Positions 1-64,000 of a stretch of DNA of 64,000 nt are shown piece after piece. The stretch is from the NCBI RefSeq assembly GCF_003259525.1, contig NZ_QLLO01000002.1:1-64000 (forward strand), given 5' to 3'. Source of the stretch: Olleya aquimaris. GTDB taxonomy: Bacteria; Bacteroidota; Bacteroidia; Flavobacteriales; Flavobacteriaceae. Each line of letters opens with the position of its first letter. Position 1 is the stretch's first letter. The notes below the pieces were generated by a model. It saw only the letters and a list, made by a program, of their open reading frames with translations, had not been told where the DNA came from and searched no databases. The position numbers were made by a program, and so were the translations under genes.

Positions 1-1013
1 TAGCAAATGGAACAGATCCTAACGATCCATGTGATTTTAACGTAGCAGATATTACAGAGCCATTTGGTAATGACTATTTAATAGAAGATTGTGATGGAGA
101 TGGTGTTACTAATGGACAAGAAATAACTGATGGTACAGATCCTAACGATCCTTGTGATTACTTATCATCAAGTCAAGATATTAATGCAGTATCATTAGAA
201 TGGGAAGCATTAGATTGTGATGGAGATGGAGTAATTAATGGAACTGAGTTAACAGATGGTACAGACCCATTAGATCCTTGTGATTTTATCACTTCAAGTA
301 CAACAGTACCTCAATCTGCTGAATGGTTAGCTGGAGATTGTGATTTTGATAACGTACCAAATGGAGTAGAATTCCCATTCGGAGATACAGATGGAGATGG
401 TAATCCTAACTGGTTGGATCCTGATGATGATGGGGATGGTGTAGATACAATTAATGAAGATTATGGTGATGTTGATGTGTCTGATGGTGAAGTAGATCCA
501 ACAGGAGATGACGATCCGACAAATGATGACACAGATGGGGATGGTATTCCAGACTACTTAGATACAGACGATGATAATGATGGTATTTTAACTGAAAACG
601 AGTTTCCTGATCCAAATAATAATGGAATAGGTTTTGGTGACGATGCAGTGGATAGTGATGGTGATGGTTTACCTGATTATTTAGATGTAAATAATGCTTC
701 TCCTTCGGAAGATGATTTAGAAATATTCAATGCGGTAACCCCTAATGGAGATGGTGATAATGATGTTTTTGTGATAAGAAATATAGAATTATATCCAGAA
801 AACACTGTTAAGATTTATAACAGATGGGGAGTAATAGTTTTTGAAACTAAAGGTTATGCTCAAAATGGTAATTTCTTTACAGGAGAATCCAATGGAAGAG
901 TAAACGTTGAAGTTGAAAAACAATTACCAGTAGGTACTTACTTCTATATTGTTGAATACAATAAAAATGGAGAAACTAAATCAAGAGCTGGATATCTATA
1001 TATTCAACGTTAA
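1..1013 (+). CDS. C-terminal part of a secreted T9SS type B cargo with TSP3-like calcium repeats (5' end outside window)
   Basis: The reading frame is open from base 3 to the stop, so the gene starts upstream of the window. The visible 336 residues hold three acidic modules with a period of about 41 residues, each with a DGDG motif, a TDGTDP motif and a DPCD motif. Asp/Gly-rich DTDGDG segments like thrombospondin type 3 calcium loops follow. The last 85 or so residues ([12 protein letters not shown], then [11 protein letters not shown]) form the gliding-motility-associated, T9SS type B C-terminal domain. The protein should therefore be exported by the type IX system and held at the surface, with the repeats as a calcium-stiffened stalk. 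PorP/SprF and OmpA-like genes follow in the same direction, the usual arrangement for such giant adhesins. Function beyond adhesion or gliding is inference. Confidence 0.9.
3..420 (+). repeat. Tandem repeats of about 123 nt coding for acidic modules
   Basis: The block around GGTACAGATCCTAACGATCC recurs near positions 9, 132 and 258, giving a period of 123 to 126 nt (41-42 codons). The copies encode DCDGDG...TDGTDPxDPCD modules. The array must continue upstream of the window. Confidence 0.8.
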
Positions 1014-1026
1014 TAATAATTAAGAA

Positions 1027-1060
1027 AGAGATAGCCTGAATAGGCTATCTCTAATTAAAA
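1027..1060 (+). terminator. Hairpin between the T9SS cargo and PorP/SprF genes
   Basis: A perfect 11-bp stem, AGAGATAGCCT pairing with AGGCTATCTCT, closes a GAAT loop 13 bases after the stop codon. An A-rich rather than T-rich tail follows, so it may be a partial terminator, attenuator or RNA stabiliser that sets the cargo to porin expression ratio. Confidence 0.55.
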
Positions 1061-1083
1061 ATATAATTTTACCTTTATTTATA

Positions 1084-2016
1084 ATGAGAAATAAAATTTT
1101 AATTTTAGTCGTTCTAATAAGTTCTATAAGCTTAGTAGATGTGTCTGCTCAACAAGATGCACAATACACTCAGTACATGTATAATACAATGAGTGTTAAC
1201 CCAGCTTATGCAGGTCAAAGAGATGGTTTAAGTGCATTACTTTTGTACCGTACACAATGGGTTGGTTTAGATGGTGCACCAGATACAGGTACTTTTAATA
1301 TTCATTCTCCTTTAGGAGGAGACAATAAAGTAGGTTTAGGCTTATCTGTAATAAATGATAGAATAGGACCAACACAAGAGACTTATGTAGATATTGATTT
1401 TTCTTATACAATCCATACGTCTGATGAAGGTAGATTATCATTAGGTTTAAAAGGTGGTGGACATTTATTAGATGTAAGATATTCTGAGCTTAGTCAATAC
1501 AACAATGGAGACGTATTACTACAATCAGACATAGAAAATAAATTTTCTCCTAATGTTGGAGCTGGTATTTATTATCGTCAGGCTGACAGATGGTATTTAG
1601 GGTTATCTGTTCCAAACTTATTAGAAACCACTCATTTTGATGAAGCTTCTTTATCTCAAGCTAAAGAAAGAATGAATGCTTATTTAATGGGAGGTTATGT
1701 ATTTGATATAAATACTGATGTAAAGCTTAAGCCAGCCTTTTTAGTTAAAGCTGTTTCTGGAGCACCATTACAAGCAGATTTAACATTAAATGCCTTATTT
1801 AGTGAAAAATTCACTTTTGGATTAGCTTATCGTTGGGATGCAGCAGTAAGTGGTTTGTTCGGTTATCAAATTTCAGATAGTTTCCTTTTAGGACTTGCTT
1901 ATGATAGAGAAGTTACAGATTTAGGTCAAACAAAATTTGATGCAGGGTCTTTTGAAGTTTTTCTAAGGTTTGAACCAAGAGATGTTACAAAAATTTTATC
2001 ACCAAGATTCTTCTAA
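1084..2016 (+). CDS. PorP/SprF family outer membrane protein
   Basis: 310 residues with a signal peptide (hydrophobic residues 4-20, cleavage near A22). The family hallmark follows: QYTQYMYNTMSVNPAYAG, then LLLYRTQWVGLDGAP. The rest is alternating aromatic and polar beta-strand sequence, as expected for a 14-stranded outer-membrane barrel. Proteins of this family pair with type B sorting-domain cargos and act as their secretion or surface-anchoring partner. The gene lies 70 bp after such a cargo and 18 bp before an OmpA-like gene, so the three probably form one transcription unit. The specific symbol porP or sprF cannot be assigned because genomes hold many paralogs. Confidence 0.93.
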   Translation: MRNKILILVVLISSISLVDVSAQQDAQYTQYMYNTMSVNPAYAGQRDGLSALLLYRTQWVGLDGAPDTGTFNIHSPLGGDNKVGLGLSVINDRIGPTQETYVDIDFSYTIHTSDEGRLSLGLKGGGHLLDVRYSELSQYNNGDVLLQSDIENKFSPNVGAGIYYRQADRWYLGLSVPNLLETTHFDEASLSQAKERMNAYLMGGYVFDINTDVKLKPAFLVKAVSGAPLQADLTLNALFSEKFTFGLAYRWDAAVSGLFGYQISDSFLLGLAYDREVTDLGQTKFDAGSFEVFLRFEPRDVTKILSPRFF

Positions 2017-2034
2017 TAATTGACAATAATAATT

Positions 2035-3948
2035 ATGAAAAAAAGACTTTTACTTTCTACTTTAATTACTATACTAACATTTAACGTTTCTTTCTCACAA
2101 AAAGATGGTATAAGTAGTAGTGCTGAAAAAAAATATGATAACTTATCGTATGTTGCTACAACCAAAGAATTATTAAAATTGGTTGAAAATGGCAATAAAA
2201 CACCTGAAGTTTATAAAAAACTGGCTAATGCGTATTATTTTAATACACAGATGGAAGAAGCTTCAAAGTGGTATGGAGAGCTATTTAAGCTAGATGCTGT
2301 AGTTGAATATGAATATTACTACAGATATGCTATGAGTTTAAAAGCAATTGGTGATTATGAAAGAGCCAATGCTAATATGAAAAAGTTTGCAGTTTTAAAG
2401 CCAGACGATTCTAGAGCAATTTTATTTTCAAAATCGCCAAATTACCTGGAAACTATTGAAGCTCTGTCCGGAGATTTTGAATTAGAAAATTTAGATTTCA
2501 ACTCACGTTTTTCAGATTTTGGTACTTCTTTTTATAAAGGAGGAATTGTATTTGCTTCATCTAGAGGAGATGGTAAAATTTACAAATGGAACGATCAACC
2601 ATTCTTAGATTTATATTATATTGGTAGAGATGATAATTCAGCTAAACCTTTTTCATCTACATTAAATACTAAGTATCACGAATCTTCAACAACGTTTACT
2701 CAAGATGGTAACACAATATACTTTACCAGAAATAATTATTATAAAGGTAAAGTAAGAAAAAGTGATGAAAAGGTAAACGGACTAAAGATTTTTAGAGCAG
2801 AATTTATAGACGGAGAATGGGCAAATATTACTAGTATGCCTTTTAATAATGATGATTATAATGTAGCTCATCCTGCTTTAAGTTTAGATGAATCTAGATT
2901 GTACTTTGCTAGTGATATGCCAGGTACACAAGGTAAATCGGATATTTACTATGTAGATATTTTAGAAGACGGAACTTATGGAGATCCAGTTAATTTAGGA
3001 AGTAAAATAAACACAGAAGGAAGAGAAAACTTTCCATATATTAGTAATAATGGGACATTGTACTTCTCTTCAGATGGACATGTAGGATTAGGAGGTTTAG
3101 ATATTTTTATGACTAAATTAGATGATCCAACGCAAACGGTTACAAATCTTGGTAAACCAATTAACAGTTCTAGAGATGATTTTGAATTTATCATTGACGA
3201 ATTCTCAAATGAAGGATATCTAACATCAAATAGATATAACGGTAAAGGAGATGATGATATTTACAGATTTTCAAGATCATTCTGTACACAGTTAGTTTCT
3301 GGTACAACTGTAAATAAAGAAACTAATGCAATAATACCTTATGCAAGTGTTGTTGTGATTAATGAAAAAGGTATCGAAGTACAAAATTTAACTTCAGATC
3401 AAAATGGATCATTTAGCTATGAAGGTCCTTGTAACAAACAAAAATATAATATAATTGCATCAAAGGACGGTTATATACAATCGGATCAGACATTTATTGT
3501 AGATCCTACTAAGAAAGAAGATGTAGTTTTAAAGTTAAATTTAACTCCAGAAACGACCAAACCAGCAGATGTTGGAAGGGACTTAGTAGAAGTATTAGAT
3601 TTAAAACCAATTTATTTTGATTTTGATAAGTCTAATATCAGACCGGATGCAGAAGTAGAGTTGTGGAAAGTAATTAATTACATGAAAAAGTACCCAACTT
3701 TAAGAATTGAAGTACAATCACATACAGACTCTAGAGCATCTGACGATTACAACATGGCGTTATCTAACAGAAGAAATGTAGCAACTAAGCAATATATAAT
3801 TAAAAAAGGAGGTATATCTCCAGATAGATTAGAAGGTAGAGGATATGGTGAAACTATGTTAGTAAATAGATGTAGTAATAGTGTAGAATGTACAGAAGAC
3901 GAACATGACTGGAATAGAAGAAGTAACTTTATAGTTATTAATAGATAA
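2035..3948 (+). CDS. OmpA family protein with PD40 propeller and carboxypeptidase-like domain
   Basis: 636 residues from the ATG at 2035. An in-frame TTG at 2020 is less likely because the signal peptide MKKRLLLSTLITILTFNVSF begins at the ATG. Order of domains: TPR-like helices (about 35-120), WD40-like PD40 beta-propeller blades (about 135-410), a carboxypeptidase-regulatory-like beta sandwich (about 420-500), and a C-terminal OmpA peptidoglycan-binding domain (about 525-636, with PIYFDFDKSNIRPDAE and QSHTDSRASDDYN). This is the standard third partner beside PorP/SprF genes. It probably links the outer-membrane complex to peptidoglycan (inference from architecture). Confidence 0.93.
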   Translation: MKKRLLLSTLITILTFNVSFSQKDGISSSAEKKYDNLSYVATTKELLKLVENGNKTPEVYKKLANAYYFNTQMEEASKWYGELFKLDAVVEYEYYYRYAMSLKAIGDYERANANMKKFAVLKPDDSRAILFSKSPNYLETIEALSGDFELENLDFNSRFSDFGTSFYKGGIVFASSRGDGKIYKWNDQPFLDLYYIGRDDNSAKPFSSTLNTKYHESSTTFTQDGNTIYFTRNNYYKGKVRKSDEKVNGLKIFRAEFIDGEWANITSMPFNNDDYNVAHPALSLDESRLYFASDMPGTQGKSDIYYVDILEDGTYGDPVNLGSKINTEGRENFPYISNNGTLYFSSDGHVGLGGLDIFMTKLDDPTQTVTNLGKPINSSRDDFEFIIDEFSNEGYLTSNRYNGKGDDDIYRFSRSFCTQLVSGTTVNKETNAIIPYASVVVINEKGIEVQNLTSDQNGSFSYEGPCNKQKYNIIASKDGYIQSDQTFIVDPTKKEDVVLKLNLTPETTKPADVGRDLVEVLDLKPIYFDFDKSNIRPDAEVELWKVINYMKKYPTLRIEVQSHTDSRASDDYNMALSNRRNVATKQYIIKKGGISPDRLEGRGYGETMLVNRCSNSVECTEDEHDWNRRSNFIVINR

Positions 3949-3964
3949 TTATAATTAATTCAAT

Positions 3965-3998
3965 AAAAAAAAGCATCTCTGTTAGAGATGCTTTTTTT
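3965..3998 (+). terminator. Rho-independent terminator after the cargo-porin-OmpA unit
   Basis: Stem AAAAAAAGCATCTCT, loop GTT, AGAGATGCTTTTTTT: a perfect stem with an A tract before and a T tract after, so it could work on both strands. It closes the three-gene secretion unit. Confidence 0.9.
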
Positions 3999-4041
3999 AT
4001 TAAAATTAACTTAAAACAAAAATTTCCAAAGGTCTAATCCT

Positions 4042-4049
4042 TAACTTTG
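4042..4049 (+). promoter_or_regulatory. Bacteroidota-type -7 box for idi
   Basis: TAACTTTG matches the TAnnTTTG -7 consensus of Bacteroidota primary sigma factors and lies 17 bp before the idi ATG. No convincing -33 TTTG is visible at the usual spacing. Confidence 0.5.
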
Positions 4050-4066
4050 TATATCAATTAAAATTA

Positions 4067-4603
4067 ATGGAAGAAGAAAAAGTAATATTAGTCAATCAAT
4101 TTGACGAGCAAATCGGGCTAATGCCAAAGATGGAAGCACATGAAAAAGCAGTCTTACACCGTGCTTTTTCTGTGTTTATTTTTAATGACAAAAATGAGTT
4201 GATGCTTCAACAAAGAGCATTAAGTAAATATCATTCACCGGGTTTATGGACTAACACTTGTTGTAGTCACCAACGTGATGGAGAATCTAACATAGAAGCT
4301 GGTACCAGAAGATTACAAGAAGAAATGGGTTTTGTCACAGAATTAGAAGAGAAGACTTCGTTTATTTACAAAGCCCCTTTTGATAATGGCTTAACAGAGC
4401 ACGAATTAGATCACATTATGGTTGGTAATTACCAAGAAGACCCAATAATTAATAAAGACGAAGTAGAAGCTTGGAAATGGATGTCTTTAGAGGATGTTAA
4501 AAAAGATATAGAAGTTAAACCAGAATTATATACAGCTTGGTTTAAAATTATATTTGATAAATTTTACAATTTTATAAATATCAATCATGAAAGTAACAGT
4601 TAG
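4067..4603 (+). CDS. idi: Isopentenyl-diphosphate delta-isomerase (type 1)
   Basis: 178 residues, the normal length. The Nudix-fold type 1 isomerase interconverts IPP and DMAPP, the C5 building blocks of isoprenoids (menaquinone, undecaprenyl phosphate, carotenoids). Seen: HRAFSVFIFN, LMLQQRALSKYHSPGLWTN, the catalytic cysteine region TCCSHQ (C65/C66), the Nudix-derived AGTRRLQEEMGF, and the metal and acid residues in LTEHELDHI. The last 17 bases overlap the queD-like gene, so the two are translationally coupled even though their pathways differ. It has its own -7 box 17 bp upstream. Confidence 0.95.
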   Translation: MEEEKVILVNQFDEQIGLMPKMEAHEKAVLHRAFSVFIFNDKNELMLQQRALSKYHSPGLWTNTCCSHQRDGESNIEAGTRRLQEEMGFVTELEEKTSFIYKAPFDNGLTEHELDHIMVGNYQEDPIINKDEVEAWKWMSLEDVKKDIEVKPELYTAWFKIIFDKFYNFININHESNS

Positions 4604-4997
4604 TAGAAAAGCACACTTTAATGCAGCACATAGACTGTACAGAAAAGATTGGTCTTTTGAAAAAAATGATGAAATCTTCGGAAAATGTAATAATCCAAAT
4701 TATCATGGACATAATTATGAGTTAATTGCAAGTGTTACTGGTGATATAGATAAAGAAACAGGATATGTTATAGATGTTAAGATTTTAAAAGATATTATTA
4801 AAACTGAAGTTGAAGACGCTTTTGACCATAAAAACCTAAATGTAGAAGTTGAAGAGTTTAAAAACCTAAATCCTACAGCAGAAAATATTGTAGTTGTTAT
4901 CTACAACAAAATTAAAGCTAAGTTAAAACCTAACTTAGACCTTGAAGTAACACTTTACGAGACACCTAGAAACTTTGTAAGTTATTCTGGTAAATAA
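4587..4997 (+). CDS. queD: 6-carboxytetrahydropterin synthase (QueD/PTPS family)
   Basis: 136 residues. The family converts dihydroneopterin triphosphate to 6-carboxytetrahydropterin (queuosine pathway) or to 6-pyruvoyltetrahydropterin. Zinc ligands are H15 (HFNAAHRL) plus H40 and H42 (NYHGHNY). C34 in GKCNNPNYHGH sits where the QueD/PTPS catalytic cysteine lies. DHKNLN and the glutamate in VTLYETP complete the site. The start codon lies within the last codons of idi. QueD versus a pterin role cannot be settled from the sequence, because no other queuosine gene is in the window. Confidence 0.9.
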   Translation: MKVTVSRKAHFNAAHRLYRKDWSFEKNDEIFGKCNNPNYHGHNYELIASVTGDIDKETGYVIDVKILKDIIKTEVEDAFDHKNLNVEVEEFKNLNPTAENIVVVIYNKIKAKLKPNLDLEVTLYETPRNFVSYSGK

Positions 4998-5061
4998 CCT
5001 CAATCAATTAAATAAAGGCTTTAAAATACGTATAAATAGTTCTAATTTGGAACTTTATATG

Positions 5062-5069
5062 TAGCTTTG
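5062..5069 (+). promoter_or_regulatory. -7 box for the 89-residue protein gene
   Basis: TAGCTTTG fits TAnnTTTG and ends 22 bp before the ATG at 5092, giving a short leader. Confidence 0.45.
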
Positions 5070-5091
5070 CAGCTAAATAAATTTTAAAATT

Positions 5092-5361
5092 ATGGCAAAT
5101 AAAAGAGACCTAAAAAAAGACATTAATTACGTTTTAGGAGATATTATTGAAGCAGTATACATTTGGGAGTACTCAAACACAAATAAAGACACTAAAAAAA
5201 GTGAAGCTATTATTGATGATGCAATAGATACCTTTGACGATTTGATAGCTAAAACTAATGCTAAAGATGTAGAGAATAAAAAAGCTCATTTTAATGCAAT
5301 TAAAAAAGAGCTTGAAGATAAAGGTCGTGCATTAATTGACAGAATTAATAAGTTAGGATAA
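5092..5361 (+). CDS. Small conserved-type helical protein, function unknown
   Basis: 89 residues, highly charged (Lys, Asp, Glu), predicted all-helical, with no signal peptide or membrane segment. I do not recognise a named domain. It reads as a cytoplasmic two- to three-helix bundle (KKDINYVLGDIIEAVYIWEY, then a long acidic and basic helix). It has its own -7 box and sits just before tRNA-Thr. Its codon use matches its neighbours and it has a proper start and promoter, which argues for a real gene. Confidence 0.75.
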   Translation: MANKRDLKKDINYVLGDIIEAVYIWEYSNTNKDTKKSEAIIDDAIDTFDDLIAKTNAKDVENKKAHFNAIKKELEDKGRALIDRINKLG

Positions 5362-5376
5362 TCCAATGAAAAAAAG

Positions 5377-5407
5377 TTTGCATATTTAATTTTCAGAATT
5401 ATATTTG
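5377..5407 (+). promoter_or_regulatory. Promoter of tRNA-Thr
   Basis: TTTG at 5377-5380, a 19-bp spacer, then TATATTTG at 5400-5407. This is a textbook Bacteroidota -33/-7 pair. It ends 12 bp before the mature tRNA. Confidence 0.75.
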
Positions 5408-5419
5408 CCAACTCTTTTT

Positions 5420-5493
5420 GCCGATGTAGCTCAGCTGGCTAGAGCAGCTGATTTGTAATCAGCAGGTCGTGGGTTCGAGTCCCTCCATCGGCT
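5420..5493 (+). tRNA. tRNA-Thr (anticodon TGT)
   Basis: Cloverleaf of 74 nt. The acceptor stem is GCCGATG with CATCGGC and discriminator T. The D arm is GCTC...GAGC. The anticodon stem GCTGA/TCAGC carries loop TTTGTAA with TGT at 5454-5456. The T arm is GTGGG-TTCGAGT-CCCTC. CCA is not encoded. The T-arm and acceptor 3' half are copied twice downstream. Confidence 0.97.
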
Positions 5494-5731
5494 CTTTGAA
5501 GCTTCTCCATGTTGAGAGGCTTTTTTATTTAAAAAAATTATCATCGATCAAAAATTGAGGGACGAGAAGTTTATACTGAGCGTAGTCGAAGTAAGTCCCT
5601 CCATCGACTCTTTGAAGCTTCTCCATGTTGAGAGGCTTATTTTATTTCAAAAAATTAACATTGATCAAAAAATTGAGGGACGAGAAGTTTGTGCTGAGCG
5701 TAGTCGAAGTAAGTCCCTCCATCGTCTCATA
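5480..5731 (+). repeat. Tandem 116-118 bp repeats that include the tRNA-Thr 3' end
   Basis: The block TCCCTCCATCG, the last part of tRNA-Thr, recurs at 5480, 5596 and 5714. The unit spans the tRNA 3' end, the downstream terminator, a GATCAAAAA..TTGAGGGACGAGAAGTTT stretch and ACTGAGCGTAGTCGAAGTAAG. There are two full units and a partial third. This looks like unequal tandem duplication or a trace of integration at a tRNA 3' end. The copies lack the 5' tRNA half, so they are not genes. Confidence 0.9.
5499..5527 (+). terminator. Terminator of tRNA-Thr
   Basis: AAGCTTCTC, loop CATGTT, GAGAGGCTT (one G-T pair), then a T run. The second repeat unit carries another copy at 5615-5643 with a broken T tract. 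Confidence 0.8.
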
Positions 5732-5765
5732 GTTTATTATCTAAGTAAAGAAAAATATAACAACT

Positions 5766-5799
5766 AAAAAAAGCCATTTAAAATTTAAATGGCTTTTTT
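5766..5799 (-). terminator. Bidirectional terminator
   Basis: Long palindrome AAAAAAGCCATTTAAA / TTTAAATGGCTTTTTT with A and T tracts on either side, between the tRNA repeat region and the converging lipoprotein gene that ends at 5824. Confidence 0.85.
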
Positions 5800-5823
5800 G
5801 TTGTTATTGGAATAGTAAATCTA

Positions 5824-6522
5824 CTATTGTTCTTGTTCTTTAATTTTTGAAATATAGGTCTCTAAAGCTTTTCCGTATTTTGAAGCTTTTATTTTTGGTG
5901 TCAAAACAGAATTAATAGTATCTAAATATTTAATATTAGCATCATATATTTCTGAAAGTGCTAAATAAGGAGACACCTCACTATCTTTATGGTTAACTGC
6001 AAAATTGGCAGTAAATAAATATTTTCGTTTTGTAAAATTGTTTAAGACAGTTTCTGTTTGTTTTAATTTTAAACTATCCTTGTCTCTAGCTGCTTCTAAC
6101 ATTTGTTTAGTAAGTTCTAGGTGTTTATTGTTAAACTTACCTATCATGGCTAAATATTCTTCTAAGGTTTCGTGCTGTTTAGATCCTTTAATTTTAGCAT
6201 CGTAAGCAAAGTTTTTAAGAGTCGTATTAATTTCTGTTAACCCTTTGTCAGCAAAAAATGAAATACGATCATCCTCTTTAGTGTTTTTGTTTAAATACAA
6301 ATAAAACATCTCAGGTTCTTCAATGTCAGATTGTAAAGTAAAATCTGGAGAACCGTTAATACTAATAGAATCTACTGTAACTAATAAAGTGTCTTCAATT
6401 TTTTTAAGATAAATAGTACCTTTTTTTAATCCTTTAACTGTACCTTTTACTGTCAGTTTATCAGCATCAGTTCCACAAGAGAATAGAGAAACTAAGATTA
6501 ATAATGCAATAATTTTTTTCAT
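5824..6522 (-). CDS. DUF4369-type lipoprotein
   Basis: 232 residues. The signal peptide ends in lipobox LFSC (C16), so it is an exported lipoprotein. Residues about 24-115 fit the DUF4369 beta domain (VKGTVKGLKKGTIYLKK, then VDSISINGSPDFTL). In Bacteroidota this domain often sits at the N-terminus of thiol-disulfide lipoproteins. Here the C-terminal half is helical, about 100 residues, with no CxxC thioredoxin domain. Function unknown. The gene faces the terminator at 5766 and has no close operon partner. Confidence 0.82.
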   Translation of the reverse strand: MKKIIALLILVSLFSCGTDADKLTVKGTVKGLKKGTIYLKKIEDTLLVTVDSISINGSPDFTLQSDIEEPEMFYLYLNKNTKEDDRISFFADKGLTEINTTLKNFAYDAKIKGSKQHETLEEYLAMIGKFNNKHLELTKQMLEAARDKDSLKLKQTETVLNNFTKRKYLFTANFAVNHKDSEVSPYLALSEIYDANIKYLDTINSVLTPKIKASKYGKALETYISKIKEQEQ

Positions 6523-6574
6523 TTAAAACTTGTTTTTAAGCGTGCGCAAATATCAAATAAAATTTACAGAAATA

Positions 6575-7882
6575 CTAACCACCAGAAGCTAATTGCATTA
6601 AAATTGTGCAACCTATTGCAGCTAAAGTTCCTACAGCATATCCAACAACTGCTAACAGGACACCAACCGTAGCTAAAGAAGGATGAAATGCAGATGCTAC
6701 AATTGGCGCAGATGCTGCTCCACCTACATTGGCTTGACTACCTACTGCTAAAAAGAAATAAGGCGCTTTAATAAGTTTAGCAACACCAATAAGCAATAAA
6801 GCATGAATAGTCATCCAAACTAAGCCAACAGCTATTAAACCTAAATTGTCAAAAATGGAAGCGATATCAATTTTCATTCCGATAGTTGCAACTAAAATGT
6901 ATATAAAAACACTGCCAAATTTACTGGCTCCAGCACCTTCATAGTTTCTTGCTTTGGTAAAGGATAGCACTATAGCTAAAACAGTAGCAATACTAATCAT
7001 CCAGAAAAAAGTACTATCTAGAAAAGTAAGTGTGTTTTTCCAGGTTGGTGACTCAATATTAGAGACAACTTCTCCAAAAAATGGTGCTAAAAAATTAGCA
7101 CCTAAGTGTGCAATACTCACAGTTCCAAAACCTATTGCACCTAATATCATTAAATCTGTTAGTGACGGATTTCGTTTTACACTTTCAGAAAAAGTAGATA
7201 CTTTTTCTTTTAGTTCTTCTATAGAAGATGTATCTGCTTTTAACCATTTGTTTATTCTAGCGCGTTTACCAATTCCTATTAATAACAAAGCCATCCAAAT
7301 GTTAGCTACGACTATGTCTACAAAAACCATTTTTCCGTATTCTGCTTGGTTGTATTCAAATATTTCAAGCATAGCAGTTTGATTGGCACCACCACCAATC
7401 CAACTTCCTGCTAGTGTAGATAAACCTCTCCAAACAGCATCTGGACCAGCACCACCAACTGTTTCTGGTGAGAAAATAGAAATTAATAATATAGCAATTG
7501 GACCACCAATAACAATACCTATAGTACCTGTAAAAAACATGACTAATGCACGCCAACCTAAATTAAAAACAGCCTTTAGGTCAATACTTAGAGTCATTAA
7601 TACTAATGCAGCAGGTAGTAAATAACGACTTGCAACATAATATAAATTGGTTTTGTGTTTAATAACATCTCCAGCATCACTTGTGGTTTCCCATTCTGGA
7701 GCAATTAATCCGATGGTTGTTAATACTGCAGGTAGCATATATGCCATAAAAAGACCTGGTACAATCTTGTAAAATTTTTCCCAAAAGCCACCTTTTAAAG
7801 ATTCGGTATAAAAAATCAAACCTAAAGCTAGCATCAATACGCCAAAAATAACGGTGTCGTTGGTAAATAGTGGTTCACTCAT
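6575..7882 (-). CDS. DUF819 family integral membrane protein
   Basis: 435 residues with about 12 hydrophobic segments. It reads as a DUF819 (YjcL-like) inner-membrane protein of the CPA/AT-type transporter class: LFTNDTVIFGVLMLALGLIF at the start, GSWIGGGANQTAM in the middle, and VGSQANVGGAASAPIVASAF near the C-terminus, a glycine- and alanine-rich signature that resembles substrate or ion sites of paired-repeat transporters. The substrate is unknown. The gene is monocistronic, with divergent structured-RNA genes upstream. Confidence 0.88.
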   Translation of the reverse strand: MSEPLFTNDTVIFGVLMLALGLIFYTESLKGGFWEKFYKIVPGLFMAYMLPAVLTTIGLIAPEWETTSDAGDVIKHKTNLYYVASRYLLPAALVLMTLSIDLKAVFNLGWRALVMFFTGTIGIVIGGPIAILLISIFSPETVGGAGPDAVWRGLSTLAGSWIGGGANQTAMLEIFEYNQAEYGKMVFVDIVVANIWMALLLIGIGKRARINKWLKADTSSIEELKEKVSTFSESVKRNPSLTDLMILGAIGFGTVSIAHLGANFLAPFFGEVVSNIESPTWKNTLTFLDSTFFWMISIATVLAIVLSFTKARNYEGAGASKFGSVFIYILVATIGMKIDIASIFDNLGLIAVGLVWMTIHALLLIGVAKLIKAPYFFLAVGSQANVGGAASAPIVASAFHPSLATVGVLLAVVGYAVGTLAAIGCTILMQLASGG

Positions 7883-7948
7883 AATGTTAGTTTATTTATC
7901 GCAAAATAATCAAATAAAATGGTTAACAAAAGGTTTAAAATTAAAGTT

Positions 7949-7963
7949 TGGCACAACAATTGA
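7949..7963 (+). promoter_or_regulatory. Sigma-54-like promoter of RNA copy 1
   Basis: TGGCAC, AACAA, TTGA fits the -24/-12 layout TGGCAC-N5-TTGC except for the last C. Counting 24 bases from the GG puts +1 at 7975, the first base of the predicted closing stem. The same element at the same distance precedes copy 2. Confidence 0.6.
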
Positions 7964-7974
7964 TTTATATAGAG

Positions 7975-8088
7975 TGTAATCAATTATGATGACTTTTTAT
8001 TACAAGGTGTGGTTACCTTAACAAAAACGAGTAATGATTACATTTGGTTGGTTAGTATGGAAAAGCACCCTTTTTAGGGTGCTTTTTC
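7975..8088 (+). ncRNA. Candidate structured small RNA, copy 1
   Basis: About 114 nt from the predicted start to the end of the terminator. Three stems are visible. The closing stem is TGTAATCA (7975-7982) with TGATTACA (8035-8042). An inner hairpin is AAGGT-GTGGTT-ACCTT (8004-8019). The terminator is AAAAGCACCC-TTTTTA-GGGTGCTTTTT. Single-stranded blocks TATGATGACTTT, ACGAGTA and TTTGGTTGGTTAGTATG are shared with copy 2. No convincing open reading frame lies inside. I infer a stand-alone regulatory RNA. Which Rfam family it belongs to, if any, cannot be told from the sequence alone. Confidence 0.72.
8061..8088 (+). terminator. Terminator of RNA copy 1
   Basis: Perfect stem AAAAGCACCC / GGGTGCTTTT around TTTTTA, followed by a T run. 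Confidence 0.88.
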
Positions 8089-8141
8089 TATTTATAACTT
8101 TAGATTTTTTTTAACACTTAAGCGTGTAATTATCTGTGATT

Positions 8142-8156
8142 TGGCACGACAATTGT
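8142..8156 (+). promoter_or_regulatory. Sigma-54-like promoter of RNA copy 2
   Basis: TGGCAC, GACAA, TTGT. The spacing is the same as in copy 1, and the predicted +1 at 8168 again falls on the first base of the closing stem. Confidence 0.6.
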
Positions 8157-8167
8157 AATATAGAAAG

Positions 8168-8282
8168 TGTAATTACTTATGATGACTTTCTTTCTAGGTG
8201 TGGTTACCTAATTGAAACGAGTAGTAATTATCATATTTTTGGTTGGTTAGTATGAAAAAGCATCCTTTTAGGATGCTTTTTC
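8168..8282 (+). ncRNA. Candidate structured small RNA, copy 2
   Basis: About 115 nt, paralogous to the RNA at 7975. The closing stem is TGTAATTACT (8168-8177) with AGTAATTA-T-CA (8223-8233). The inner hairpin is TAGGT-GTGGTT-ACCTA (8195-8210). The terminator is AAAAAGCATCC-TTTTA-GGATGCTTTTT. Compared with copy 1, paired positions change together (C-G to T-A in the closing stem, A-T to T-A in the inner hairpin, C-G to T-A in the terminator), while the loop GTGGTT and the single-stranded blocks are unchanged. That pattern indicates selection on RNA structure. Confidence 0.72.
8255..8282 (+). terminator. Terminator of RNA copy 2
   Basis: Perfect stem AAAAAGCATCC / GGATGCTTTTT around TTTTA. It lies 23 bp from the end of the converging hydrolase gene. 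Confidence 0.88.
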
Positions 8283-8304
8283 TGTTTTATTAAGTGTAGT
8301 TTGA

Positions 8305-9231
8305 TTATTTGTTGATAAACAAAACTATGCTATCAATAAGCTCTGGTGCTAAAGGTCTTTGTGATTCGTTATAAGATTTAGAATTGTCTAAATCGCCACC
8401 AATAATTGTTACTAGCACATGATTCATGTTTTCAATAATCTTTAATTCTGCTTTTGGTGATGCTTCTTTTAAAAGCAAAGCTTCAGCTTCACTTACTTGT
8501 AAATCTTTGGTTCCGTTAATGATTAATGAAGGCATGTCTAAAGTCTTCATTATTTCAGTTGGATTATAGGTCATCCAATTCATTATAAATTTCTGAACAT
8601 CTAGATTAAAGATTGAAGATAGTGCCAATGGGTAATCTGTAGTTGTTTTTCCTTCCTTTAAAATTTTAAACACACGTTTAGTGTCTTCTGTAAATTGCGG
8701 AGCAGTTTTTTCTACTTGTTCTAAAATAACATTATCTATAGTTTGACCAGCTCCTGCTAAGGATACAAAACCATCTGCTTTACCTTTTGCAGCAAGCATA
8801 CCAACCAAACTACCTTGACTATGTCCTACGACAAATATTTTATTATACTTGTTTTGCTGTTTAAAGTAGTCAATAACAGAGGACGCATCTGTAACAAAGT
8901 CGTCAAACATAATGTCTTTATCCACCTTGTTTTCTCGTATTTGTTTTACAACGCGTTTATCATATCTAAAGGTTGCAATATTATTAGTAGTTAAACCAAT
9001 TGCTAGTTTTTTTAGGGTATTACTTTTTAAAAAATTCTGATTTCCGTTTCTATCTGTCGGTCCAGATCCAGCAATTATAATAGCTAGATTAGGCTTGTCA
9101 GTATTATTTGGAAGTAATAATGTACCTTCTATATGCTTATTTATAACTAGGTCTTGAGAAGAATAATCCTGTTCTTGAGCAATTACTGAAACAGAAAACA
9201 AGGTAATAAATACTAGAAAATAGGTTTTCAT
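8305..9231 (-). CDS. Secreted or periplasmic alpha/beta hydrolase
   Basis: 308 residues with a signal peptide (about 18 residues, ending VIAQ). Alpha/beta-hydrolase fold: oxyanion segment IIIAGSGPTDRNGNQ, nucleophile elbow GHSQGS (S138), acid region SLIINGTKDLQVS and catalytic histidine in NMNHVL. This is the dienelactone-hydrolase/prolyl-oligopeptidase-like S9 type that Bacteroidota export. The natural substrate (ester or peptide) cannot be inferred. It stands alone, with long noncoding stretches on both sides. Confidence 0.88.
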   Translation of the reverse strand: MKTYFLVFITLFSVSVIAQEQDYSSQDLVINKHIEGTLLLPNNTDKPNLAIIIAGSGPTDRNGNQNFLKSNTLKKLAIGLTTNNIATFRYDKRVVKQIRENKVDKDIMFDDFVTDASSVIDYFKQQNKYNKIFVVGHSQGSLVGMLAAKGKADGFVSLAGAGQTIDNVILEQVEKTAPQFTEDTKRVFKILKEGKTTTDYPLALSSIFNLDVQKFIMNWMTYNPTEIMKTLDMPSLIINGTKDLQVSEAEALLLKEASPKAELKIIENMNHVLVTIIGGDLDNSKSYNESQRPLAPELIDSIVLFINK

Positions 9232-9570
9232 ATAATAAATGTTTTAAATGTTTATTCAAATAAAATGCCAATATGGATTTAATGCTAATCAAATTTACAT
9301 TAAATTTTTAAGCGAATGGATTAAATTACATTGAATAAAAATGTGTTTTTAAACGATTTTAAGTACAATTTAATCGGTAAATGTTAAAATTTTATGCATT
9401 TCATCGATTTTTAATGTTTTTTATCGCAACCAATGAGAATAAGTTTTATGTTTGATATGTACTAAGAATTACATACTTTTTAGTTCAATGGATTAATTAA
9501 TTAATATTTGCATCCGTTAAGTTGATATAGAGACCCTAAATCTAACCTAATACAAAAGATGCCAAATAGC

Positions 9571-9602
9571 AAAAAGCCAAGGTTGAGGGACCTTGGCTTT
9601 TA
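9571..9602. terminator. Bidirectional terminator
   Basis: Stem AAAAGCCAAGGT / ACCTTGGCTTTT with a six-base loop, with A before and T after. It can end the minus-strand alkB transcript or a short plus-strand RNA starting near 9510. Confidence 0.8.
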
Positions 9603-9610
9603 TGTTTTTA

Positions 9611-9659
9611 AAACCCAAACTTTTAAAGCACGCAGTGCGCATAAAAGTTTGTTGGTTTT
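9611..9659. repeat. Long imperfect inverted repeat
   Basis: Arms AAACCCAAACTTTTA and TAAAAGTTTGTTGGTTTT enclose a GC-rich core GCAC-GCA-GTGC. It lies in the 3' untranslated part of alkB. It could fold as an RNA hairpin or be a protein-binding palindrome. Confidence 0.7.
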
Positions 9660-9724
9660 TAAAATCTCGTTTTTGTTTCGGGATTTCATCCACACATTTA
9701 TGGTTAAAACCTAATGTTTTATTC

Positions 9725-10315
9725 TTATTTAATGACTCTAAACGTTAAATTAATTCTAGGCTTCACTACCTTTTTTGTTTTTGCAATTTGATGCAACCAA
9801 TGGTGTTGGGTTTCGCCTTTCATTAACAGTAGACTGCCATGTTCTAGTAATAGTTTATGTTTTAAGTTTTTATTTCTGTGTTTTAAATTAAAGTATCTGG
9901 CTTCACCAAAGCTTACCGAAGCGATTGTTGGATTTTTACCCAATTCTTTTTCGTTATCTGCATGCCAACCGTTACTATCTTGTCCATCTCTGTATAAATT
10001 TGCAAGACAGGTGGTAAAAGTTTTCTCAACGTGTTGTTCAACTCGTTGTTTAATTTCGCTTAAAGCGGAATTAAATACGTGTGGATGCATTGTTATATTA
10101 GAATAGCTATAGGGTTTGTTGTTATCTGCAAACAAAGCAGTTAGTCTAGGCTGTGCGTAGGTTTTTCCAAAAATTGTTATATCATCTTGTTGCCAAGGGA
10201 TGTCATTTAATAACACTTTATAAAACTGATTTGCTTCTTCTTGATTAAAAAAGTTAGGAAAGTAGCTTATTTCTGCATCTGGTAAATTCAGCTTTATTTC
10301 TTCATTAAATAGCAT
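9725..10315 (-). CDS. alkB: AlkB-type Fe(II)/2-oxoglutarate dioxygenase
   Basis: 196 residues. The family reverses alkyl lesions such as 1-methyladenine and 3-methylcytosine by oxidative demethylation. Iron ligands are H118 and D120 (NGWHADNE) and H175 in HHWLHQI. The 2-oxoglutarate-binding arginine lies in KPRINLTFR. Substrate-binding features PRLTALF and ISYFPNFF also fit the ALKBH2-like branch common in Bacteroidota. It is cytoplasmic with no signal peptide. It diverges from the VanX-like gene, with 53 bp between the two starts. Confidence 0.93.
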   Translation of the reverse strand: MLFNEEIKLNLPDAEISYFPNFFNQEEANQFYKVLLNDIPWQQDDITIFGKTYAQPRLTALFADNNKPYSYSNITMHPHVFNSALSEIKQRVEQHVEKTFTTCLANLYRDGQDSNGWHADNEKELGKNPTIASVSFGEARYFNLKHRNKNLKHKLLLEHGSLLLMKGETQHHWLHQIAKTKKVVKPRINLTFRVIK

Positions 10316-10368
10316 GACAATCTTTAGTTGATTTTTATTTTTTAAATTTAGCCTATAAATAATTAATC

Positions 10369-11034
10369 ATGAAGTTTAGCCTAGCACTTTTACTAACATT
10401 TTTTACTACTATTTGTTTTGCACAATTACGTGAAGGATTTGTTTATGCTCAGGATATTATTGAAGATTTAGCAGTAGAATTAAGGTATTGTAACGACAAT
10501 AATTTTGTTGGACAACAAATAGATGGTTATCATAAAGAAGTGGTTATAATGACCTCTCAAGCAGCTTCTGCTTTACAAAAGGTACAAGACACTTTAAAAA
10601 AACAAGGGTTAGGGCTTAAAATTTTTGACGCGTATAGACCGCAACGTGCAGTTAACCACTTTGTGCGATGGGCAAAACAGGTTAATGATACCCTTAAAAA
10701 ACAAGAGTATTATCCAAATGTAGATAAGCGACATCTGTTTAAAAAGGGCTATATCGCTTCAAAATCTAGACATAGTAGTGGTAGTACTTTAGATATAACT
10801 ATTATCAATCTTGAAACAGGAGAAGAGTTAGATATGGGCACACCTTATGACTTTTTTGGTCCAGAATCGTGGGTTGAAAATAAAAACTTAACTAAGCAAC
10901 AACAAGCTAACAGACAATTATTGCAAAAAGTGATGTTGTCTAATGGTTTTAGAAATTATCCGCAAGAATGGTGGCACTTTACATTAAGAGGAGAGCCTTA
11001 TCGTAATCAATATTTTGATTTTCCAGTAGAGTAG
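10369..11034 (+). CDS. D-alanyl-D-alanine dipeptidase (VanX/DdpX family, peptidase M15D)
   Basis: 221 residues with a signal peptide ending near CFA-Q. It is a zinc dipeptidase that cleaves D-Ala-D-Ala. Zinc ligands are H135 and D142 in SRHSSGSTLD and H203 in EWWHF, with E200 as the general base. The transition-state arginine is in DAYRPQRA. The periplasmic location suggests a role in recycling cell-wall D-Ala-D-Ala for nutrition rather than vancomycin resistance, since no vanHA genes are near. It is a single gene, divergent from alkB. Confidence 0.92.
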   Translation: MKFSLALLLTFFTTICFAQLREGFVYAQDIIEDLAVELRYCNDNNFVGQQIDGYHKEVVIMTSQAASALQKVQDTLKKQGLGLKIFDAYRPQRAVNHFVRWAKQVNDTLKKQEYYPNVDKRHLFKKGYIASKSRHSSGSTLDITIINLETGEELDMGTPYDFFGPESWVENKNLTKQQQANRQLLQKVMLSNGFRNYPQEWWHFTLRGEPYRNQYFDFPVE

Positions 11035-11089
11035 GCTAAAGGCTAATTTGCTACAAAGTAGTACTAAAAGCCAAGAGCTAACAGCTTAA

Positions 11090-11461
11090 CTAGACGTGTT
11101 GATCTATTAAAATAGCATTTCCATCTGGATCCAAAACCACAAAACTAGCTGGACCAGAAGTGTTTTCATCAGCTTCTGTAACAAAAGGGACGTTGTGTTG
11201 CTTTAAATGTTTTTGGATGCTTCTAACATCGTCAAAATCTTCTAATTTATTAGCACTTTCATCCCAACCAGGATTAAAGGTTAAAATGTTATTGTCAAAC
11301 ATTCCTTGAAATAATCCAACTAAAGCGTTGCCATTTTTCATGATTAAATAATTTTTTTCGGGTTGTCCTGCAAACACACTAAATCCTAAATTTTCGTAAA
11401 AAGCTTTAGAGGTATTTAAATCTTTAACTGCAAGACTTATTGAGAAGGCTCCTAATTTCAT
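11090..11461 (-). CDS. VOC (glyoxalase/bleomycin resistance) family protein
   Basis: 123 residues forming two beta-alpha-beta3 modules. SISLAVKDLNTSKAFYENLGFSV opens module one (only the SLAVKDLNTSKAFYENLG core is diagnostic). FVVLDPDGNAILIDQ ends module two with the usual acidic metal position. The family includes glyoxalases, dioxygenases and antibiotic-binding proteins, so the substrate is unknown. It is a lone gene. Confidence 0.85.
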   Translation of the reverse strand: MKLGAFSISLAVKDLNTSKAFYENLGFSVFAGQPEKNYLIMKNGNALVGLFQGMFDNNILTFNPGWDESANKLEDFDDVRSIQKHLKQHNVPFVTEADENTSGPASFVVLDPDGNAILIDQHV

Positions 11462-11610
11462 AAGGTTGTAAATTTTAAGTTAGTTGTCTGGAAAGTTATG
11501 AAATTTTTTGGAGTGTACTTTTTAAGTTTTAATAATTTAAACTATAGTGAATGAATTAATTATATAACATACTTTACATATTAGAAATTAAAATTCAGAG
11601 TATTTAAATC

Positions 11611-11636
11611 AAAAAAGCACTCCGAAGAGTGCTTTT
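11611..11636 (-). terminator. Terminator of the PPIase fusion gene
   Basis: Read on the minus strand: AAAAGCACTC, TTCG, GAGTGCTTTTTT. The stem is perfect, capped by a stable TTCG tetraloop, with a T run 24 bp after the stop codon. Confidence 0.92.
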
Positions 11637-11659
11637 CAAAAATTTATATTTTAAGAAAT

Positions 11660-12877
11660 TTATTTTTTCTCTAATCCTACAATTTCTAAATCAAAAATGA
11701 TATTAGCATTAGGTGGTATTGGTCCATTTCCTGAAGCGCCATAGCCTAAATAACTTGGTACAAATATTCTGGCTTTGTCACCAATATCCATATTTAACAT
11801 AGCTTCTCTAAATCCTGGGACCAAAGTTGCAGACTCATTATAAGGCATACCAAATGGTTTGTAAGCGCCTTGTTTGTCTGCATCTTCATTATATTGGTTA
11901 GCTTTTTTAGCGTCCTCAGCTCTGGTAGTCCAGAAAAAAGTTCCGTTTTCTAAGTAACCTGTACAATCTATCAATACTCTGTCTGATGCTTTTGGTGTCA
12001 CACCATTAGGTTTAGCATCTAAAATCATCACTAATCCAGTTGAAAACTCTTTAACTTCTCCTTTTTTATCAGCATTGTCTTTAATAAACTTATCTGCTGC
12101 TTCTTTAGCTTGAGCTTTCATTTTTTCTTGCATTTCTGCTTTTAGGTCTTCTAATTTTTGTGGTAGTAATGGTTCTTGCTCTGTAAATACTTTTGCTGCA
12201 TCAAAAGCTTTAGCGTCTTTTCCTTTACGGATAATATTAACTTGTTGCATCACAACGTCGTCAACAGGTGTGGTCCCTCTAGGTCCAGCAACTGGTACAT
12301 TAGAAATAGTGTCTTGTACATCTAGTCCTAAAACTAATTCTCCAAACACAGGATGACAACTAGTTCTTGGTGCATTACAATTTTTTAAACTTCCATCTGC
12401 TAAAAAGGCGTCCAAGTTTGTTCTTGGGACTTCTGTTATAAAAAACTGACTTCCATTAGTATTAACTCCACCTGAATTAGCCATAGATAAAATTCCTGCT
12501 TTATTGTGACTTAATGATGGGTCAAACTCGCTATAAAACTTAAATCCTGCGCTTCCCATTCCTGTTCCAGTTGGGTCACCACCTTGTATCATAAATTTGT
12601 CCATTACACGATGAAAAATTACTCCATTGTAAAATGGTTTTCCTTTTAATGTGTCTGCTAACTTTGGGTGTGTCCCTTCGGCTAAACCAACAAAATTGGC
12701 TACGGTTACTGGTACTTTATCGTAATATAATTTGGCTACCATAGTTCCGTAATTGGTTACAATTTCGGCATATAATCCTTCCTCTAAATCTGGGTATTTA
12801 TCTTGGCAAGACGTGCTAGATAGGCTTACCATAAGTGCAATAATTATTAATTTCATTGTGTTAAATAAATTATTCAT
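11660..12877 (-). CDS. Cyclophilin-FKBP fusion peptidyl-prolyl isomerase (lipoprotein)
   Basis: 405 residues. The signal peptide ends in a lipobox-like STSC (C24). M8 (12856) is an equally good start for that signal. Residues about 30-220 form a cyclophilin domain (FHRVMDKFMIQGGDPTGTG, MANSGGVNTNGSQFF). A charged helical linker (about 225-270) leads to an FKBP domain (about 285-405, with VLIDCTGYLENG, FVPSYLGYGASG and PPNANIIFDLEIVG). Two unrelated isomerase folds in one chain correspond to the dual-family immunophilins described for a few bacteria and protists. It lies 21 bp downstream of gldI and is probably cotranscribed. It likely helps fold periplasmic or outer-membrane proteins. Confidence 0.93.
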   Translation of the reverse strand: MNNLFNTMKLIIIALMVSLSSTSCQDKYPDLEEGLYAEIVTNYGTMVAKLYYDKVPVTVANFVGLAEGTHPKLADTLKGKPFYNGVIFHRVMDKFMIQGGDPTGTGMGSAGFKFYSEFDPSLSHNKAGILSMANSGGVNTNGSQFFITEVPRTNLDAFLADGSLKNCNAPRTSCHPVFGELVLGLDVQDTISNVPVAGPRGTTPVDDVVMQQVNIIRKGKDAKAFDAAKVFTEQEPLLPQKLEDLKAEMQEKMKAQAKEAADKFIKDNADKKGEVKEFSTGLVMILDAKPNGVTPKASDRVLIDCTGYLENGTFFWTTRAEDAKKANQYNEDADKQGAYKPFGMPYNESATLVPGFREAMLNMDIGDKARIFVPSYLGYGASGNGPIPPNANIIFDLEIVGLEKK

Positions 12878-12898
12878 TGTATTAAATTGGGTTTAATT

Positions 12899-13441
12899 CT
12901 AATCTTTTTGGGTTATCGAATGTACAGAAACTTCACAAATTATTGGAATGTTGGTTCCTATTTTATTTTCATCTCCATAATAACCATAAGCTTTTTGAGA
13001 TGGGAAAATAAACGTAGCAGTTTCACCAGCTTGCATTAATTTTAAACCTTCACGAAGTCCACTAAACAACTCTTGTTGGTCCATTGCATAGTGTTGTGTT
13101 TGAAGTTCTTCTTTAGTGTAAATAGTGTTTCCGTTTAGGTCTTTAACGTTGTAGTCAAACTTTACAAGGTCGCCAAACTCTGGAGTAGCTGTACTATCTT
13201 CAACTTTAGTATTATAATAATACCAAAATCCGTTACCTGATGTTTGATAATTATTTTCTGGTTGCTTAGCCATAATAGCTTCAATAACCTCTGTTTCTTT
13301 TTGGTTTAATGCTTTGTTGCGTTCAACAGATTCATTAATAAAAGACCCGGAATTTACAGAAACAGGTTTACGGGCTTCAGGTGTTTTACAACCTAAAACT
13401 GTGCTTAATAATACTATTAAAATAACTAGGTTACGCTTCAT
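12899..13441 (-). CDS. gldI: Gliding-motility-associated FKBP-type lipoprotein GldI
   Basis: 180 residues from the ATG at 13441. The upstream in-frame ATG at 13486 would put 15 extra residues before the signal peptide MKRNLVILIVLLSTVLGC and is rejected. The lipobox is VLGC. The mature N-terminus (KTPEARKPV, then GSFINESVERNK) is typical of GldI. The FKBP domain covers about 75-175 (ELFSGLREGLKLMQAGE, FIFPSQKAYGYYG). GldI is needed for gliding in Flavobacterium, presumably by folding T9SS/Gld proteins. The start overlaps the DHH gene by 11 bp, and the PPIase fusion follows. Confidence 0.92.
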   Translation of the reverse strand: MKRNLVILIVLLSTVLGCKTPEARKPVSVNSGSFINESVERNKALNQKETEVIEAIMAKQPENNYQTSGNGFWYYYNTKVEDSTATPEFGDLVKFDYNVKDLNGNTIYTKEELQTQHYAMDQQELFSGLREGLKLMQAGETATFIFPSQKAYGYYGDENKIGTNIPIICEVSVHSITQKD

Positions 13442-14450
13442 GTAATGCAATGTTGTATTGTGGTAATATACTAATAAATTTTTCAACGGTTTTATCTAGA
13501 GTCGTGTCACTTTTTCCCCCTGCAGCATTGGTATGTCCTCCTCCTTCAAAGTGCGCTCTAGACATTTCATTTACAGAAAAATCACCTTTAGATCGTAATG
13601 AAATTTTAATAATGCCTTGCTGCAAATCTTCAATAAAAATAGCTGCTAAAACAACGTTGTTTAATGATAAGGCGTAATTTACAAATCCTTCTGTATCTCC
13701 TTTTTTATAATCAAACTGCTGTAATTCTTGTTGTGATAAAGTAATATATGCAGCTCTAGATTCTGGTACAACTTTTAGATTACTTAGCGCACAACCTAAC
13801 AGTTGCATACGGTTATAGCTATTAGTGTCATACACTTGATTATGTATCATTGTATTATCTGCACCTTTATCTATTAAACTAGCAATTATCCTATGGGTTG
13901 CACTGGTTGTTGATCTAAATCTGAAAGATCCAGTATCTGTCATAATACCAACGTAAATGGCAGTTGCAATATTGCTATCAATGATTTTTAAACCATCTAA
14001 ATAGTCAATAAAATTATAAATCATCTCACACGTAGAGCTCATACTAACATCACTATAAGTGTATTTGGCAAACCCATCGGGTTGTTGATGGTGATCAATC
14101 ATTACTTTTAATGCTGTATTATTGGTTAAAACAGTTTCCATGTTTCCCGTTCTGTGAAACGCATTAAAGTCTAAAGCAAAAATAAGATCTGCTTCATCTA
14201 ATTTTTGATTGCAATCTTCCTGCTGAGATTCATATTTTAATATTAAATCCTGACCTGGTATCCATTTTAGAAAATCTGGATAGTCATTTGGTACAATAAC
14301 AGTAGCTAAATGGTTAGTTTTTGTTAGGTAATGAAACAACGCTAAACTAGAGCCAATAGCATCTCCATCTGGATTTTTATGACTAACTATTACAATTTTT
14401 TTAGGCGAATTAAGTAGCGATTTTAATTCTGAAATTTCTTGTGTATTCAT
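13431..14450 (-). CDS. nrnA: DHH/DHHA1 family phosphoesterase (NrnA-like oligoribonuclease / pAp phosphatase)
   Basis: 339 residues. DHH motifs: NPDGDAIGSSLAL (motif I), ALDFNAFHRTG (II), DHHQQPDG (III, the DHH triad) and STCEMIYNF. The DHHA1 domain carries GGGHTNAAGG near residue 305. NrnA-type enzymes degrade RNA dinucleotides and short oligos and dephosphorylate 3'-phosphoadenosine 5'-phosphate. Bacteroidota lack Orn, so this is a good candidate for the nanoRNase. It leads the minus-strand operon DHH-gldI-PPIase and diverges from ndk. Confidence 0.9.
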   Translation of the reverse strand: MNTQEISELKSLLNSPKKIVIVSHKNPDGDAIGSSLALFHYLTKTNHLATVIVPNDYPDFLKWIPGQDLILKYESQQEDCNQKLDEADLIFALDFNAFHRTGNMETVLTNNTALKVMIDHHQQPDGFAKYTYSDVSMSSTCEMIYNFIDYLDGLKIIDSNIATAIYVGIMTDTGSFRFRSTTSATHRIIASLIDKGADNTMIHNQVYDTNSYNRMQLLGCALSNLKVVPESRAAYITLSQQELQQFDYKKGDTEGFVNYALSLNNVVLAAIFIEDLQQGIIKISLRSKGDFSVNEMSRAHFEGGGHTNAAGGKSDTTLDKTVEKFISILPQYNIALHEA

Positions 14451-14487
14451 AGCAGACGAATATACAAATTTTTAATAATGGATAATA

Positions 14488-14517
14488 TTGTTTTTCTTAA
14501 TAAATACCTTACTTTTG
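14488..14517 (+). promoter_or_regulatory. Promoter of ndk
   Basis: TTG at 14488-14490, a 19-bp spacer, then TACTTTTG at 14510-14517 (TAnnTTTG). It leaves an untranslated leader of about 70 nt. Confidence 0.65.
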
Positions 14518-14526
14518 CACAAAATT

Positions 14527-14565
14527 AACAAGCACGTTTTTAAATAGTAATTGGGCTTGTTTTTT
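14527..14565 (+). promoter_or_regulatory. Attenuator-like hairpin in the ndk leader
   Basis: AACAAGC (14527-14533) pairs with GCTTGTT (14555-14561), and a T run follows before the ndk ATG. The 21-base loop is long, so this is only a possible attenuator. Confidence 0.35.
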
Positions 14566-14594
14566 AAATGAATTAGATAACATAAAATTAAAAA

Positions 14595-15014
14595 ATGGCA
14601 ACTAACAGAACATTTACAATGCTTAAGCCTGACTCTGTTGAAAAAGGGCATATTGGCGCAATCTTAGAAAAAATTAACGCTTCAGGTTTTAGAATCGTTG
14701 CAATGAAATTAACACAAATGACAAAGCAAGATGCCGAAGCATTTTATGCAATACATAACGAAAGACCATTTTTTGGTGAGTTGGTAGAGTATATGACACG
14801 TGGTCCTATTGTTGCAGCAATTTTAGAAAAAGAAAACGCAGTTGAGGATTTTAGAACCTTAATTGGTGCCACTAATCCTGCAGATGCAGCAGAAGGGACT
14901 ATCCGTAAGTTGTATGCAGCTTCTATCGGAGAAAATGCAGTACACGGAAGTGATAGCGATGAGAATGCAGCTATTGAAGGTGCTTTCCATTTTTCTGGAC
15001 GCGAGATGTTTTAA
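14595..15014 (+). CDS. ndk: Nucleoside-diphosphate kinase
   Basis: 139 residues, the normal length. It transfers the terminal phosphate from NTPs to NDPs through a phosphohistidine, here H117 in [12 protein letters not shown]. Other family motifs: RTFTMLKPD at the start, the Kpn-loop region around [18 protein letters not shown], and [11 protein letters not shown]. It is cytoplasmic and monocistronic, with a clear promoter and terminator, and diverges from the DHH-gldI operon. Confidence 0.97.
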
Positions 15015-15035
15015 GCTTAAAACGATATAGAATTA

Positions 15036-15066
15036 AAAAATCCAGCGTTTAGCTGGATTTTTTTTG
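15036..15066 (+). terminator. Terminator of ndk
   Basis: AAAAATCCAGC, loop GTTTA, GCTGGATTTTT with a T tract, about 20 bp after the stop codon. Confidence 0.9.
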
Positions 15067-15088
15067 TTTACAAGTGTTATTAAACAAT

Positions 15089-15116
15089 AAAAGCCTCTCC
15101 AATTGGAGAGGCTTTT
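15089..15116 (-). terminator. Terminator of the downstream cold-shock gene
   Basis: Perfect 12-bp stem AAAAGCCTCTCC / GGAGAGGCTTTT around AATT. On the minus strand it follows the csp stop at 15141. Together with the ndk terminator it insulates the converging genes. Confidence 0.85.
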
Positions 15117-15140
15117 ACTTTTAAAGATATATACTAGTCG

Positions 15141-15332
15141 TTAAACAACTTTAACGTTAACTGCGTTTAATCCTTTTTTACCTTCTTGTAAGTCGAATTC
15201 TACATCGTCACCCTCACGGACTTCGTCGATTAATCCTGAAATGTGTACAAAATGGTCTTTGTCTACACCTTCTTCTGTTATGAAACCAAAACCTTTAGCG
15301 TCATTGAAGAATTTTACTGTGCCTTTACTCAT
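15141..15332 (-). CDS. Cold-shock domain protein, copy 1
   Basis: 63 residues, one OB-fold cold-shock domain. RNP1 is KGFGFITEE and RNP2 is DHFVHISGL, so it binds single-stranded RNA/DNA and acts as an RNA chaperone. It ends KGLNAVNVKVV. It is a close paralog of the gene at 15500-15691 and differs at few positions. It has its own terminator. A weak -7-like CATCTTTG lies on the minus strand near 15377-15384, giving a leader of about 40 nt. Confidence 0.96.
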   Translation of the reverse strand: MSKGTVKFFNDAKGFGFITEEGVDKDHFVHISGLIDEVREGDDVEFDLQEGKKGLNAVNVKVV

Positions 15333-15436
15333 TGTAATAAAATTTAATATTAATTATTTAATTGGTTGCAAAGATGGTGCCATTAAATTTAATAATCGCT
15401 ATTTATTTGGTTTATTTTCAATTATTTACGTTTTGA

Positions 15437-15474
15437 CACAAAAAAAGCCTTTCCATATGGAAAGGCTTTTGTGT
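15437..15474 (-). terminator. Terminator between the two cold-shock genes
   Basis: ACACAAAA..GCCTTTCC / GGAAAGGC..TTTTGTGT around ATAT, a long near-perfect palindrome. On the minus strand it follows the upstream csp gene, so the two copies are transcribed separately. Confidence 0.88.
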
Positions 15475-15499
15475 AAAGATTGAAATAGAAAATATATAA

Positions 15500-15691
15500 T
15501 TATACTACTTTTACATTTACTGCGTTCATACCTTTTCTTCCTTCTTGTAAGTCGAATTCTACAGTATCTCCTTCACGAACTTCGTCGATAAGTCCAGAGA
15601 TGTGTACGAAATGGTCTTTGTCTGATCCTTCTTCAGTTATAAAACCGAATCCTTTTGAATCATTGAAAAATTTTACTGTGCCTTGAGCCAT
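15500..15691 (-). CDS. Cold-shock domain protein, copy 2
   Basis: 63 residues from the ATG at 15691 (MAQGTVKFFND). A longer frame to 15772 would place 27 unrelated residues in front and would run through the promoter, so it is rejected. RNP1 is KGFGFITEE and RNP2 is DHFVHISGL. It ends KGMNAVNVKVV. It is a tandem duplicate of the gene at 15141, separated by a terminator. The pair probably differ in regulation rather than activity. Confidence 0.95.
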   Translation of the reverse strand: MAQGTVKFFNDSKGFGFITEEGSDKDHFVHISGLIDEVREGDTVEFDLQEGRKGMNAVNVKVV

Positions 15692-15723
15692 TGTAATAAA
15701 AAAATTTGTTAATAATAGTTTCA

Positions 15724-15731
15724 AAGATAGA
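15724..15731 (-). promoter_or_regulatory. -7 box for cold-shock copy 2
   Basis: On the minus strand TATCTTTG (TAnnTTTG), 32 bp before the ATG at 15691. Confidence 0.5.
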
Positions 15732-15803
15732 ATATATAATGTTAATTGAACATTATTTTTAAAATATTTCAAAAAAATATTTGCATTCTTGAATTTTTTT
15801 CAA

Positions 15804-16100
15804 TTACCTTAAAACCAGTTTTTTAATAATCTCTTTACCTAACTCTTCATTTAATAATGTTATAATTTTTTGGTTACCATAACTTAACTCTTCCCGTAAA
15901 GCGCTAGAACTTAGTTGTATGTAAAGCGTATCTCGTTTTAATTCTATTGCTGTAGTATAGTTATTTATACCATTTCCCATAAGTTTAGCCCAAGCCTCTC
16001 TAACATTGACTTTGTCTAATCCTTTCTCTAAATTATTTTCGGTTACAAAATCTTTTAAAGCATCAGAAATATTTAATATGGTGTTATTGCGTTTTGGCAT
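15804..16100 (-). CDS. DUF721 (DciA-like) protein
   Basis: 98 residues. It fits DUF721: a C-terminal KH-like fold (VNVREAWAKLMG, then LYIQLSSSALREELSYGNQKI and LLNEELG). DciA proteins load the replicative helicase in bacteria lacking DnaC/DnaI. Bacteroidota encode short DUF721 proteins next to recF, as here. A replication role is inference from family and context. The start overlaps the stop of the upstream lipoprotein gene by one base (TAATG), so translation is coupled. Confidence 0.85.
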   Translation of the reverse strand: MPKRNNTILNISDALKDFVTENNLEKGLDKVNVREAWAKLMGNGINNYTTAIELKRDTLYIQLSSSALREELSYGNQKIITLLNEELGKEIIKKLVLR

Positions 16101-16510
16101 TATTCAAGTGTAATAGGTGTGTAGCGTTGATATAAATATAAGTCTTTATTCTTGTTTATGACTTGTAATTGATTGTTATTAGCATGTAAAATGGTTTCTT
16201 TCCAATTAGAAAAAGGTGTTTTATAATACAAGTTTAGACTATCCTTTTCAACTTTTACAGTAAAGCGTTCTAAATTATTTGAGGTTTGAAATGTTCCATC
16301 TAAATTAGGTTTCATTTTTTTTCTAAACCCAGTTGTATCATTAATTTCAATATAATCTACAGTATTATTGAAATTGTATTGTTTTTTTGTTCCATCATTT
16401 AGTGTCACTTCTTTAATTTCCCAATACCCTGTAACGTGTTGCTTAATATCATCTGGATTTTTAGTACAACTTACTATTAAGATTAGTAGTATGTAGTATA
16501 GTTTTTTCAT
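16100..16510 (-). CDS. Small lipoprotein, lipocalin-like fold possible
   Basis: 136 residues from the ATG at 16510. The longer frame starting at 16540 has an N-terminus (MSAVEIRK) that comes from a dispersed intergenic repeat and is rejected. The signal peptide MKKLYYILLILIVSC has lipobox IVSC. The mature part is beta-rich (GYWEIKEVTLNDGTKK, FRKKMKPNLDGTFQ, LNLYYKTPFSNWKETI), resembling the lipocalin-like lipoproteins of flavobacteria. Function unknown. It is coupled to the DUF721 gene. Confidence 0.8.
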   Translation of the reverse strand: MKKLYYILLILIVSCTKNPDDIKQHVTGYWEIKEVTLNDGTKKQYNFNNTVDYIEINDTTGFRKKMKPNLDGTFQTSNNLERFTVKVEKDSLNLYYKTPFSNWKETILHANNNQLQVINKNKDLYLYQRYTPITLE

Positions 16511-16522
16511 CTTCTGTTTACG

Positions 16523-16548
16523 TATTTCGACTGCGCTCAATATAAACT
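16523..16548 (-). repeat. Copy of the dispersed CTTCGACTACGCTCAG-type element
   Basis: TATTTCGACTGCGCTCAA followed by TATAAACT matches the reverse complement of the elements beside tRNA-Thr (5575-5593 and its flank) with few mismatches. It lies just upstream of the lipoprotein gene. Confidence 0.7.
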
Positions 16549-16657
16549 CCAGTGATTTTTTTTTAATTATTAATTCTATTTTTAAACAGATTGCTTCGTT
16601 TTACTAACAATAACAAGTCCGAGTAAGCAACTTTATAAACTTTAAATACTTTCAACT

Positions 16658-17737
16658 TTATAATTTAAAAATTTCATAAGATTGATGCACTTGTTTTACT
16701 GCATTTTCAGTTCGTTCTGCATGTGTATCACTAATAAAAATTTGTCCAAAATTTTCATCATTTACTAATTTTATAATTTGTGCCACACGGGTTTCGTCTA
16801 ACTTATCAAAAATATCATCTAAAAGTAAAATAGGATTATCTCCACTAATTGCTTTAATACTGTCAAATTGAGCCAATTTTAAAGCAATTAAAAATGATTT
16901 TTGCTGTCCTTGACTTCCAAATTTTTTAATAGGATAATCACCAATATTAAACTCTAAATCGTCTTTATGTATCCCAACACTTGTATACTGTAGGGCTTTG
17001 TCCTTATTAATGGATTGATTTAAAAGCGTGTCTAAATTATCTTCAAATAAATCGCTTTTATAATTTAAAAACACATCCTCATTATTATTGCTTATTGCTT
17101 TGTAACGTGCTTTAAATAAAGGAATAAAACTGTCTAAAAAGGCTTTGCGTTTTTCAAAAATTTCTGATCCGTATTGTTGTAATTGCTGATTGTATACTTC
17201 AATAGTATCCTTATTGTAGGTGTGATTAACAGCGAAATATTTTAATAACGAGTTGCGCTGAGACAGTATTTTGTTGTAATTAATCAAACTGCTTAAGTAG
17301 CTTTTGTCACTTTGGCTAATAACACCATCTATAAATTTACGTCTAGTGTCACTACCTTCTGTAATTAAATCTCTATCTGCTGGACTAATAATAACTAATG
17401 GTAAAAACCCAATGTGGTCGCTAAATTTATCATAAACCTTACTATTGCGTTTGATAATTTTTTTCTGTCCTTTTTTTAAACTAACTACTATGTTTTCTGT
17501 CTTTTGGTCTTTGTCATACTCTCCATTGATAACAAAAAAATCTTGATCGTATTTTATATTTTGTTTAGCTACAGGATTAAAGTAGCTTTTACCAAAGGAT
17601 AAATGATAAATAGCATCCAGCACATTAGTTTTACCAACACCATTATTACCTACCAAACAATTTATAGTCTCGTTAAACGAAAAGGTTTTGGAGTCAAAAT
17701 TTTTATAGTTTAAAAGCGATAAAGACTTTAAAATCAT
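16658..17737 (-). CDS. recF: DNA replication and repair protein RecF
   Basis: 359 residues, the usual length. It is an SMC-like ATPase that loads RecA at gaps with RecO and RecR. Walker A is GNNGVGKTN (about residues 29-37), and the signature region around [11 protein letters not shown] matches the family. Walker B is [16 protein letters not shown]. The N-terminal [12 protein letters not shown] is the typical first strand and helix. It is transcribed toward the lipoprotein-DUF721 pair, with about 150 bp between, and diverges from the TPR protein gene. Confidence 0.96.
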
Positions 17738-17842
17738 AGAATTAGTACTAAAAGAATGTGCTTTATTAAGAATAGCCTGATAAGGATGTGCAAATTATTG
17801 AAAATTATCAAATAATAACCTTTTATTTATAAAGAAAAATTA

Positions 17843-17850
17843 TATTTTTG
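17843..17850 (+). promoter_or_regulatory. -7 box that fixes the start of the TPR protein
   Basis: TATTTTTG fits TAnnTTTG. It overlaps the alternative GTG start at 17850, so the true start must be the ATG at 17871. Confidence 0.55.
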
Positions 17851-17870
17851 TGCGCATTAATAAAACTAAC

Positions 17871-18641
17871 ATGGCGACTTACAAGAAAAGAGGATACAAA
17901 CCAAAAACAAAAGTAGAAAAGGAAATTGAAGTAGAAGAAAACTCGGCAACTGCAGAAGTTTTTAATACTTTAGATGAATCTGCTAACAAAGCAGAAGAGT
18001 TTGTAGAGAAAAATCAAAAAAACATCTTTATAGTTATTGGTGTCGTAGCTGGATTAGCTTTAGCATACTTAGGATATCAACAATTTATAGCGAAGCCTAA
18101 ACAAAGTGAAGCTATGAATGAAATGTACCAAGCTCAACAATTTTTCAACGAAGCTGTAACTGCAGCTACTGGTCAAGATTCTTTATATAATTTAGCTTTA
18201 ACAGGAGGTGAAGGTAAATTAGGGATGACAGATATCGCTGATCAATATAGTGGGACTCAAGCTGGAAACCTTGCTAATTACTATGCAGGAATGGCTTACT
18301 TAAATATTAAAAATTACGAGCAAGCTATTGCTTATTTAGATAAATTTAAAAGTGATGACGAAGCTTTAGCACCTATGGCTAAAGGCGCAATTGGAGATGC
18401 ATTTATGCAATTAAACCAAACTGAAGATGCTTTAAAGTATTACACAGAAGCTGCTAACTTACGTCAAAACGACTTTACAGCACCAACCTACTTATTTAAA
18501 GCTGGTGTTACCGCTTTAAATTTAGGTCAAGCATCAAAAGCACTAGACTTATTTAATAAAATAAAAGATAACTATCCAAAATCACCAGAAGCTACACAAG
18601 TAGAGGTGTTTATTGGAAAAGCACAAGCAATGTCAAACTAG
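17871..18641 (+). CDS. Membrane-anchored TPR protein (YfgM/CpoB-like)
   Basis: 256 residues from the ATG at 17871. A Lys/Glu-rich cytoplasmic N-terminus of about 47 residues precedes a single membrane helix (FIVIGVVAGLALAYLGYQ, about 48-68). A periplasmic domain with TPR-like helices follows (YYAGMAYLNIKNYEQAIAYL, AIGDAFMQLNQTEDALKYY, LFKAGVTALNLGQASKAL). This architecture resembles YfgM, an ancillary Sec translocon subunit, but the family is broad. The stop is 3 bp from ribH, so cotranscription is likely. Confidence 0.85.
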   Translation: MATYKKRGYKPKTKVEKEIEVEENSATAEVFNTLDESANKAEEFVEKNQKNIFIVIGVVAGLALAYLGYQQFIAKPKQSEAMNEMYQAQQFFNEAVTAATGQDSLYNLALTGGEGKLGMTDIADQYSGTQAGNLANYYAGMAYLNIKNYEQAIAYLDKFKSDDEALAPMAKGAIGDAFMQLNQTEDALKYYTEAANLRQNDFTAPTYLFKAGVTALNLGQASKALDLFNKIKDNYPKSPEATQVEVFIGKAQAMSN

Positions 18642-18644
18642 ACT

Positions 18645-19124
18645 ATGGCAACAACAAATTTATCTGCATACGATAAAGCATCAATCCCAAACGGAAAGCA
18701 ATTTCGGTTTGGGATTGTTGTTTCAGAATGGAACGATACTATTACTCAGGGCTTATTAGAAGGCGCAAAAAACACCCTTTTAGAACATGGTGTAAAACCA
18801 GAAAATATAGTGGTTTGGGATGTGCCAGGAAGTTACGAGTTGATTTATGGTTGTAAAAAAATGCAGGAGCAAATGGTTAACGCTGTTATTGCAATTGGTA
18901 GCGTAATACAGGGCGAAACTAAGCATTTTGATTTTGTTTGTGAGGCTGTAGCACAGGGTATAAAAGATCTAAATATTACTCGTGAAACTCCAGTCATTTT
19001 CTGTGTATTAACAGATAACACTATGCAACAAGCAATTGACCGTTCTGGTGGAAAACACGGTAACAAAGGTGTGGAAGCAGCTGTTGCAGCTTTAAAAATG
19101 GCTGAGCTACGTAGAAACGCTTAA
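18645..19124 (+). CDS. ribH: 6,7-dimethyl-8-ribityllumazine synthase
   Basis: 159 residues, the typical length. It condenses ribityl-aminopyrimidinedione with dihydroxybutanone phosphate in riboflavin synthesis and assembles into a capsid-like 60-mer or a pentamer. Motifs: FGIVVSEWND (substrate-binding Trp), VWDVPGSYEL, AIGSVIQGETKHFDFVC (with the catalytic His), and the phosphate-binding NKGVEAA. It is coupled to the TPR gene upstream, while no other rib gene is in the window. Confidence 0.97.
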   Translation: MATTNLSAYDKASIPNGKQFRFGIVVSEWNDTITQGLLEGAKNTLLEHGVKPENIVVWDVPGSYELIYGCKKMQEQMVNAVIAIGSVIQGETKHFDFVCEAVAQGIKDLNITRETPVIFCVLTDNTMQQAIDRSGGKHGNKGVEAAVAALKMAELRRNA

Positions 19125-19254
19125 AAATTAGTGTTCTTTAATTAGTTTATCGTTTTATTCTGCTACTTGTTATTTCAAAACAATAACTTATGGGTCGATA
19201 CAACTTGTTAACAATTTTTAGCATTCAGAATCTGTGGTTCTGTAGTATTTTCAG

Positions 19255-19262
19255 TATTTTTG
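19255..19262 (+). promoter_or_regulatory. -7 box before the small membrane protein pair
   Basis: TATTTTTG (TAnnTTTG), about 30 bp before the TTG start at 19292. It supports transcription of the short gene pair that leads into mutL. Confidence 0.4.
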
Positions 19263-19291
19263 AGTAGATTATACATTAAAACTATTCTAGT

Positions 19292-19510
19292 TTGTTTACT
19301 CAGAAAAAAAATAAAAAGTTTAATTACCAAACACGCTTTTCTAAAGACAACGATTCTGCTACTAAGCTTAAAGAAAGCATGAACTCTAGTTGGAATGATG
19401 CCAGAAGAACAAGCTCTAGCAACAGAAAAAATTATACTTTATTTCTGCTTTTAGGCGTGTTAGCATTACTAGCCATTTTAATGTATTACTTAGAAACAAA
19501 AATTAAATAG
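19292..19510 (+). CDS. Small C-tail-anchored membrane protein, copy 1 (TTG start)
   Basis: 72 residues. A stop codon lies 13 bases before the TTG and no ATG is available, so TTG is the likely start. The basic N-terminus FTQKKNKKFNYQTRFSK aligns with FLSRRKNKRFDYTPRFYKG of the next gene, and both end in one membrane helix (here LFLLLGVLALLAILMYYL). They are diverged paralogs with cytoplasmic basic heads. Function unknown. The arrangement before mutL suggests a housekeeping unit. Confidence 0.75.
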   Translation: MFTQKKNKKFNYQTRFSKDNDSATKLKESMNSSWNDARRTSSSNRKNYTLFLLLGVLALLAILMYYLETKIK

Positions 19511-19520
19511 ACCATAAGTT

Positions 19521-19802
19521 ATGGGTTTTCTATCTAGAAGAAAAAATAAAAGATTTGATTACACACCTCGTTTTTATAAAGGTGAAGGTAATCCGTTTGA
19601 AATCAAGCATAAATTTGATGAACACAGAACCACTGTAGGTGAAAATCCTGGCTTAAAAGGTAAATTTAATAATGCTTTAAACGAACTAAAAAGTAATCCA
19701 GATAGAGAGGCCAATCGACGTATTTTATTGATTGTTGCTATATTGGTTTTTTTGTTTTTTTTACTAATAGGTTTCGATTTATCCATATTCTTCCCTAACT
19801 AA
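19521..19802 (+). CDS. Small C-tail-anchored membrane protein, copy 2
   Basis: 93 residues: a basic head (RRKNKRFDYTPRFYKGEGNPF), a charged middle and one C-terminal helix (ILLIVAILVFLFFLLIG). It is paralogous to the gene 11 bp upstream, and 4 bp separate its stop from mutL. Function unknown. Riboflavin synthase genes elsewhere do not share this fold, so the link to ribH is only positional. Confidence 0.8.
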   Translation: MGFLSRRKNKRFDYTPRFYKGEGNPFEIKHKFDEHRTTVGENPGLKGKFNNALNELKSNPDREANRRILLIVAILVFLFFLLIGFDLSIFFPN

Positions 19803-19806
19803 ACGT

Positions 19807-21648
19807 ATGGCAGATATCATTCAATTGTTACCAGATCACGTTGCTAACCAGATTGCTGCAGGAGAGGTCGTGCAACGTCCAGCCTCAGTTGTAAAAGAGC
19901 TGTTAGAAAATGCTATTGATGCTGAAGCAACTACTATAAAACTTATAATTAAAGATGCTGGAAAAACCTTAATCCAAGTTATTGATAACGGAAAAGGGAT
20001 GAGTACTACTGACGCCAGATTAAGCTTTGAGCGTCATGCGACATCTAAAATACGCACAGCAGACGATTTATTTCAATTACACACCAAAGGTTTTAGAGGT
20101 GAAGCTTTAGCAAGTATTGCAGCTATTGCACATGTCGAGCTAAAAACAAAACAAGACCAACAAGACTTAGGTACAGAACTAGTTATTGAAGGTAGTGAGG
20201 TTAAATCTCAAGAAGTGGTTGTAACACCAAAAGGGACCTCAATTTCTGTTAAACACCTGTTTTTTAATATTCCTGCTAGACGTAATTTTTTAAAGTCTAA
20301 TTCTGTTGAGTTACGACATATTATTGACGAGTTTCATCGTGTAGCTTTAGCACATCCAAACATTGGATTTTCAATGTTTAGTAACGGTAGCGAAACCTTT
20401 AATTTACCAGTTAGTAATTACAGACAACGCATTGTCAATATTTTTGGAACCAAAACCAACGAAAAACTAGTTCCTGTCGAGGAAGAAACCGAAGTCTTAA
20501 CCATTTCTGGATTTGTAGGTAAACCAGAATTTGCTAAAAAATCTAGAAACGAGCAGTTTTTCTTTGTTAATAACCGTTTTATTAAAAGTGCATATTTAAA
20601 CCATGCTATTAACTCGGCGTTTGAAGGCTTGTTAAAAGATGGTGCACAACCAAGTTATTATTTAAATTTAACGGTTAATCCACAAAGTATCGATATAAAT
20701 ATTCATCCAACAAAAACAGAAATTAAGTTTGATGACGAGCATACGCTTTATGCCATTCTACGTTCTTCAGTTAAGCATAGTCTAGGACAATTTAATATAG
20801 CACCTGTGTTGGATTTTGAGCGTGATGCTAATTTAGATACGCCTTATAGCTATCAACAAAAAGGAACACCAACCATAGAGGTCGATCAAAGTTTTAATCC
20901 GTTTAAAGAGGACCAACAAAAAACTAAGGTATCAAATTATAAAAAAGAAGTAGGTGCTAATTGGGAAAGCTTGTATGTTGGTTTAGAATCTAAAGGTACC
21001 AAAACACATACAGATTTTAGTGAAGTACACTTTGAAAGCGAACCAGAAAACGAATCTATTTTCAAAAATGAAAAAGATGTCGAGCAAAAGCAAACCACAT
21101 ATCAGCTTAATAACAAATTTATTATTAGTACCATAAAATCTGGTATGCTAGTCATTGACCAACATCGTGCACACCAACGCGTGTTGTATGAAGAATTTTT
21201 ACAACACATCACTATAAAAGAAGGTGTTAGTCAACAGTTATTATTTCCGTTAGAGCTACATTTTTCTAAACAAGAAATAGCATTAATTAATCAATTAAAA
21301 GAAGATTTAGAATCTACTGGATTTATATTTCAATCTGTAAAAAATGAAACCGTTCAAATTACTGGAGTACCAGTAAATGTTCCAGAAAGCGAAGTGTCTA
21401 TTATTTTAGAGCAATTAATTAGTGATGTAGAAAACGAAGTGCCAGATAGTAATTTTTCAGCAACAGATTTGTTAGCCAAATCTATGGCGAAAAGCTTAGC
21501 AATAAAAACAGGACAAACATTAACCAACCCAGAGCAAGAGCATTTAGTAAACCGTTTATTTGCTTGTAAGGAACCTAATGTGTCACCAACTAATAAAACC
21601 ACATTTATCACCATGACTGTGGATGAGTTAGATAAAAAATTTATGTAA
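19807..21648 (+). CDS. mutL: DNA mismatch repair protein MutL
   Basis: 613 residues. The N-terminal GHKL ATPase has VKELLENAIDAEAT (motif I), DNGKGM (II) and TKGFRGEALASIAA (III). The transducer domain has HPTKTEIKFDD. A variable linker covers about residues 340-430. The C-terminal dimerisation domain carries DQHRAHQRVLYE where the endonuclease motif DQHA lies in other phyla. The usual ACR and CPHGRP motifs are replaced, as far as I recall also in other Bacteroidota, so its nicking activity is uncertain. It follows the small membrane protein genes closely and precedes two rhomboid genes by 3 bp. Confidence 0.97.
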   Translation: MADIIQLLPDHVANQIAAGEVVQRPASVVKELLENAIDAEATTIKLIIKDAGKTLIQVIDNGKGMSTTDARLSFERHATSKIRTADDLFQLHTKGFRGEALASIAAIAHVELKTKQDQQDLGTELVIEGSEVKSQEVVVTPKGTSISVKHLFFNIPARRNFLKSNSVELRHIIDEFHRVALAHPNIGFSMFSNGSETFNLPVSNYRQRIVNIFGTKTNEKLVPVEEETEVLTISGFVGKPEFAKKSRNEQFFFVNNRFIKSAYLNHAINSAFEGLLKDGAQPSYYLNLTVNPQSIDINIHPTKTEIKFDDEHTLYAILRSSVKHSLGQFNIAPVLDFERDANLDTPYSYQQKGTPTIEVDQSFNPFKEDQQKTKVSNYKKEVGANWESLYVGLESKGTKTHTDFSEVHFESEPENESIFKNEKDVEQKQTTYQLNNKFIISTIKSGMLVIDQHRAHQRVLYEEFLQHITIKEGVSQQLLFPLELHFSKQEIALINQLKEDLESTGFIFQSVKNETVQITGVPVNVPESEVSIILEQLISDVENEVPDSNFSATDLLAKSMAKSLAIKTGQTLTNPEQEHLVNRLFACKEPNVSPTNKTTFITMTVDELDKKFM

Positions 21649-21651
21649 ACT

Positions 21652-22479
21652 ATGATGAGAATAACAGATACGGTAAAGCATTTGATTATAATAAATATAA
21701 TCATGTTTGTGGGTACGCTAACTGTTGGAGATGGACGACTATTTTACGATTTATTTGCGATGCATTTTCCTGCTAGCGATGCTTTTAAACCTTGGCAAGT
21801 GGTAACTCACATGTTTATGCATGGTGGATTTACACACTTACTGTTTAATATGTTTGCACTATGGATGTTTGGTACACCTGTAGAGCAACGTTTGGGACGT
21901 AATAAATTTTTGTTTATCTATTTTTCTGCAGGAATAGGAGCTGTATTGTTCCAGTTAGCAGGTTATTATTGGGATTATTTTCCAGCAGTTACAAACTTGA
22001 TGGAATCAGGTTTAAGTAAAACAGCTATAAACGATATTATTAACTTTAATATTTTAGATGGTAATCAATTTACAGGTAAGTTGTTAACAGAGCAATTAGA
22101 ACCTTATTTATATGAAAACGGAATTCCTGAAAGTATTATTAATCAATCTGTTTATAATAATTTATTTGAAACAAATGTACTAATACACAATAGTACTATG
22201 GTTGGAGCTTCAGGTTGTATTATGGGTATTTTAGCTGCTTTTGGTTTAATGAATCCTAATGCTGAATTAATGATGATATTGTTACCAATTCCAATTAAAG
22301 CCAAGTACTTTATACCAGGAATTATAATTTTAGATGTTATTTCTGCGTTTACAGGACAGTCGTTTTTTAGTCCAAGCAATACCGCTTATTTGGCTCACGT
22401 TGGAGGTGCCATTATAGGCTTTATAGTGATGTGGTACTGGAAAAAAAATAGCATGAATAAATACCGTTGGGACCAATAA
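21652..22479 (+). CDS. Rhomboid family intramembrane serine protease
   Basis: 275 residues, six or more membrane segments. The rhomboid domain shows MHGGFTHLLFNMFALWMFG (loop L1 and the HxxxN motif), catalytic serine in VGASGCIMG, and catalytic histidine in LAHVGGAIIGF. An insertion of about 70 residues with little hydrophobicity (about 110-175) separates helices, which is longer than in GlpG. The start could be M1 or M2. Its stop directly abuts the next rhomboid gene. It cleaves transmembrane helices; the substrate is unknown. Confidence 0.93.
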   Translation: MMRITDTVKHLIIINIIMFVGTLTVGDGRLFYDLFAMHFPASDAFKPWQVVTHMFMHGGFTHLLFNMFALWMFGTPVEQRLGRNKFLFIYFSAGIGAVLFQLAGYYWDYFPAVTNLMESGLSKTAINDIINFNILDGNQFTGKLLTEQLEPYLYENGIPESIINQSVYNNLFETNVLIHNSTMVGASGCIMGILAAFGLMNPNAELMMILLPIPIKAKYFIPGIIILDVISAFTGQSFFSPSNTAYLAHVGGAIIGFIVMWYWKKNSMNKYRWDQ

Positions 22480-23340
22480 ATGAATCAAATAGAACAATTA
22501 AAATATAAATACGCTAGACTTAATGTCTTAGAAAAAATTATAGCTATTAATAGTGTTATTTTTTTGTTTGCTCTAATTTTTAGACGACTTGTTCCTGGAG
22601 TTTTTAAGTGGTTGCATTTACCAAGTGATTTTTACGACTTTTTGTATAAACCTTGGACTATCATTACTTATGGGTTTTTACATTTTGATTTGTTTCATGT
22701 CTTATTTAACATGCTTTGGTTGTACTTTTTGGGTAGAATCATGTTAAATTTATTCAACCCAAAAATGGCTTTAAATATCTATCTTATGGGTATTATTGCT
22801 GGTGGATTAGCGTTTTTATTTGGGTATAATGTCATACCAAGCGTGTTTGCCTCTTCTGCTTATTTACTTGGTGCTTCTGCTGGTGTAAGAGCTATTCTTA
22901 TATTTTTATGTGCCTACATGCCAGACAAGGATATTAGATTTTTTACGTTTAATTTAAAGTTATGGTGGATTGGTGCAGTGTTAATTGGTTTTGATGTTTT
23001 AAACATCATTGGAGGTAATAATGCAGGTGGCAATTTAGCGCATCTAGGAGGAGCTGCTTTAGGGTTTATATATGCAAAACAACTGGCTAAAGGACACGAT
23101 ATTGGTACTGGTTTTGGTCGGTTTATGGATTGGGTAACTAGTTTGTTTAAAGCTAGTAAAACACCTAAAATGAAAACCGTACACAAACAAAAAGGTAACG
23201 TTGCTGGTTATAAAAAAGAAGAGTTTAACCAATTAAATAACCAGAAAAAAATTGATGCTATCTTAGATAAAATAAGTAAAAGTGGGTACGATAGTTTATC
23301 TAAAGAAGAAAAAGAATTTTTATTTAAAGCTGGGAAATGA
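22480..23340 (+). CDS. Rhomboid family intramembrane protease, second copy
   Basis: 286 residues. Motifs: LHFDLFHVLFNMLWLYFLG, catalytic serine in LGASAGVRA, and histidine in LAHLGGAALGF. The Ser motif is GASA rather than GASG, which rhomboids tolerate. A soluble C-terminal tail of about 80 residues with KSGYDSLSKEEKEFLFKA resembles the tails of Bacteroidota rhomboids. It starts at the base after the first rhomboid stop, and its own stop overlaps the next gene by four bases, so the three are one operon. Confidence 0.93.
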   Translation: MNQIEQLKYKYARLNVLEKIIAINSVIFLFALIFRRLVPGVFKWLHLPSDFYDFLYKPWTIITYGFLHFDLFHVLFNMLWLYFLGRIMLNLFNPKMALNIYLMGIIAGGLAFLFGYNVIPSVFASSAYLLGASAGVRAILIFLCAYMPDKDIRFFTFNLKLWWIGAVLIGFDVLNIIGGNNAGGNLAHLGGAALGFIYAKQLAKGHDIGTGFGRFMDWVTSLFKASKTPKMKTVHKQKGNVAGYKKEEFNQLNNQKKIDAILDKISKSGYDSLSKEEKEFLFKAGK

Positions 23341-24353
23341 AAAACTTAACGTTTTTTGAAAAAATTATCTTCTTCATAAACTCTATTGTAGCGTTTTTGT
23401 TACTACTTTCCTATGTATTACCTAATATACCACCAAAGACTTTTGCTACACTATCTGTTTTAAGTTTAGGAGTGCCATTTTTAATATTACTTAACGTACT
23501 GTTTTTTGTGTATTGGTTGTTTAAAATTAAAAAGCAACTCCTACTATCCCTTATTGTGGTTACAATTGGTTATTTTTTATTTGGATCGTTATATAAATTT
23601 TCTAACTGGGAGGAAGATGGTACAGAAAGCTTGTCCATTATGAATTATAATGTGCGTTTGTTTAATTTATACGAATGGATTCCTGGAAAAGATATTGACC
23701 AAAAATTAGTAGAATTTGTTAAAAAGGAAAACCCAGATATTTTATGTCTACAAGAATATCAAATACAAGATGATGTAGATTTTTCTAATTATAAATACAA
23801 ATACGAAAAGTTAGAAGGTCAAAAAATTAAAATGGGACAGGCTATTTTTTCTAAATATCCAATAATTCATTCTGGTTCTATAGAGTTTCCAAAAACTGCT
23901 AATAATGCCATATTTGCAGATATTGTAAAAGAAAAAGATACCATAAGAGTATATAATTTGCACTTACAATCTTTACGTATTGACCCACGAGTACAAAGTT
24001 TAACTACCGAGAATTCTGAAAAGTTAATAAACGGAATAGGAGAGACCTTTAAAATGCAACAAAGTCAGGCAGAATTATTTTTAAAACATAAAACTAATAG
24101 TCCTTATAAAGTCATCATTTCTGGTGATTTTAATAACTCTGCGTTTTCCTATGTGTATAAAACCATAAAAGCAGATATGAAAGACGCTTTTAAACAACAA
24201 GGAAACGGTTTTGGACGTACCTATAACTTCAAGTTTTTTCCGCTTAGGATTGACTTTTTATTAGTTGATAAATCCTATACTATCAATAGCTTTAAAACTT
24301 ATGATGTCGAGTACTCGGACCATTATCCAATTATGGCTCGAATTTCTTTTTAA
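23337..24353 (+). CDS. Membrane-anchored endonuclease/exonuclease/phosphatase (EEP) family protein
   Basis: 338 residues. Three N-terminal membrane helices (about 8-95) precede an EEP domain: SIMNYNVRLFN, the metal-binding glutamate in ILCLQEYQ, VYNLHLQSL, the catalytic ISGDFNNSAFS, and the general base in YSDHYPIMA. The fold serves nucleases, phospholipid and inositol phosphatases. The active domain should face the periplasm after an odd number of helices (inference). It overlaps the second rhomboid by four bases, which points to an envelope role. Confidence 0.9.
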   Translation: MKNLTFFEKIIFFINSIVAFLLLLSYVLPNIPPKTFATLSVLSLGVPFLILLNVLFFVYWLFKIKKQLLLSLIVVTIGYFLFGSLYKFSNWEEDGTESLSIMNYNVRLFNLYEWIPGKDIDQKLVEFVKKENPDILCLQEYQIQDDVDFSNYKYKYEKLEGQKIKMGQAIFSKYPIIHSGSIEFPKTANNAIFADIVKEKDTIRVYNLHLQSLRIDPRVQSLTTENSEKLINGIGETFKMQQSQAELFLKHKTNSPYKVIISGDFNNSAFSYVYKTIKADMKDAFKQQGNGFGRTYNFKFFPLRIDFLLVDKSYTINSFKTYDVEYSDHYPIMARISF

Positions 24354-24664
24354 CGACTCATTAAATAACAATCTGTAATATCTGCAATAATGTGTATGAC
24401 TAATCCTAGTCCAATAAGTCTGGTTTTATTAGGAATAAGTAATATTAAATAAACCGCTAAAGCATAATACGTGTGAAGAGGATGGAAGTTTATACTACAT
24501 CTATTTGGCGCAAACATTGGTGTAGCTAAAAGGTGATCTAGATCTATTGATAGGCCTAAAAGCATGATTAATGCTGCTTTTTTCCATTGTTTTTTAAAAA
24601 ATAAAAGTGCTATTACAAGAGGTAACCCAAAATGAATTCCGTAATGTATTAAAGGTCTATACAT
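24350..24664 (-). CDS. Small polytopic membrane protein (DUF6122-like)
   Basis: 104 residues with three to four membrane helices and conserved-looking polar motifs: YGIHFGLP, IDLDHLLATPMFAPNRCSI, NFHPLHTYYA and HIIADITDC. The DLDHL and His pattern resembles metal-dependent membrane hydrolases of the YdjM type, and flavobacterial copies are annotated as DUF6122 as far as I recall. It overlaps the converging EEP gene by four bases and the upstream wbqC-like gene by eight. Confidence 0.7.
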   Translation of the reverse strand: MYRPLIHYGIHFGLPLVIALLFFKKQWKKAALIMLLGLSIDLDHLLATPMFAPNRCSINFHPLHTYYALAVYLILLIPNKTRLIGLGLVIHIIADITDCYLMSR

Positions 24665-25283
24665 TTGGTAAATGTTGAGATTCTAGATAGGTTAATGCAT
24701 TTGTACCTTCGTTAAATATCAAATCCAAAACAGTTAGATTATTAATGTAACCATGTTTATCATGAAACACTTGTGTATAAGGGTCTAAAACTATATTTTT
24801 TTCTTGTCTGGCATTGGCTAAATACCTGTAATCTTTTAGGTCTGTTGGATTTTTTTCAAATGTAGTTGTAAATTTAGGGCTTAAGTCTAATTGTAAAAAA
24901 TCAGAAATCACCTCAAAACATTTTAAATTATGGTCAAAAATAAATTCCGATTTTAATTTAAAAAGTGGCTGGAAATCGTCTTCATAAAATTCAAAATAAG
25001 GAGATGTTCTGTAAGCAGCTTCAAAACTTTTCCAATGTATTAATTGCCATTTATCTACATCACTAATTTTGACATCTCTATATAACTGTCGCTCTTTATG
25101 ACTATGTATTATTGGAACACTTAATTGCAATCTTCCATTAGCACCATAAATATACGCTCTGTTTCTATACGTTTGCTTCTGAAAATTATCATGCATCTCA
25201 AAAGTTAACTCATCAGCATTAGCAATTGCTACACATTGCGCGATACTAGGGAAGTACGTTGGATGGAGTAGTATGTTTTTCAT
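24657..25283 (-). CDS. WbqC-like family protein
   Basis: 208 residues from the ATG at 25283. A TTG four codons earlier lies within a hairpin and is rejected. The N-terminus ILLHPTYFPSIAQCVAIANA and the later YRNRAYIYGANGRLQLSVPI, then IHWKSFEAAYRTSPYFEFYED, match the WbqC family (named from O-antigen clusters, biochemical role unknown). In Bacteroidota the gene often follows lepB, as here. It is cytoplasmic with no signal peptide. Confidence 0.88.
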   Translation of the reverse strand: MKNILLHPTYFPSIAQCVAIANADELTFEMHDNFQKQTYRNRAYIYGANGRLQLSVPIIHSHKERQLYRDVKISDVDKWQLIHWKSFEAAYRTSPYFEFYEDDFQPLFKLKSEFIFDHNLKCFEVISDFLQLDLSPKFTTTFEKNPTDLKDYRYLANARQEKNIVLDPYTQVFHDKHGYINNLTVLDLIFNEGTNALTYLESQHLPNV

Positions 25284-25293
25284 TTGATAATGC

Positions 25294-25323
25294 AAAATTC
25301 CTGCGTAGGCAGGAATTTTTTTA
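25294..25323 (-). terminator. Hairpin just before the WbqC-like gene
   Basis: Perfect 11-bp stem AAAATTCCTGC / GCAGGAATTTT around GTAG. On the minus strand it follows lepB by about 80 bp and ends only 10 bases before the next start codon. It may be a partial terminator or a translation-control hairpin. Confidence 0.6.
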
Positions 25324-25403
25324 AAAATAGTAGTTTATTCCTGTTTTATTTACAAGCGTTTTTTAAAGGTAAAGTATTCAATAACCAAATTATATATCAA
25401 CCC

Positions 25404-27092
25404 TTAAGCAGCTTTCTTACGTTTTCTAAATTTATTAAAAGCAATAATGGCACCCAATACCACTAAAAACGGTATTAAATAAGATACAGGTTTACCACTA
25501 CCACCAACAGTTGTAAATACTCTGTCCCAACGTATTTTGTTAATACCTTCACCATTAGTATCCCAACTCATCCAAATAAAAACAGGCTTACCTACAACAT
25601 GATTAAATGGTACAAAACCCCACATTCTTGCGTCTTGCGAGTTGTGTCTGTTGTCTCCCATCATCCAATAGTAATCTTGAGTAAACGTATACGAGTCTGT
25701 AACCTTACCATTTATGATAATTTGATTACCATTAACCTTAAGTGTATTGCCTTCATAAGCAGTAATAATACGCTTGTATAGTGGTAATGTTTCTAAATTA
25801 AGTTTTACTGTTTGACCAGCTTCAGGAATGTAAATTGGTCCAAAAAAGTCTCTATTCCAAGTGTAATCTGGAGACTTCGGAAATAGTTGCTCTGTTGTAC
25901 TTGTCGAGATGTCTTTTTTAACATTAATTACCGATGGATCAGTACGCATGGTTTTAGCTAACTCATCTGTAAGGTTAGCATACAACGCGTTTCTGTCGTA
26001 ATCCATACCAATAATTTTCATTAGTTTTTCATCAACACTTCCTAAAACAATTGTTTTGATGGAGTCTTGCTTTACAACGTCTAATGCTATGTTATTGGTT
26101 CTAATTACATTTTGAACTTTTTCATTGTTCCACTGCTTGGTACTAATGCTTTTAACTTGTCCCCATTCTGTTAACTTATATTGATCTATAAAGCTTTGAG
26201 AAAGTGGGTTTTTAGTTTCAACTAAATAAAAATACTGAGGTTTTGCACGATCAGGTAATTGGTTTTTCTTTCCATTAATATATACATAACCATCTTTAAT
26301 AGACAGCGTATCTCCAGGAATACCTACACAGCGTTTGACATAGTTAGTTTTTTTGTCTACTGGTTTATAACGGACTTCTCCGTAAGGATTATTAATGTCC
26401 ACCAACGTATCGACTGGCCAGTTAAACACAACTATATCATTGTTTTTTATGGTTTCAAACGCTGGTAACCTAAACATAGGTAATTGCGGTTTTTTTAGAT
26501 ACGATGGTGTTGTTGTTCCAGGAATGGCATCGTGTACCATAGGTACTGCAACTGTGGTTCCAGGTGTACGTGGACCGTAATGCACTTTACTTACTAGTAA
26601 AAAATCACCAATTAACAACGTTTTTTCTAAAGAGGATGTTGGGATTACAAAAGGTTGAATAATATACGTATGCACTATTGTTGCTGCAATAACTGCAAAT
26701 AAAATAGAGCTTACCCAATCTCCAAATTCTGTTCTTGGATGTAAATCTCTGTCTTTGATGTGCTGAATATCTTTAGCGACATAATTTAAATAGAAGCTGT
26801 AAAATCCTAATGTAAAAATGGCTAAAAAGGTATCTGTTGCAGAGTTTTTGCCGAAACTTCTAGCTATCTCTACCCAAATAACTGGGAATAAAATTAGGTT
26901 TACTATTGGTAAAAACAGAAGGATAGTCCACCACCAAGGTCTGTTAATAATTTTCATTAAAATAACAGCATTATAAACTGGTACAAACGCTTCCCAAGCT
27001 TTTCTGTCTGCTTTTACATATAATTTCCAGGTTGCCAATCCATGTAAAAACTGAATAACAATGAAAAAGATAATCCAATTTGTTCCGTTCAT
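25404..27092 (-). CDS. lepB: Signal peptidase I, long Bacteroidota type
   Basis: 562 residues, about twice the usual size. An N-terminal extension of about 120 residues has several membrane helices (DUF5684-like). The S26 domain has catalytic S154 in PTSSLEKT and K253 in YVKRCVGIPGD. A long insertion (about 280-450) precedes GDNRHNSQDARMWGFVP (box E). A C-terminal helix (about 536-554, SYLIPFLVVLGAIIAF) and a basic tail close the chain. It removes signal peptides at the outer face of the inner membrane. It lies about 120 bp downstream of dapB. Confidence 0.95.
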   Translation of the reverse strand: MNGTNWIIFFIVIQFLHGLATWKLYVKADRKAWEAFVPVYNAVILMKIINRPWWWTILLFLPIVNLILFPVIWVEIARSFGKNSATDTFLAIFTLGFYSFYLNYVAKDIQHIKDRDLHPRTEFGDWVSSILFAVIAATIVHTYIIQPFVIPTSSLEKTLLIGDFLLVSKVHYGPRTPGTTVAVPMVHDAIPGTTTPSYLKKPQLPMFRLPAFETIKNNDIVVFNWPVDTLVDINNPYGEVRYKPVDKKTNYVKRCVGIPGDTLSIKDGYVYINGKKNQLPDRAKPQYFYLVETKNPLSQSFIDQYKLTEWGQVKSISTKQWNNEKVQNVIRTNNIALDVVKQDSIKTIVLGSVDEKLMKIIGMDYDRNALYANLTDELAKTMRTDPSVINVKKDISTSTTEQLFPKSPDYTWNRDFFGPIYIPEAGQTVKLNLETLPLYKRIITAYEGNTLKVNGNQIIINGKVTDSYTFTQDYYWMMGDNRHNSQDARMWGFVPFNHVVGKPVFIWMSWDTNGEGINKIRWDRVFTTVGGSGKPVSYLIPFLVVLGAIIAFNKFRKRKKAA

Positions 27093-27213
27093 AATATATT
27101 ATTTAATGACTTGTGTCTTTTGTTATATTGATTAATTATCAAATTTGGGGTTTTTCTTGATGAAATAAAAATTCTAATTAATTCATCTTTTACTTTTAAC
27201 AAAGATTTACGTT

Positions 27214-27915
27214 TTAATCTAATGCTAGTACATCTTTCATCGTAAAAATTCCTGTTTTACCTACTAACCATTCTGCAGCTATAACAGCTCCTAAAGCAAA
27301 ACCTTGTCGGTTGTGTGCTTCATGCTCAATTTTTATAGTATCTATTGCACTGTTGTATGTAATGGTGTGTGTGCCAGGAACTTCTGGTATGCGTTTAGCT
27401 GTAATAGGAATAGTGTTTTTATCACTAACGTCCAACTTCCAGTCTTGATAGGCTGTATTATTATCTATAATGCCTTCTGCTAAAGTAATAGCAGTTCCAC
27501 TGGGTGCATCTAGTTTTTGTGTGTGGTGGATTTCTTCAATATCAACATTGTAATCGTCAACTTTTGCCATCATTTTTGCTAATACTTTATTGAGCTCAAA
27601 AAAGATATTTACACCTAAACTAAAATTAGAAGCATATATAAAAGCTCCTTTTTGTTTTTCGCAAAGCGAAACAACGTCGTTGTATTGTTCTAACCAACCT
27701 GTAGTTCCAGAAATTACAGGAACTTGATTATTAATACAGTTTGAAATATTATTGAAAGCTGCAGAAGGGACGCTAAAATCTATTGCTACATCTGCATCTG
27801 TAATGTTATAACCAGATTGCTCTGAAGTTTTTATAACAATGTCATGACCACGTTGTATAGCAATAGCTTCTATTGCTTTTCCCATTTTACCATAGCCTAG
27901 TAAAGCGATTTTCAT
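27214..27915 (-). CDS. dapB: 4-hydroxy-tetrahydrodipicolinate reductase
   Basis: 233 residues. NAD(P)H-dependent step of lysine and diaminopimelate synthesis, which feeds peptidoglycan. Motifs: ALLGYGKMGKAIE (dinucleotide fold), DFSVPSAA, SGTTGW, catalytic EIHHTQKLDAPSGTA (with H and K), and HNRQGFALGA at the end. It is transcribed with the DUF5683 gene 10 bp upstream, giving the order parA-parB-DUF5683-dapB-lepB. Confidence 0.97.
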   Translation of the reverse strand: MKIALLGYGKMGKAIEAIAIQRGHDIVIKTSEQSGYNITDADVAIDFSVPSAAFNNISNCINNQVPVISGTTGWLEQYNDVVSLCEKQKGAFIYASNFSLGVNIFFELNKVLAKMMAKVDDYNVDIEEIHHTQKLDAPSGTAITLAEGIIDNNTAYQDWKLDVSDKNTIPITAKRIPEVPGTHTITYNSAIDTIKIEHEAHNRQGFALGAVIAAEWLVGKTGIFTMKDVLALD

Positions 27916-27925
27916 AAAGATATTT

Positions 27926-28567
27926 TTAAAACTGAAAGTTTAAAGTTAAACCCACGCGACCTAAATTATCAAATTCTTCAATTTTATAATGCGGTTTTAA
28001 ACTTAAATCGTTACTGATGTTATATTGAAGTAAATGCGCATCGACATTAGCATCAATTATATTTAATGCATAAATTCCAACAGTTATAAGTAAAGAAAGC
28101 TCTTTATTACGTCTAAAGGTTTTTTGGGCTTCCCGTAAAGCGTCATCTGTAAATTTATTCTGAAACTCGTCATCTTCAAAACCTGCTAATCGTCTTTTGT
28201 AAGCATCTCTAGCTCTGTTGTACTGCTTATTGTTTTCAATATAAAAATAAATACTTGTACCTAACGCTGCATATACAATTGGTATTTTCCAGTATTTTCT
28301 ATTGTATGCTTGACCTAAACCAGGTAAAACAGCAGAATAAAATGCAGCACGAGAAGGCGATAAGGGATTGTAAATTCTGGATTCTTTTAAAACGGTTGAG
28401 TCAATAATAACAGGCTTGTCACTAATTTTTTGTTGTCTCTGTTTTAAAACCTTCGGAATCTCTTGTGTTGTAGTATCTGTGTCTTTAACAGGTTCTGTTT
28501 CTTGAGCGATACAAAATGCACTTAAAAAACAACATATTAAAGTAAAAATGGAGGCTTTATTTAGCAC
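27926..28567 (-). CDS. DUF5683 domain protein
   Basis: 213 residues with a signal peptide (SIFTLICCFLSAFCIAQ). A Pro/Thr-rich linker is followed by PSRAAFYSAVLPGLGQAYNRKYWKIPIVYAALG (core PGLGQAYNRKYWKIP), a membrane-associated motif of DUF5683. A YNRARDAYKRRL helix and another hydrophobic segment follow. It ends in beta-strand sequence with a terminal Phe, which is compatible with the outer membrane. Function unknown. The start overlaps parB by 11 bp. The conserved place between parB and dapB suggests an envelope or division role (inference). Confidence 0.88.
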   Translation of the reverse strand: MLNKASIFTLICCFLSAFCIAQETEPVKDTDTTTQEIPKVLKQRQQKISDKPVIIDSTVLKESRIYNPLSPSRAAFYSAVLPGLGQAYNRKYWKIPIVYAALGTSIYFYIENNKQYNRARDAYKRRLAGFEDDEFQNKFTDDALREAQKTFRRNKELSLLITVGIYALNIIDANVDAHLLQYNISNDLSLKPHYKIEEFDNLGRVGLTLNFQF

Positions 28568-29465
28568 CTTGAACTAGCTTTTTAATTCTATTAAAATCTT
28601 CTTCAGAATGAAACGGAATGGTTATTTTTCCTTTACCATTGCTGGATACTTTAACGTCAATTTTATGTCCAAAGTATTCTGAAAACGCAGTGATACCTTT
28701 TTTAACATATTTTGGCAATTCTTCGGTTTCTTTTTTAGTTGGCACCTTTACCTCACTGGTAGAGTTGTAGTGACGTACTAAGTTTTCGGTTGCTCTAACA
28801 GATAGTTTTTCGCTTAAAATTTTCTCGTAAATCTCTAATTGAGTGGTTTGGTCTTCAATATTAATAATCGCACGACCATGACCCATCGTTAAAAACCCAT
28901 CACGTATACCTGTTTGGATAATTGGGTCCAGCTTTAATAAACGTAAATAGTTTGCAATGGTGCTACGTTTTTTACCAACACGATCGCTCATTTGCTCTTG
29001 TGTTAATTGTATCTCGTCAATTAATCGTTGGTACGATAATGCAATTTCTATAGGATCTAAGTCTTGACGTTGGATGTTTTCTACCAAAGCCATCTCTAAG
29101 CTTTCTTGGTCGTTAGCAATCCTGATATATGCAGGAATAGTTTCTAAACCTATTAATTTAGAAGCTCTAAAACGACGCTCTCCAGAGACTAATTGATACT
29201 TTTCAAAGCCTAATTTACGGACGGTTATAGGTTGTATTACTCCTAATTCTTTTATAGACGATGCTAATTCGCGAAGGGTTTCTTCGTTAAAATTAGTACG
29301 TGGTTGGAATGGATTCATCTCTATCGAATTTAAATCTAACTCGACAATGTTTCCTATCACTTGATCTGCGTTTTTATCTTTAGCAGATTGTATGTCGTTA
29401 TCTGGATCTTTTAATAATGCTGAAAGTCCACGTCCTAAAGCCTGTTTCTTAGTTGCTTTCGCCAT
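28557..29465 (-). CDS. parB: Chromosome partitioning protein ParB
   Basis: 302 residues. The N-terminal CTPase/ParB-Srx domain has NPFQPRTNF and the box-II motif GERRFRA. A central HTH (MSDRVGKKRSTIANYLRLL) reads parS, and a C-terminal dimerisation segment ends VKVSSNGKGKITIPFHS. It spreads on DNA around parS and stimulates ParA. It is encoded 3 bp after parA. I searched by eye for a TGTTtCACGTGAAACA-like parS in the window and found none. Confidence 0.96.
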   Translation of the reverse strand: MAKATKKQALGRGLSALLKDPDNDIQSAKDKNADQVIGNIVELDLNSIEMNPFQPRTNFNEETLRELASSIKELGVIQPITVRKLGFEKYQLVSGERRFRASKLIGLETIPAYIRIANDQESLEMALVENIQRQDLDPIEIALSYQRLIDEIQLTQEQMSDRVGKKRSTIANYLRLLKLDPIIQTGIRDGFLTMGHGRAIINIEDQTTQLEIYEKILSEKLSVRATENLVRHYNSTSEVKVPTKKETEELPKYVKKGITAFSEYFGHKIDVKVSSNGKGKITIPFHSEEDFNRIKKLVQGAK

Positions 29466-29468
29466 AAT

Positions 29469-30233
29469 TTAGGAGTTTTTTGTAATAATTTCTTTAGCTA
29501 AACTTAGGTAATTACTAGCACCTTTACTAGACGCATCATAATTTATAATGCTTTCGCCATAACTTGGTGCTTCACTTAGTTTAACGTTACGTTGTATAAT
29601 GGTTTTAAAAACCATATCGTTAAAATGCTTTTGTACCTCTTCTACCACTTGGTTAGAAAGGCGTAAACGCGAATCGTACATAGTCAGTAACAACCCTTCA
29701 ATATCTAATTCAGAATTGTGTACTTTTTGTACGCTTTTTACAGTGTTTAATAGCTTGCCTAAACCTTCTAATGCAAAATACTCGCATTGGATTGGGATGA
29801 TAACAGCATCTGCAGCAGTTAACGCATTAAGTGTTAACAATCCTAAGGATGGTGCGCAATCTATTAGTATAAAATCGTAATCGTCTTTTATCTCTTGTAA
29901 TGCTTTTTTAAGCATATACTCGCGTTGATCTTTATCTACCAATTCTATCTCAATAGCAACTAGGTCTATATGTGCAGGTATGATATCTAGGTTAGGCGTT
30001 TCGGTTTTAACAATTGCTTGTTTAGCGCTATTGGTATGCTCTAATAATTGATAGGTACCAATTTCTACCGACTCTACATCGATGCCTAAACCAGACGTTG
30101 CATTGGCTTGAGGGTCTGCATCAATTAGCAACACTTTTTTCTCTAAAACACCCAGTGAAGCAGCTAAGTTTACTGAGGTTGTTGTTTTTCCTACACCACC
30201 TTTTTGATTGGCAATTGCAATGATTTTACCCAT
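29469..30233 (-). CDS. parA: Chromosome partitioning ATPase ParA (Soj type)
   Basis: 254 residues. The deviant Walker A is KGGVGKTT near residues 11-18, with the signature lysine. DADPQANAT and the Walker B LIDCAPSLGLLTLNAL follow. It forms ATP-dependent DNA-bound dimers released by ParB. There is no N-terminal HTH, so it is a chromosomal Soj-like ParA and not a plasmid type Ia. It leads the minus-strand operon and diverges from the CotH gene with 198 bp between. Confidence 0.97.
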   Translation of the reverse strand: MGKIIAIANQKGGVGKTTTSVNLAASLGVLEKKVLLIDADPQANATSGLGIDVESVEIGTYQLLEHTNSAKQAIVKTETPNLDIIPAHIDLVAIEIELVDKDQREYMLKKALQEIKDDYDFILIDCAPSLGLLTLNALTAADAVIIPIQCEYFALEGLGKLLNTVKSVQKVHNSELDIEGLLLTMYDSRLRLSNQVVEEVQKHFNDMVFKTIIQRNVKLSEAPSYGESIINYDASSKGASNYLSLAKEIITKNS

Positions 30234-30431
30234 TAATTTGATTTGGTTTTTGTTTAAAACTTTGCTGTAAATGACAGCTTAAAGTCAAGCGTAAAAATAC
30301 AATTATTTATGAGGAATAAAAACCTTAGTTGTTAACAGTGCTCTAATCTTAAAATTAGCAAAATTTAACATCTGTAACAGAATGCAAAATATATTCATTA
30401 TTTTACCAAAAGAATCCAAATATACTCTAAC

Positions 30432-31871
30432 ATGAAACACATTATTCAGGTACTATTTTTTGTTTGCTTTGTTCCTACTTTTGCTCAAGATATTGTTGCA
30501 GAAGAAGGTAGTTATGGTGTGGATGATACAAACAAAGTTATTGTTTGGCACACTTCTAATTTAGATTCTGTGGTTACTGCACATAAAACAATAACCAGTT
30601 TAAAATTTGACAAGATTTATACACTTGAAGACGCTTCTTCAAACTTATCTTATACCAATCAATACAAGGTGTCAAATAGCGACAGTTATACCTTGTTTAT
30701 TACAAAATTGCCATTAATTCATATCACTATTAATACCGCTAAAATAGACCGGTTTTCTAAAATCCCTGGATATTTTACGTATTATAATAAAGGTGAATAT
30801 AAAAAAAGCCTAATGGGAGTAAGGCACAGAGGTAATTTATCGCTAACCTTTCCTAAAAAGTCTTATGATATCGAGTTTTGGACAGATAGTATTTCCAAAA
30901 ACAGCAAAGACCTAAAATTTAAAGGAATGCGATCTGACGACGATTGGATTTTGGATGGCATGTTTAACGAGCCCTTACGTTTGCGCTCTCATATCTCTAC
31001 AAAATTATGGACCAAAGTCCATAAACCGTATTACGCAGATAAAGAACCTAAAGCCAAAAGTGGATTTGAAGTCAAGTATGTTGAGGTTTTTAAAAATAAC
31101 CAGTATTATGGGTTGTATCAGTTTTCAGAATCTGTAGATAGAAAACAGTTACAGGTTAAAAAACACGACAAAAAAACTATTTATGGCGAGTTGTATAAAG
31201 CCAATTCTTACGATGGTGGACCAGATTTTACTAAAGCACCCAAGTATAACAACCTGTTTCCGCATTGGGCTGGTTTTAGGGTAGAATACCCTTTAATAGA
31301 TTATGAAGCCGATTGGAAAAACCTTTCAGACTTTGTTAATCTAGTGGTTAATGGATCTGATAACGACTTTATTAATAACATAGAAAAGCATGTGCATATA
31401 GATAATGTCATTGATTATTACCTTTTTATAAATGTGGTAAGAGCAACCGATAATTTGGGTAAAAACTATTATTTAGGAAAGTACACTACTGGCGAACCGT
31501 ACTTTTTTGTGGCTTGGGATTTAGATGGTGTTATGGGAATTATTCAGGATGGAAAACGTGAAAATTACACCAACGATATTTTAGGAAATGGTTTGTTTAA
31601 TAGATTAATACAATTAAACCCTAATAATTATAACCAAAAGCTTAAAGAGCGATGGACCGCGTTAAGAGCTAATCAGTTTAGTAACGATAATTTGTTGTCT
31701 AAAATTGAAACCATTTATAACAGATTTACCACAGAAAACATCTATAAACGCGAACAATTAGTCTGGATCAATAAGCTAAACGACACCTCTAATCAAGACC
31801 ATTTCACCTACTTAAACACTTGGATTAATAAACGTATGAGTCATTTAGATACTTATTTTAATTCGTTATAA
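30432..31871 (+). CDS. Secreted CotH kinase family protein
   Basis: 479 residues with a signal peptide (IIQVLFFVCFVPTFA-Q). The CotH domain shows VRHRGNLSLTFPKKSYDIEF, LKFKGMRSDDDWILDGMF, YVEVFKNNQYYGLYQFSE and VAWDLDGVMG. CotH of Bacillus is an atypical protein kinase that phosphorylates spore coat proteins. In Bacteroidota the exported relatives have unknown substrates. It has no C-terminal T9SS sorting domain. It is a single gene. Confidence 0.9.
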   Translation: MKHIIQVLFFVCFVPTFAQDIVAEEGSYGVDDTNKVIVWHTSNLDSVVTAHKTITSLKFDKIYTLEDASSNLSYTNQYKVSNSDSYTLFITKLPLIHITINTAKIDRFSKIPGYFTYYNKGEYKKSLMGVRHRGNLSLTFPKKSYDIEFWTDSISKNSKDLKFKGMRSDDDWILDGMFNEPLRLRSHISTKLWTKVHKPYYADKEPKAKSGFEVKYVEVFKNNQYYGLYQFSESVDRKQLQVKKHDKKTIYGELYKANSYDGGPDFTKAPKYNNLFPHWAGFRVEYPLIDYEADWKNLSDFVNLVVNGSDNDFINNIEKHVHIDNVIDYYLFINVVRATDNLGKNYYLGKYTTGEPYFFVAWDLDGVMGIIQDGKRENYTNDILGNGLFNRLIQLNPNNYNQKLKERWTALRANQFSNDNLLSKIETIYNRFTTENIYKREQLVWINKLNDTSNQDHFTYLNTWINKRMSHLDTYFNSL

Positions 31872-31874
31872 TAG

Positions 31875-33047
31875 TTACTGCAACACCATTTTTGTTGCTG
31901 TCGCATCAATAACAAATTCTTGGTTATTTTCTATCAATAATCCTTTGGTTTTATTGGTGAATTTAACCGTGTCATGTAACACGTCTGTTCTAATAATTTT
32001 ACCTTCAAAACCAGTTGAAACATCTGCAACAGGTGTGTGACCAATCACTATTTTTGTAGCTTCATAGTAGTTTAAAATAGCATCAAGGTCTTGACTTGTT
32101 ATCTTGTTGTATTTAGAGCGTTCTACCACCAAACCTCTGTACCAAAACGGACCTTTAGGACCATATAAAAAGTTTAGGGTCTTGTCCTTAGGATATTTTT
32201 TGTTGTGATATCTTAAACGCGATAATTTATTAATGTCCTCTAAGCTTAATTGATAGTCTAATAACTCTGGACTTAATCCACCATGTACAAAAATATAGTT
32301 CCCAATTTTTTCAATTACGTTTTTAGAGGCTAACCATTTACCTAATTCTGAAGCTTCAGAATAGAGGTATTTAACAGCCTCTTTTTTGCTTTTTATTTGG
32401 CTAATCTCTTGGGCAACTTTTATGTATTTACCATGATTGTATTTGTAGTTGCCATAAAAATTTAATATTTCATGATTACCTAAAATAAAATGAAGTTGTC
32501 CATTATGCTGTCTAGCCTGATAGTCTAATTTATAAATTAGCCACAGGACTTGTGTCACGTTTTTGCCTCTATCTACAAAGTCGCCAACCAAAACCAGATG
32601 CCCATTACCATAACTCCAATTGTAATTGTTGTCTATAATATTGTTAGCCATTAAAAAGCTAGAAAACGCATTAAAGTTACCTTCAATATCAGAGATTACT
32701 ATTGTTTTTTCAGGTTGAGCGTAACTGGTTTCTGGGAATGCATAATCGGACTGTAACGATACATAAAATGCATCTTTATCCTTGTTGTTAACTTCAACAA
32801 GAATTGAATCTTTATCAATAGTAGAAGTAACTACTTGGTTAGTCGCAGTCACTCTGTAGAGTTTGTCATTAATTATATAAGGACCATCAACACCATCTAA
32901 AGCAATCTTTTTTTTGGTGGTAGCACTATCTAACGTTGAGGTGTTAAATGAGGTAGATTTTTGTGCTACACTAAACGACTGTACACCCAAAACAACACAC
33001 AGCAACGTAAGTGCTGAGTAATGCTTAAAAGGTTTTACAGTTATCAT
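31875..33047 (-). CDS. Exported metallophosphoesterase (PPP-like phosphatase)
   Basis: 390 residues from the ATG at 33047. A longer frame reaching 33134 is rejected because the signal peptide (SALTLLCVVLGVQSFSVAQ) follows this Met directly. Calcineurin-like motifs: VISDIEGNFNAF, LVGDFVDRGKNV, FILGNHEIL, FVHGGLSPE and VIGHTPVA, the order of the PPP family rather than of ordinary nucleases. It should act in the periplasm. GDxxG is here SDIEGN. The gene converges with the CotH gene, with 3 bp between the stops. Confidence 0.9.
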   Translation of the reverse strand: MITVKPFKHYSALTLLCVVLGVQSFSVAQKSTSFNTSTLDSATTKKKIALDGVDGPYIINDKLYRVTATNQVVTSTIDKDSILVEVNNKDKDAFYVSLQSDYAFPETSYAQPEKTIVISDIEGNFNAFSSFLMANNIIDNNYNWSYGNGHLVLVGDFVDRGKNVTQVLWLIYKLDYQARQHNGQLHFILGNHEILNFYGNYKYNHGKYIKVAQEISQIKSKKEAVKYLYSEASELGKWLASKNVIEKIGNYIFVHGGLSPELLDYQLSLEDINKLSRLRYHNKKYPKDKTLNFLYGPKGPFWYRGLVVERSKYNKITSQDLDAILNYYEATKIVIGHTPVADVSTGFEGKIIRTDVLHDTVKFTNKTKGLLIENNQEFVIDATATKMVLQ

Positions 33048-33136
33048 AATAATAGTGTGTTTTAAAGAATTTAATATAACATATTTATATGATATAAGTC
33101 GTGTTTTGTTGAATGGGATTACAATCTTGCACAAAA

Positions 33137-33165
33137 AAAAATCAGTAGTTGGATTACTGATTTTT
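33137..33165 (-). terminator. Terminator next to the DUF262-HEPN cassette
   Basis: AAAAATCAGTA / TACTGATTTTT around a seven-base loop. On the minus strand eight T follow, so it ends transcription coming from the cassette. It abuts the TTTAACGG start of the flanking element by 8 bp. Confidence 0.8.
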
Positions 33166-33173
33166 GGTTTTTG

Positions 33174-33306
33174 TTTAACGGTTTTGTGTATGGTTAGTTG
33201 CGTGTTTCAGCACTAAATTTAGCAAATAAATCACAGATAGAAAGTCCGCGAGGATTTTCGTAAGTAGGCGAGTACTAGCAATGAATTATACACGTTGTTG
33301 TAGGCA
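33174..33306. repeat. Left flank element of cassette 1
   Basis: It begins TTTAACGG, contains a hairpin GAAAGTCC-GCGA-GGATTTTC (33240-33259, GNRA-type loop) and ends TTATACA, four bases, then the 10-mer GTTGTAGGCA (33297-33306). That 10-mer is the exact inverted copy of 35038-35047. It looks like a recombination or processing element rather than a gene. Confidence 0.65.
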
Positions 33307-33310
33307 GTTT

Positions 33311-33937
33311 TTATCCGTTAGCTATTTCTTCAGCTGCTACGTCAAGTATTTGCAAATATCTATCTAAAACAGTCGTATTTGGTATGGTCGAACGTGGGTC
33401 AATCGAAAACAAAAGTTTATATGCAGTATAGTTGGAAACTGTCGTGCCAAGAATACGAGTACTTAAACCATCTAATTTACTTGTAGTTGTTGACGATATA
33501 TGTGCTGCAGAATTTCTAATAGTTTTCAAATCCATTAAGTCATTATTTATAGCACTTAATGAAGTGTTGAAAACATAACCTTGATGAAAGAATATTTTAC
33601 TAATGTTTCTTATTTTTTCTGGATTAGACCAATCCATATGACGTTGATTTCCGATAATAATTTTTTGTGCGTGTTCAGCGTCTATTGGGTTTACCCATTT
33701 AGCAGGTCTATTATTAAGTATTGAAGGTTCATTAAGCAAATAATCAACAAACGAATTTTCTACAAATGTTTCCCAACCAATATATATTCTCAAGAATGCG
33801 GATTCGCTTATAAATTCTCTCATATCTCTAGCAATCTTGTATGAACCACTTGCATATTTTTGATGAGCAAATGTAATATGCGAGACAAGACTAGCAGTTG
33901 TGGCTCTAAAATCAATCAAATTTTGTGCTAAAGCCAT
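33311..33937 (-). CDS. HEPN-domain protein (MAE_28990/MAE_18760-like), putative RNase toxin or effector
   Basis: 208 residues, helical, no signal peptide. The HEPN signature Rx4-6H is present as TIRNSAAHIS (R141, H146), preceded by ESAFLRIYIGWETFVENSF, a pattern of the MAE_28990-type HEPN family. HEPN proteins are often RNases in toxin-antitoxin and phage-defence systems. Its start lies one base after the stop of the DUF262 gene, so the pair is coupled. The gene sits in an accessory cassette flanked by inverted repeats. RNase activity is inference. Confidence 0.75.
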   Translation of the reverse strand: MALAQNLIDFRATTASLVSHITFAHQKYASGSYKIARDMREFISESAFLRIYIGWETFVENSFVDYLLNEPSILNNRPAKWVNPIDAEHAQKIIIGNQRHMDWSNPEKIRNISKIFFHQGYVFNTSLSAINNDLMDLKTIRNSAAHISSTTTSKLDGLSTRILGTTVSNYTAYKLLFSIDPRSTIPNTTVLDRYLQILDVAAEEIANG

Positions 33938-33938
33938 A

Positions 33939-34997
33939 TTATATTGAATTTACTATGTCAAGTATAAACTTGGTTCTTCTAACTCTAACTTTCGTATCAG
34001 TTGTAGCTCGTCTACTATCTTCTAAAAACTGTATTTGTGGAACTGACATATTTTGAAAAGGTACTGTGCCAAAAAGAACGTTTAAGTCTGTTAGAGCAAT
34101 TTTAGTTCTCTCGTATTTATTGGTCTCAATTTCTTGTCTTACTACATCTAAATTTTTCAAACCTACTTTAGTATGGTAAAAGCTAGTAAATAGAGTGTAA
34201 AATAGATGTATTCTTTTGAATTGAGTGCCTTTTAATGTTTCGTCAAAAACACTTTTAATAAGTTCTATGGTTTCATCAAAATCTCGTTCTAAAGCGTCAG
34301 TATCGTAATCAAATTCCTTTTCGTATTTAGTATAGAAAGATTTGATTTGTTTTTTTGATTGAATTCCCTCTATCATTGCTATTACTAAATCAGCAACTAA
34401 TGTGGCATCAGCCATTCGCAGAATATTTTGATTTGTTAGAATTTTATTTTCCGACCAAAAATCATTGTGTTTATGGGATAGTCTATCAACTAATATTTTA
34501 AATTCACTAAAGTGATTTGCGTTAATTTTTTCTTGCTGATTAAGTACAACAGAATAAGAGTTTAATCTGGCGAAAATGTCTAAAATTTCATTGTCTGGTA
34601 GATTAACAAGTAAATCAACTGAAATCTCATAATTCAGAATTGTTGATTGAATATCAGGGTCAATATTACTTAATTGGCTGAAAAAAAATCCACCATATTT
34701 TTGATTGTGCTTTTTCTTTATTGCAAATCCATCATTGATATAAGACAAAATGGTTCGAAGTCTTTGTTGTCCATCTACAACTTCGCGTATTGACTGTCTA
34801 TTCTCAATGTTTAATGTTTGTCTAATGAAAATTTTTGGAATTGGTTTTCCTCGAATGATGGTATCCATTAAGTAAGACTTGGCATCATCTGACCAAATTG
34901 CTTTTCTTTGAAATTTTGGTGAAAGTACTAGTTGTTTCTTATCATTCCATTCAAGAAAATCATTTATACTATAAGCTCTACTGTCAAAATTTTTCAT
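33939..34997 (-). CDS. DUF262 (ParB/Srx-fold) protein without HNH domain
   Basis: 352 residues. The N-terminal DUF262 domain has LSPKFQRKAIW, the diagnostic VVDGQQRLRTI (D75-R79), and a helical remainder. There is no recognisable C-terminal DUF1524 HNH nuclease, unlike the GmrSD enzymes that cleave modified DNA. Related solo DUF262 proteins are often encoded with HEPN partners, as here. It may act as an NTP-dependent sensor or nuclease (inference). It leads the two-gene operon, with the right flank element just upstream. Confidence 0.85.
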   Translation of the reverse strand: MKNFDSRAYSINDFLEWNDKKQLVLSPKFQRKAIWSDDAKSYLMDTIIRGKPIPKIFIRQTLNIENRQSIREVVDGQQRLRTILSYINDGFAIKKKHNQKYGGFFFSQLSNIDPDIQSTILNYEISVDLLVNLPDNEILDIFARLNSYSVVLNQQEKINANHFSEFKILVDRLSHKHNDFWSENKILTNQNILRMADATLVADLVIAMIEGIQSKKQIKSFYTKYEKEFDYDTDALERDFDETIELIKSVFDETLKGTQFKRIHLFYTLFTSFYHTKVGLKNLDVVRQEIETNKYERTKIALTDLNVLFGTVPFQNMSVPQIQFLEDSRRATTDTKVRVRRTKFILDIVNSI

Positions 34998-35037
34998 TTT
35001 ATCTATATTTTATTTCTTGAACGTACTTTTTTTAAAT

Positions 35038-35124
35038 TGCCTACAACTTACATGATATGAAAACGTTTCAATACTTCGACAAGCTCAGTACAAGTTTTTT
35101 ATATATGTCGTCAAACGAAATTAG
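35038..35124. repeat. Right flank element of cassette 1
   Basis: TGCCTACAAC (35038-35047) is the inverted partner of 33297-33306. It is followed by TTACATGATATGAAAACG, then TTTCAATACTTCGACAAGCT, CAGTACAAG and, after a short T/A stretch, GTCGTCAAACGAA. The part after the 10-mer is near-identical to 57476-57545 beside cassette 2. Confidence 0.75.
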
Positions 35125-35143
35125 TAGTTTCTTGTAAGAAAAC

Positions 35144-35165
35144 AAATACGTAGAACTACGTATTT
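35144..35165. repeat. Palindrome AAATACGTAG-AA-CTACGTATTT
   Basis: Perfect 10-bp arms around AA, lying upstream of the DUF262 gene on the minus strand. It could be an operator or a hairpin. The sequence between 35166 and 35238 shows nothing else. Confidence 0.6.
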
Positions 35166-35238
35166 TATTTAGTTGTTTTAATGTAAAGCGGTAATTTTTA
35201 ATTGCTTGTATTTGAGGTTTTTAGCGCAGGTGGTTTAT

Positions 35239-35267
35239 AAAAAAATCGCCTTTAAAGGCGATTTTTA
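35239..35267 (-). terminator. Terminator of the methylmalonyl-CoA mutase operon
   Basis: AAAAATCGCCTTTAAAGGCGATTTTT, a perfect palindrome with T tract on the minus strand, about 30 bp after the scpA stop. Confidence 0.88.
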
Positions 35268-35296
35268 ATAATGTGTAATTATAAGATTTAAGTTGT

Positions 35297-37420
35297 CTAA
35301 TCAATCAAAATCTCCAAAATCTTAATAGCAGCATCGCTAATTTTGGTTCCAGGTCCGAAGACAGCAACTGCGCCTGCATCAAATAAATATTGGTAATCTT
35401 GTTTTGGGATGACACCACCAACAATAACCATGATATCTTCACGTCCATACTTTTTAAGCTCTTCAATAACTTGTGGGACTAAGGTTTTGTGTCCTGCTGC
35501 CAAACTAGAGACGCCTAAAATATGCACGTCGTTTTCTACAGCTTGCTTGGCTGCTTCTTGTGGAGTTTGGAACAATGGTCCAATGTCGACATCAAAACCG
35601 ACGTCTGCATAACCAGTAGCGACTACTTTGGCACCTCTGTCGTGACCATCTTGTCCCATTTTGGCAATCATAATACGTGGTCTACGACCGTCTTGCTCTG
35701 CAAATTGGTCTGCTAGCTCTTTGGCTTTTGCAAACGATTTATCGTTTTTAATTTCTTTACTATACACGCCAGAAAAAGATTTGATTTGTGCTTTATAACG
35801 TCCAAAAACAGCTTCTAAAGCGTCACTAATTTCGCCTAATGTAGCGCGTTCTCTTGCTGCTACTACTGCTAAAGATAATAGATTCTCTTGACCTGTCTTA
35901 GCAGCTTCGGTTAAATTAGTTAAGGCTTGGTTAACTTTATTAGAGTTGCGTTGGGCTTTTATTTTTGTTAACCCTTCTATTTGTTGTAAACGTACGGTTT
36001 GGTTATCGACTTCTAAAGTAGAGATAGCCTCTTCCTCTTCCAATACGTATTTGTTAACTCCAACAATAATGTCTTGTCCAGAGTCGATACGTGCTTGTTT
36101 TCGGGCTGCTGCTTCTTCAATACGTAGTTTTGGGATACCTGCTTCAATAGCTTTGGTCATGCCTCCTAATGCTTCAACTTCTTCAATTAAAGACCAGGCT
36201 TTTTGTGCAATATCATGGGTTAGTTTTTCCACATAATAACTGCCTGCCCAAGGGTCTACCGTTTTTGTAATATGGGTTTCTTCTTGTAAAAATATTTGTG
36301 TGTTACGTGCAATACGTGCCGAAAAATCTGTTGGTAGTGCGATAGCTTCGTCTAACGCATTGGTATGTAAACTTTGTGTGCCACCAAACGCTGCTGCTGC
36401 AGCTTCAATAGTGGTACGTGCTACATTGTTAAATGGGTCTTGCTCTGTTAAGCTCCATCCACTAGTTTGGCAATGTGTACGTAAGGCTAAACTTTTTTGG
36501 TTTTTTGGATTAAACTGACGGACTAGTTTTGCCCACAGCATACGTGCTGCTCGCATTTTTGCGATTTCCATAAAATGGTTCATTCCAATTGCCCAGAAAA
36601 ACGATAATCTTGGTGCAAAAGTGTCTATATCCATGCCTGCATCTAGTCCTTTTCTAATATATTCTAAACCATCTGCAAGCGTATAAGCCAACTCGATATC
36701 GCAAGTCGCACCAGCTTCTTGCATATGGTATCCCGAAATACTAATACTATTAAATTTTGGCATGTTCTTACTAGTATATTCAAAAATATCAGAGATAATT
36801 TTCATGGATGGTGTAGGCGGATAGATGTAGGTATTACGTACCATAAACTCCTTTAAAATATCATTTTGAATAGTACCTGCTAGCTGTTCTGGTTGCACAC
36901 CTTGTTCTTCTGCAGCAACAATGTAAAATGCCATAATGGGTAATACAGCACCATTCATAGTCATAGACACCGACATTTTATCTAACGGAATCTGGTCGAA
37001 GAGCACTTTCATGTCTTCAACACTATCTATAGCAACTCCAGCTTTTCCAACATCGCCAACCACACGTTCGTGATCGGAATCATAACCTCTGTGTGTGGCT
37101 AAATCGAAAGCAACCGATAATCCTTTTTGTCCTGCAGCAAGGTTACGTCTGTAAAAGGCATTACTTTCTTCCGCAGTACTAAATCCTGCATATTGACGAA
37201 TAGTCCATGGTCTTCTAACATACATGGTACTATAAGGACCACGAAGATTTGGAGCGATTCCTGCAACAAAATCTAGATGCTCAACGTCTTTTAAATCTGC
37301 TTTAGAATAGTTAGATGAAACAGGAATGTCTTCTGCAGTTAAGAAAGAGCTGTTAGCTTTTGGCTTTTGGCTTTTAGATGAAGCGTTTAAGGTGATATGT
37401 TGAAGGTTTTTTCTAGTCAT
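35297..37420 (-). CDS. scpA: Methylmalonyl-CoA mutase, large subunit
   Basis: 707 residues. It interconverts succinyl-CoA and (R)-methylmalonyl-CoA with adenosylcobalamin. The N-terminal TIM barrel has [35 protein letters not shown] and [16 protein letters not shown]. The C-terminal cobalamin-binding domain has the base-off motif [12 protein letters not shown] (DxHxxG) and [12 protein letters not shown]. Its start overlaps the upstream lipoprotein gene by one base. It is the last gene of the operon that also holds the small subunit. Confidence 0.97.
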
Positions 37421-38037
37421 TATTTGACGATAGTTTTTTCAATAAATTTATTATAATTTCTGTTTAATAACGAACGAAATGTGATTATAAAAGATTTATA
37501 ATTAGAACTCACAGCATAGATTGTTGCAAAACTTGAAGGCTCTTTATCTGAATCTATCTTAAATTTAGCCATAAATGCTTTGGTCTGTGGTGTGCCAGAA
37601 TATCCAGACCTTAATTTTGTACATGTACTATTAGCTACATCTGCCGACTCTCTGCACGATTGTGATAACAATGCTGACAGGTATTTTGAATCTTGTTTGG
37701 TAAAAGGGTAGTAGTCCATCATTTTAACCGTTACATCTGTTGTGTGATTTGGTGTTCTGAAAAAGTACACGTTCTTTTTTGAAAATTTCAAAATATTAAA
37801 GCGTAGTAGTTCAGATTGTCTTGCTATTGAATCTTCAATTGATGCTAATACACTTTCATATTGATCTACACTATACTGTTGTAATGTATTTGGTAAGTAA
37901 ATATCTATGTTGTCCTTAGATAAATTATAATGTTTACCAAAAAGATTGTTTTTTACAATGTTATGTTCGACTTTCTTTTCATCCTTACAAGAATGTAAAA
38001 GTAAAATTATAGCTATTAGATAAATTTTAATTTTCAA
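37420..38037 (-). CDS. Lipoprotein of unknown function between the mutase genes
   Basis: 205 residues. The signal peptide has lipobox LLHSC (C17). The mature part mixes helices and strands ([34 protein letters not shown]) with two to three cysteines. No known domain recognised. It overlaps scpA by one base, so translation is coupled. Its position inside a catabolic operon is unexplained. Confidence 0.75.
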
Positions 38038-38050
38038 ATCACATCAATTA

Positions 38051-38746
38051 TTAGTCATGATTATGTCCAGTATGGTCAATCTCTTGTTGTGGTTGTTGTG
38101 GTTGTAATACAGGAGTTTGTGCTGGTTTTTTATTAAAATCTATAGGTTGTTCTTTAGGTTCGTTTGCAGTTAAATCTACTGTTGTAAAATCAACACTATT
38201 AAATTTAGAATAATATAAATCTAAAGCTATAAAGGTGGCTAAGTACGTGTCTCTAGAGTATGAGGTGTTGCTCATTAATGGAGCAGAAAATAACTCTGAG
38301 CTCATGCTATTAGTACTAATTAATGCATTAAGGGTTTGTTTTAACGACGTGTCTTTTAGGTTTTCTGAAATACAACTTACCAATGGACTATTATAATTTA
38401 ATTGGTTTCCATCCCATAATTCAGGCTTAGTTTTTAGCACATCATAAATTGCTTTACTATGTGCTGTAATGGTTTGCTCTAAATTAGTTCTGTTAGAAAT
38501 AACATTGCTAATATAGGCTCTGTAAGCTCTAAGTTTGTTTTTGCTTTTTGGGTCGTATTTATTAACTATATCATTTTCAAAAGCATATAATGCTTCGTTT
38601 AATACATCGTCGTAACCCGTTTTACAATCTACAGCTTTAGGTTGATCTGCGAATTTAAAGTCTGGTAATTTCGCTTCATTTTTATTACAACTAAAGGTTA
38701 TTGTTAAAACAACTACTAATACAATTTTAAAAATACGTGTGTTCAT
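38051..38746 (-). CDS. Lipoprotein with C-terminal His-rich tail
   Basis: 231 residues. Lipobox TFSC near residue 20. Helical body with an SNVISNRTNLEQTI-type segment and IALDLYYSKFNSVD. The end is Pro/Gln-rich and closes with DHTGHNHD, a possible metal-binding tail. No known domain recognised. It sits 14 bp after scpB and 13 bp before the next lipoprotein, so it is part of the mutase operon. Confidence 0.75.
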   Translation of the reverse strand: MNTRIFKIVLVVVLTITFSCNKNEAKLPDFKFADQPKAVDCKTGYDDVLNEALYAFENDIVNKYDPKSKNKLRAYRAYISNVISNRTNLEQTITAHSKAIYDVLKTKPELWDGNQLNYNSPLVSCISENLKDTSLKQTLNALISTNSMSSELFSAPLMSNTSYSRDTYLATFIALDLYYSKFNSVDFTTVDLTANEPKEQPIDFNKKPAQTPVLQPQQPQQEIDHTGHNHD

Positions 38747-38760
38747 AATTTGCTAAATAT

Positions 38761-40077
38761 TTATTCGGTTTTTAATCTATCTTGTTCTACTGTTTCGGCT
38801 AATCGTTTTTCAATAATAGGTTGAATAAGGGTTTTTCTTGGGTTTATCTTAACAAACGGAAACAGTTCTAGCTCGTGTTTCATCTTATCATTTTTATTTG
38901 GGTGTTTGTTAGTCCCTAAAAGCGTAAGCTTACCATTATCAAATAACTCTTGTTCTTTATTGGCGCTTTCTTTTATTTTTTTCTGAATGGTTCCCGCTTT
39001 TAATTGTGCAATAAAACCTCCGTTAGCTTCTATATCTTTAAAAAGAGTTAATGCTTTTTCTGACAATTGCGTAGTTAAGGTTTCTATATAATAACTTCCG
39101 TCTGATGCATTATGGACTGCGTCAAAATAGCTTTCGTGTTTTAAGATTAATAACTGGTTTCTGGCAATACGCTCTCCAAACTCATTGTCTTTATGATAAA
39201 TGGCGTCGTATGGTAAATTAAAAACAGTATTGGCACCACCTAAAATAGCGCTCATACATTCTGTGGTGGTACGCAACATATTAGTATTATAATCGTAAAT
39301 AGTTTTGTTGCGTTTGGTTGGAATGGCATGAATATGCAATTGCGCTTCACATTGGTATTCTGAAGCTAAGGTGTTGTATAGCAAGCGCAACGCTCTGAGT
39401 TTTGCAATTTCAAAAAAGTAATTTGTCCCAACAGAGACGTTAAAATGAATAGTCTTTAAAGGCTTACCTTCTACGCGATTTAGATACTCGTTTAAATGGG
39501 CTAAACCATAAGCTAATTGTTGTACGTTAGTTGCGCCTGCGTTTTGGTAAGTCGTTGTGTTAATGGTTAACGACTCTCCAAAAACTAGTGTGTGTGCTTC
39601 GTTTTTAAACCAGTTTCCTGTAGCTGCTAATTGACCTATTGGGTCTACTATAAGTTGTGCTTTCGCAGAAATTTGAGCCACTTGGTCAATAAATTGTGGG
39701 TCAAAAAATTGTAGTTCTAACTGAATGTTTGTGGTGTTAGAATCTATAGCTTCTAACGTTTTTTCAATAGAAATATTTGGGTTAGGAATTATAAATTTAA
39801 TGGTTTCTGCACCTCTTTGAATGGCATCAATTGCTTTTTGGTTTGCAGCAGTTTCGTTTTGAACAAATATAATTTGCCCAACCGACCATTGTTGAGGTTG
39901 TATCTTAAAGGTGTTGTCCATCTCATCTTGATGATAAAATGGTCTAACGTCTATACCTTCGGTGGTTTTCCAAATTAGGGTGTCGTTATAATCAGCACCT
40001 TTTAAATCGACTTGAATTTTTTGTTTCCAAGCTTTAGACGATACGTTTTCAAATGCAGAAAAAAGTGATTTACTCAT
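38761..40077 (-). CDS. Methylmalonyl-CoA mutase, small subunit
   Basis: 438 residues. It is the non-catalytic partner, with TIM-barrel sequence like scpA (WKQKIQVDLKGADYNDTLIW, YFEIAKLRALRLLYN, RTTTECMSAILGGANT) and no cobalamin-binding DxHxxG. The family usually has about 600 residues with a degenerate C-terminal domain. Here that domain is missing, which appears common in flavobacteria. The order is udk, ftsB-like, small subunit, two lipoproteins, scpA. It overlaps the ftsB-like gene by eight bases. Confidence 0.93.
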   Translation of the reverse strand: MSKSLFSAFENVSSKAWKQKIQVDLKGADYNDTLIWKTTEGIDVRPFYHQDEMDNTFKIQPQQWSVGQIIFVQNETAANQKAIDAIQRGAETIKFIIPNPNISIEKTLEAIDSNTTNIQLELQFFDPQFIDQVAQISAKAQLIVDPIGQLAATGNWFKNEAHTLVFGESLTINTTTYQNAGATNVQQLAYGLAHLNEYLNRVEGKPLKTIHFNVSVGTNYFFEIAKLRALRLLYNTLASEYQCEAQLHIHAIPTKRNKTIYDYNTNMLRTTTECMSAILGGANTVFNLPYDAIYHKDNEFGERIARNQLLILKHESYFDAVHNASDGSYYIETLTTQLSEKALTLFKDIEANGGFIAQLKAGTIQKKIKESANKEQELFDNGKLTLLGTNKHPNKNDKMKHELELFPFVKINPRKTLIQPIIEKRLAETVEQDRLKTE

Positions 40078-40375
40078 TGTTGTTAGTCTTTAGGCTGTCT
40101 TCATATTCGATGATGTAAATATCCTCGTTTTCTTTTTTCATGTAATATTTTTCTCTTGCAAAGGTTTCTAGTCCTTCATCGCTATTTAGCTTTTCATAAG
40201 CTTCCCTGTCTTTTAAGATTTGGGTTTTGTAGTATTCTTTTTGCTCTTCAAGCTTATTTTTTTCTTGATTAACATCGTGGTGGTTGATTAAAGAATTGGT
40301 ATCAAAAAATATCATCCAAATACCAAAAATGATAAGGATAATGATGTAAATATTTTTGTACCACTTAGTTTTCAT
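40070..40375 (-). CDS. Septum formation initiator (FtsB/DivIC-like) protein
   Basis: 101 residues: a short basic N-terminus, one membrane helix (IYIIILIIFGIWMIFF), then a coiled coil (KNKLEEQKEYYKTQILKDREAYEKL core). It ends with the typical EGLETFAREKYYMKKENEDIYII motif (LETFAREKYYMKKENE). The family links FtsQ and FtsL in the divisome. It overlaps udk by one base and the mutase small subunit by eight, so it is cotranscribed with metabolic genes. Confidence 0.9.
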   Translation of the reverse strand: MKTKWYKNIYIIILIIFGIWMIFFDTNSLINHHDVNQEKNKLEEQKEYYKTQILKDREAYEKLNSDEGLETFAREKYYMKKENEDIYIIEYEDSLKTNNNE

Positions 40376-40983
40376 TATTGCAACTTCTCGTTAATTATAG
40401 TTTTAACAATATCAACTGCTACAGTATTGTATTTGTTATTTGGTATTATGATGTCTGCATACTCTTTCATAGGTTCTATAAACTGTTGATGCATAGGTTT
40501 TAACGTGTTTTGATAACGTGATAACACTTCGTCTATATCTCTACCACGTTCTGTAATATCTCGTTTTAAACGTCTTATTAATCGCTCGTCACTATCCGCA
40601 TGTACAAATATTTTAATATCAAACATATCTCTTAATTCTGGATGTGTTAGTATTAAAATACCCTCTACAATCATCACTTTTCTTGGGATGGTCTTAATGG
40701 TGTCACCTGTTCTGTTATGCTTTACAAACGAATATACAGGTTGTTCTATAGTTTGACCATTTTTTAAGTCTTTTAAATGCTGTTCTAATAACTCAAAATC
40801 TATAGATCGTGGATGGTCAAAATTAATTTTAACACGCTCGTCATAAGATAGATGAGTGGTGTCTTTGTAATATGAATCTTGAGAAATGACACCAACTTCT
40901 CCTTCAGGTAATTGATTTAAAATTTGATTAACAACAGTTGTTTTTCCGCAACCTGTACCTCCAGCTATTCCTATAATAAGCAT
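40375..40983 (-). CDS. udk: Uridine kinase
   Basis: 202 residues. Phosphorylates uridine and cytidine in pyrimidine salvage. P-loop GIAGGTGCGKTTV, LSYDERVKINFDHPRSIDFE, the nucleoside-binding region YSFVKHNRTGDT, and RRLKRDITERGRD (lid) are all present. It is the first gene of the operon. On the minus strand TAAATTTG at 41006-41013 fits a TAnnTTTG -7 box about 22 bp before the start. Confidence 0.96.
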   Translation of the reverse strand: MLIIGIAGGTGCGKTTVVNQILNQLPEGEVGVISQDSYYKDTTHLSYDERVKINFDHPRSIDFELLEQHLKDLKNGQTIEQPVYSFVKHNRTGDTIKTIPRKVMIVEGILILTHPELRDMFDIKIFVHADSDERLIRRLKRDITERGRDIDEVLSRYQNTLKPMHQQFIEPMKEYADIIIPNNKYNTVAVDIVKTIINEKLQ

Positions 40984-41005
40984 ATGTAATGTTTAGATTT
41001 TGCTC

Positions 41006-41013
41006 CAAATTTA
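41006..41013 (-). promoter_or_regulatory. -7 box for the udk operon
   Basis: TAAATTTG on the minus strand (TAnnTTTG), 22 bp upstream of the udk start. No -33 TTTG at the standard distance. Confidence 0.4.
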
Positions 41014-41028
41014 AGAATTTAAGCGGTA

Positions 41029-41445
41029 TTATTTAGGTTGAATTTTTGAAACTTGTTCAGGAGTTATTAGTGTGTTATTTTTATTGTTCCAACTGTTTGA
41101 AATATAGTTCATAACATCTGCAACTTCTTGATCGCTTAATCCCATTGGTGCCATAACATTGTTGTACACTTTGCCATTTACTATTATTTTTCCTTTTAAG
41201 CCATATTTAGTGGCTCTGATACTAGCTTCTAAATTATTCTTTAGATAATCTGAATTTGCTAATGGAGGATATACTTTTTCTATGCCTTCTCCATTTGCCA
41301 TATGACAGTTTAAGCAAAAGTTTTGGTATACGGTTTGTCCAGCGTCTATTGATGCAGATAGCTCTTTTGAAACTTCCTTTTTATCTAACGAATTGCAGCT
41401 GAGAAATAATAGGACTACTATTGCAATTAAAAAATTAATTTTCAT
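41029..41445 (-). CDS. Lipoprotein c-type cytochrome
   Basis: 138 residues. Lipobox FLSC near residue 17. The single haem site is CLNCH (about 44-48, in YQNFCLNCHMANGEG), with axial Met in APMGLSDQEV. It probably takes electrons from the sugar dehydrogenase encoded just upstream, which it overlaps by 11 bp. Location: periplasmic face, lipid-anchored. Confidence 0.92.
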   Translation of the reverse strand: MKINFLIAIVVLLFLSCNSLDKKEVSKELSASIDAGQTVYQNFCLNCHMANGEGIEKVYPPLANSDYLKNNLEASIRATKYGLKGKIIVNGKVYNNVMAPMGLSDQEVADVMNYISNSWNNKNNTLITPEQVSKIQPK

Positions 41446-42550
41446 TTTTCTGACCTCTAATTAGTTTAACAATACCTAAATTTTCTATGCCTACATAAAT
41501 ATAGCCATCAGGACCTTGCTCGACAGAACGAACACGACCCAATCCATCTAATAAGCGTTGTTCTTTAACGACTTTTCCGTCTTTTAAAGTGCACAAATCT
41601 AAATATTGAAATTTAAGCGAACCAACTAATATACTACCTTTCCAATCGCCATATGTATCGCTTGAAATAAACGCCATTCCTGAAGGTGCAATAGAGGGAT
41701 CCCAATAATGTAGCGGTTGTTCCATACCTTCTTTTTCTGTTTGATCTGTAATGGTTGTTCCAGAATAGTTTTTACCATAAGTAATAATTGGCCAACCATA
41801 ATTGGCACCTTTTTTAATAATGTTAATTTCGTCACCACCACGTGGACCATGCTCATGCGTCCAAATATCTCCAGTAAATGGATTAATTTTCATCCCTTGT
41901 GGATTGCGGTGACCGTAAGACCAAATAGCTGTTTTTGCATTTTTAGTGTTAACAAACGGATTGTCTTCTGGAATGCGTCCATCATCATGCAATCGGTAAA
42001 CTTTACCACCATCTCTGGTTAAGTCTTGTGGGTTTTCATCTCTATTTCCACGCTCACCAATGGTAAAAAATAAATAACCATCTTTAAATACAATCCTAGA
42101 TCCAAAATGCTGACCTCTAGTGGTGTTTGGTGTTGCTTTGTATAAAACTTGTTTGTCTACTAATGCATAGTCTTTTAGTTTGGCTCTCATGATAGCAGTG
42201 TTACCACCATCACCAGTCCCTGTTGAGGATGCATACGAAAAATAAATCCAACCATTAGTTTTATAATCTGGATGTAGCTCGATATCTAATAATCCGCCTT
42301 GACCTCTTAGGTATATGTCTGGAGGATTAGCAATTTCTGTTTTTTTGTTGTCTTTAAAATGAATGATACGTCCATCTTTTTCATTAATTAGCATTGAGCC
42401 ATCCGGAAGAAAGGTAAATCCCCAAGGATTATTTAATTCTGAAACTATAACTTCGTAGTGATGGTTATTGTTTACTGGATTTTTATCTTGAGCACAAGCT
42501 AAAAAAGAAACGATTATGAGAATTAAAAATTGAATGTTTTTAGGCGTCAT
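41435..42550 (-). CDS. PQQ-dependent sugar dehydrogenase (soluble GDH-B family), lipoprotein
   Basis: 371 residues from the ATG at 42550. The TTG three codons earlier is not needed. Signal peptide with FLACA lipobox. The GDH/Yli1 six-bladed propeller is seen in NPWGFTFLPDGSMLINEKDG, GRGNRDENPQ-type blades (here GERGNRDENPQDL), IWSYGHRNPQGM and WTHEHGPRGGDEINI, where His and Arg positions bind PQQ. It oxidises aldose sugars at the periplasm and passes electrons on to the neighbouring cytochrome c (inference from adjacency). Confidence 0.92.
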   Translation of the reverse strand: MTPKNIQFLILIIVSFLACAQDKNPVNNNHHYEVIVSELNNPWGFTFLPDGSMLINEKDGRIIHFKDNKKTEIANPPDIYLRGQGGLLDIELHPDYKTNGWIYFSYASSTGTGDGGNTAIMRAKLKDYALVDKQVLYKATPNTTRGQHFGSRIVFKDGYLFFTIGERGNRDENPQDLTRDGGKVYRLHDDGRIPEDNPFVNTKNAKTAIWSYGHRNPQGMKINPFTGDIWTHEHGPRGGDEINIIKKGANYGWPIITYGKNYSGTTITDQTEKEGMEQPLHYWDPSIAPSGMAFISSDTYGDWKGSILVGSLKFQYLDLCTLKDGKVVKEQRLLDGLGRVRSVEQGPDGYIYVGIENLGIVKLIRGQKNEN

Positions 42551-42614
42551 TGTATGCAAATTAATTAAACATACAATTTACTAATAATTTTTATTCTAAT
42601 TTAAAGAAAAGGTA

Positions 42615-42622
42615 TATATTTG
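42615..42622 (+). promoter_or_regulatory. -7 box of tRNA-Pro
   Basis: TATATTTG (TAnnTTTG), 42 bp before the mature tRNA. Confidence 0.5.
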
Positions 42623-42664
42623 CACCTCCAAAAACAGGATGTTTGAGGAAAAGATAACCAGTTT

Positions 42665-42739
42665 CGGGGTGTAGCGTAGCCCGGTTATCGCGCCGCGTTT
42701 GGGACGCGGAGGTCGCAGGTTCGAATCCTGCCACCCCGA
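42665..42739 (+). tRNA. tRNA-Pro (anticodon TGG)
   Basis: 75 nt. The acceptor stem is CGGGGTG with CACCCCG and discriminator A. The anticodon stem CCGCG/CGCGG has loop TTTGGGA with TGG at 42700-42702. The T arm is GCAGG-TTCGAAT-CCTGC. CCA is not encoded. Confidence 0.97.
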
Positions 42740-42745
42740 CTTTAA

Positions 42746-42775
42746 AAAGCTTCAGTTTTACTGAGGCTTTTTTTA
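42746..42775 (+). terminator. Terminator of tRNA-Pro
   Basis: AAAGCTTCAG / CTGAGGCTTT with one G-T pair and a seven-T tail. It overlaps the stop codon of the converging lipoprotein gene. Confidence 0.85.
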
Positions 42776-43255
42776 TTCTAGTCTTTTGTAGTTTTCCGAA
42801 TAAATTCTAGAACCATTTTCGTCAAGTTCTACTTGGCTAAAGCTTTTTTCAAAAATAATTAACTCATAATCAAAAGAGGAGCGTTGTTTCATGATGTTGT
42901 CCATGGTTAAAGAGCCATATTCAACATGTTCTATTAACATATTATTTTCAACTTTATAATTTCCGTAAGCAAACCACTCTGTGGAATCTGCTGGTCTTTT
43001 TTTACTCCACATAAATTTTTCTTTGGTGTAGAGCTTTATTTGTCTTTGATTTGGATCTGTAAAGGACGAGTCTTTAACTTTATCATCTACATAATTATAA
43101 AAACTCACCAATTCCCAAGCACCTTCTAATGGATAGCTTTTAGTGATTTTGTCTTCAGTGTGTACGTTTTCCTTTTCTTCTAAATGGTTTTCTTTTTTGT
43201 TATTACATGAAACACATAAAAACAAGGTTAGTAAAAGTATAATTTGTGCTTTCAT
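42773..43255 (-). CDS. Small lipoprotein with lipocalin-like core
   Basis: 160 residues. Lipobox CVSC (C17), a Glu/Lys-rich linker, then EGAWELVSFYNYVDDKVKD, LYTKEKFMWSKKRPAD, and FAYGNYKVENNMLIEHVEYG, the pattern of lipocalin-like (DUF4488-like) stress lipoproteins of Bacteroidota. Ligand unknown. It ends inside the tRNA-Pro terminator. Confidence 0.8.
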   Translation of the reverse strand: MKAQIILLLTLFLCVSCNNKKENHLEEKENVHTEDKITKSYPLEGAWELVSFYNYVDDKVKDSSFTDPNQRQIKLYTKEKFMWSKKRPADSTEWFAYGNYKVENNMLIEHVEYGSLTMDNIMKQRSSFDYELIIFEKSFSQVELDENGSRIYSENYKRLE

Positions 43256-43318
43256 AATAATATGTTTTTAGTTAAAAAGTTACCATACAATTTACAAAAA
43301 AGATTGTTTTAAATAAAA

Positions 43319-43471
43319 TTAAAACCATTTAAATACCAATCCAGAAATTATAACTGCTGATGTAAGTAAAATTAACATGACAGCTACAAAACCGCCAGTA
43401 CGTTTTGTTGTTTTGTCTTTTTGTAGAATATAATCTCTTCTTTTTTCGTCTTCGTCTTTAATTAAACTCAT
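43319..43471 (-). CDS. Small single-helix membrane protein
   Basis: 50 residues read directly from the minus strand: a charged head (MSLIKDEDEKRRDYILQK, then TTKRTGG) and one membrane helix (FVAVMLILLTSAVIISGLVF) ending KWF. The charge pattern and clean start and stop in an otherwise empty gap between the lipoprotein and the aldehyde dehydrogenase gene support a real gene. Function unknown. Confidence 0.6.
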   Translation of the reverse strand: MSLIKDEDEKRRDYILQKDKTTKRTGGFVAVMLILLTSAVIISGLVFKWF

Positions 43472-43494
43472 AGTTTTAAGTGTTTAAGGTTAAT

Positions 43495-44859
43495 TTATTT
43501 ATTAATGTATACTGTTTTAGTGTTTACAAATTCTAAGATACCTTCTTTAGATAATTCTCGACCGTAACCAGATGCTTTAGTGCCTCCAAATGGTAATCTA
43601 GGGTCGGATTTTACCATTTCGTTTATAAAAAATGCACCATCTGGAATATTACTTATCTCCTTGTAAACCTCTTTAATATTTTCTGTAAATACCATAGTAC
43701 CTAATCCAAATCTAGAATTAGCTGCAGTTTTAAACGCTTCTTGTTTGTTTTTAACTTTAATCACAGCAGCTACAGGACCAAAGGTTTCTTCCTTAAATAT
43801 AGGCATATTAGAGGATACATTGGTTATGATTGTGGGTTGGTAGTAAGCATTTTTTCTTTCGTTTCCGTAGTGGATTGTAGCTCCTTTTTCTAATGATTTT
43901 TCAACCTGATTTTCTAGTTCTTCCGCCAAACTCTCTTTAGCCATTACACTAATATAGGTGTCCTTACTATCTGGATTGCCTATTGTAAGATTTTTAATTT
44001 TTTTAGTAAACAATTCTAAGAATTGGTCATAGATATTTTCAGTTACAATAAATCGTTTTGCAGCAATACAACTTTGCCCATTATTTTGCATTCTTGCTTT
44101 TACAATTGTATCTATATATTTATCAAGATTAGCATCATCTAAAATAATGCATGCATTATTCCCGCCTAATTCCAGAACTGTTTTTTTTAGGTTTTTACCT
44201 GCGACTTCAGCAATGCTTCTTCCTGCTTTTTCACTACCTGTAAGCGTTACCGCCTTAATTGTTTTATTACCAATGATAGATTCTATAGTATCATGATTGG
44301 TTAATAAGGTTTGAAAACAGCCTTTGGGATAACCAGCTTCAATAAAAATGTTTTCAATTTTTAATGCGGAACCTGTGGTGTTTGAAGCATGTTTAAGAAG
44401 TCCTACATTTCCAGCAGTTAAAGTTGGTACTGCAAACCTAAACACTTGCCAAAATGGGTAATTCCAAGGCATTATGGATAATATGACACCAAGCGGATCG
44501 TAACTTATAAAACTCTCTTTAGCTTCAGTTTCAATGATTTGATCTGCTAAAAAATGATCTGCATTAGCAATGTAAAAATCACAAAGTTTAGCACATTTTT
44601 CAACTTCGGCTATACCTTGATTTAATGGTTTACCCATTTCTTCCATCATTAGTTTAGCATACTTTTCTTTATGCTGCTCTAATAGATTGGCTAAATTTTG
44701 TAACAAATCGGTACGATGTTTTATGTCTGTTGTTCTCCACTTTTCAAATGTTTTGTCTGCAGAATTCAAGATGTTTTCAATGTCATTTTCTGAATGATAT
44801 TGATAGTCTTTTAAAACTTGTCCAGTGTACGGATTTTTGGTGGTTATTGATTTTTTCAT
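43495..44859 (-). CDS. NAD(P)-dependent aldehyde dehydrogenase (succinate-semialdehyde type)
   Basis: 454 residues. Motifs: IMPWNYPFWQVFR (oxyanion Asn), TGSEKAGRSIAE (dinucleotide loop), catalytic glutamate in VLELGGNN, catalytic cysteine in NNGQSCIAAKRF, and EETFGPVAAVIKV. It most resembles short succinate-semialdehyde dehydrogenases (GabD/Sad type), which oxidise aldehydes to acids. The substrate is not certain. A lone gene, it diverges from the stress operon. Confidence 0.9.
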   Translation of the reverse strand: MKKSITTKNPYTGQVLKDYQYHSENDIENILNSADKTFEKWRTTDIKHRTDLLQNLANLLEQHKEKYAKLMMEEMGKPLNQGIAEVEKCAKLCDFYIANADHFLADQIIETEAKESFISYDPLGVILSIMPWNYPFWQVFRFAVPTLTAGNVGLLKHASNTTGSALKIENIFIEAGYPKGCFQTLLTNHDTIESIIGNKTIKAVTLTGSEKAGRSIAEVAGKNLKKTVLELGGNNACIILDDANLDKYIDTIVKARMQNNGQSCIAAKRFIVTENIYDQFLELFTKKIKNLTIGNPDSKDTYISVMAKESLAEELENQVEKSLEKGATIHYGNERKNAYYQPTIITNVSSNMPIFKEETFGPVAAVIKVKNKQEAFKTAANSRFGLGTMVFTENIKEVYKEISNIPDGAFFINEMVKSDPRLPFGGTKASGYGRELSKEGILEFVNTKTVYINK

Positions 44860-44979
44860 TGCAAGTGTTTTTGTTAAATTTATAAATAATCAATAATATT
44901 ATATTAAAATATAAAGGCTTTAACAAATATTTATCAATTAATTTAGATTTTTATTAAGAATAATTAAATTGAAGTTTTT

Positions 44980-44987
44980 TATCTTTG
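44980..44987 (+). promoter_or_regulatory. -7 box of the YtxH stress operon
   Basis: TATCTTTG (TAnnTTTG), 80 bp upstream of the first ATG. The leader contains a hairpin AGCTTTCA / TGAAAGCT (45005-45029). Confidence 0.45.
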
Positions 44988-45067
44988 AGTATAAACCAAA
45001 ATTGAGCTTTCAACACTACAATGAAAGCTTATTTAGTTAATTATTAACCATAAAAAAAAATTGAAAA

Positions 45068-45394
45068 ATGAGTAAAAGCACAAACACAGCATTAGGATTA
45101 TTATTAGGAGGAGCAATAGGAGCAACTTTAGGTATATTATTTGCACCAGATAAAGGGAGCAATACTAGAAAAAAATTAACCGAAGATGCTATTGCTACTA
45201 AAGACAGATTAGCTGATAGCGCTTTACAATTAAAAGACCAAGTTGCTAGTACATTAACCAATCAAAAAAGTAATTTAGATTCTCAACTAGAAACTATTGT
45301 GTCTAACGCTAGTTATAAAGCTGATGATGTCATTACAACTCTTGAAAAAAAGCTAAAAGATTTAAAAGCTAGAAACAAAAAATTACAAAAATAA
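45068..45394 (+). CDS. YtxH-domain protein
   Basis: 108 residues. A glycine-rich N-terminal helix (LGLLLGGAIGATLGILFAPDKG), the typical YtxH motif, enters the membrane. A long polar helical tail follows. YtxH proteins are general-stress proteins in Firmicutes. Here it heads a five-gene operon (YtxH, holin-like, small protein, hemerythrin, topoisomerase IB) with short gaps. Molecular function unknown. Confidence 0.9.
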   Translation: MSKSTNTALGLLLGGAIGATLGILFAPDKGSNTRKKLTEDAIATKDRLADSALQLKDQVASTLTNQKSNLDSQLETIVSNASYKADDVITTLEKKLKDLKARNKKLQK

Positions 45395-45396
45395 TA

Positions 45397-45744
45397 ATGA
45401 GCGTTTTTGAATCATTAAACGACACCTCTAATCAAGCAGTTGATAAGGGCGAAGCGTACTTACAAAAATCGCAAGAGTATTATAAGCTAAAAATATTTCA
45501 GCAGTTAACAAGCTCTTTAAGTTTAGTGCTTAAAGCGCTTTTAATTGGTGGATTATTGCTTATTGGATTAGTGTTTTTAGCTGTTTCTTCTGCAATTGCT
45601 ATAGGGAATGCTTTAGATAGTATAGCTCTTGGTTTTGTCATTGTAGGCGCTCTATTTTTAGTGCTTTCTGGCATTATCTATCTATTAAGAAAGCACATAA
45701 ATAACACTGTAATTAAAACCATTTCTAAATCCTTTTTTGACTAA
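45397..45744 (+). CDS. Phage-holin-family (holin-X/DUF1469-like) membrane protein
   Basis: 115 residues with two adjacent membrane helices (ALLIGGLLLIGLVFLAVSSAIAI, core LLIGGLLLIGLVFLAVSS, and LGFVIVGALFLVLSGIIYLL) behind an amphipathic N-terminus. This matches the holin superfamily III group common in chromosomal stress operons with YtxH. It is not evidence for a prophage. Starts 3 bp after the YtxH gene. Confidence 0.85.
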   Translation: MSVFESLNDTSNQAVDKGEAYLQKSQEYYKLKIFQQLTSSLSLVLKALLIGGLLLIGLVFLAVSSAIAIGNALDSIALGFVIVGALFLVLSGIIYLLRKHINNTVIKTISKSFFD

Positions 45745-45746
45745 CC

Positions 45747-45947
45747 ATGAAGTATTATAACACAGAAGAAGACATACAAAGAGACCTTAAAAGGTTGAGT
45801 TTAGAAAAGCAAATTGCTTGGGAGGAATTAAAGATAATTAAAGAAGATTTTAAAGAAGCTTTACAACCCTCACATTGGTTGCAAACCGGATTTAAGTTAT
45901 TTTCTAAACTAGGCTTGATGATGCTTGTTAAAAAAATTATCAAGTAA
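45747..45947 (+). CDS. Small helical protein (DUF6327-like)
   Basis: 66 residues with a YNTEEDIQRDLKRLSLEKQI helix (core NTEEDIQRDLKRLSLEKQ), followed by a short hydrophobic C-terminus (LGLMMLVKKIIK). It resembles the short protein that accompanies YtxH and holin-like genes in flavobacteria. Named family assignment is from memory. 3 bp after the holin-like gene. Confidence 0.75.
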   Translation: MKYYNTEEDIQRDLKRLSLEKQIAWEELKIIKEDFKEALQPSHWLQTGFKLFSKLGLMMLVKKIIK

Positions 45948-45972
45948 TATTAATTAACCAAATTTTATAACC

Positions 45973-46407
45973 ATGACTATTTTTGAATCTATTAGAAAAG
46001 ACCACGATACCCAAAGAGAATTATTAGATCAACTCATAAAAACTTCGGGAGATAGTAGCGATAGAGATATTTTGTATAAAAAGTTGAAAAACCAACTAGA
46101 TATTCATGCTCAAGCAGAAGAACGTCACTTTTATAAGCCATTAATTAGTAACGACATGATGCAGGAAAAAGCAAGACATGGTATTGCAGAGCATCATGAA
46201 ATTGACGAATTAATAGAACAATTAGATAATACAGATTACAGCTCTTCAGCTTGGTTAAAAACAGCTAAAGATTTAAAAGAAAAAGTAGAGCATCATTTAG
46301 AAGATGAAGAACATACATTTTTTCAATTAGCTGGAAAAGTGTTTACTGACAAACAAAAAGAAGATTTAGCTGAAGCTTATAAATCGTACATGCACAAAAA
46401 CTTATAA
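45973..46407 (+). CDS. Hemerythrin-like domain protein
   Basis: 144 residues, a four-helix bundle with iron-binding histidines and glutamates in IRKDHDTQRELLDQL (H11), LDIHAQAEERHFYKPL, HHEIDELIEQL and VEHHLEDEEHTFFQLAG. Hemerythrins bind a di-iron centre and may sense or carry O2, NO or peroxides. In a stress operon, iron or oxygen sensing is the likely role. Confidence 0.93.
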   Translation: MTIFESIRKDHDTQRELLDQLIKTSGDSSDRDILYKKLKNQLDIHAQAEERHFYKPLISNDMMQEKARHGIAEHHEIDELIEQLDNTDYSSSAWLKTAKDLKEKVEHHLEDEEHTFFQLAGKVFTDKQKEDLAEAYKSYMHKNL

Positions 46408-46409
46408 CT

Positions 46410-47486
46410 TTGGCAGCTTTAAATACATCTATTTACAATCAAATTCTTTTACAACCAGAACAGGTTATAGAAGAATTTGATTTGGTTTATACCAATCCAT
46501 CACATCTTAAAATTATAAGAGAAAAAAACGATGATAACTTTGTTTTTAAACTAAAAAACAAAATCATAAAAGAACCAAGTCAGTTAGATCGTCTAGAAAA
46601 ATTAGTGATTCCACCAGCTTGGAATGAAGTTAAAATATCACAGCTTCCTAATGGACACCTACAAGTTGTTGGACGCGATAAAAAAAAGCGTAAACAATAC
46701 AGATATCACCCAAAATGGAATAAGATTAGAAACCAAACAAAATTTTATAAAATGTATTTGTTTGGTCAACAACTACCTAATATTAGAGCGCAAGTAGAAG
46801 CTGATTTAGATCAAAAAGAATGGACACAAACCAAAGTGTTGGCATTAATAGTCCGTTTAATGGAAGAAACCCATATTAGAATAGGAAACCATCAATATGC
46901 TAAACGTAACGAAACTTATGGTTTAACTACTTTAAGAACAAAACATGTAAATACCTTTAAAGATAAAATTCAGTTTGAGTTTGTAGGTAAAAAGGGTAAA
47001 GCCTATAAAGTGTCTGTTAGAAATAAAAAACTAATACGTTTGGTCAATAAATGTGAAGAAATTCCAGGATGGGAACTCTTTCAGTATTATGATCAATTTG
47101 GTGTGAAACAAAAAGTAGACAGTACCATGCTAAATGAGTATTTGCAAAATTTAAGTGGGACACTATTTACAGCGAAAGATTTTAGGACTTGGGCAGCCAC
47201 AATTATTTGTTTTGAAACCTTAAAAAATTTAGGGTTTACTGAAGACGAAAAGCAAAACAAAAAAAACATACTAACAGCTATAGACACAGCTGCTAAAGAA
47301 CTTGGTAACACCAGAAACGTGTGTAGAAAATATTACGTTCATCCTTTGGTTATTGATGCATATGAAGATGGAAGCATCGTCCCTTATTTTACTAATTCTT
47401 CCAGCAAATCTGAGGGAAATGAGCACTTTACACCAATGGAAACTAATTTGATGCGACTTCTTAAATCTTTTCAACCAGAATTTTAA
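46410..47486 (+). CDS. DNA topoisomerase IB (TTG start)
   Basis: 358 residues. The TTG at 46410, two bases after the hemerythrin stop, is the only start that gives a full N-terminal domain, since no ATG lies in the first 120 residues. The catalytic pattern is visible: RIGNHQYAKRNETYGLTTL (Arg), HVNTF, the Lys in the beta hairpin near KGKAYKVSV, and the catalytic tyrosine in VCRKYYVHPLVIDAY. It relaxes supercoils through a 3'-phosphotyrosine. Bacterial topoisomerase IB genes often lie in stress operons such as this one. Confidence 0.92.
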   Translation: MAALNTSIYNQILLQPEQVIEEFDLVYTNPSHLKIIREKNDDNFVFKLKNKIIKEPSQLDRLEKLVIPPAWNEVKISQLPNGHLQVVGRDKKKRKQYRYHPKWNKIRNQTKFYKMYLFGQQLPNIRAQVEADLDQKEWTQTKVLALIVRLMEETHIRIGNHQYAKRNETYGLTTLRTKHVNTFKDKIQFEFVGKKGKAYKVSVRNKKLIRLVNKCEEIPGWELFQYYDQFGVKQKVDSTMLNEYLQNLSGTLFTAKDFRTWAATIICFETLKNLGFTEDEKQNKKNILTAIDTAAKELGNTRNVCRKYYVHPLVIDAYEDGSIVPYFTNSSSKSEGNEHFTPMETNLMRLLKSFQPEF

Positions 47487-47595
47487 AAAATAGATAAACA
47501 ATACGACAAAAGTCTTTTACAAAACGCTATAAGATATGTTTATGATTTTATAATAACTTTTAATAAATCTTAGGTAAGGTTTTGACTTAAAATTC

Positions 47596-47603
47596 TACTT
47601 TTG
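47596..47603 (+). promoter_or_regulatory. -7 box for trxB
   Basis: TACTTTTG (TAnnTTTG) lies 22 bp before the trxB ATG. Confidence 0.5.
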
Positions 47604-47625
47604 TCATAGAAAAATTATAAATAAT

Positions 47626-48609
47626 ATGTCTGATACAATAGAAAGAGTAAAATGCTTAATTATAGGGTCTGGTCCTGCAGGATATACTGCAGCAATATAT
47701 GCAGCCAGAGCTAACATGAAACCAGTTTTGTACCAAGGATCTCAACCAGGTGGACAATTAACTACTACAAACGAAGTAGAAAATTTTCCAGGTTATCCAG
47801 ATGGTGTAACAGGTCCAGAAATGATGATGCAACTTCAAAAGCAAGCTGAGCGTTTTGAAACAGATGTTAGAAACGGTTGGATTACTAAAGTAGATTTTTC
47901 TGGAGACATCCATAAAGTATGGGTTAACGATGAAAAAGAAATACACTGTGATACAGTTATTATTTCTACTGGTGCTTCTGCTAAATATTTAGGTCTAGAC
48001 TCTGAGCAAAAATATTTAAAACTTGGTGGAGGTGTTTCTGCTTGTGCAGTTTGCGATGGATTTTTCTACAGAAATCAAGAAGTTGTAATAGTTGGAGCAG
48101 GAGATAGCGCTTGCGAAGAGGCACACTATTTATCAAAACTTTGTAAAAAGGTGACTATGTTAGTAAGACGTGACGAGTTTAGAGCGTCTAAAATCATGGC
48201 AGAGCGTGTAAAGAATACAGAAAATATTGAAATACTTTATAACACTGAAACCGATGAGGTATTAGGTGATGGACAGGTAGTTACTGGTGTAAGAGTATTT
48301 AATAATCAGACCAATGAGAAGCATGAGATACCAGCTACTGGATTTTTTGTAGCGATTGGACACAAACCAAATACAGATATTTTTAAAGACTATTTAGATC
48401 TAGATGAAACAGGTTACATTATTAATGCAAAACCAGGTACTTCAAAAACTAACGTAGAAGGTGTTTTTGTAAGTGGAGATGCAGCAGACCATGTATACAG
48501 ACAAGCTATTACAGCTGCTGGAACAGGATGTATGGCAGCTTTAGATGCAGAGCGTTATTTAGCAGCAAAAGATGCTAATTTTGAAGTAAGTACGTCTACT
48601 TACAACTAA
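47626..48609 (+). CDS. trxB: Thioredoxin-disulfide reductase
   Basis: 327 residues. NADPH-dependent flavoenzyme that reduces thioredoxin. FAD-binding GSGPAGYTAAIYAARA, redox CAVCDG (C140/C143), NADPH-binding VVIVGAGDSACEEA with the HRRxxxR-like RRDEFRAS, and C-terminal FAD motif VFVSGDAADHVYRQA. It is monocistronic with a clear -7 box and terminator. Confidence 0.97.
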   Translation: MSDTIERVKCLIIGSGPAGYTAAIYAARANMKPVLYQGSQPGGQLTTTNEVENFPGYPDGVTGPEMMMQLQKQAERFETDVRNGWITKVDFSGDIHKVWVNDEKEIHCDTVIISTGASAKYLGLDSEQKYLKLGGGVSACAVCDGFFYRNQEVVIVGAGDSACEEAHYLSKLCKKVTMLVRRDEFRASKIMAERVKNTENIEILYNTETDEVLGDGQVVTGVRVFNNQTNEKHEIPATGFFVAIGHKPNTDIFKDYLDLDETGYIINAKPGTSKTNVEGVFVSGDAADHVYRQAITAAGTGCMAALDAERYLAAKDANFEVSTSTYN

Positions 48610-48628
48610 CATATTAATAGTTCTCAAT

Positions 48629-48662
48629 AAAAAAAGCCGAAGCATTTGCTTCGGCTTTTTTT
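48629..48662. terminator. Bidirectional terminator after trxB
   Basis: AAAAAAAGCCGAAGC / GCTTCGGCTTTTTTT around ATTT, a perfect 15-bp stem. It serves trxB and the converging DUF2807 gene. Confidence 0.93.
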
Positions 48663-48678
48663 ATATTATAGATGGAGG

Positions 48679-49503
48679 TTATTTACGTCTTAAAATGGCG
48701 TTGTCCTCAAACGACTCTAAAGTTATTTTTGGACTTCCGTAAATACTAATTTCTGAAGTTCCGGATGCGTTAATTAATAAATTACCTGAAACATCTATAC
48801 TAGTCCTTGCTCTGTTTTCTGTTTTTACATTAGCGTCTTTGGCAGTTAATTTTTCGCCTCTAAAATCTGAAGAATTGTCTGCTACTAAAAGTAAATTTTC
48901 TGTATCACCTTCAATTTTTGCATCAGCACTTTCTAACAGGTCTGCTACTATTTTAGAAGCGTTAATTAGTGCTATTAGTCGGCTATTATCATTTAGTTCT
49001 AAATTAACAGCATTTGCTGTTAAGTTAAGCTCTACTTTAGCTCTGTTATTATTTATAATTTTAAATAAATCACATTCTATTGTTAAAAAAGCTTTTGAAC
49101 TTTCTGAAGCTGTTAAGGTTAAATCATTAAATTTCAAGGTGTTTTCAGAGCTTATTTCGGCATCTTCGTTAAGCTCTATAGTATTTAAAAGATCATTGTA
49201 AAAAATGGTGATTTCTAGTTTTTTTTCCTGAAGTCTTGCAGTTGTTTTTAAACTTAAAGTACTGTCTTGAGAGACTATGGTTATATATTCGTGTAGGTTG
49301 TCGTCTGTCATAATTTGTACAGACGTTGAGTCTGCTTTAACTAACTTGACTTCAAAATCTTCATTTAAAACTAAACGCTGAAACCCGTAAACAGGAGTAG
49401 TTTCTGTTGATAATATTCGACTACCCTTTACTTTTTCTTTTTTTTGTGCAAAAGCAGTAATAGTAATCAATATAAAAAATAAGGATAGTAATTGTTTAAT
49501 CAT
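48679..49503 (-). CDS. Secreted DUF2807 (head-GIN) domain protein
   Basis: 274 residues from the ATG at 49503. An upstream in-frame ATG (49530) overlaps the -7 box at 49528-49535 and is rejected. The signal peptide ends ITITAFAQ. The rest is right-handed beta-helix-like repeat sequence of DUF2807 (FQRLVLNEDFEVKL, then many ASESSKAFLTI- and NSSDFRGEKL-type rungs). Found in the bacterial envelope; often encoded near PspC proteins, as here. Confidence 0.88.
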   Translation of the reverse strand: MIKQLLSLFFILITITAFAQKKEKVKGSRILSTETTPVYGFQRLVLNEDFEVKLVKADSTSVQIMTDDNLHEYITIVSQDSTLSLKTTARLQEKKLEITIFYNDLLNTIELNEDAEISSENTLKFNDLTLTASESSKAFLTIECDLFKIINNNRAKVELNLTANAVNLELNDNSRLIALINASKIVADLLESADAKIEGDTENLLLVADNSSDFRGEKLTAKDANVKTENRARTSIDVSGNLLINASGTSEISIYGSPKITLESFEDNAILRRK

Positions 49504-49527
49504 TTGTATAAATAGTTTAGTTACATA

Positions 49528-49535
49528 CAAATATA
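49528..49535 (-). promoter_or_regulatory. -7 box of the DUF2807 gene
   Basis: TATATTTG on the minus strand, 24 bp before the ATG at 49503. It decides the start codon. Confidence 0.5.
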
Positions 49536-49540
49536 AACAA

Positions 49541-49587
49541 AAACCATCCCAAACTTTTTTAAAGCTTGAGATGGCTGGTTTTTTTGA
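49541..49587 (-). terminator. Terminator-like hairpin after the PspC gene
   Basis: On the minus strand CCATCTCAAGC / GTTTGGGATGG with a T tract; the stem contains mismatches, so efficiency is uncertain. The PspC stop is at 49701. Confidence 0.5.
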
Positions 49588-49700
49588 TTGATTATGGTTT
49601 TAATTTTTGGTGTTTTCTATAAAAAAATAGATGAAATTGAGGTGACTAAGTACTCGATTAATGCGATCATAATGTTTGTTTTTAGTGTGATTGATGATTG

Positions 49701-51548
49701 TTATTTGTCATTTTTATTGGTAATTTTTACGCCATCTTCTTCATTAATAGTGACTTTTACATTTTTGGTGCTAGCTTTAGCACCTTCGTCATTAATAATC
49801 ACGTCCATAGTTTCATTTTTAGCGACTAATCCATCTTCATTAAGTACAAGTATTGATACTTCATCTTCGTCAGAGTATGATTGCTCATCTTCATAGTCAT
49901 CACAATCTAAACATTCTAATTTAGCACGTTTAACCAGTAAATAGTGTCCTTCCATACCATTATTTAGTATATCGTTATAATAGTGACTATTATTTCTGTG
50001 GTAATTATAAGTACTTTCTTCTGCAAATAAGACGCTACCTTCTGGTAAATACAAGGTAAGTTCTACTTCTTGATCTCTGGATATGGCATTATTAGGGACC
50101 GTAAAATAGTTGTCTAAAATTAAATTATTACCATTTAATGTATAGTTGTAATTTATATTTTTAGCTCTGTTTTTAGCTGTGTTAAAGTTGCTGCCTCTTG
50201 CAGATTTATCGACTCTAAGTTTAGCAACGCTATCTTTAGTTGATTTTACAATTAATCTAATACCTTGAGAGAATAGTACTTGGTTACCATCATCGTCATT
50301 GGCACTTTGTAAACCGTAGTTTCTATTAAAATTTTCTGCAAATGTATCGTTGTAATTCATACTAACAATTAACGTGTCGTTAGTTTTAATGTTTACTAAT
50401 GGTTGTGTTTTAATATCTGCAGCTTTTTCTTTATAACTTAACCCTTGTTTTGTGGCAACAATAGCTAAACCAATTATTGCTAAAATCCATAAACCAATCA
50501 AGCTGTATTTAGCAACGCTACCCATTGGTTTTAAGTTGTTAATTAGAATTTTTAAACCTAAATAAATAAAGAAAATAATAGGTATTACTGCCACAACAAA
50601 TATTAGAACAGGAAACACCCAAAACGATCCATCTATAGCTTCATGAGATCTTACAAATTCGGCATTAAAAAATCTAAAGTCGGCATCAAAAAAAGTTCCA
50701 AAAATTAATCCAATACCCAAAGCAACTATTCCTGCAACACAAGAAACCACTAATGCAATACCTATAAATTTTGAAATTATTTTAAAAAATGAGGCAAATA
50801 CACCTCCAATACTATCAAAAAACGATTTACTACTAGATTTAATCTTGTTGGTATCTATGCGTTTAACGGTTTCAGAGATACTATCTGTTGCTTGTTCTAA
50901 TTCTACTTTTAATTTGTCTGCGTGTTTTTGAAAATCGATATTTTTTACATTTTCAGACACACTTTCAAATCCGTCTTTAATTTTTTTTTCAATATTTGTT
51001 ATGGTAACTTCTTCACCAGTCATGGTTAGTTTGTCTGATGTAGTTGTAGCTTCTGGAATAAAAATCCATAGTAAAATGTATAAGAAAATACCAGTTCCTG
51101 CTCCAAAAACAAGAAGTATCCAAACTAATCTAACCCAAATAACATCTATACTAAAGTAATGTGCTAATCCAGCACAGACTCCACCTACATAGCTGTTTTC
51201 TGTGTCTCTAAATAATTTTTTTGTACTGCTTTTTTTAGTGTTAGTATAGCTTTTATGGTTAGGCTCGTCTTCAAAAATCTCGTCATCAACAAGATAATCT
51301 TCAGGTTGCCCCATAATAGCAATAACGTCTTCTACTTCTTTATTACCAATAACCTGACGGTCTGTTTTCATGCGTTCAGAGAATAGTTCTGCTATTCTAG
51401 CTTCTATATCTGCTATAATTTCTGAACGACCTTGAGAGTCTGTAAATGAACGTTTTATAGCCTCAAGATAGCGCTGTAATTTTAAGTATGCATCTTCATC
51501 GATATGAAAAAATATACCTGCTAAATTTATGTTGACTGTTTTATTCAT
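49701..51548 (-). CDS. PspC-domain membrane protein with extended C-terminus
   Basis: 615 residues. An N-terminal soluble part (MNKTVNINLAGIFFHIDEDA, with HxxxD-like helices and IAIMGQPEDYL) precedes the PspC domain at about residues 108-175 (VGGVCAGLAHYFSIDVIWVR). Three more membrane segments lie at about 255, 310 and 350. A C-terminal periplasmic beta domain and an acidic tail follow. PspC couples membrane stress to the phage-shock response in other bacteria. The start overlaps the PadR gene by four bases (ATGA), so the pair is coupled. Confidence 0.92.
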   Translation of the reverse strand: MNKTVNINLAGIFFHIDEDAYLKLQRYLEAIKRSFTDSQGRSEIIADIEARIAELFSERMKTDRQVIGNKEVEDVIAIMGQPEDYLVDDEIFEDEPNHKSYTNTKKSSTKKLFRDTENSYVGGVCAGLAHYFSIDVIWVRLVWILLVFGAGTGIFLYILLWIFIPEATTTSDKLTMTGEEVTITNIEKKIKDGFESVSENVKNIDFQKHADKLKVELEQATDSISETVKRIDTNKIKSSSKSFFDSIGGVFASFFKIISKFIGIALVVSCVAGIVALGIGLIFGTFFDADFRFFNAEFVRSHEAIDGSFWVFPVLIFVVAVIPIIFFIYLGLKILINNLKPMGSVAKYSLIGLWILAIIGLAIVATKQGLSYKEKAADIKTQPLVNIKTNDTLIVSMNYNDTFAENFNRNYGLQSANDDDGNQVLFSQGIRLIVKSTKDSVAKLRVDKSARGSNFNTAKNRAKNINYNYTLNGNNLILDNYFTVPNNAISRDQEVELTLYLPEGSVLFAEESTYNYHRNNSHYYNDILNNGMEGHYLLVKRAKLECLDCDDYEDEQSYSDEDEVSILVLNEDGLVAKNETMDVIINDEGAKASTKNVKVTINEEDGVKITNKNDK

Positions 51549-51886
51549 TTTTTAGTTGATTTAATTGATGTTACTATGTTTACTGCGTTTTGTAATTCGT
51601 CCCAAGTCGTGGTTAATTCTTTTAAAAAGAGGTGACCTGTTTCTGTTAATCCGTAATATTTACGTGGTGGTCCAGAAGTAGATTCTTCCCAACGGTAGTT
51701 GAGTAATCCAGCATTTTTAAGTCGTGTTAGTAAAGGATAAATAGTCCCTTCTACTACTAACAGCTTTGCATCTTTTAGCGTACCTAAAATTTCTGCAACG
51801 TAAGCGTCTTCGTCTTTTAAGACAGACAAGATGCAGTATTCTAAAACGCCTTTACGCATTTGTGCTTTTGTGTTTTCTATCTTCAT
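51545..51886 (-). CDS. PadR family transcriptional regulator
   Basis: 113 residues with a winged helix: VLEYCILSVLKDEDAYVAEIL, VEGTIYPLLTRLKNAGLLNYRW (recognition helix and wing) and GPPRKYYGLTETG (wing). A C-terminal helix mediates dimers. It is a one-domain PadR-s1 type. It almost certainly controls the PspC operon it overlaps (inference from coupling). No operator was identified. Confidence 0.94.
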   Translation of the reverse strand: MKIENTKAQMRKGVLEYCILSVLKDEDAYVAEILGTLKDAKLLVVEGTIYPLLTRLKNAGLLNYRWEESTSGPPRKYYGLTETGHLFLKELTTTWDELQNAVNIVTSIKSTKK

Positions 51887-51948
51887 AAGTCTTTAAAGTG
51901 TTTCATAATTAAACTGTTCGTTTTTTGATGATTTGATTGATTGATGTC

Positions 51949-52395
51949 TTATTTTATAAAATGTATGGTTAATGGATAGTTGTAATTTTCACCATCTTTA
52001 GCTTTTAAGCTTGCATTGATAATAAAAATAATTTCTAATATAAATCCGATAACTGCTAGAAGTCCTAAACTACCTCCTATGTAAAATAGAGGAGAGGGTT
52101 TGCTAATATTAATTCTAATACCTTCAAAAGCCTGAATATCTAAAACATCAAAATGATTAAATACACTAAAGGCAAAAAACGGTATACAAGCTGCACCTAT
52201 AATTAAAGCATACAGTAATACACTAAACTGAAAATTAATGGCTTGCTTACCATGTGCATCTATAAAATCTGATTTATCTTTATTAGTTATCCATAGTACT
52301 ATGGGAGCAATGATGTTTCCAAATGGAAAAATAAACCGAGAAAATGTCGATAAATGTATAAATGTGGCTAGGTTTTTATGATGATTGGTAACCAT
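51949..52395 (-). CDS. DUF4870 membrane protein
   Basis: 148 residues with four membrane helices. DUF4870 features: THLSTFSRFIFPFGNIIAPIVLW, the conserved KSDFIDAHGKQAINFQFS and KAKDGENYNYPLTI at the C-terminus. Found widely in Bacteroidota and Firmicutes, function unknown. On the minus strand TATATTTG at 52425-52432 is a likely -7 box. It is next to PadR-PspC, 62 bp apart, perhaps a related envelope function. Confidence 0.88.
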   Translation of the reverse strand: MVTNHHKNLATFIHLSTFSRFIFPFGNIIAPIVLWITNKDKSDFIDAHGKQAINFQFSVLLYALIIGAACIPFFAFSVFNHFDVLDIQAFEGIRINISKPSPLFYIGGSLGLLAVIGFILEIIFIINASLKAKDGENYNYPLTIHFIK

Positions 52396-52424
52396 GTTTA
52401 AAAAGTATATAATAGTTTCTTATG

Positions 52425-52432
52425 CAAATATA
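52425..52432 (-). promoter_or_regulatory. -7 box of the DUF4870 gene
   Basis: TATATTTG on the minus strand, 29 bp before the start. Confidence 0.45.
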
Positions 52433-52539
52433 TATCTAAAAGAAGGTATTATGCAATACAAAGTACTAAAAATTAACATTTTTTTAACATAGTAGAATGT
52501 CAATTATTTTCAATAATTTAGCTGAAAATAGACCAATAC

Positions 52540-52995
52540 ATGAACATATCTCCCAGTAAACTCAATGCATTTACCATGATTAAATTACCATCTGCTTACT
52601 TTTGTGGTGTACGTACTAAAGTACTAAACGACCAGCAGTGTATAACTACCGTTAAACATAGATGGATAAACCAAAACCCTTTTAATTCTATGTTTTGGGC
52701 AGTTCAAGGGATGGCAGCAGAGTTTGCTACTGGTGCAATGATGATGATGAAAATTAAAGCATCTGGAAAAAAAGTATCTATGTTAGTCACCTCTAACAAT
52801 GCTACGTTTACTAAAAAAGCAACTGGAAGAATCACTTTTATGTGTAATGATGGTCACAAAGTAGATCAAGCACTAGCTGAAGCTATTAAAACAGGTGAAG
52901 GACAGACTATAACCATGCAATCTATTGGTACCAACCAAGAAGGATTAGTGGTCTCTACATTTAATTTTGAATGGTCTATTAAAGTCAAAGGTTAG
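52540..52995 (+). CDS. DUF4442 (hotdog-fold thioesterase-like) protein
   Basis: 151 residues, cytoplasmic. Hotdog-type features: KHRWINQNPFNSMFWAVQGMAAEFATG, which carries the N/F(N)S-type DUF4442 signature (core NPFNSMFWAVQGMAAE), and a beta-rich C-terminal half (NATFTKKATGRITFMC). DUF4442 proteins resemble acyl-CoA thioesterases; activity has not been inferred here. 61 bp upstream of the AIM24-like gene. Confidence 0.87.
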   Translation: MNISPSKLNAFTMIKLPSAYFCGVRTKVLNDQQCITTVKHRWINQNPFNSMFWAVQGMAAEFATGAMMMMKIKASGKKVSMLVTSNNATFTKKATGRITFMCNDGHKVDQALAEAIKTGEGQTITMQSIGTNQEGLVVSTFNFEWSIKVKG

Positions 52996-53056
52996 ATTTT
53001 AATTTGTAACAAATTACTTAAAGAAGCAACATATAATAAATTAAAACTTTAAAGAT

Positions 53057-53887
53057 ATGTACCGTAAAGACCAATTACCAGAACATAACAAAAATGCTCA
53101 CGAGATAGATTTTGAGATTTTTGGAGAAGAAATGCAATATGTAGAAATAGAATTAGATCCGCAAGAAGGTGTTATTGCTGAAGCAGGAAGCTTTATGATG
53201 ATGGATGATGGCATCAAAATGGAAACTATTTTTGGAGATGGCTCTAAAAATGATACTGGTTTTTTAGGTAAAATATTTGGCGCAGGAAAACGATTGCTAA
53301 CTGGCGAGAGTTTATTTATGACAGCCTTTTATAATAACCTTACAGGAAAACGTAAAGTTAGTTTTGCATCGCCTTATCCAGGAAAAATTGTTGCTATCGA
53401 TTTATTAGAGTATGGCGGAAAATTTATTTGTCAAAAAGATGCCTTTTTATGTGCAGCTAAAGGTGTTAGTGTAGGAATTGAATTTAGTAAAAAATTAGGT
53501 CGAGGCTTGTTTGGAGGAGAAGGGTTTATCATGCAAAAACTTGAAGGCGATGGTATGGCATTTGTACATGCTGGCGGAACATTGGCTAGAAAAGTATTGC
53601 AAGCAGGTGAAACATTACGAGTAGATACTGGTTGTATAGTTGGGTTTACACAAGACGTTAATTATGATATCGAGTTTGTTGGTGGTATAAAAAACACTGT
53701 TTTTGGTGGCGAAGGATTGTTTTTCGCAAAATTAGAAGGTCCAGGAGTGGTTTATGTACAATCCTTACCATTTAGTAGATTAGCTGGACGTGTTTTACAA
53801 AGTGTGCCAAGAGGAGGAAAAAGTAAAGGAGAGGGAAGTATTTTAGGTGGACTAGGTGATTTATTGGATGGAGATAACAGATTTTAG
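53057..53887 (+). CDS. TIGR00266 (AIM24-like) family protein
   Basis: 276 residues, no signal peptide. TIGR00266/AIM24 features: [28 protein letters not shown] (core [18 protein letters not shown]), FFITHYTN-like [41 protein letters not shown] and the paired [16 protein letters not shown]. The fold is a double-stranded beta-helix oligomer of unknown role in bacteria. Follows the DUF4442 gene on the same strand. Confidence 0.92.
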
Positions 53888-54032
53888 TATCAATGAGTTA
53901 CTATTTTTTTACTGTTAAATTTCAAAAATTTTAACGTTTAAAAGTATTTTTTTATTACCTTTAATCGAAACAAATAAACCGTTTGCCTATTCTACAACAC
54001 TACTTATATTTAACTAAACCCTTTAATTAATT

Positions 54033-54230
54033 ATGGCAAGAGCAATGTTTGAGTACACCAAAACTGTACTTCAAAAAGTTAGTTTTGATACCACGTTGTT
54101 TTGCAAAGAAGTACAAAAAGCTCTGGAGAGGTTATTACCCTACGAGATAGAAGAGCTTAAGGTGTATATACAATCCTTAGTACAGCAAAACCCAAAACTA
54201 AATCAATGTTTAATTTATTTAAATCCTTAA
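54033..54230 (+). CDS. Small conserved-type helical protein
   Basis: 65 residues, cytoplasmic, helical, with motifs ARAMFEYTKTVLQKVSFD, FCKEVQKALERLLPYEIEEL and SLVQQNPKLNQCLIYLNP. I do not recognise a named domain, but it has a separate promoter region and its own terminator. Its sequence is well conserved in style among flavobacterial genomes as I recall. Function unknown. Confidence 0.75.
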   Translation: MARAMFEYTKTVLQKVSFDTTLFCKEVQKALERLLPYEIEELKVYIQSLVQQNPKLNQCLIYLNP

Positions 54231-54242
54231 CAAGATAAACTC

Positions 54243-54269
54243 AAAAGCGACCAACAGGTCGCTTTTTTT
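54243..54269 (+). terminator. Terminator overlapping the oxyR stop
   Basis: AAAAGCGACC-AACA-GGTCGCTTTT with a T tract, 12 bp after the 65-residue gene. It runs into the oxyR stop codon at 54268. Confidence 0.9.
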
Positions 54270-55206
54270 ATTTGCTAATTGGGCTAATTATTTGCACGTT
54301 CTGAAAAGCAATTGCACCTCTTACCACACCAGCAATAACATCTTGTAAAGCTTCAATGATTTGCATTTTAAGCTCACTTTTATGATAAATTAAACTCACT
54401 TCTCTTGCTGGAGAAGGTTCTGTAAAATAATGCAAGTTATTTTTTGCTTTGTCGTTTAAATCTAAAGTATGTAAATAGGGTAATAAGGTCATGCCTAAGC
54501 CTTCATTAGATAATTTAACTAAGGTTTCTATGCTTCCGCTTTCTAACTGGAACTTATCATCACTATGATGTTTAAACGCTTTACACAAGTTAATCACACC
54601 ATCTCTAAAACAGTGACCATCTTCTAATAATAACATGTCATCAATATCCAAATCGGAGACTTCTAACATTTTTTTATCCCTTAGTCTATGGTTTTGCGGG
54701 ACGTAAGCCACAAAAGGTTCAAAGTACAAGACACGTTCTTTAATGGTTTCGTTTTCTAAAGGGGTTGCAGCAATAGCAGCATCTAAATGTCCATCGTTTA
54801 TTCTAGAAATAATTTCCTCAGTGGTTAACTCTTCTATTTTAAGCTTAACTTTTGGATATTTTTTTACAAAGTTGTTTAAAAACATTGGGAGTAAGGTTGG
54901 CATAACGGTTGGGATAATCCCAAGTTTAAATTCGCCACCTATGTATCCTTTTTCTTGGTCTACAATGTCTTGTATTCTGTACGATTCGTTAACTATATTT
55001 CTAGCTTGTGTCACAATTTTTTTACCAACCTCTGTCAGTTCAATAGGTTTTTTACTTCGGTCAAAAATTAAAATATCTAATTGATCTTCTAATTTTTGTA
55101 TTTGCATACTTAGTGTAGGTTGCGTCACAAAGCATTTTTGTGCAGCTTTAGTAAAATTCTGGTTTTCTGCAACAGCAAGGACGTATGATAGTTGAGTAAT
55201 AGTCAT
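54268..55206 (-). CDS. oxyR: LysR-type peroxide sensor OxyR
   Basis: 312 residues. N-terminal winged HTH (LSYVLAVAENQNFTKAAQKCF, PTLSMQIQKLEDQL). The sensing domain carries GHCFRDGVINLC, where the two cysteines stand at the places of E. coli C199 and C208, nine apart, so disulfide sensing of hydrogen peroxide is expected. Divergent from dps with 105 bp between, the classic regulator-target pair. An ATAG-N7-CTAT element lies at 55211-55225. Confidence 0.95.
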   Translation of the reverse strand: MTITQLSYVLAVAENQNFTKAAQKCFVTQPTLSMQIQKLEDQLDILIFDRSKKPIELTEVGKKIVTQARNIVNESYRIQDIVDQEKGYIGGEFKLGIIPTVMPTLLPMFLNNFVKKYPKVKLKIEELTTEEIISRINDGHLDAAIAATPLENETIKERVLYFEPFVAYVPQNHRLRDKKMLEVSDLDIDDMLLLEDGHCFRDGVINLCKAFKHHSDDKFQLESGSIETLVKLSNEGLGMTLLPYLHTLDLNDKAKNNLHYFTEPSPAREVSLIYHKSELKMQIIEALQDVIAGVVRGAIAFQNVQIISPISK

Positions 55207-55210
55207 AATA

Positions 55211-55225
55211 ATAGTTTAAGACTAT
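55211..55225. promoter_or_regulatory. OxyR-like half operator
   Basis: ATAG-TTTAAGA-CTAT has the exact N7 spacing of the OxyR consensus half. The second half is poor. It lies 5 bp upstream of the oxyR start in the divergent oxyR-dps region. Confidence 0.4.
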
Positions 55226-55311
55226 AAAAATATAAAATCTATCAATAAAATTTATAATAAATCGAAATTATTTCGCTGTAAATTTATATTAAATAAAAAA
55301 ACAATACCATT

Positions 55312-55791
55312 ATGACATTAAATAGTCTTGGATTAGACACCAAAAAAACAAAAGAATTAGCAAATCAGTTAAACCATTTATTAGCTAATTTTCAAATATA
55401 TTATCAGAATTTAAGAGGTATCCATTGGAATATTAAAGGGAAAAACTTTTTTGACTTACATGTAAAGTTTGAAGAGTTGTATACAGACGCTAATATGAAA
55501 GTAGATTTAATTGCAGAGCGTGTGTTAACTTTAGGCGAAACCCCTTTACATACCTTTGAAGATTACATTAAACAAGCCAAAGTGCCTGTTGGACATAACG
55601 TGTCTAAAGACGAAAACGCTGTTGCTTTAATTGTAACCTCGTTAACCGAATTATTAAAAATAGAACGACACATTTTAAACGCATCTGACGATGCTAATGA
55701 TGAAGGTACCAATTCTATGATGAGCGATTTTATTACCGAACAAGAAAAAACGGTGTGGATGATGAATGCTTGGTTGGGTAAAAGTCTTTAA
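55312..55791 (+). CDS. dps: Dps-family DNA protection ferritin
   Basis: 159 residues. Dps dodecamers oxidise iron with peroxide and bind DNA. Ferroxidase residues are seen in RGIHWNIKGKNFFDLHVKFEELY (His, Asp and Glu across the dimer interface, core HWNIKGKNFFDLHVKFEE). LAERVLTLG and IAERVLTLGETPL fit the family. Divergent from oxyR, likely its target. Confidence 0.95.
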   Translation: MTLNSLGLDTKKTKELANQLNHLLANFQIYYQNLRGIHWNIKGKNFFDLHVKFEELYTDANMKVDLIAERVLTLGETPLHTFEDYIKQAKVPVGHNVSKDENAVALIVTSLTELLKIERHILNASDDANDEGTNSMMSDFITEQEKTVWMMNAWLGKSL

Positions 55792-55810
55792 TTAGAATTA
55801 ATTAATAGCA

Positions 55811-55842
55811 AAAAAAAGAGCAACGTATGTTGCTCTTTTTTT
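55811..55842. terminator. Terminator of dps
   Basis: AAAAAAAGAGCAAC-GTAT-GTTGCTCTTTTTTT, a perfect 14-bp stem. It ends 9 bp before the TTTAACGG start of cassette 2 element. Confidence 0.93.
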
Positions 55843-55851
55843 GTTTTTTAC

Positions 55852-55986
55852 TTTAACGGTCTAATAGAACCGTCAGTCACGGGATTAAAGTTAATAATTT
55901 TCGGTTAAGAAATAACTTTGGCAATTCCGAGTGGATTTGACTACGTCCGAATCCGACGTAATTGCTGTTATACAATGTTAGCAAAC
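55852..55986. repeat. Left flank element of cassette 2
   Basis: Begins TTTAACGG like the left element of cassette 1, contains a GGATT / AATCC inner stem (55933-55954), and ends TTATACA, two bases, then GTTAGCAAAC (55977-55986). That 10-mer is the inverted copy of 57466-57475. Inner sequence differs from that of cassette 1 while the ends correspond. Confidence 0.6.
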
Positions 55987-55987
55987 G

Positions 55988-57436
55988 TTATTTTTTCACA
56001 ATTTTTCTATTAAAAATACCCTTTTCAGTTTCTATTTTTAGAATGTAAATTCCACTTGATAAAAGCGAAACATCAATAGAGTTATTTTGAGATGCAAGAA
56101 TAAACTTTCCTTTTAAATCATAAACCTTTAAACTGCTTATAGACTTTGAAGCACTCACATTTAAAACATCTAATACAGGATTAGGGTATATTGAAAAATC
56201 AAATTCATACTCATGCTCATCTATACTGAGCGTATAACCACAGTCTGTACTAAAACTGTTTGCAGCATCTCTGTTAATCCAATTGGCATTAGAATACGCA
56301 ACATCATCTACTTGAATACAATTAAGGTTCGGGGTAAAAATACTTATAAATTGAGTTATGTTAGTATTAGTGCCATTTTGCACATTTAATTCTGTCAGAT
56401 TACTATTATCAGAAACAAATAGATTTGTAAGATTGGTGTGAAGACTTATATCTAACCCAGTTATACCTGTTCCGTTAACTCTCAGAGTTGATAGATTGGT
56501 GTTTGAAAGATTAAGGTTCGATAAGTTTGATGCTCCAGACGCAATTAAAATTGATAGATTTGAGTTAGTACTTACATCAAGCGTTGAAAGATTTGTACTA
56601 CTTACATCAAGCGTTGAAAGATTTGTACTACTTACATCAAGCGATGAAAGATTGGTATTACTTGCATTAAGCGTTGAAAGATTTGGGTTTGAACTTACAT
56701 CAAGCGTTAAAAGATTTGGGATTGAACTTACATCAAGCGATGAAAGATTGGTATTACTTGCATTAAGCGTTGAAAGATTTGGGTTTGAACTTACATCAAG
56801 CGTTGAAAGATTTGTACTACTTACATCAAGCGCTGAAAGATTTGAGTTAGTACTTACATCAAGCGTTGAAAGATTGGTATTACTTACATCAAGCGTTAAA
56901 AGATTTGAGTTAATACTTACATCAAGCGTTGAAAGATTTGGGTTTGAACTTACATCAAGCGTTGAAAGATTAGTATTACTTACATTAAGCGTTGAAAGAT
57001 TTGTATTAATTACATCTATATAAGAAATTGAAAGAGCGCCAGAAATATTAAGACTATTAAGATTTTGACTATTTGATAAATCAAGATCTGAAGTAATATT
57101 AAAATTTCCAGATAAATCAACAGTTATAAGATTTGTATTACTACTTAAATCAACAGTCGTTAAAGCTGGTTTTCCAGTCACAATTAGGGTTTCCAATGCA
57201 GAAAAATCTTCAATACCAGTCAAATTAGATGGATTATAAGAACCACTATTTAAGGTGAAAGAAGTTACAGTATTAATATTAGCGGTTAACACTTGTCCGT
57301 CGATTACATCGTCTAATCCTAAATCAATTAAACGTTGTTCAAAATCGTTATCAGGTATAGCTGTAGTCTGAGCAAAACTTAGCTGCATTACGGAAATAAA
57401 ACTTAATAAATAAAGAAATGTAGTTTTTTGTAGCAT
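55988..57436 (-). CDS. T9SS type A protein with repetitive NLSTLDVSS modules
   Basis: 482 residues. Signal peptide (LLSFISVMQLSFAQ). After a short N-terminal LRR-like segment (FEQRLIDLGLDD), residues about 94-352 consist of some 20 repeats of 10-11 residues, NLSTLDVSSxx, which can be read as a 21-22 residue LRR or a beta-helix variant. The C-terminal sorting domain (FSIYPNPVLDVLNVSASKS, LKVYDLKGKFI, LSSGIYILKIETEKG) marks T9SS type A export. It is a surface protein of unknown ligand. Carried in an accessory cassette with inverted-repeat flanks. Confidence 0.88.
   Translation of the reverse strand: MLQKTTFLYLLSFISVMQLSFAQTTAIPDNDFEQRLIDLGLDDVIDGQVLTANINTVTSFTLNSGSYNPSNLTGIEDFSALETLIVTGKPALTTVDLSSNTNLITVDLSGNFNITSDLDLSNSQNLNSLNISGALSISYIDVINTNLSTLNVSNTNLSTLDVSSNPNLSTLDVSINSNLLTLDVSNTNLSTLDVSTNSNLSALDVSSTNLSTLDVSSNPNLSTLNASNTNLSSLDVSSIPNLLTLDVSSNPNLSTLNASNTNLSSLDVSSTNLSTLDVSSTNLSTLDVSTNSNLSILIASGASNLSNLNLSNTNLSTLRVNGTGITGLDISLHTNLTNLFVSDNSNLTELNVQNGTNTNITQFISIFTPNLNCIQVDDVAYSNANWINRDAANSFSTDCGYTLSIDEHEYEFDFSIYPNPVLDVLNVSASKSISSLKVYDLKGKFILASQNNSIDVSLLSSGIYILKIETEKGIFNRKIVKK
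56480..57005 (-). repeat. Tandem 30-33 nt coding repeats
   Basis: Units such as CTTACATCAAGCGTTGAAAG recur many times with near-identity (on the plus strand), some in direct tandem. Their homogeneity suggests recent expansion or contraction by slippage or unequal recombination. Confidence 0.9.
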
Positions 57437-57465
57437 ATTATTGTAGTTATTGGTTTGTTTTTAAT

Positions 57466-57556
57466 GTTTGCTAACTTATATGATACAAAAACGTTTAAAT
57501 ACTTCGACAAGCTTAGTACAAGTGTTTAATATCAGTCGTTAAACGAAGTTACTTGA
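57466..57556. repeat. Right flank element of cassette 2
   Basis: GTTTGCTAAC (57466-57475), then TTATATGATACAAAAACG, TTTAAATACTTCGACAAGCT, TAGTACAAG and TCAGTCGTTAAACGAA. About 80 bp align with 35038-35124 of cassette 1, with scattered changes. Confidence 0.75.
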
Positions 57557-57587
57557 AAAATGTGACAAAGTCAAATAGCATTATAAC

Positions 57588-57614
57588 AAAAAAAAAGCCA
57601 CTATTAAGTGGCTT
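57588..57614 (-). terminator. Terminator of the DUF2141 gene
   Basis: AAGCCACT-ATTA-AGTGGCTT with a T run on the minus strand, 27 bp beyond the stop. Confidence 0.85.
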
Positions 57615-57640
57615 GATAACTATTCGGTTTTTTGATGTGG

Positions 57641-58108
57641 TTAGAAGCGTATGTTAAATTCTAAATCTTCGTTTGTAACTTCAAATTTAGCTTCAGAAAA
57701 TTGTGGTGGTCCATAGCTTAAAGGGTTGTTTGACATCCCATAGCTTTCTTGTGGCATACCGTTTTCAAAATCCATACGGTTGTTAGTATTAACATCGTGT
57801 AATGCCATAATAGAGTAGGTACCTGGTTGTACGTTTTTAAAGGTAATGCTAACAGAATTGTTTTCTATTACTGTATTTATATTTTGTACACCTAGGCTTT
57901 TCATCCATGTGTCTTTAGTGTGTAGAGCTAACATAACTTGTCCAGTGTTGTTTTTTACATTATTTATAGTCACTGTTATGGTTTGTCCTTCTTCGGTAGC
58001 AACCTCAGTTTCAGTTTGAGCAACGGTTAGTGTTAAGCTAAATACAAATAAAACTAAAGTAGTTAATAGGTTTCTTTTTAATGGGTTTGGTGTTGTTGAT
58101 GTTTTCAT
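57641..58108 (-). CDS. Secreted DUF2141 domain protein
   Basis: 155 residues. Signal peptide near residues 12-30 (LLTTLVLFVFSLTLTVAQ). DUF2141 beta-sandwich: ITVTINNVKNNTGQVMLALHT, VSITFKNVQPGTYSIMALHDVN (core VQPGTYSIMALHDVN), MDFENGMPQESYGMSN. Common exported protein in Bacteroidota, function unknown. Transcribed after an OmpA-type gene with about 100 bp between. Confidence 0.9.
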   Translation of the reverse strand: MKTSTTPNPLKRNLLTTLVLFVFSLTLTVAQTETEVATEEGQTITVTINNVKNNTGQVMLALHTKDTWMKSLGVQNINTVIENNSVSITFKNVQPGTYSIMALHDVNTNNRMDFENGMPQESYGMSNNPLSYGPPQFSEAKFEVTNEDLEFNIRF

Positions 58109-58210
58109 GATGTGTGGTTTTATTGTTTAACACTTCAAAAGTGCAACAAACCGTTGTGTTTCACTAAAACATCTAACCCAGTTGTTATTTTTTATAGATG
58201 AGTTGTTACA

Positions 58211-59452
58211 TTATTGCAATGGAATAATTTCTACACGTCTATTTTTCTGGCGTCCTTCCTCTGTATTGGTTCTATCAATCGGGAATTCTTCTCCAAATCC
58301 TTTGGTGATTAACATGGTAATATCCACACCTTTATCAACCAAGTAAGCTCTAACTGCATTAGCGCGTTCTAAAGATAGTTTCAAGTTGGTTTCGTTAGAC
58401 GAGGTATTATCTGTATGTCCAGAAATTTCATAAGTTTTAAACTTAGAATTTTTCATAAACTGTGCAACATTGTCTAATATGTTTTGACTGTCTTCTGTAA
58501 TATCAGCCTTGCTTAATTCAAAATAAATTAAAACAGGTTTATTAGATATCGTGGTGTTTGTTGGCTCTTTTTTAAGTTCTGGACAGCCATTATTACTACT
58601 TAGTCCTTTGTTTTGAGGGCACTTATCAAACTTGTCTGGAACACCGTCTCCATCGGTATCTGGTGGTGGACATCCTCTGTTAGATTGCTCTCCTGCTACA
58701 TTTGGACATCTATCATAAGGGTCAGGAACACCATCGTTATCTGTATCTGGACAACCATTTAAAGTTCCTGGCATATCTGGACAAGCATCGTCTTTATCTG
58801 CAATACCATCTTTGTCTTTGTCTGGACAACCGTCTAAACTTGCCAAACCAAACACGTTTGGACATTGGTCTTCTTCGTTAATAATACCATCGTTATCGCT
58901 ATCTGTACCTCCAAATTTAAAAATTATTCCAACCGAGTGCTGATAGTGTTTTAAGCCATATTCTTCAAATGCATGCTTGTAAACTGATTGGGCAGTTAGT
59001 CCAAAATTATAAGTCAACCATACATTAATACCAACTCCAACATTAACAGTTCCTGCACCAATTTCATCCAGCCAAGTATAACCACCACCTAAAGCAACAT
59101 AAGGGTTAACCACAAAACTATTGGATAAGTTTAATTTAAATAATCCGTCCAAAGAGATTAACGGAAACTTCTCATCAAGATCAACGTAATTTTGCTTAAC
59201 TCCGCTAAGCGAAATAGTAGATTCAAAAGATAATTTTCCACGTATATGTCTGGCTAAGCCAATTTTAAAACCTGCTGGATCCCAATTCCATGTTTTAAAA
59301 CGTCCCTCTTCACCAGGAAGTGATCTTACAGGATTGTTTATGGCATTGGTACTTAAGCTTGCAGTCCAAGGAGAATAATCGTCTTGGGCTTGTAAATTAC
59401 TAGAAAAGCATAACGGGAGAATAACAGTTAGTAGTAAAACTAATCGTTTCAT
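58211..59452 (-). CDS. OmpA family protein with TSP3 repeats
   Basis: 413 residues with a signal peptide (LVLLLTVILPLCFSSNLQA). An N-terminal eight-stranded barrel (about 25-180, ending FGGTDS) is followed by five thrombospondin type 3 calcium loops (DSDNDGIINEEDQCP, DKDKDGIADKDDACP, DTDNDGVPDPYDRCP, DTDGDGVPDKFDKCP) and the OmpA peptidoglycan-binding domain (ILDNVAQFMKNSKFKTYEIS, GHTDNTSSNETNL, RRVEIIP). It tethers outer membrane to peptidoglycan. Confidence 0.95.
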   Translation of the reverse strand: MKRLVLLLTVILPLCFSSNLQAQDDYSPWTASLSTNAINNPVRSLPGEEGRFKTWNWDPAGFKIGLARHIRGKLSFESTISLSGVKQNYVDLDEKFPLISLDGLFKLNLSNSFVVNPYVALGGGYTWLDEIGAGTVNVGVGINVWLTYNFGLTAQSVYKHAFEEYGLKHYQHSVGIIFKFGGTDSDNDGIINEEDQCPNVFGLASLDGCPDKDKDGIADKDDACPDMPGTLNGCPDTDNDGVPDPYDRCPNVAGEQSNRGCPPPDTDGDGVPDKFDKCPQNKGLSSNNGCPELKKEPTNTTISNKPVLIYFELSKADITEDSQNILDNVAQFMKNSKFKTYEISGHTDNTSSNETNLKLSLERANAVRAYLVDKGVDITMLITKGFGEEFPIDRTNTEEGRQKNRRVEIIPLQ

Positions 59453-59611
59453 GGTTTAAAGAATATTGATTAATAGCAATGCCAAGATAGGTTAAAAAAG
59501 ATAATATTAAAAATAAATTACTAATCTGTTGTCCCTAAGAGTTTAAGTATACTAGGGTTTTATATAATACATTGGTTGTTTTTTTTATTATTAAAACCAT
59601 TAATAAAGTGT

Positions 59612-59619
59612 TAGTTTTG
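59612..59619 (+). promoter_or_regulatory. -7 box of the TRIC-family gene
   Basis: TAGTTTTG (TAnnTTTG), 14 bp before the ATG; leader would be very short. Confidence 0.4.
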
Positions 59620-59633
59620 CTTTTTTATAGCGT

Positions 59634-60236
59634 ATGTTTTACATCATAGATATTTTAGGAACTATTGCATTTGCAATATCAGGAGTGTTAGTGGCGCTTA
59701 ATAAGCGTATGGACGCTTTTGGCATACTTATTATAGCATTTGTTACTGCTGTTGGTGGTGGAACCTTGCGTGATATTTTAATTGGTGAAACTCCTGTAAG
59801 TTGGATGAAAGACATGACGTTTATTTACGTAATTATTTTGTCCACAATATTTGCAGTGGTGTTTAGAAATAAGATTGATTATTTACGTAAGTCTTTATTT
59901 TTATTTGATACCATTGGTATTGGTTTATATACAGTTGTTGGAGTTGAAAAAGGAATTAACGCAGGACTTCACCCTATAATCTGTATATTTTTAGGGACCA
60001 TGTCTGCGTGTTTTGGTGGTGTAATTAGAGATATTTTATGTAATGAAATACCAGTAATTTTTAGAAAAGAAGTGTATGCTACTGCATGTATTTTAGGAGG
60101 TGTCACTTACTTTCTAGTTATAAAATTACCTATTGCGTCGGATGTTGTGTTTGTTATCGCAGGAGCAGTTGTTATAACCGTTAGGTTAATTGCTGTTAAG
60201 TTTAAAGTAAGTTTGCCTAGTTTGTATAAAGATTAA
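59634..60236 (+). CDS. TRIC (UPF0126) family cation channel
   Basis: 200 residues with about six to seven membrane helices. The two glycine-rich repeats of the TRIC fold are visible: FVTAVGGGTLRDILIGETPV and MSACFGGVIRDILCNEIPVIF. Bacterial TRIC homologues form trimeric K+ channels. Ends one base before the stop of the converging PLP-enzyme gene. Confidence 0.93.
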   Translation: MFYIIDILGTIAFAISGVLVALNKRMDAFGILIIAFVTAVGGGTLRDILIGETPVSWMKDMTFIYVIILSTIFAVVFRNKIDYLRKSLFLFDTIGIGLYTVVGVEKGINAGLHPIICIFLGTMSACFGGVIRDILCNEIPVIFRKEVYATACILGGVTYFLVIKLPIASDVVFVIAGAVVITVRLIAVKFKVSLPSLYKD

Positions 60237-60237
60237 C

Positions 60238-62079
60238 TTAGGAAATACTATTTACAAACTCTAAAAACACCTCTTTGTGTTTGTCTAAATCCATATTTCC
60301 AGACAAAGCAACTCGAGCAATATAATCTTTATCACCTTCTTTGGTTGTACCTTGTGTAGAGGTTGCAGGAATCGTCCAGTAACAACCTTTTAATTGGCCA
60401 TAACTCACACAATATTTACTCTCATCAGGAATTTTGGTAATCATTAAATTAATTAATTTATGATTTAATGCACGTTTGTAACGTTCTTTTTCTTCAGCAG
60501 TATGTCCTTTTGTTGGTAAATCTAACGAAAACACAGAAGGCGTAAATCCTTGTTCTGCTAACTCCTCAGACACAAAATTAATTTTAGCTTCTGGTAAATG
60601 ATTTTTTATAAAGTTTACAAACTCACGAGTGTTTTGATAAGCATCTTCAATACGTTGATTCATAGACGGTAATTGCTTTGCTAATAATTCATACTGAAGA
60701 TTAGTCGCTTCATTATCACACAATAACAAGTGTTGTTCTATTTTTTGCATTAACCCTTCTGTTTTGCTATTTCCAACACAATAGCCTGCAGTACACAGTC
60801 CACCACTTGGGAATTTTGAACCACTTGCATAAGAAATAGTTTTTACGGTAGATAGTATTTTGCCTTCACCTAAAAACAACACATTTGGGCAAAAGGTTTG
60901 ATCTAAAATAAATACAGGTGCAACAGCTGCTTCACCATTTGGTGTGTAACGTATTTTACTTAATGCAGCTTTTAAGTCTTCAAGATTAGGAACTTCAACT
61001 CTTGGATTTGTTGGTATTTCTGCAATGATGTAAGGGATCGCATCTTGACTAGCAATAGAAGCTAACACACGATCAATACTTTGTACCATATCATTATCAC
61101 CATCTACAGGTAAGTCGACAATTTCCACATGGTCTAAACAAGCAGCAACACGCCTTGCTTGGTCATTGGTGCCACCATAACAATTTGGTGGAACAATAAA
61201 TTTAATAGCTTTTCCTTTGTGATTGTCTTGCGCGTCATGTATTAAACCCATCATAATCGCATACTGAATTGATAATCCGCTAGAACCCACTAATGGTTTT
61301 GTAGCAGCACCAGTGATGCTAGAAATGGAATTTAAAACAGATGTTTTATTATCTGTAAGGTTCTCTTTTTTAGAGCTGAAAGATGTATTGTTAACTAAAG
61401 CATTTAAAACCAAATGACAATTAATTGGTGTCATTGCTATGGTTTCGCGTCGTCTTACGTGTTGAATCTCTGATATATAGTCATCATTTCCGTTTGCAAC
61501 AATGATACTTCCAAAATCTGGATGAATATTGATGCAAAAGTCACTATTTTGATTAATCTGAAACTGAGTAATATCCTCTTGTTGTCCAATAAAAATAGTA
61601 CTACCATCAAATTCTGAAATAGCATCACTAGTTTCAACTTGTTTTAAGCTAAAATGATAACCGTAAACCTGTTGTATTGTATCTGCGTCAAAGCATTCTG
61701 GTAAATGTCCAGTGTAGCAAATTTGCGTATTTTTATTGTCTAACAAATTTTTTCTTAGGATTGCTAAAATAGGAGTGACTTGAGAAGAAAAACTAATAAC
61801 TTGCTCTGCTTTTAATCCGTTTAAATTAGCAATAACCCATTCTAGAACACAAGATAAAGGATGACCTAGTCTAATATAGTCGTAAGCAGTAGGTAAATTA
61901 TGTAATGCAGAAGCATCTGCATTGTTAGCTTTAAATAAGGTTTCAAACGCATTTAAAAACTCAGTTTTAGCCTGGTCTTCGTTGTAAATATCTAGTCTAT
62001 GGGTGGTTAGGTTTAACCAATCTGTAGGTAAGTTTTGTAATACGTTTTTTATATAATCTAGCATAGAATGTTGTTGCAT
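60238..62079 (-). CDS. Large PLP-dependent enzyme of the Cys/Met metabolism type
   Basis: 613 residues, about 200 longer than usual. PLP-lysine region SYASGSKFPSGG (K near residue 420), GGTNDQARRVAACL, ILDQTFCPN and IAEIPTNPRVEVP place it in the Cys_Met_Meta_PP superfamily. It lacks the standard SxTKxxxGH pattern and has a long N-terminal extension, so its substrate is not clear. The start may be M1 or M6 (62064). It lies between TRIC and the M3 peptidase gene. Confidence 0.85.
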   Translation of the reverse strand: MQQHSMLDYIKNVLQNLPTDWLNLTTHRLDIYNEDQAKTEFLNAFETLFKANNADASALHNLPTAYDYIRLGHPLSCVLEWVIANLNGLKAEQVISFSSQVTPILAILRKNLLDNKNTQICYTGHLPECFDADTIQQVYGYHFSLKQVETSDAISEFDGSTIFIGQQEDITQFQINQNSDFCINIHPDFGSIIVANGNDDYISEIQHVRRRETIAMTPINCHLVLNALVNNTSFSSKKENLTDNKTSVLNSISSITGAATKPLVGSSGLSIQYAIMMGLIHDAQDNHKGKAIKFIVPPNCYGGTNDQARRVAACLDHVEIVDLPVDGDNDMVQSIDRVLASIASQDAIPYIIAEIPTNPRVEVPNLEDLKAALSKIRYTPNGEAAVAPVFILDQTFCPNVLFLGEGKILSTVKTISYASGSKFPSGGLCTAGYCVGNSKTEGLMQKIEQHLLLCDNEATNLQYELLAKQLPSMNQRIEDAYQNTREFVNFIKNHLPEAKINFVSEELAEQGFTPSVFSLDLPTKGHTAEEKERYKRALNHKLINLMITKIPDESKYCVSYGQLKGCYWTIPATSTQGTTKEGDKDYIARVALSGNMDLDKHKEVFLEFVNSIS

Positions 62080-62134
62080 GATGTAGTCCTAAAATTAGGC
62101 TTGCAATTTACGATTTTTAGCTCGATTTTGGGCT

Positions 62135-62290
62135 CTATAATTTAGATAAATACGCCATTAATAACATGGCTGCACCAATAACTATGGTAATTAATCCAAA
62201 GGGTCTAAACACAAAAAGTCCAATAATACCAACTACTATAATGGCACCAGATATAATCATAAAGGCAGTGTCTCTTTTTTTATTTATCAT
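62135..62290 (-). CDS. Small two-helix membrane protein
   Basis: 51 residues read from the minus strand: a basic head (MINKKRD), two membrane helices (TAFMIISGAIIVVGIIGLFVF and ITIVIGAAMLLMAYL) with an FRPFG turn between. It fills a gap of 300 bp and has sound start and stop codons. Function unknown. Confidence 0.6.
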   Translation of the reverse strand: MINKKRDTAFMIISGAIIVVGIIGLFVFRPFGLITIVIGAAMLLMAYLSKL

Positions 62291-62321
62291 AATTATTGTT
62301 TTTTAATAAAGTTGAATAAGA

Positions 62322-62365
62322 AAATCAAAGTTTCTAATATCTAACAATACCAGAAACTTTGATTT
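62322..62365 (-). terminator. Hairpin after the M3 peptidase gene
   Basis: AAATCAAAGTTTCT / AGAAACTTTGATTT, perfect 14-bp stem, 16-base loop. The T tract on the minus strand is interrupted by a C. Confidence 0.65.
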
Positions 62366-62381
62366 GTATTTTATACTTGAT

Positions 62382-64000
62382 TTATTCCTCAGTCGTCACC
62401 GGAAACCCTCTATCACGCATTAAGGCTTCTATTTTGGCATCTCGACCTCTAAATTTTCTGTAGGCTTCTGCTGGATCCATACTATTGCGTGGTGCAAATA
62501 AATATTGCACTAATCTATCTGCTACTTCTTTATCATAAAAACCACCTGGTGCTTCTTTAAAGGCTTCAGATGCATCACTAGTAAGGACGTCTGCCCACAT
62601 ATAACCATAATATGCTGTTGCGTATCCTTCACCAGAAAAGACATGTCCAAAATGTGGTGTTCTGTGACGCATTGGTAATTCTTTAGGCATATTTAATTCT
62701 GCTAACGTTTCACGTTCAAATTTATCAATGTCTATATTGGTTGGATCTGCTAGGTGTAATTTCATATCCATTAATGCAGATGCTAAATACTCAGTCGTTC
62801 CAAACCCTTGGTTAAAGGTTGATGCTTTTTTGATTTTTGCTACTAAACTTGCTGGAATTGGCTCGCCTGTTTTATAGTGTACTAAAAATTGGTTAATCAC
62901 CTCGTCTGTAGATAACCAACGCTCTAATAACTGACTCTGGAACTCGGTATAATCTCTAACACCACCATTTAGGGTTGGGTATTTAACGTTAGAAGAGAAG
63001 AAGTGTAACGCATGTCCAAACTCATGAAAAAACGTTTCGGCATCATCCCAAGACACCAAAACAGCTTCTCCTGGAGCTGCTTTTACAAAGTTAGAATTAT
63101 TGGATGCTAATACAGTTTTTGGTCCATCAAACGTCGTGTGACTTCTGTAAGTTGTTGCCCAAGCACCAGAACGTTTTCCTTTACGTGCAAATGGGTCTAA
63201 ATACCATAAACCAATAAACTTATCGGTGTCTTTATCTGCAACTTCCCAAACCTTTACATCCTCATGGAATACTGGTACTTTACCTTCTTCAACAGGAGTG
63301 AATTTATAATTAAATAAACGTCCAGCAGTATAAAATAAAGCTTGGGTAAGTTTGTCTAATTGTAAGTATTGCTTGACTTCGTCACTGTCTAAATCATATT
63401 TTTTCTGGCGCACTTTTTCAGCATAAAAACGGTAATCCCAAGGTGCAATTTCTATGTTGTCTCCTGCTGCATCTGCAACTGCTTGCATATCTGCCACTTC
63501 TTCTTTGACTCTAGCTATTGCTGCTGGCCAAACTGCTTCCATTAAATTCATAGCGTTTTCTGGTGTTTTGGCCATACGATCTTGTAAACGCCATTCCGCA
63601 TAGTTTTTATAGCCTAAAAGCTCAACACGCTCTCTACGTAATTTTAGGATATCTGCAATTAGTTGGTTGTTATCGTACTCGTCACCATTATCTCCTCTAG
63701 AGTAGTAATTAGTCCATACTTGTTTACGTAACTCACGATTTGTAGAATACGTTAAAAATGGATCCATAGACGATCGTGTGTTGGTTATAGCATACATTCC
63801 TTCCTTACCATTATCGGTTGCTATTTTAGCTGCCGATTTGATAAAACCTTCACTTAAACCATCCAATTGGTCTTTGGTCAAATAAGTGATGTAGTTTTCT
63901 TCGTCGTGTAATACGTTGTCACTAAATTTGTTGTACAACGTGGAAAGCTCTTTGTTGATTTCGGCATAGCGTTTCTTTTTAGTGTCGTCCAATTCGGCAC
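62382..64000 (-). CDS. dcp: M3 family metallopeptidase (Dcp-type), 5' part outside window
   Basis: The frame is open to the window edge, so the N-terminal part (perhaps 140-170 residues) is missing. At least 538 residues are visible. Zinc motif HEFGH in ETFFHEFGHALHFF with the downstream glutamate in YTEFQSQLLERW. The end shows RFRGRDAKIEALMRDRGF. Peptidyl-dipeptidase Dcp releases C-terminal dipeptides from oligopeptides. The frame preceding the first in-frame TTG (AELDD) is coding too, so the true start is outside. Confidence 0.95.
   Translation of the reverse strand, partial: AELDDTKKKRYAEINKELSTLYNKFSDNVLHDEENYITYLTKDQLDGLSEGFIKSAAKIATDNGKEGMYAITNTRSSMDPFLTYSTNRELRKQVWTNYYSRGDNGDEYDNNQLIADILKLRRERVELLGYKNYAEWRLQDRMAKTPENAMNLMEAVWPAAIARVKEEVADMQAVADAAGDNIEIAPWDYRFYAEKVRQKKYDLDSDEVKQYLQLDKLTQALFYTAGRLFNYKFTPVEEGKVPVFHEDVKVWEVADKDTDKFIGLWYLDPFARKGKRSGAWATTYRSHTTFDGPKTVLASNNSNFVKAAPGEAVLVSWDDAETFFHEFGHALHFFSSNVKYPTLNGGVRDYTEFQSQLLERWLSTDEVINQFLVHYKTGEPIPASLVAKIKKASTFNQGFGTTEYLASALMDMKLHLADPTNIDIDKFERETLAELNMPKELPMRHRTPHFGHVFSGEGYATAYYGYMWADVLTSDASEAFKEAPGGFYDKEVADRLVQYLFAPRNSMDPAEAYRKFRGRDAKIEALMRDRGFPVTTEE

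Follow-up and report, generated by a model that had tools for sequence, protein, structure and literature searches.

The window analysed here is the whole 64,000-nt stretch of Olleya aquimaris DNA, in which two units of about 150 bp each lie in tandem on the plus strand between a DUF819 gene and an alpha/beta hydrolase gene. The first-pass annotation had described two alignable blocks in a gap devoid of coding sequence. Both observations hold, as copies A and B align from promoter to terminator and no frame of 80 aa or more is listed in the gap that contains them, between 7882 and 8305. In each unit the element TTTGGCAC-N5-TTG is followed by a predicted start about 13 nt past the TTG, then by a folded domain, by TTGGTTGGTTAG and by an intrinsic terminator. 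The motif TGGCAC-N5-TTG occupies 7949-7962 in copy A and 8142-8155 in copy B, and the transcription starts proposed earlier fit the -24/-12 geometry of sigma-54 promoters, the predicted positions (about 7975 and 8168) falling at the closing stem. The features of the locus are as follows.

6575-7882, minus strand: DUF819 gene, divergent neighbour upstream of both units
7947-7963, plus strand: sigma-54-type promoter (-24/-12) of copy A, TTTGGCACAACAATTGA; same motif in 29 of 30 relatives retrieved with a promoter-less model
7975-8089, plus strand: copy A RNA, predicted length about 115 nt, from fold, alignment and covariation; covariance-model match 7974-8089
7975-7982, plus strand: copy A closing stem, 5' strand TGTAATCA; two double-changed pairs in this helix (helix 1)
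8004-8019, plus strand: copy A inner hairpin AAGGT-GTGGTT-ACCTT, from the covariation alignment
8035-8042, plus strand: copy A closing stem, 3' strand TGATTACA, from the covariation alignment
8044-8055, plus strand: copy A invariant tail TTGGTTGGTTAG, from the alignment, the relatives and a 12-mer search of the home genome
8060-8089, plus strand: copy A intrinsic terminator, from the fold; three double-changed pairs
8140-8156, plus strand: sigma-54-type promoter of copy B, TTTGGCACGACAATTGT, from the sequence and the relatives' loci
8168-8283, plus strand: copy B RNA, predicted length about 116 nt, from fold, alignment and covariation; covariance-model match 8167-8283
8195-8210, plus strand: copy B inner hairpin TAGGT-GTGGTT-ACCTA, from the covariation alignment
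8239-8250, plus strand: copy B invariant tail TTGGTTGGTTAG, from the alignment and the 12-mer search of the home genome
8254-8282, plus strand: copy B intrinsic terminator, from fold and covariation
8305-9231, minus strand: alpha/beta hydrolase gene, convergent neighbour downstream of both units

A role as cis-acting leaders was rejected because the next gene downstream, that of the hydrolase, is convergent. Peptide coding was also considered and discarded: by eye, each copy has a frame whose beginning is open (VI[NT]YDDFL...), but this frame lacks a start codon at that point and its sequence diverges following indels. The element was found in all 10 Olleya genomes searched, in 2-4 tandem copies per genome, and a DNA search of the home genome at E<=0.001 returned no copy beyond A and B. 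In the alignment, copies standing first and copies standing last in an array show rather consistent differences in the promoter spacer and in the segment preceding the tail, so that A and B look like old paralogs and not like the product of a recent duplication.

Both copies fold better than dinucleotide-shuffled controls, with z-scores of -5.64 for copy A (0 of 200 shuffles folding as well) and -4.27 for copy B (1 of 200). Covariation was assessed on an alignment of 26 copies (25 distinct) from the 10 genomes of the genus, for which RNAalifold yielded a consensus of 31 pairs in five helices, with 99.0% of 774 cells paired; this consensus is somewhat favoured, being derived from the tested alignment itself. 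Double changes affect seven pairs and 30 cells and are distributed over the closing stem (two pairs), the UUUC/GAAA helix (one), the hairpin (one) and the terminator (three). The paired substitutions initially reported for three stems are thus real and extend to all 26 copies; the UUUC/GAAA and UAU/GUA helices are two short inner additions made by RNAalifold. The covariation, as looked for in a structured RNA gene, stands above the controls in which the partner columns were slid by 1-3 positions (0-2 double-changed pairs, 42-53% paired). Of 500 letter shuffles, 2 attained seven double-changed pairs and 43 the observed count of further pair types. In the single-sequence minimum free energy structure of copy A, the 5' strand of the closing stem pairs with the GGUUGGUUAG tail and not with its own 3' strand; the closing stem therefore rests on the alignment and not on copy A taken singly. 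A wider alignment, in which at least three rows are misaligned at the tail, gave a consensus restricted to the hairpin and the terminator (17 pairs, 12 of them with double changes).

The covariance-model search beyond the window that the first-pass annotation had proposed covered 397 family genomes, using a model built from the RNA part alone without promoter columns, and relatives were found across these genomes. The count of 125 genomes at E<=0.001 is not used further, since the weakest matches include some that look like terminators only. In the 30 loci retained as the best by genome, three of which belong to the home genus, the promoter was searched with the string TGG[CT]A[CTG]-N5-[TC]T[GA], which occurs in shuffled sequences at a rate of 0.5% per 70 nt. 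The near-constant -24/-12 element looked for upstream of a sigma-54-dependent sRNA, TTTGGCA[CT]-N5-TTG, was found 84-99 nt before the tail in 29 of the 30 loci (the exception being L057), and the positions left loose by the search string are uniform in 29 of 29: TT in front, C at the fourth position and TTG at the end. All 10 genomes of the genus carry the corresponding sigma factor gene, rpoN. A search for dyads upstream of the sRNA promoters returned mainly ATGATATCAT-type dyads, which were set aside as probably belonging to the divergent neighbour gene.

As also proposed, the locus was compared to Rfam 15. At the gathering threshold only tRNAs were matched, neither the window nor 15 relatives giving any other hit; ranking by E-value added 24 sub-threshold matches with E of 0.044 or worse, among which Flavo-1, one of the Rfam families, does not appear. 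Searches of the open-licence PMC literature, for the tail sequence as well as for studies of related sRNAs, brought up no description of the family. The RNA family, seen in about 50 genera belonging to a large family of marine bacteria, is new to Rfam. The promoter in 29 of 30 relatives, rpoN in 10 of 10 genomes, the covariation and the lack of an Rfam match together make a pair of stand-alone structured RNAs with RpoN-type promoters the best reading of the sequence, and the interpretation given initially is supported to that extent. The wider family, the tail as its most conserved element and the recurrence of this tail after clpB had been missed.

Across genera the stems change completely, while the tail is retained and the loop GUGUGGUUAC, or a variant of it, is retained in many cases, so that UUGGUUGGUUAG, located just before the terminator, is the most conserved part of the RNA. 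The range was delineated with the pattern TGGCAYN5TTG-N70..100-TTGGTTGGTTAG, which occurs in 67 of 299 genomes and 53 of 236 genera of the family, with no match to the reversed pattern in any row; by eye, at least five of the 67 genomes (G021, G099, G110, G206, G301) carry it at the 3' end of a protein gene. A class-wide sample including only nine genomes of the family gave a single match in 295, the home genome itself, and the group taken to be Flavobacterium gave one in 199 genomes; the assignment of this group rests on that match, which over its displayed part is the same as a sequence of Flavobacterium microcysteis. A scan of named genomes yielded at least 117 stretches with this pattern. 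The 80 named among the matches listed are nearly all Flavobacteriaceae or unnamed Bacteroidia and include Winogradskyella, Psychroserpens, Gelidibacter, Lacinutrix, Algibacter, Kordia and Bizionia; matches in Providencia (L076), a Bacilli MAG (L102) and a deltaproteobacterial MAG (L125) were set aside as due to chance before the later counts. Among the matches listed, 114 stretches were kept, 106 with one exact copy and eight with 2-4 copies.

Clustering of the neighbouring proteins in these 114 stretches and the window revealed a conserved locus. The downstream hydrolase cluster, on the opposite strand throughout, is shared by 64 of the 114 stretches among the matches listed and by the window. 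Upstream, one protein family reading by eye like a band-7 protein is present in 55 stretches, and the mixed cluster holding DUF819 has 23 entries, both among the matches listed. A second location beside uvrA was seen in eight stretches among the matches listed (Altibacter, Flavobacterium, Neptunitalea and others). In Altibacter lentus, which is included in the 114, the sigma-54-like motif TGGCAC-N5-TTG falls there within the final codons (WHEGW) of a protein-coding gene (L067:2224-2976), and the tail and terminator follow its stop codon; a 204-aa part of the protein has only a borderline Pfam match, DUF1827. L168 and, judging from its letters, L169 hold a stand-alone unit at the same place. 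Tails TTGGTTGGTTAG with terminators also follow two genes (L067:3161-4510 and L168:5396-6646) whose products of 416-449 aa have a signal-like start, an arginine/serine-rich end and no Pfam match.

The home genome contains six exact sites of the 12-mer tail and none of the reversed control: two belong to the sRNAs, one to the clpB 3' end, and three lie in or antisense to coding frames, one of these assigned by eye. The association with clpB was surveyed by a protein search of 60 family genomes, which found ClpB in 57, and the best-scoring 30 of these 57 loci were examined. Within 150 nt past the clpB stop codon the tail is present exactly in 11 of these 30 loci, with up to one mismatch in 16 and with up to two in 21, the shuffle probability at two mismatches being 0.0063; it was found in none of the other nine at this tolerance, and on the other strand in none of the 30. 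Upstream of clpB, 20 regions chosen by the analyst (L307-L326), three of which come from genomes without the tail, were inspected, and TGG[TC]-N7-TTG was observed within 140 nt in 18 of the 20 against 0.09 expected. The motif is still there in two of the three tail-less clpB genes, so tail and promoter are not tied to each other. The published set of selected sigma-54 (SM4) promoters includes that of clpB in Flavobacterium psychrophilum (PMC9723704). Palindromes such as GACTAAAAGTC and GACATTTTGTC were also noticed in 18 of the 20 regions, exactly 24 nt before the promoter motif in 13 of them; they are probably binding sites of an enhancer-binding protein. Palindromes of this type (GACA-N-GTC) precede the sRNA promoters in only 2 of 107 cases among the matches listed, and the sRNAs and clpB would therefore need different activators.

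The availability of the tail for interactions was estimated on 100 RNAs (reduced from 130) among the matches listed. The mean unpaired probability of the tail is 0.54, versus 0.37 with a shuffled 5' domain, and the tail is at least 0.7 unpaired in 21 of 100 real RNAs versus 0 of 100 controls; the 5' domain alone gave z below -2 in 26 of 60 among the matches listed. Candidate targets were searched in the 10 genomes of the genus as exact complements CTAACCAACC of 10 nt of the tail and judged by eye, without orthology clustering. A total of 163 sites was obtained versus 98 for the reversed pattern. Subtraction of the 26 own copies leaves 137 and that of the clpB sites seen about 132, roughly 1.3-fold above a control whose dinucleotides differ from those of the tail complement. 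In 80 distinct contexts examined among the 163 matches, 43 sites are only antisense to a long frame, 20 lie inside a sense frame, five are own copies, four belong to clpB and 11 have a start codon nearby in the sense direction; no recurring gene was seen by eye among these 11 start-proximal contexts of exact 10-mers. An exact complement of the full 12-nt tail was observed in the home genome (C7:141457), about 260 nt inside a gene reading by eye like Rho, and a related 10-mer site occurs in another genome of the set (G003).

We read the tail as the putative active site of a new sigma-54-driven sRNA family. The balance of probability tilts slightly towards A and B being stand-alone regulatory sRNA genes that are driven by sigma-54, induced by stress and active in trans through a tail shared with the clpB 3' end. 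Each copy would combine its own RpoN promoter, a variable folded 5' domain, the 12-nt tail and an intrinsic terminator. Under stress, an enhancer-binding activator would fire the RpoN polymerase and thereby release a pulse of RNA of about 115 nt, which would act in trans via the tail, perhaps with assistance from the UGGUUA loop of the hairpin, and most likely through short, G-U-tolerant pairing with mRNAs resulting in reduced translation. The clpB mRNA, also placed behind a sigma-54-type promoter, would be processed at its 3' end to give the same tail; as both carry this tail, the same signal might originate from two sources in the stress response. One and the same 12-nt sequence connects the stand-alone sRNAs with a chaperone mRNA, at its 3' end.

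Gammaproteobacterial sRNA genes with -24/-12 promoters, sometimes in several copies, include Qrr of Vibrio and GlmY/GlmZ. The Olleya family reads as a multicopy sigma-54 sRNA of this kind, but belongs to another phylum and displays no sequence match in Rfam. Within the Bacteroidota, the account of FopS in Bacteroides thetaiotaomicron describes short, paralogous sRNAs that are induced by bile salts, have a sequence in common and include a member originating from an mRNA 3' end (PMC11697453). As described there, FopS nevertheless differs in its sigma-ABfr promoters and in a seed located in the 5' part, whereas the Olleya promoters are of sigma-54 type and the invariant block precedes the terminator. 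In Flavobacterium psychrophilum, the sRNA Rfp36 stands behind a sigma-54 (SM4) promoter and Rfp18 is structured and conserved, both features being reminiscent of the present family (PMC9723704). Identity with either, compared by description only, is unlikely because the promoter-plus-tail pattern occurs in just 1 of the 199 genomes taken as Flavobacterium. The preference for base pairing comes from the parallel with known sRNAs, above all FopS, and not from target evidence.

Protein binding is a close rival to base pairing, and it is quite possible, if on the less probable side, that the tail (with the loop UGGUUA) is the site of an RNA-binding protein that the tandem sRNAs titrate or deliver, as CsrB and RsmY do, the clpB 3' end being one mRNA ligand. 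Such a site would agree with a tail conserved while the 5' domain changes completely, with the presence of UGGUUA in both loop and tail, with the recurrence of the tail before terminators after clpB and the secreted-protein genes, and with complementary sites that are only weakly in excess and show no recurring target in the 80 of 163 contexts. However, by eye, several Winogradskyella members among the matches listed keep the tail but lack the loop motif. RbpB, the RRM protein bound by FopS according to the same account (PMC11697453), is ruled out as the partner, given that its RRM_1 family is absent from 10 of 10 genomes of the Olleya genus while the Bacteroides control was positive. A related and rather doubtful proposal is that UUGGUUGGUUAG constitutes a 3'-terminal address tag of the flavobacterial sigma-54 stress response, carried by the sRNAs and the clpB mRNA and read by one RNA chaperone; if true, the tag would be a handle for finding the sRNA chaperone of the Flavobacteriaceae.

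It is unlikely that the tail is a cis-acting 3'-end element aiding termination or protecting the 3' end, with sRNAs active elsewhere or mere by-products. Its position a few nt before an intrinsic terminator, in the sRNAs and clpB alike, would suit this role, but just three of the six exact sites in the home genome precede terminators, of which the genome has far more, so the tail does not belong to terminators in general; nor would this role explain a covarying, self-contained RNA that has a promoter of its own. A functionless mobile or repeat element, or an untranscribed relic, is very improbable. The tandem arrangement would suit it, but the conserved neighbourhood and promoter, the compensatory changes, the retention of copies in all 10 genomes of the genus, the limited number of two in the home genome and the lack of any match to the element in phage and plasmid collections speak against it.

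On the preferred reading of trans-acting sRNAs, the family provides a compact, testable entry to post-transcriptional control in Flavobacteriaceae. Elsewhere in the window, a sigma-54-like TGGCAC-N5-TTGC is located at 15368-15382 on the minus strand, some 50 nt ahead of the start codon of a gene for a cold-shock-like protein. The home genome has two full-consensus sites of this type, this one and another that falls within a coding stretch.
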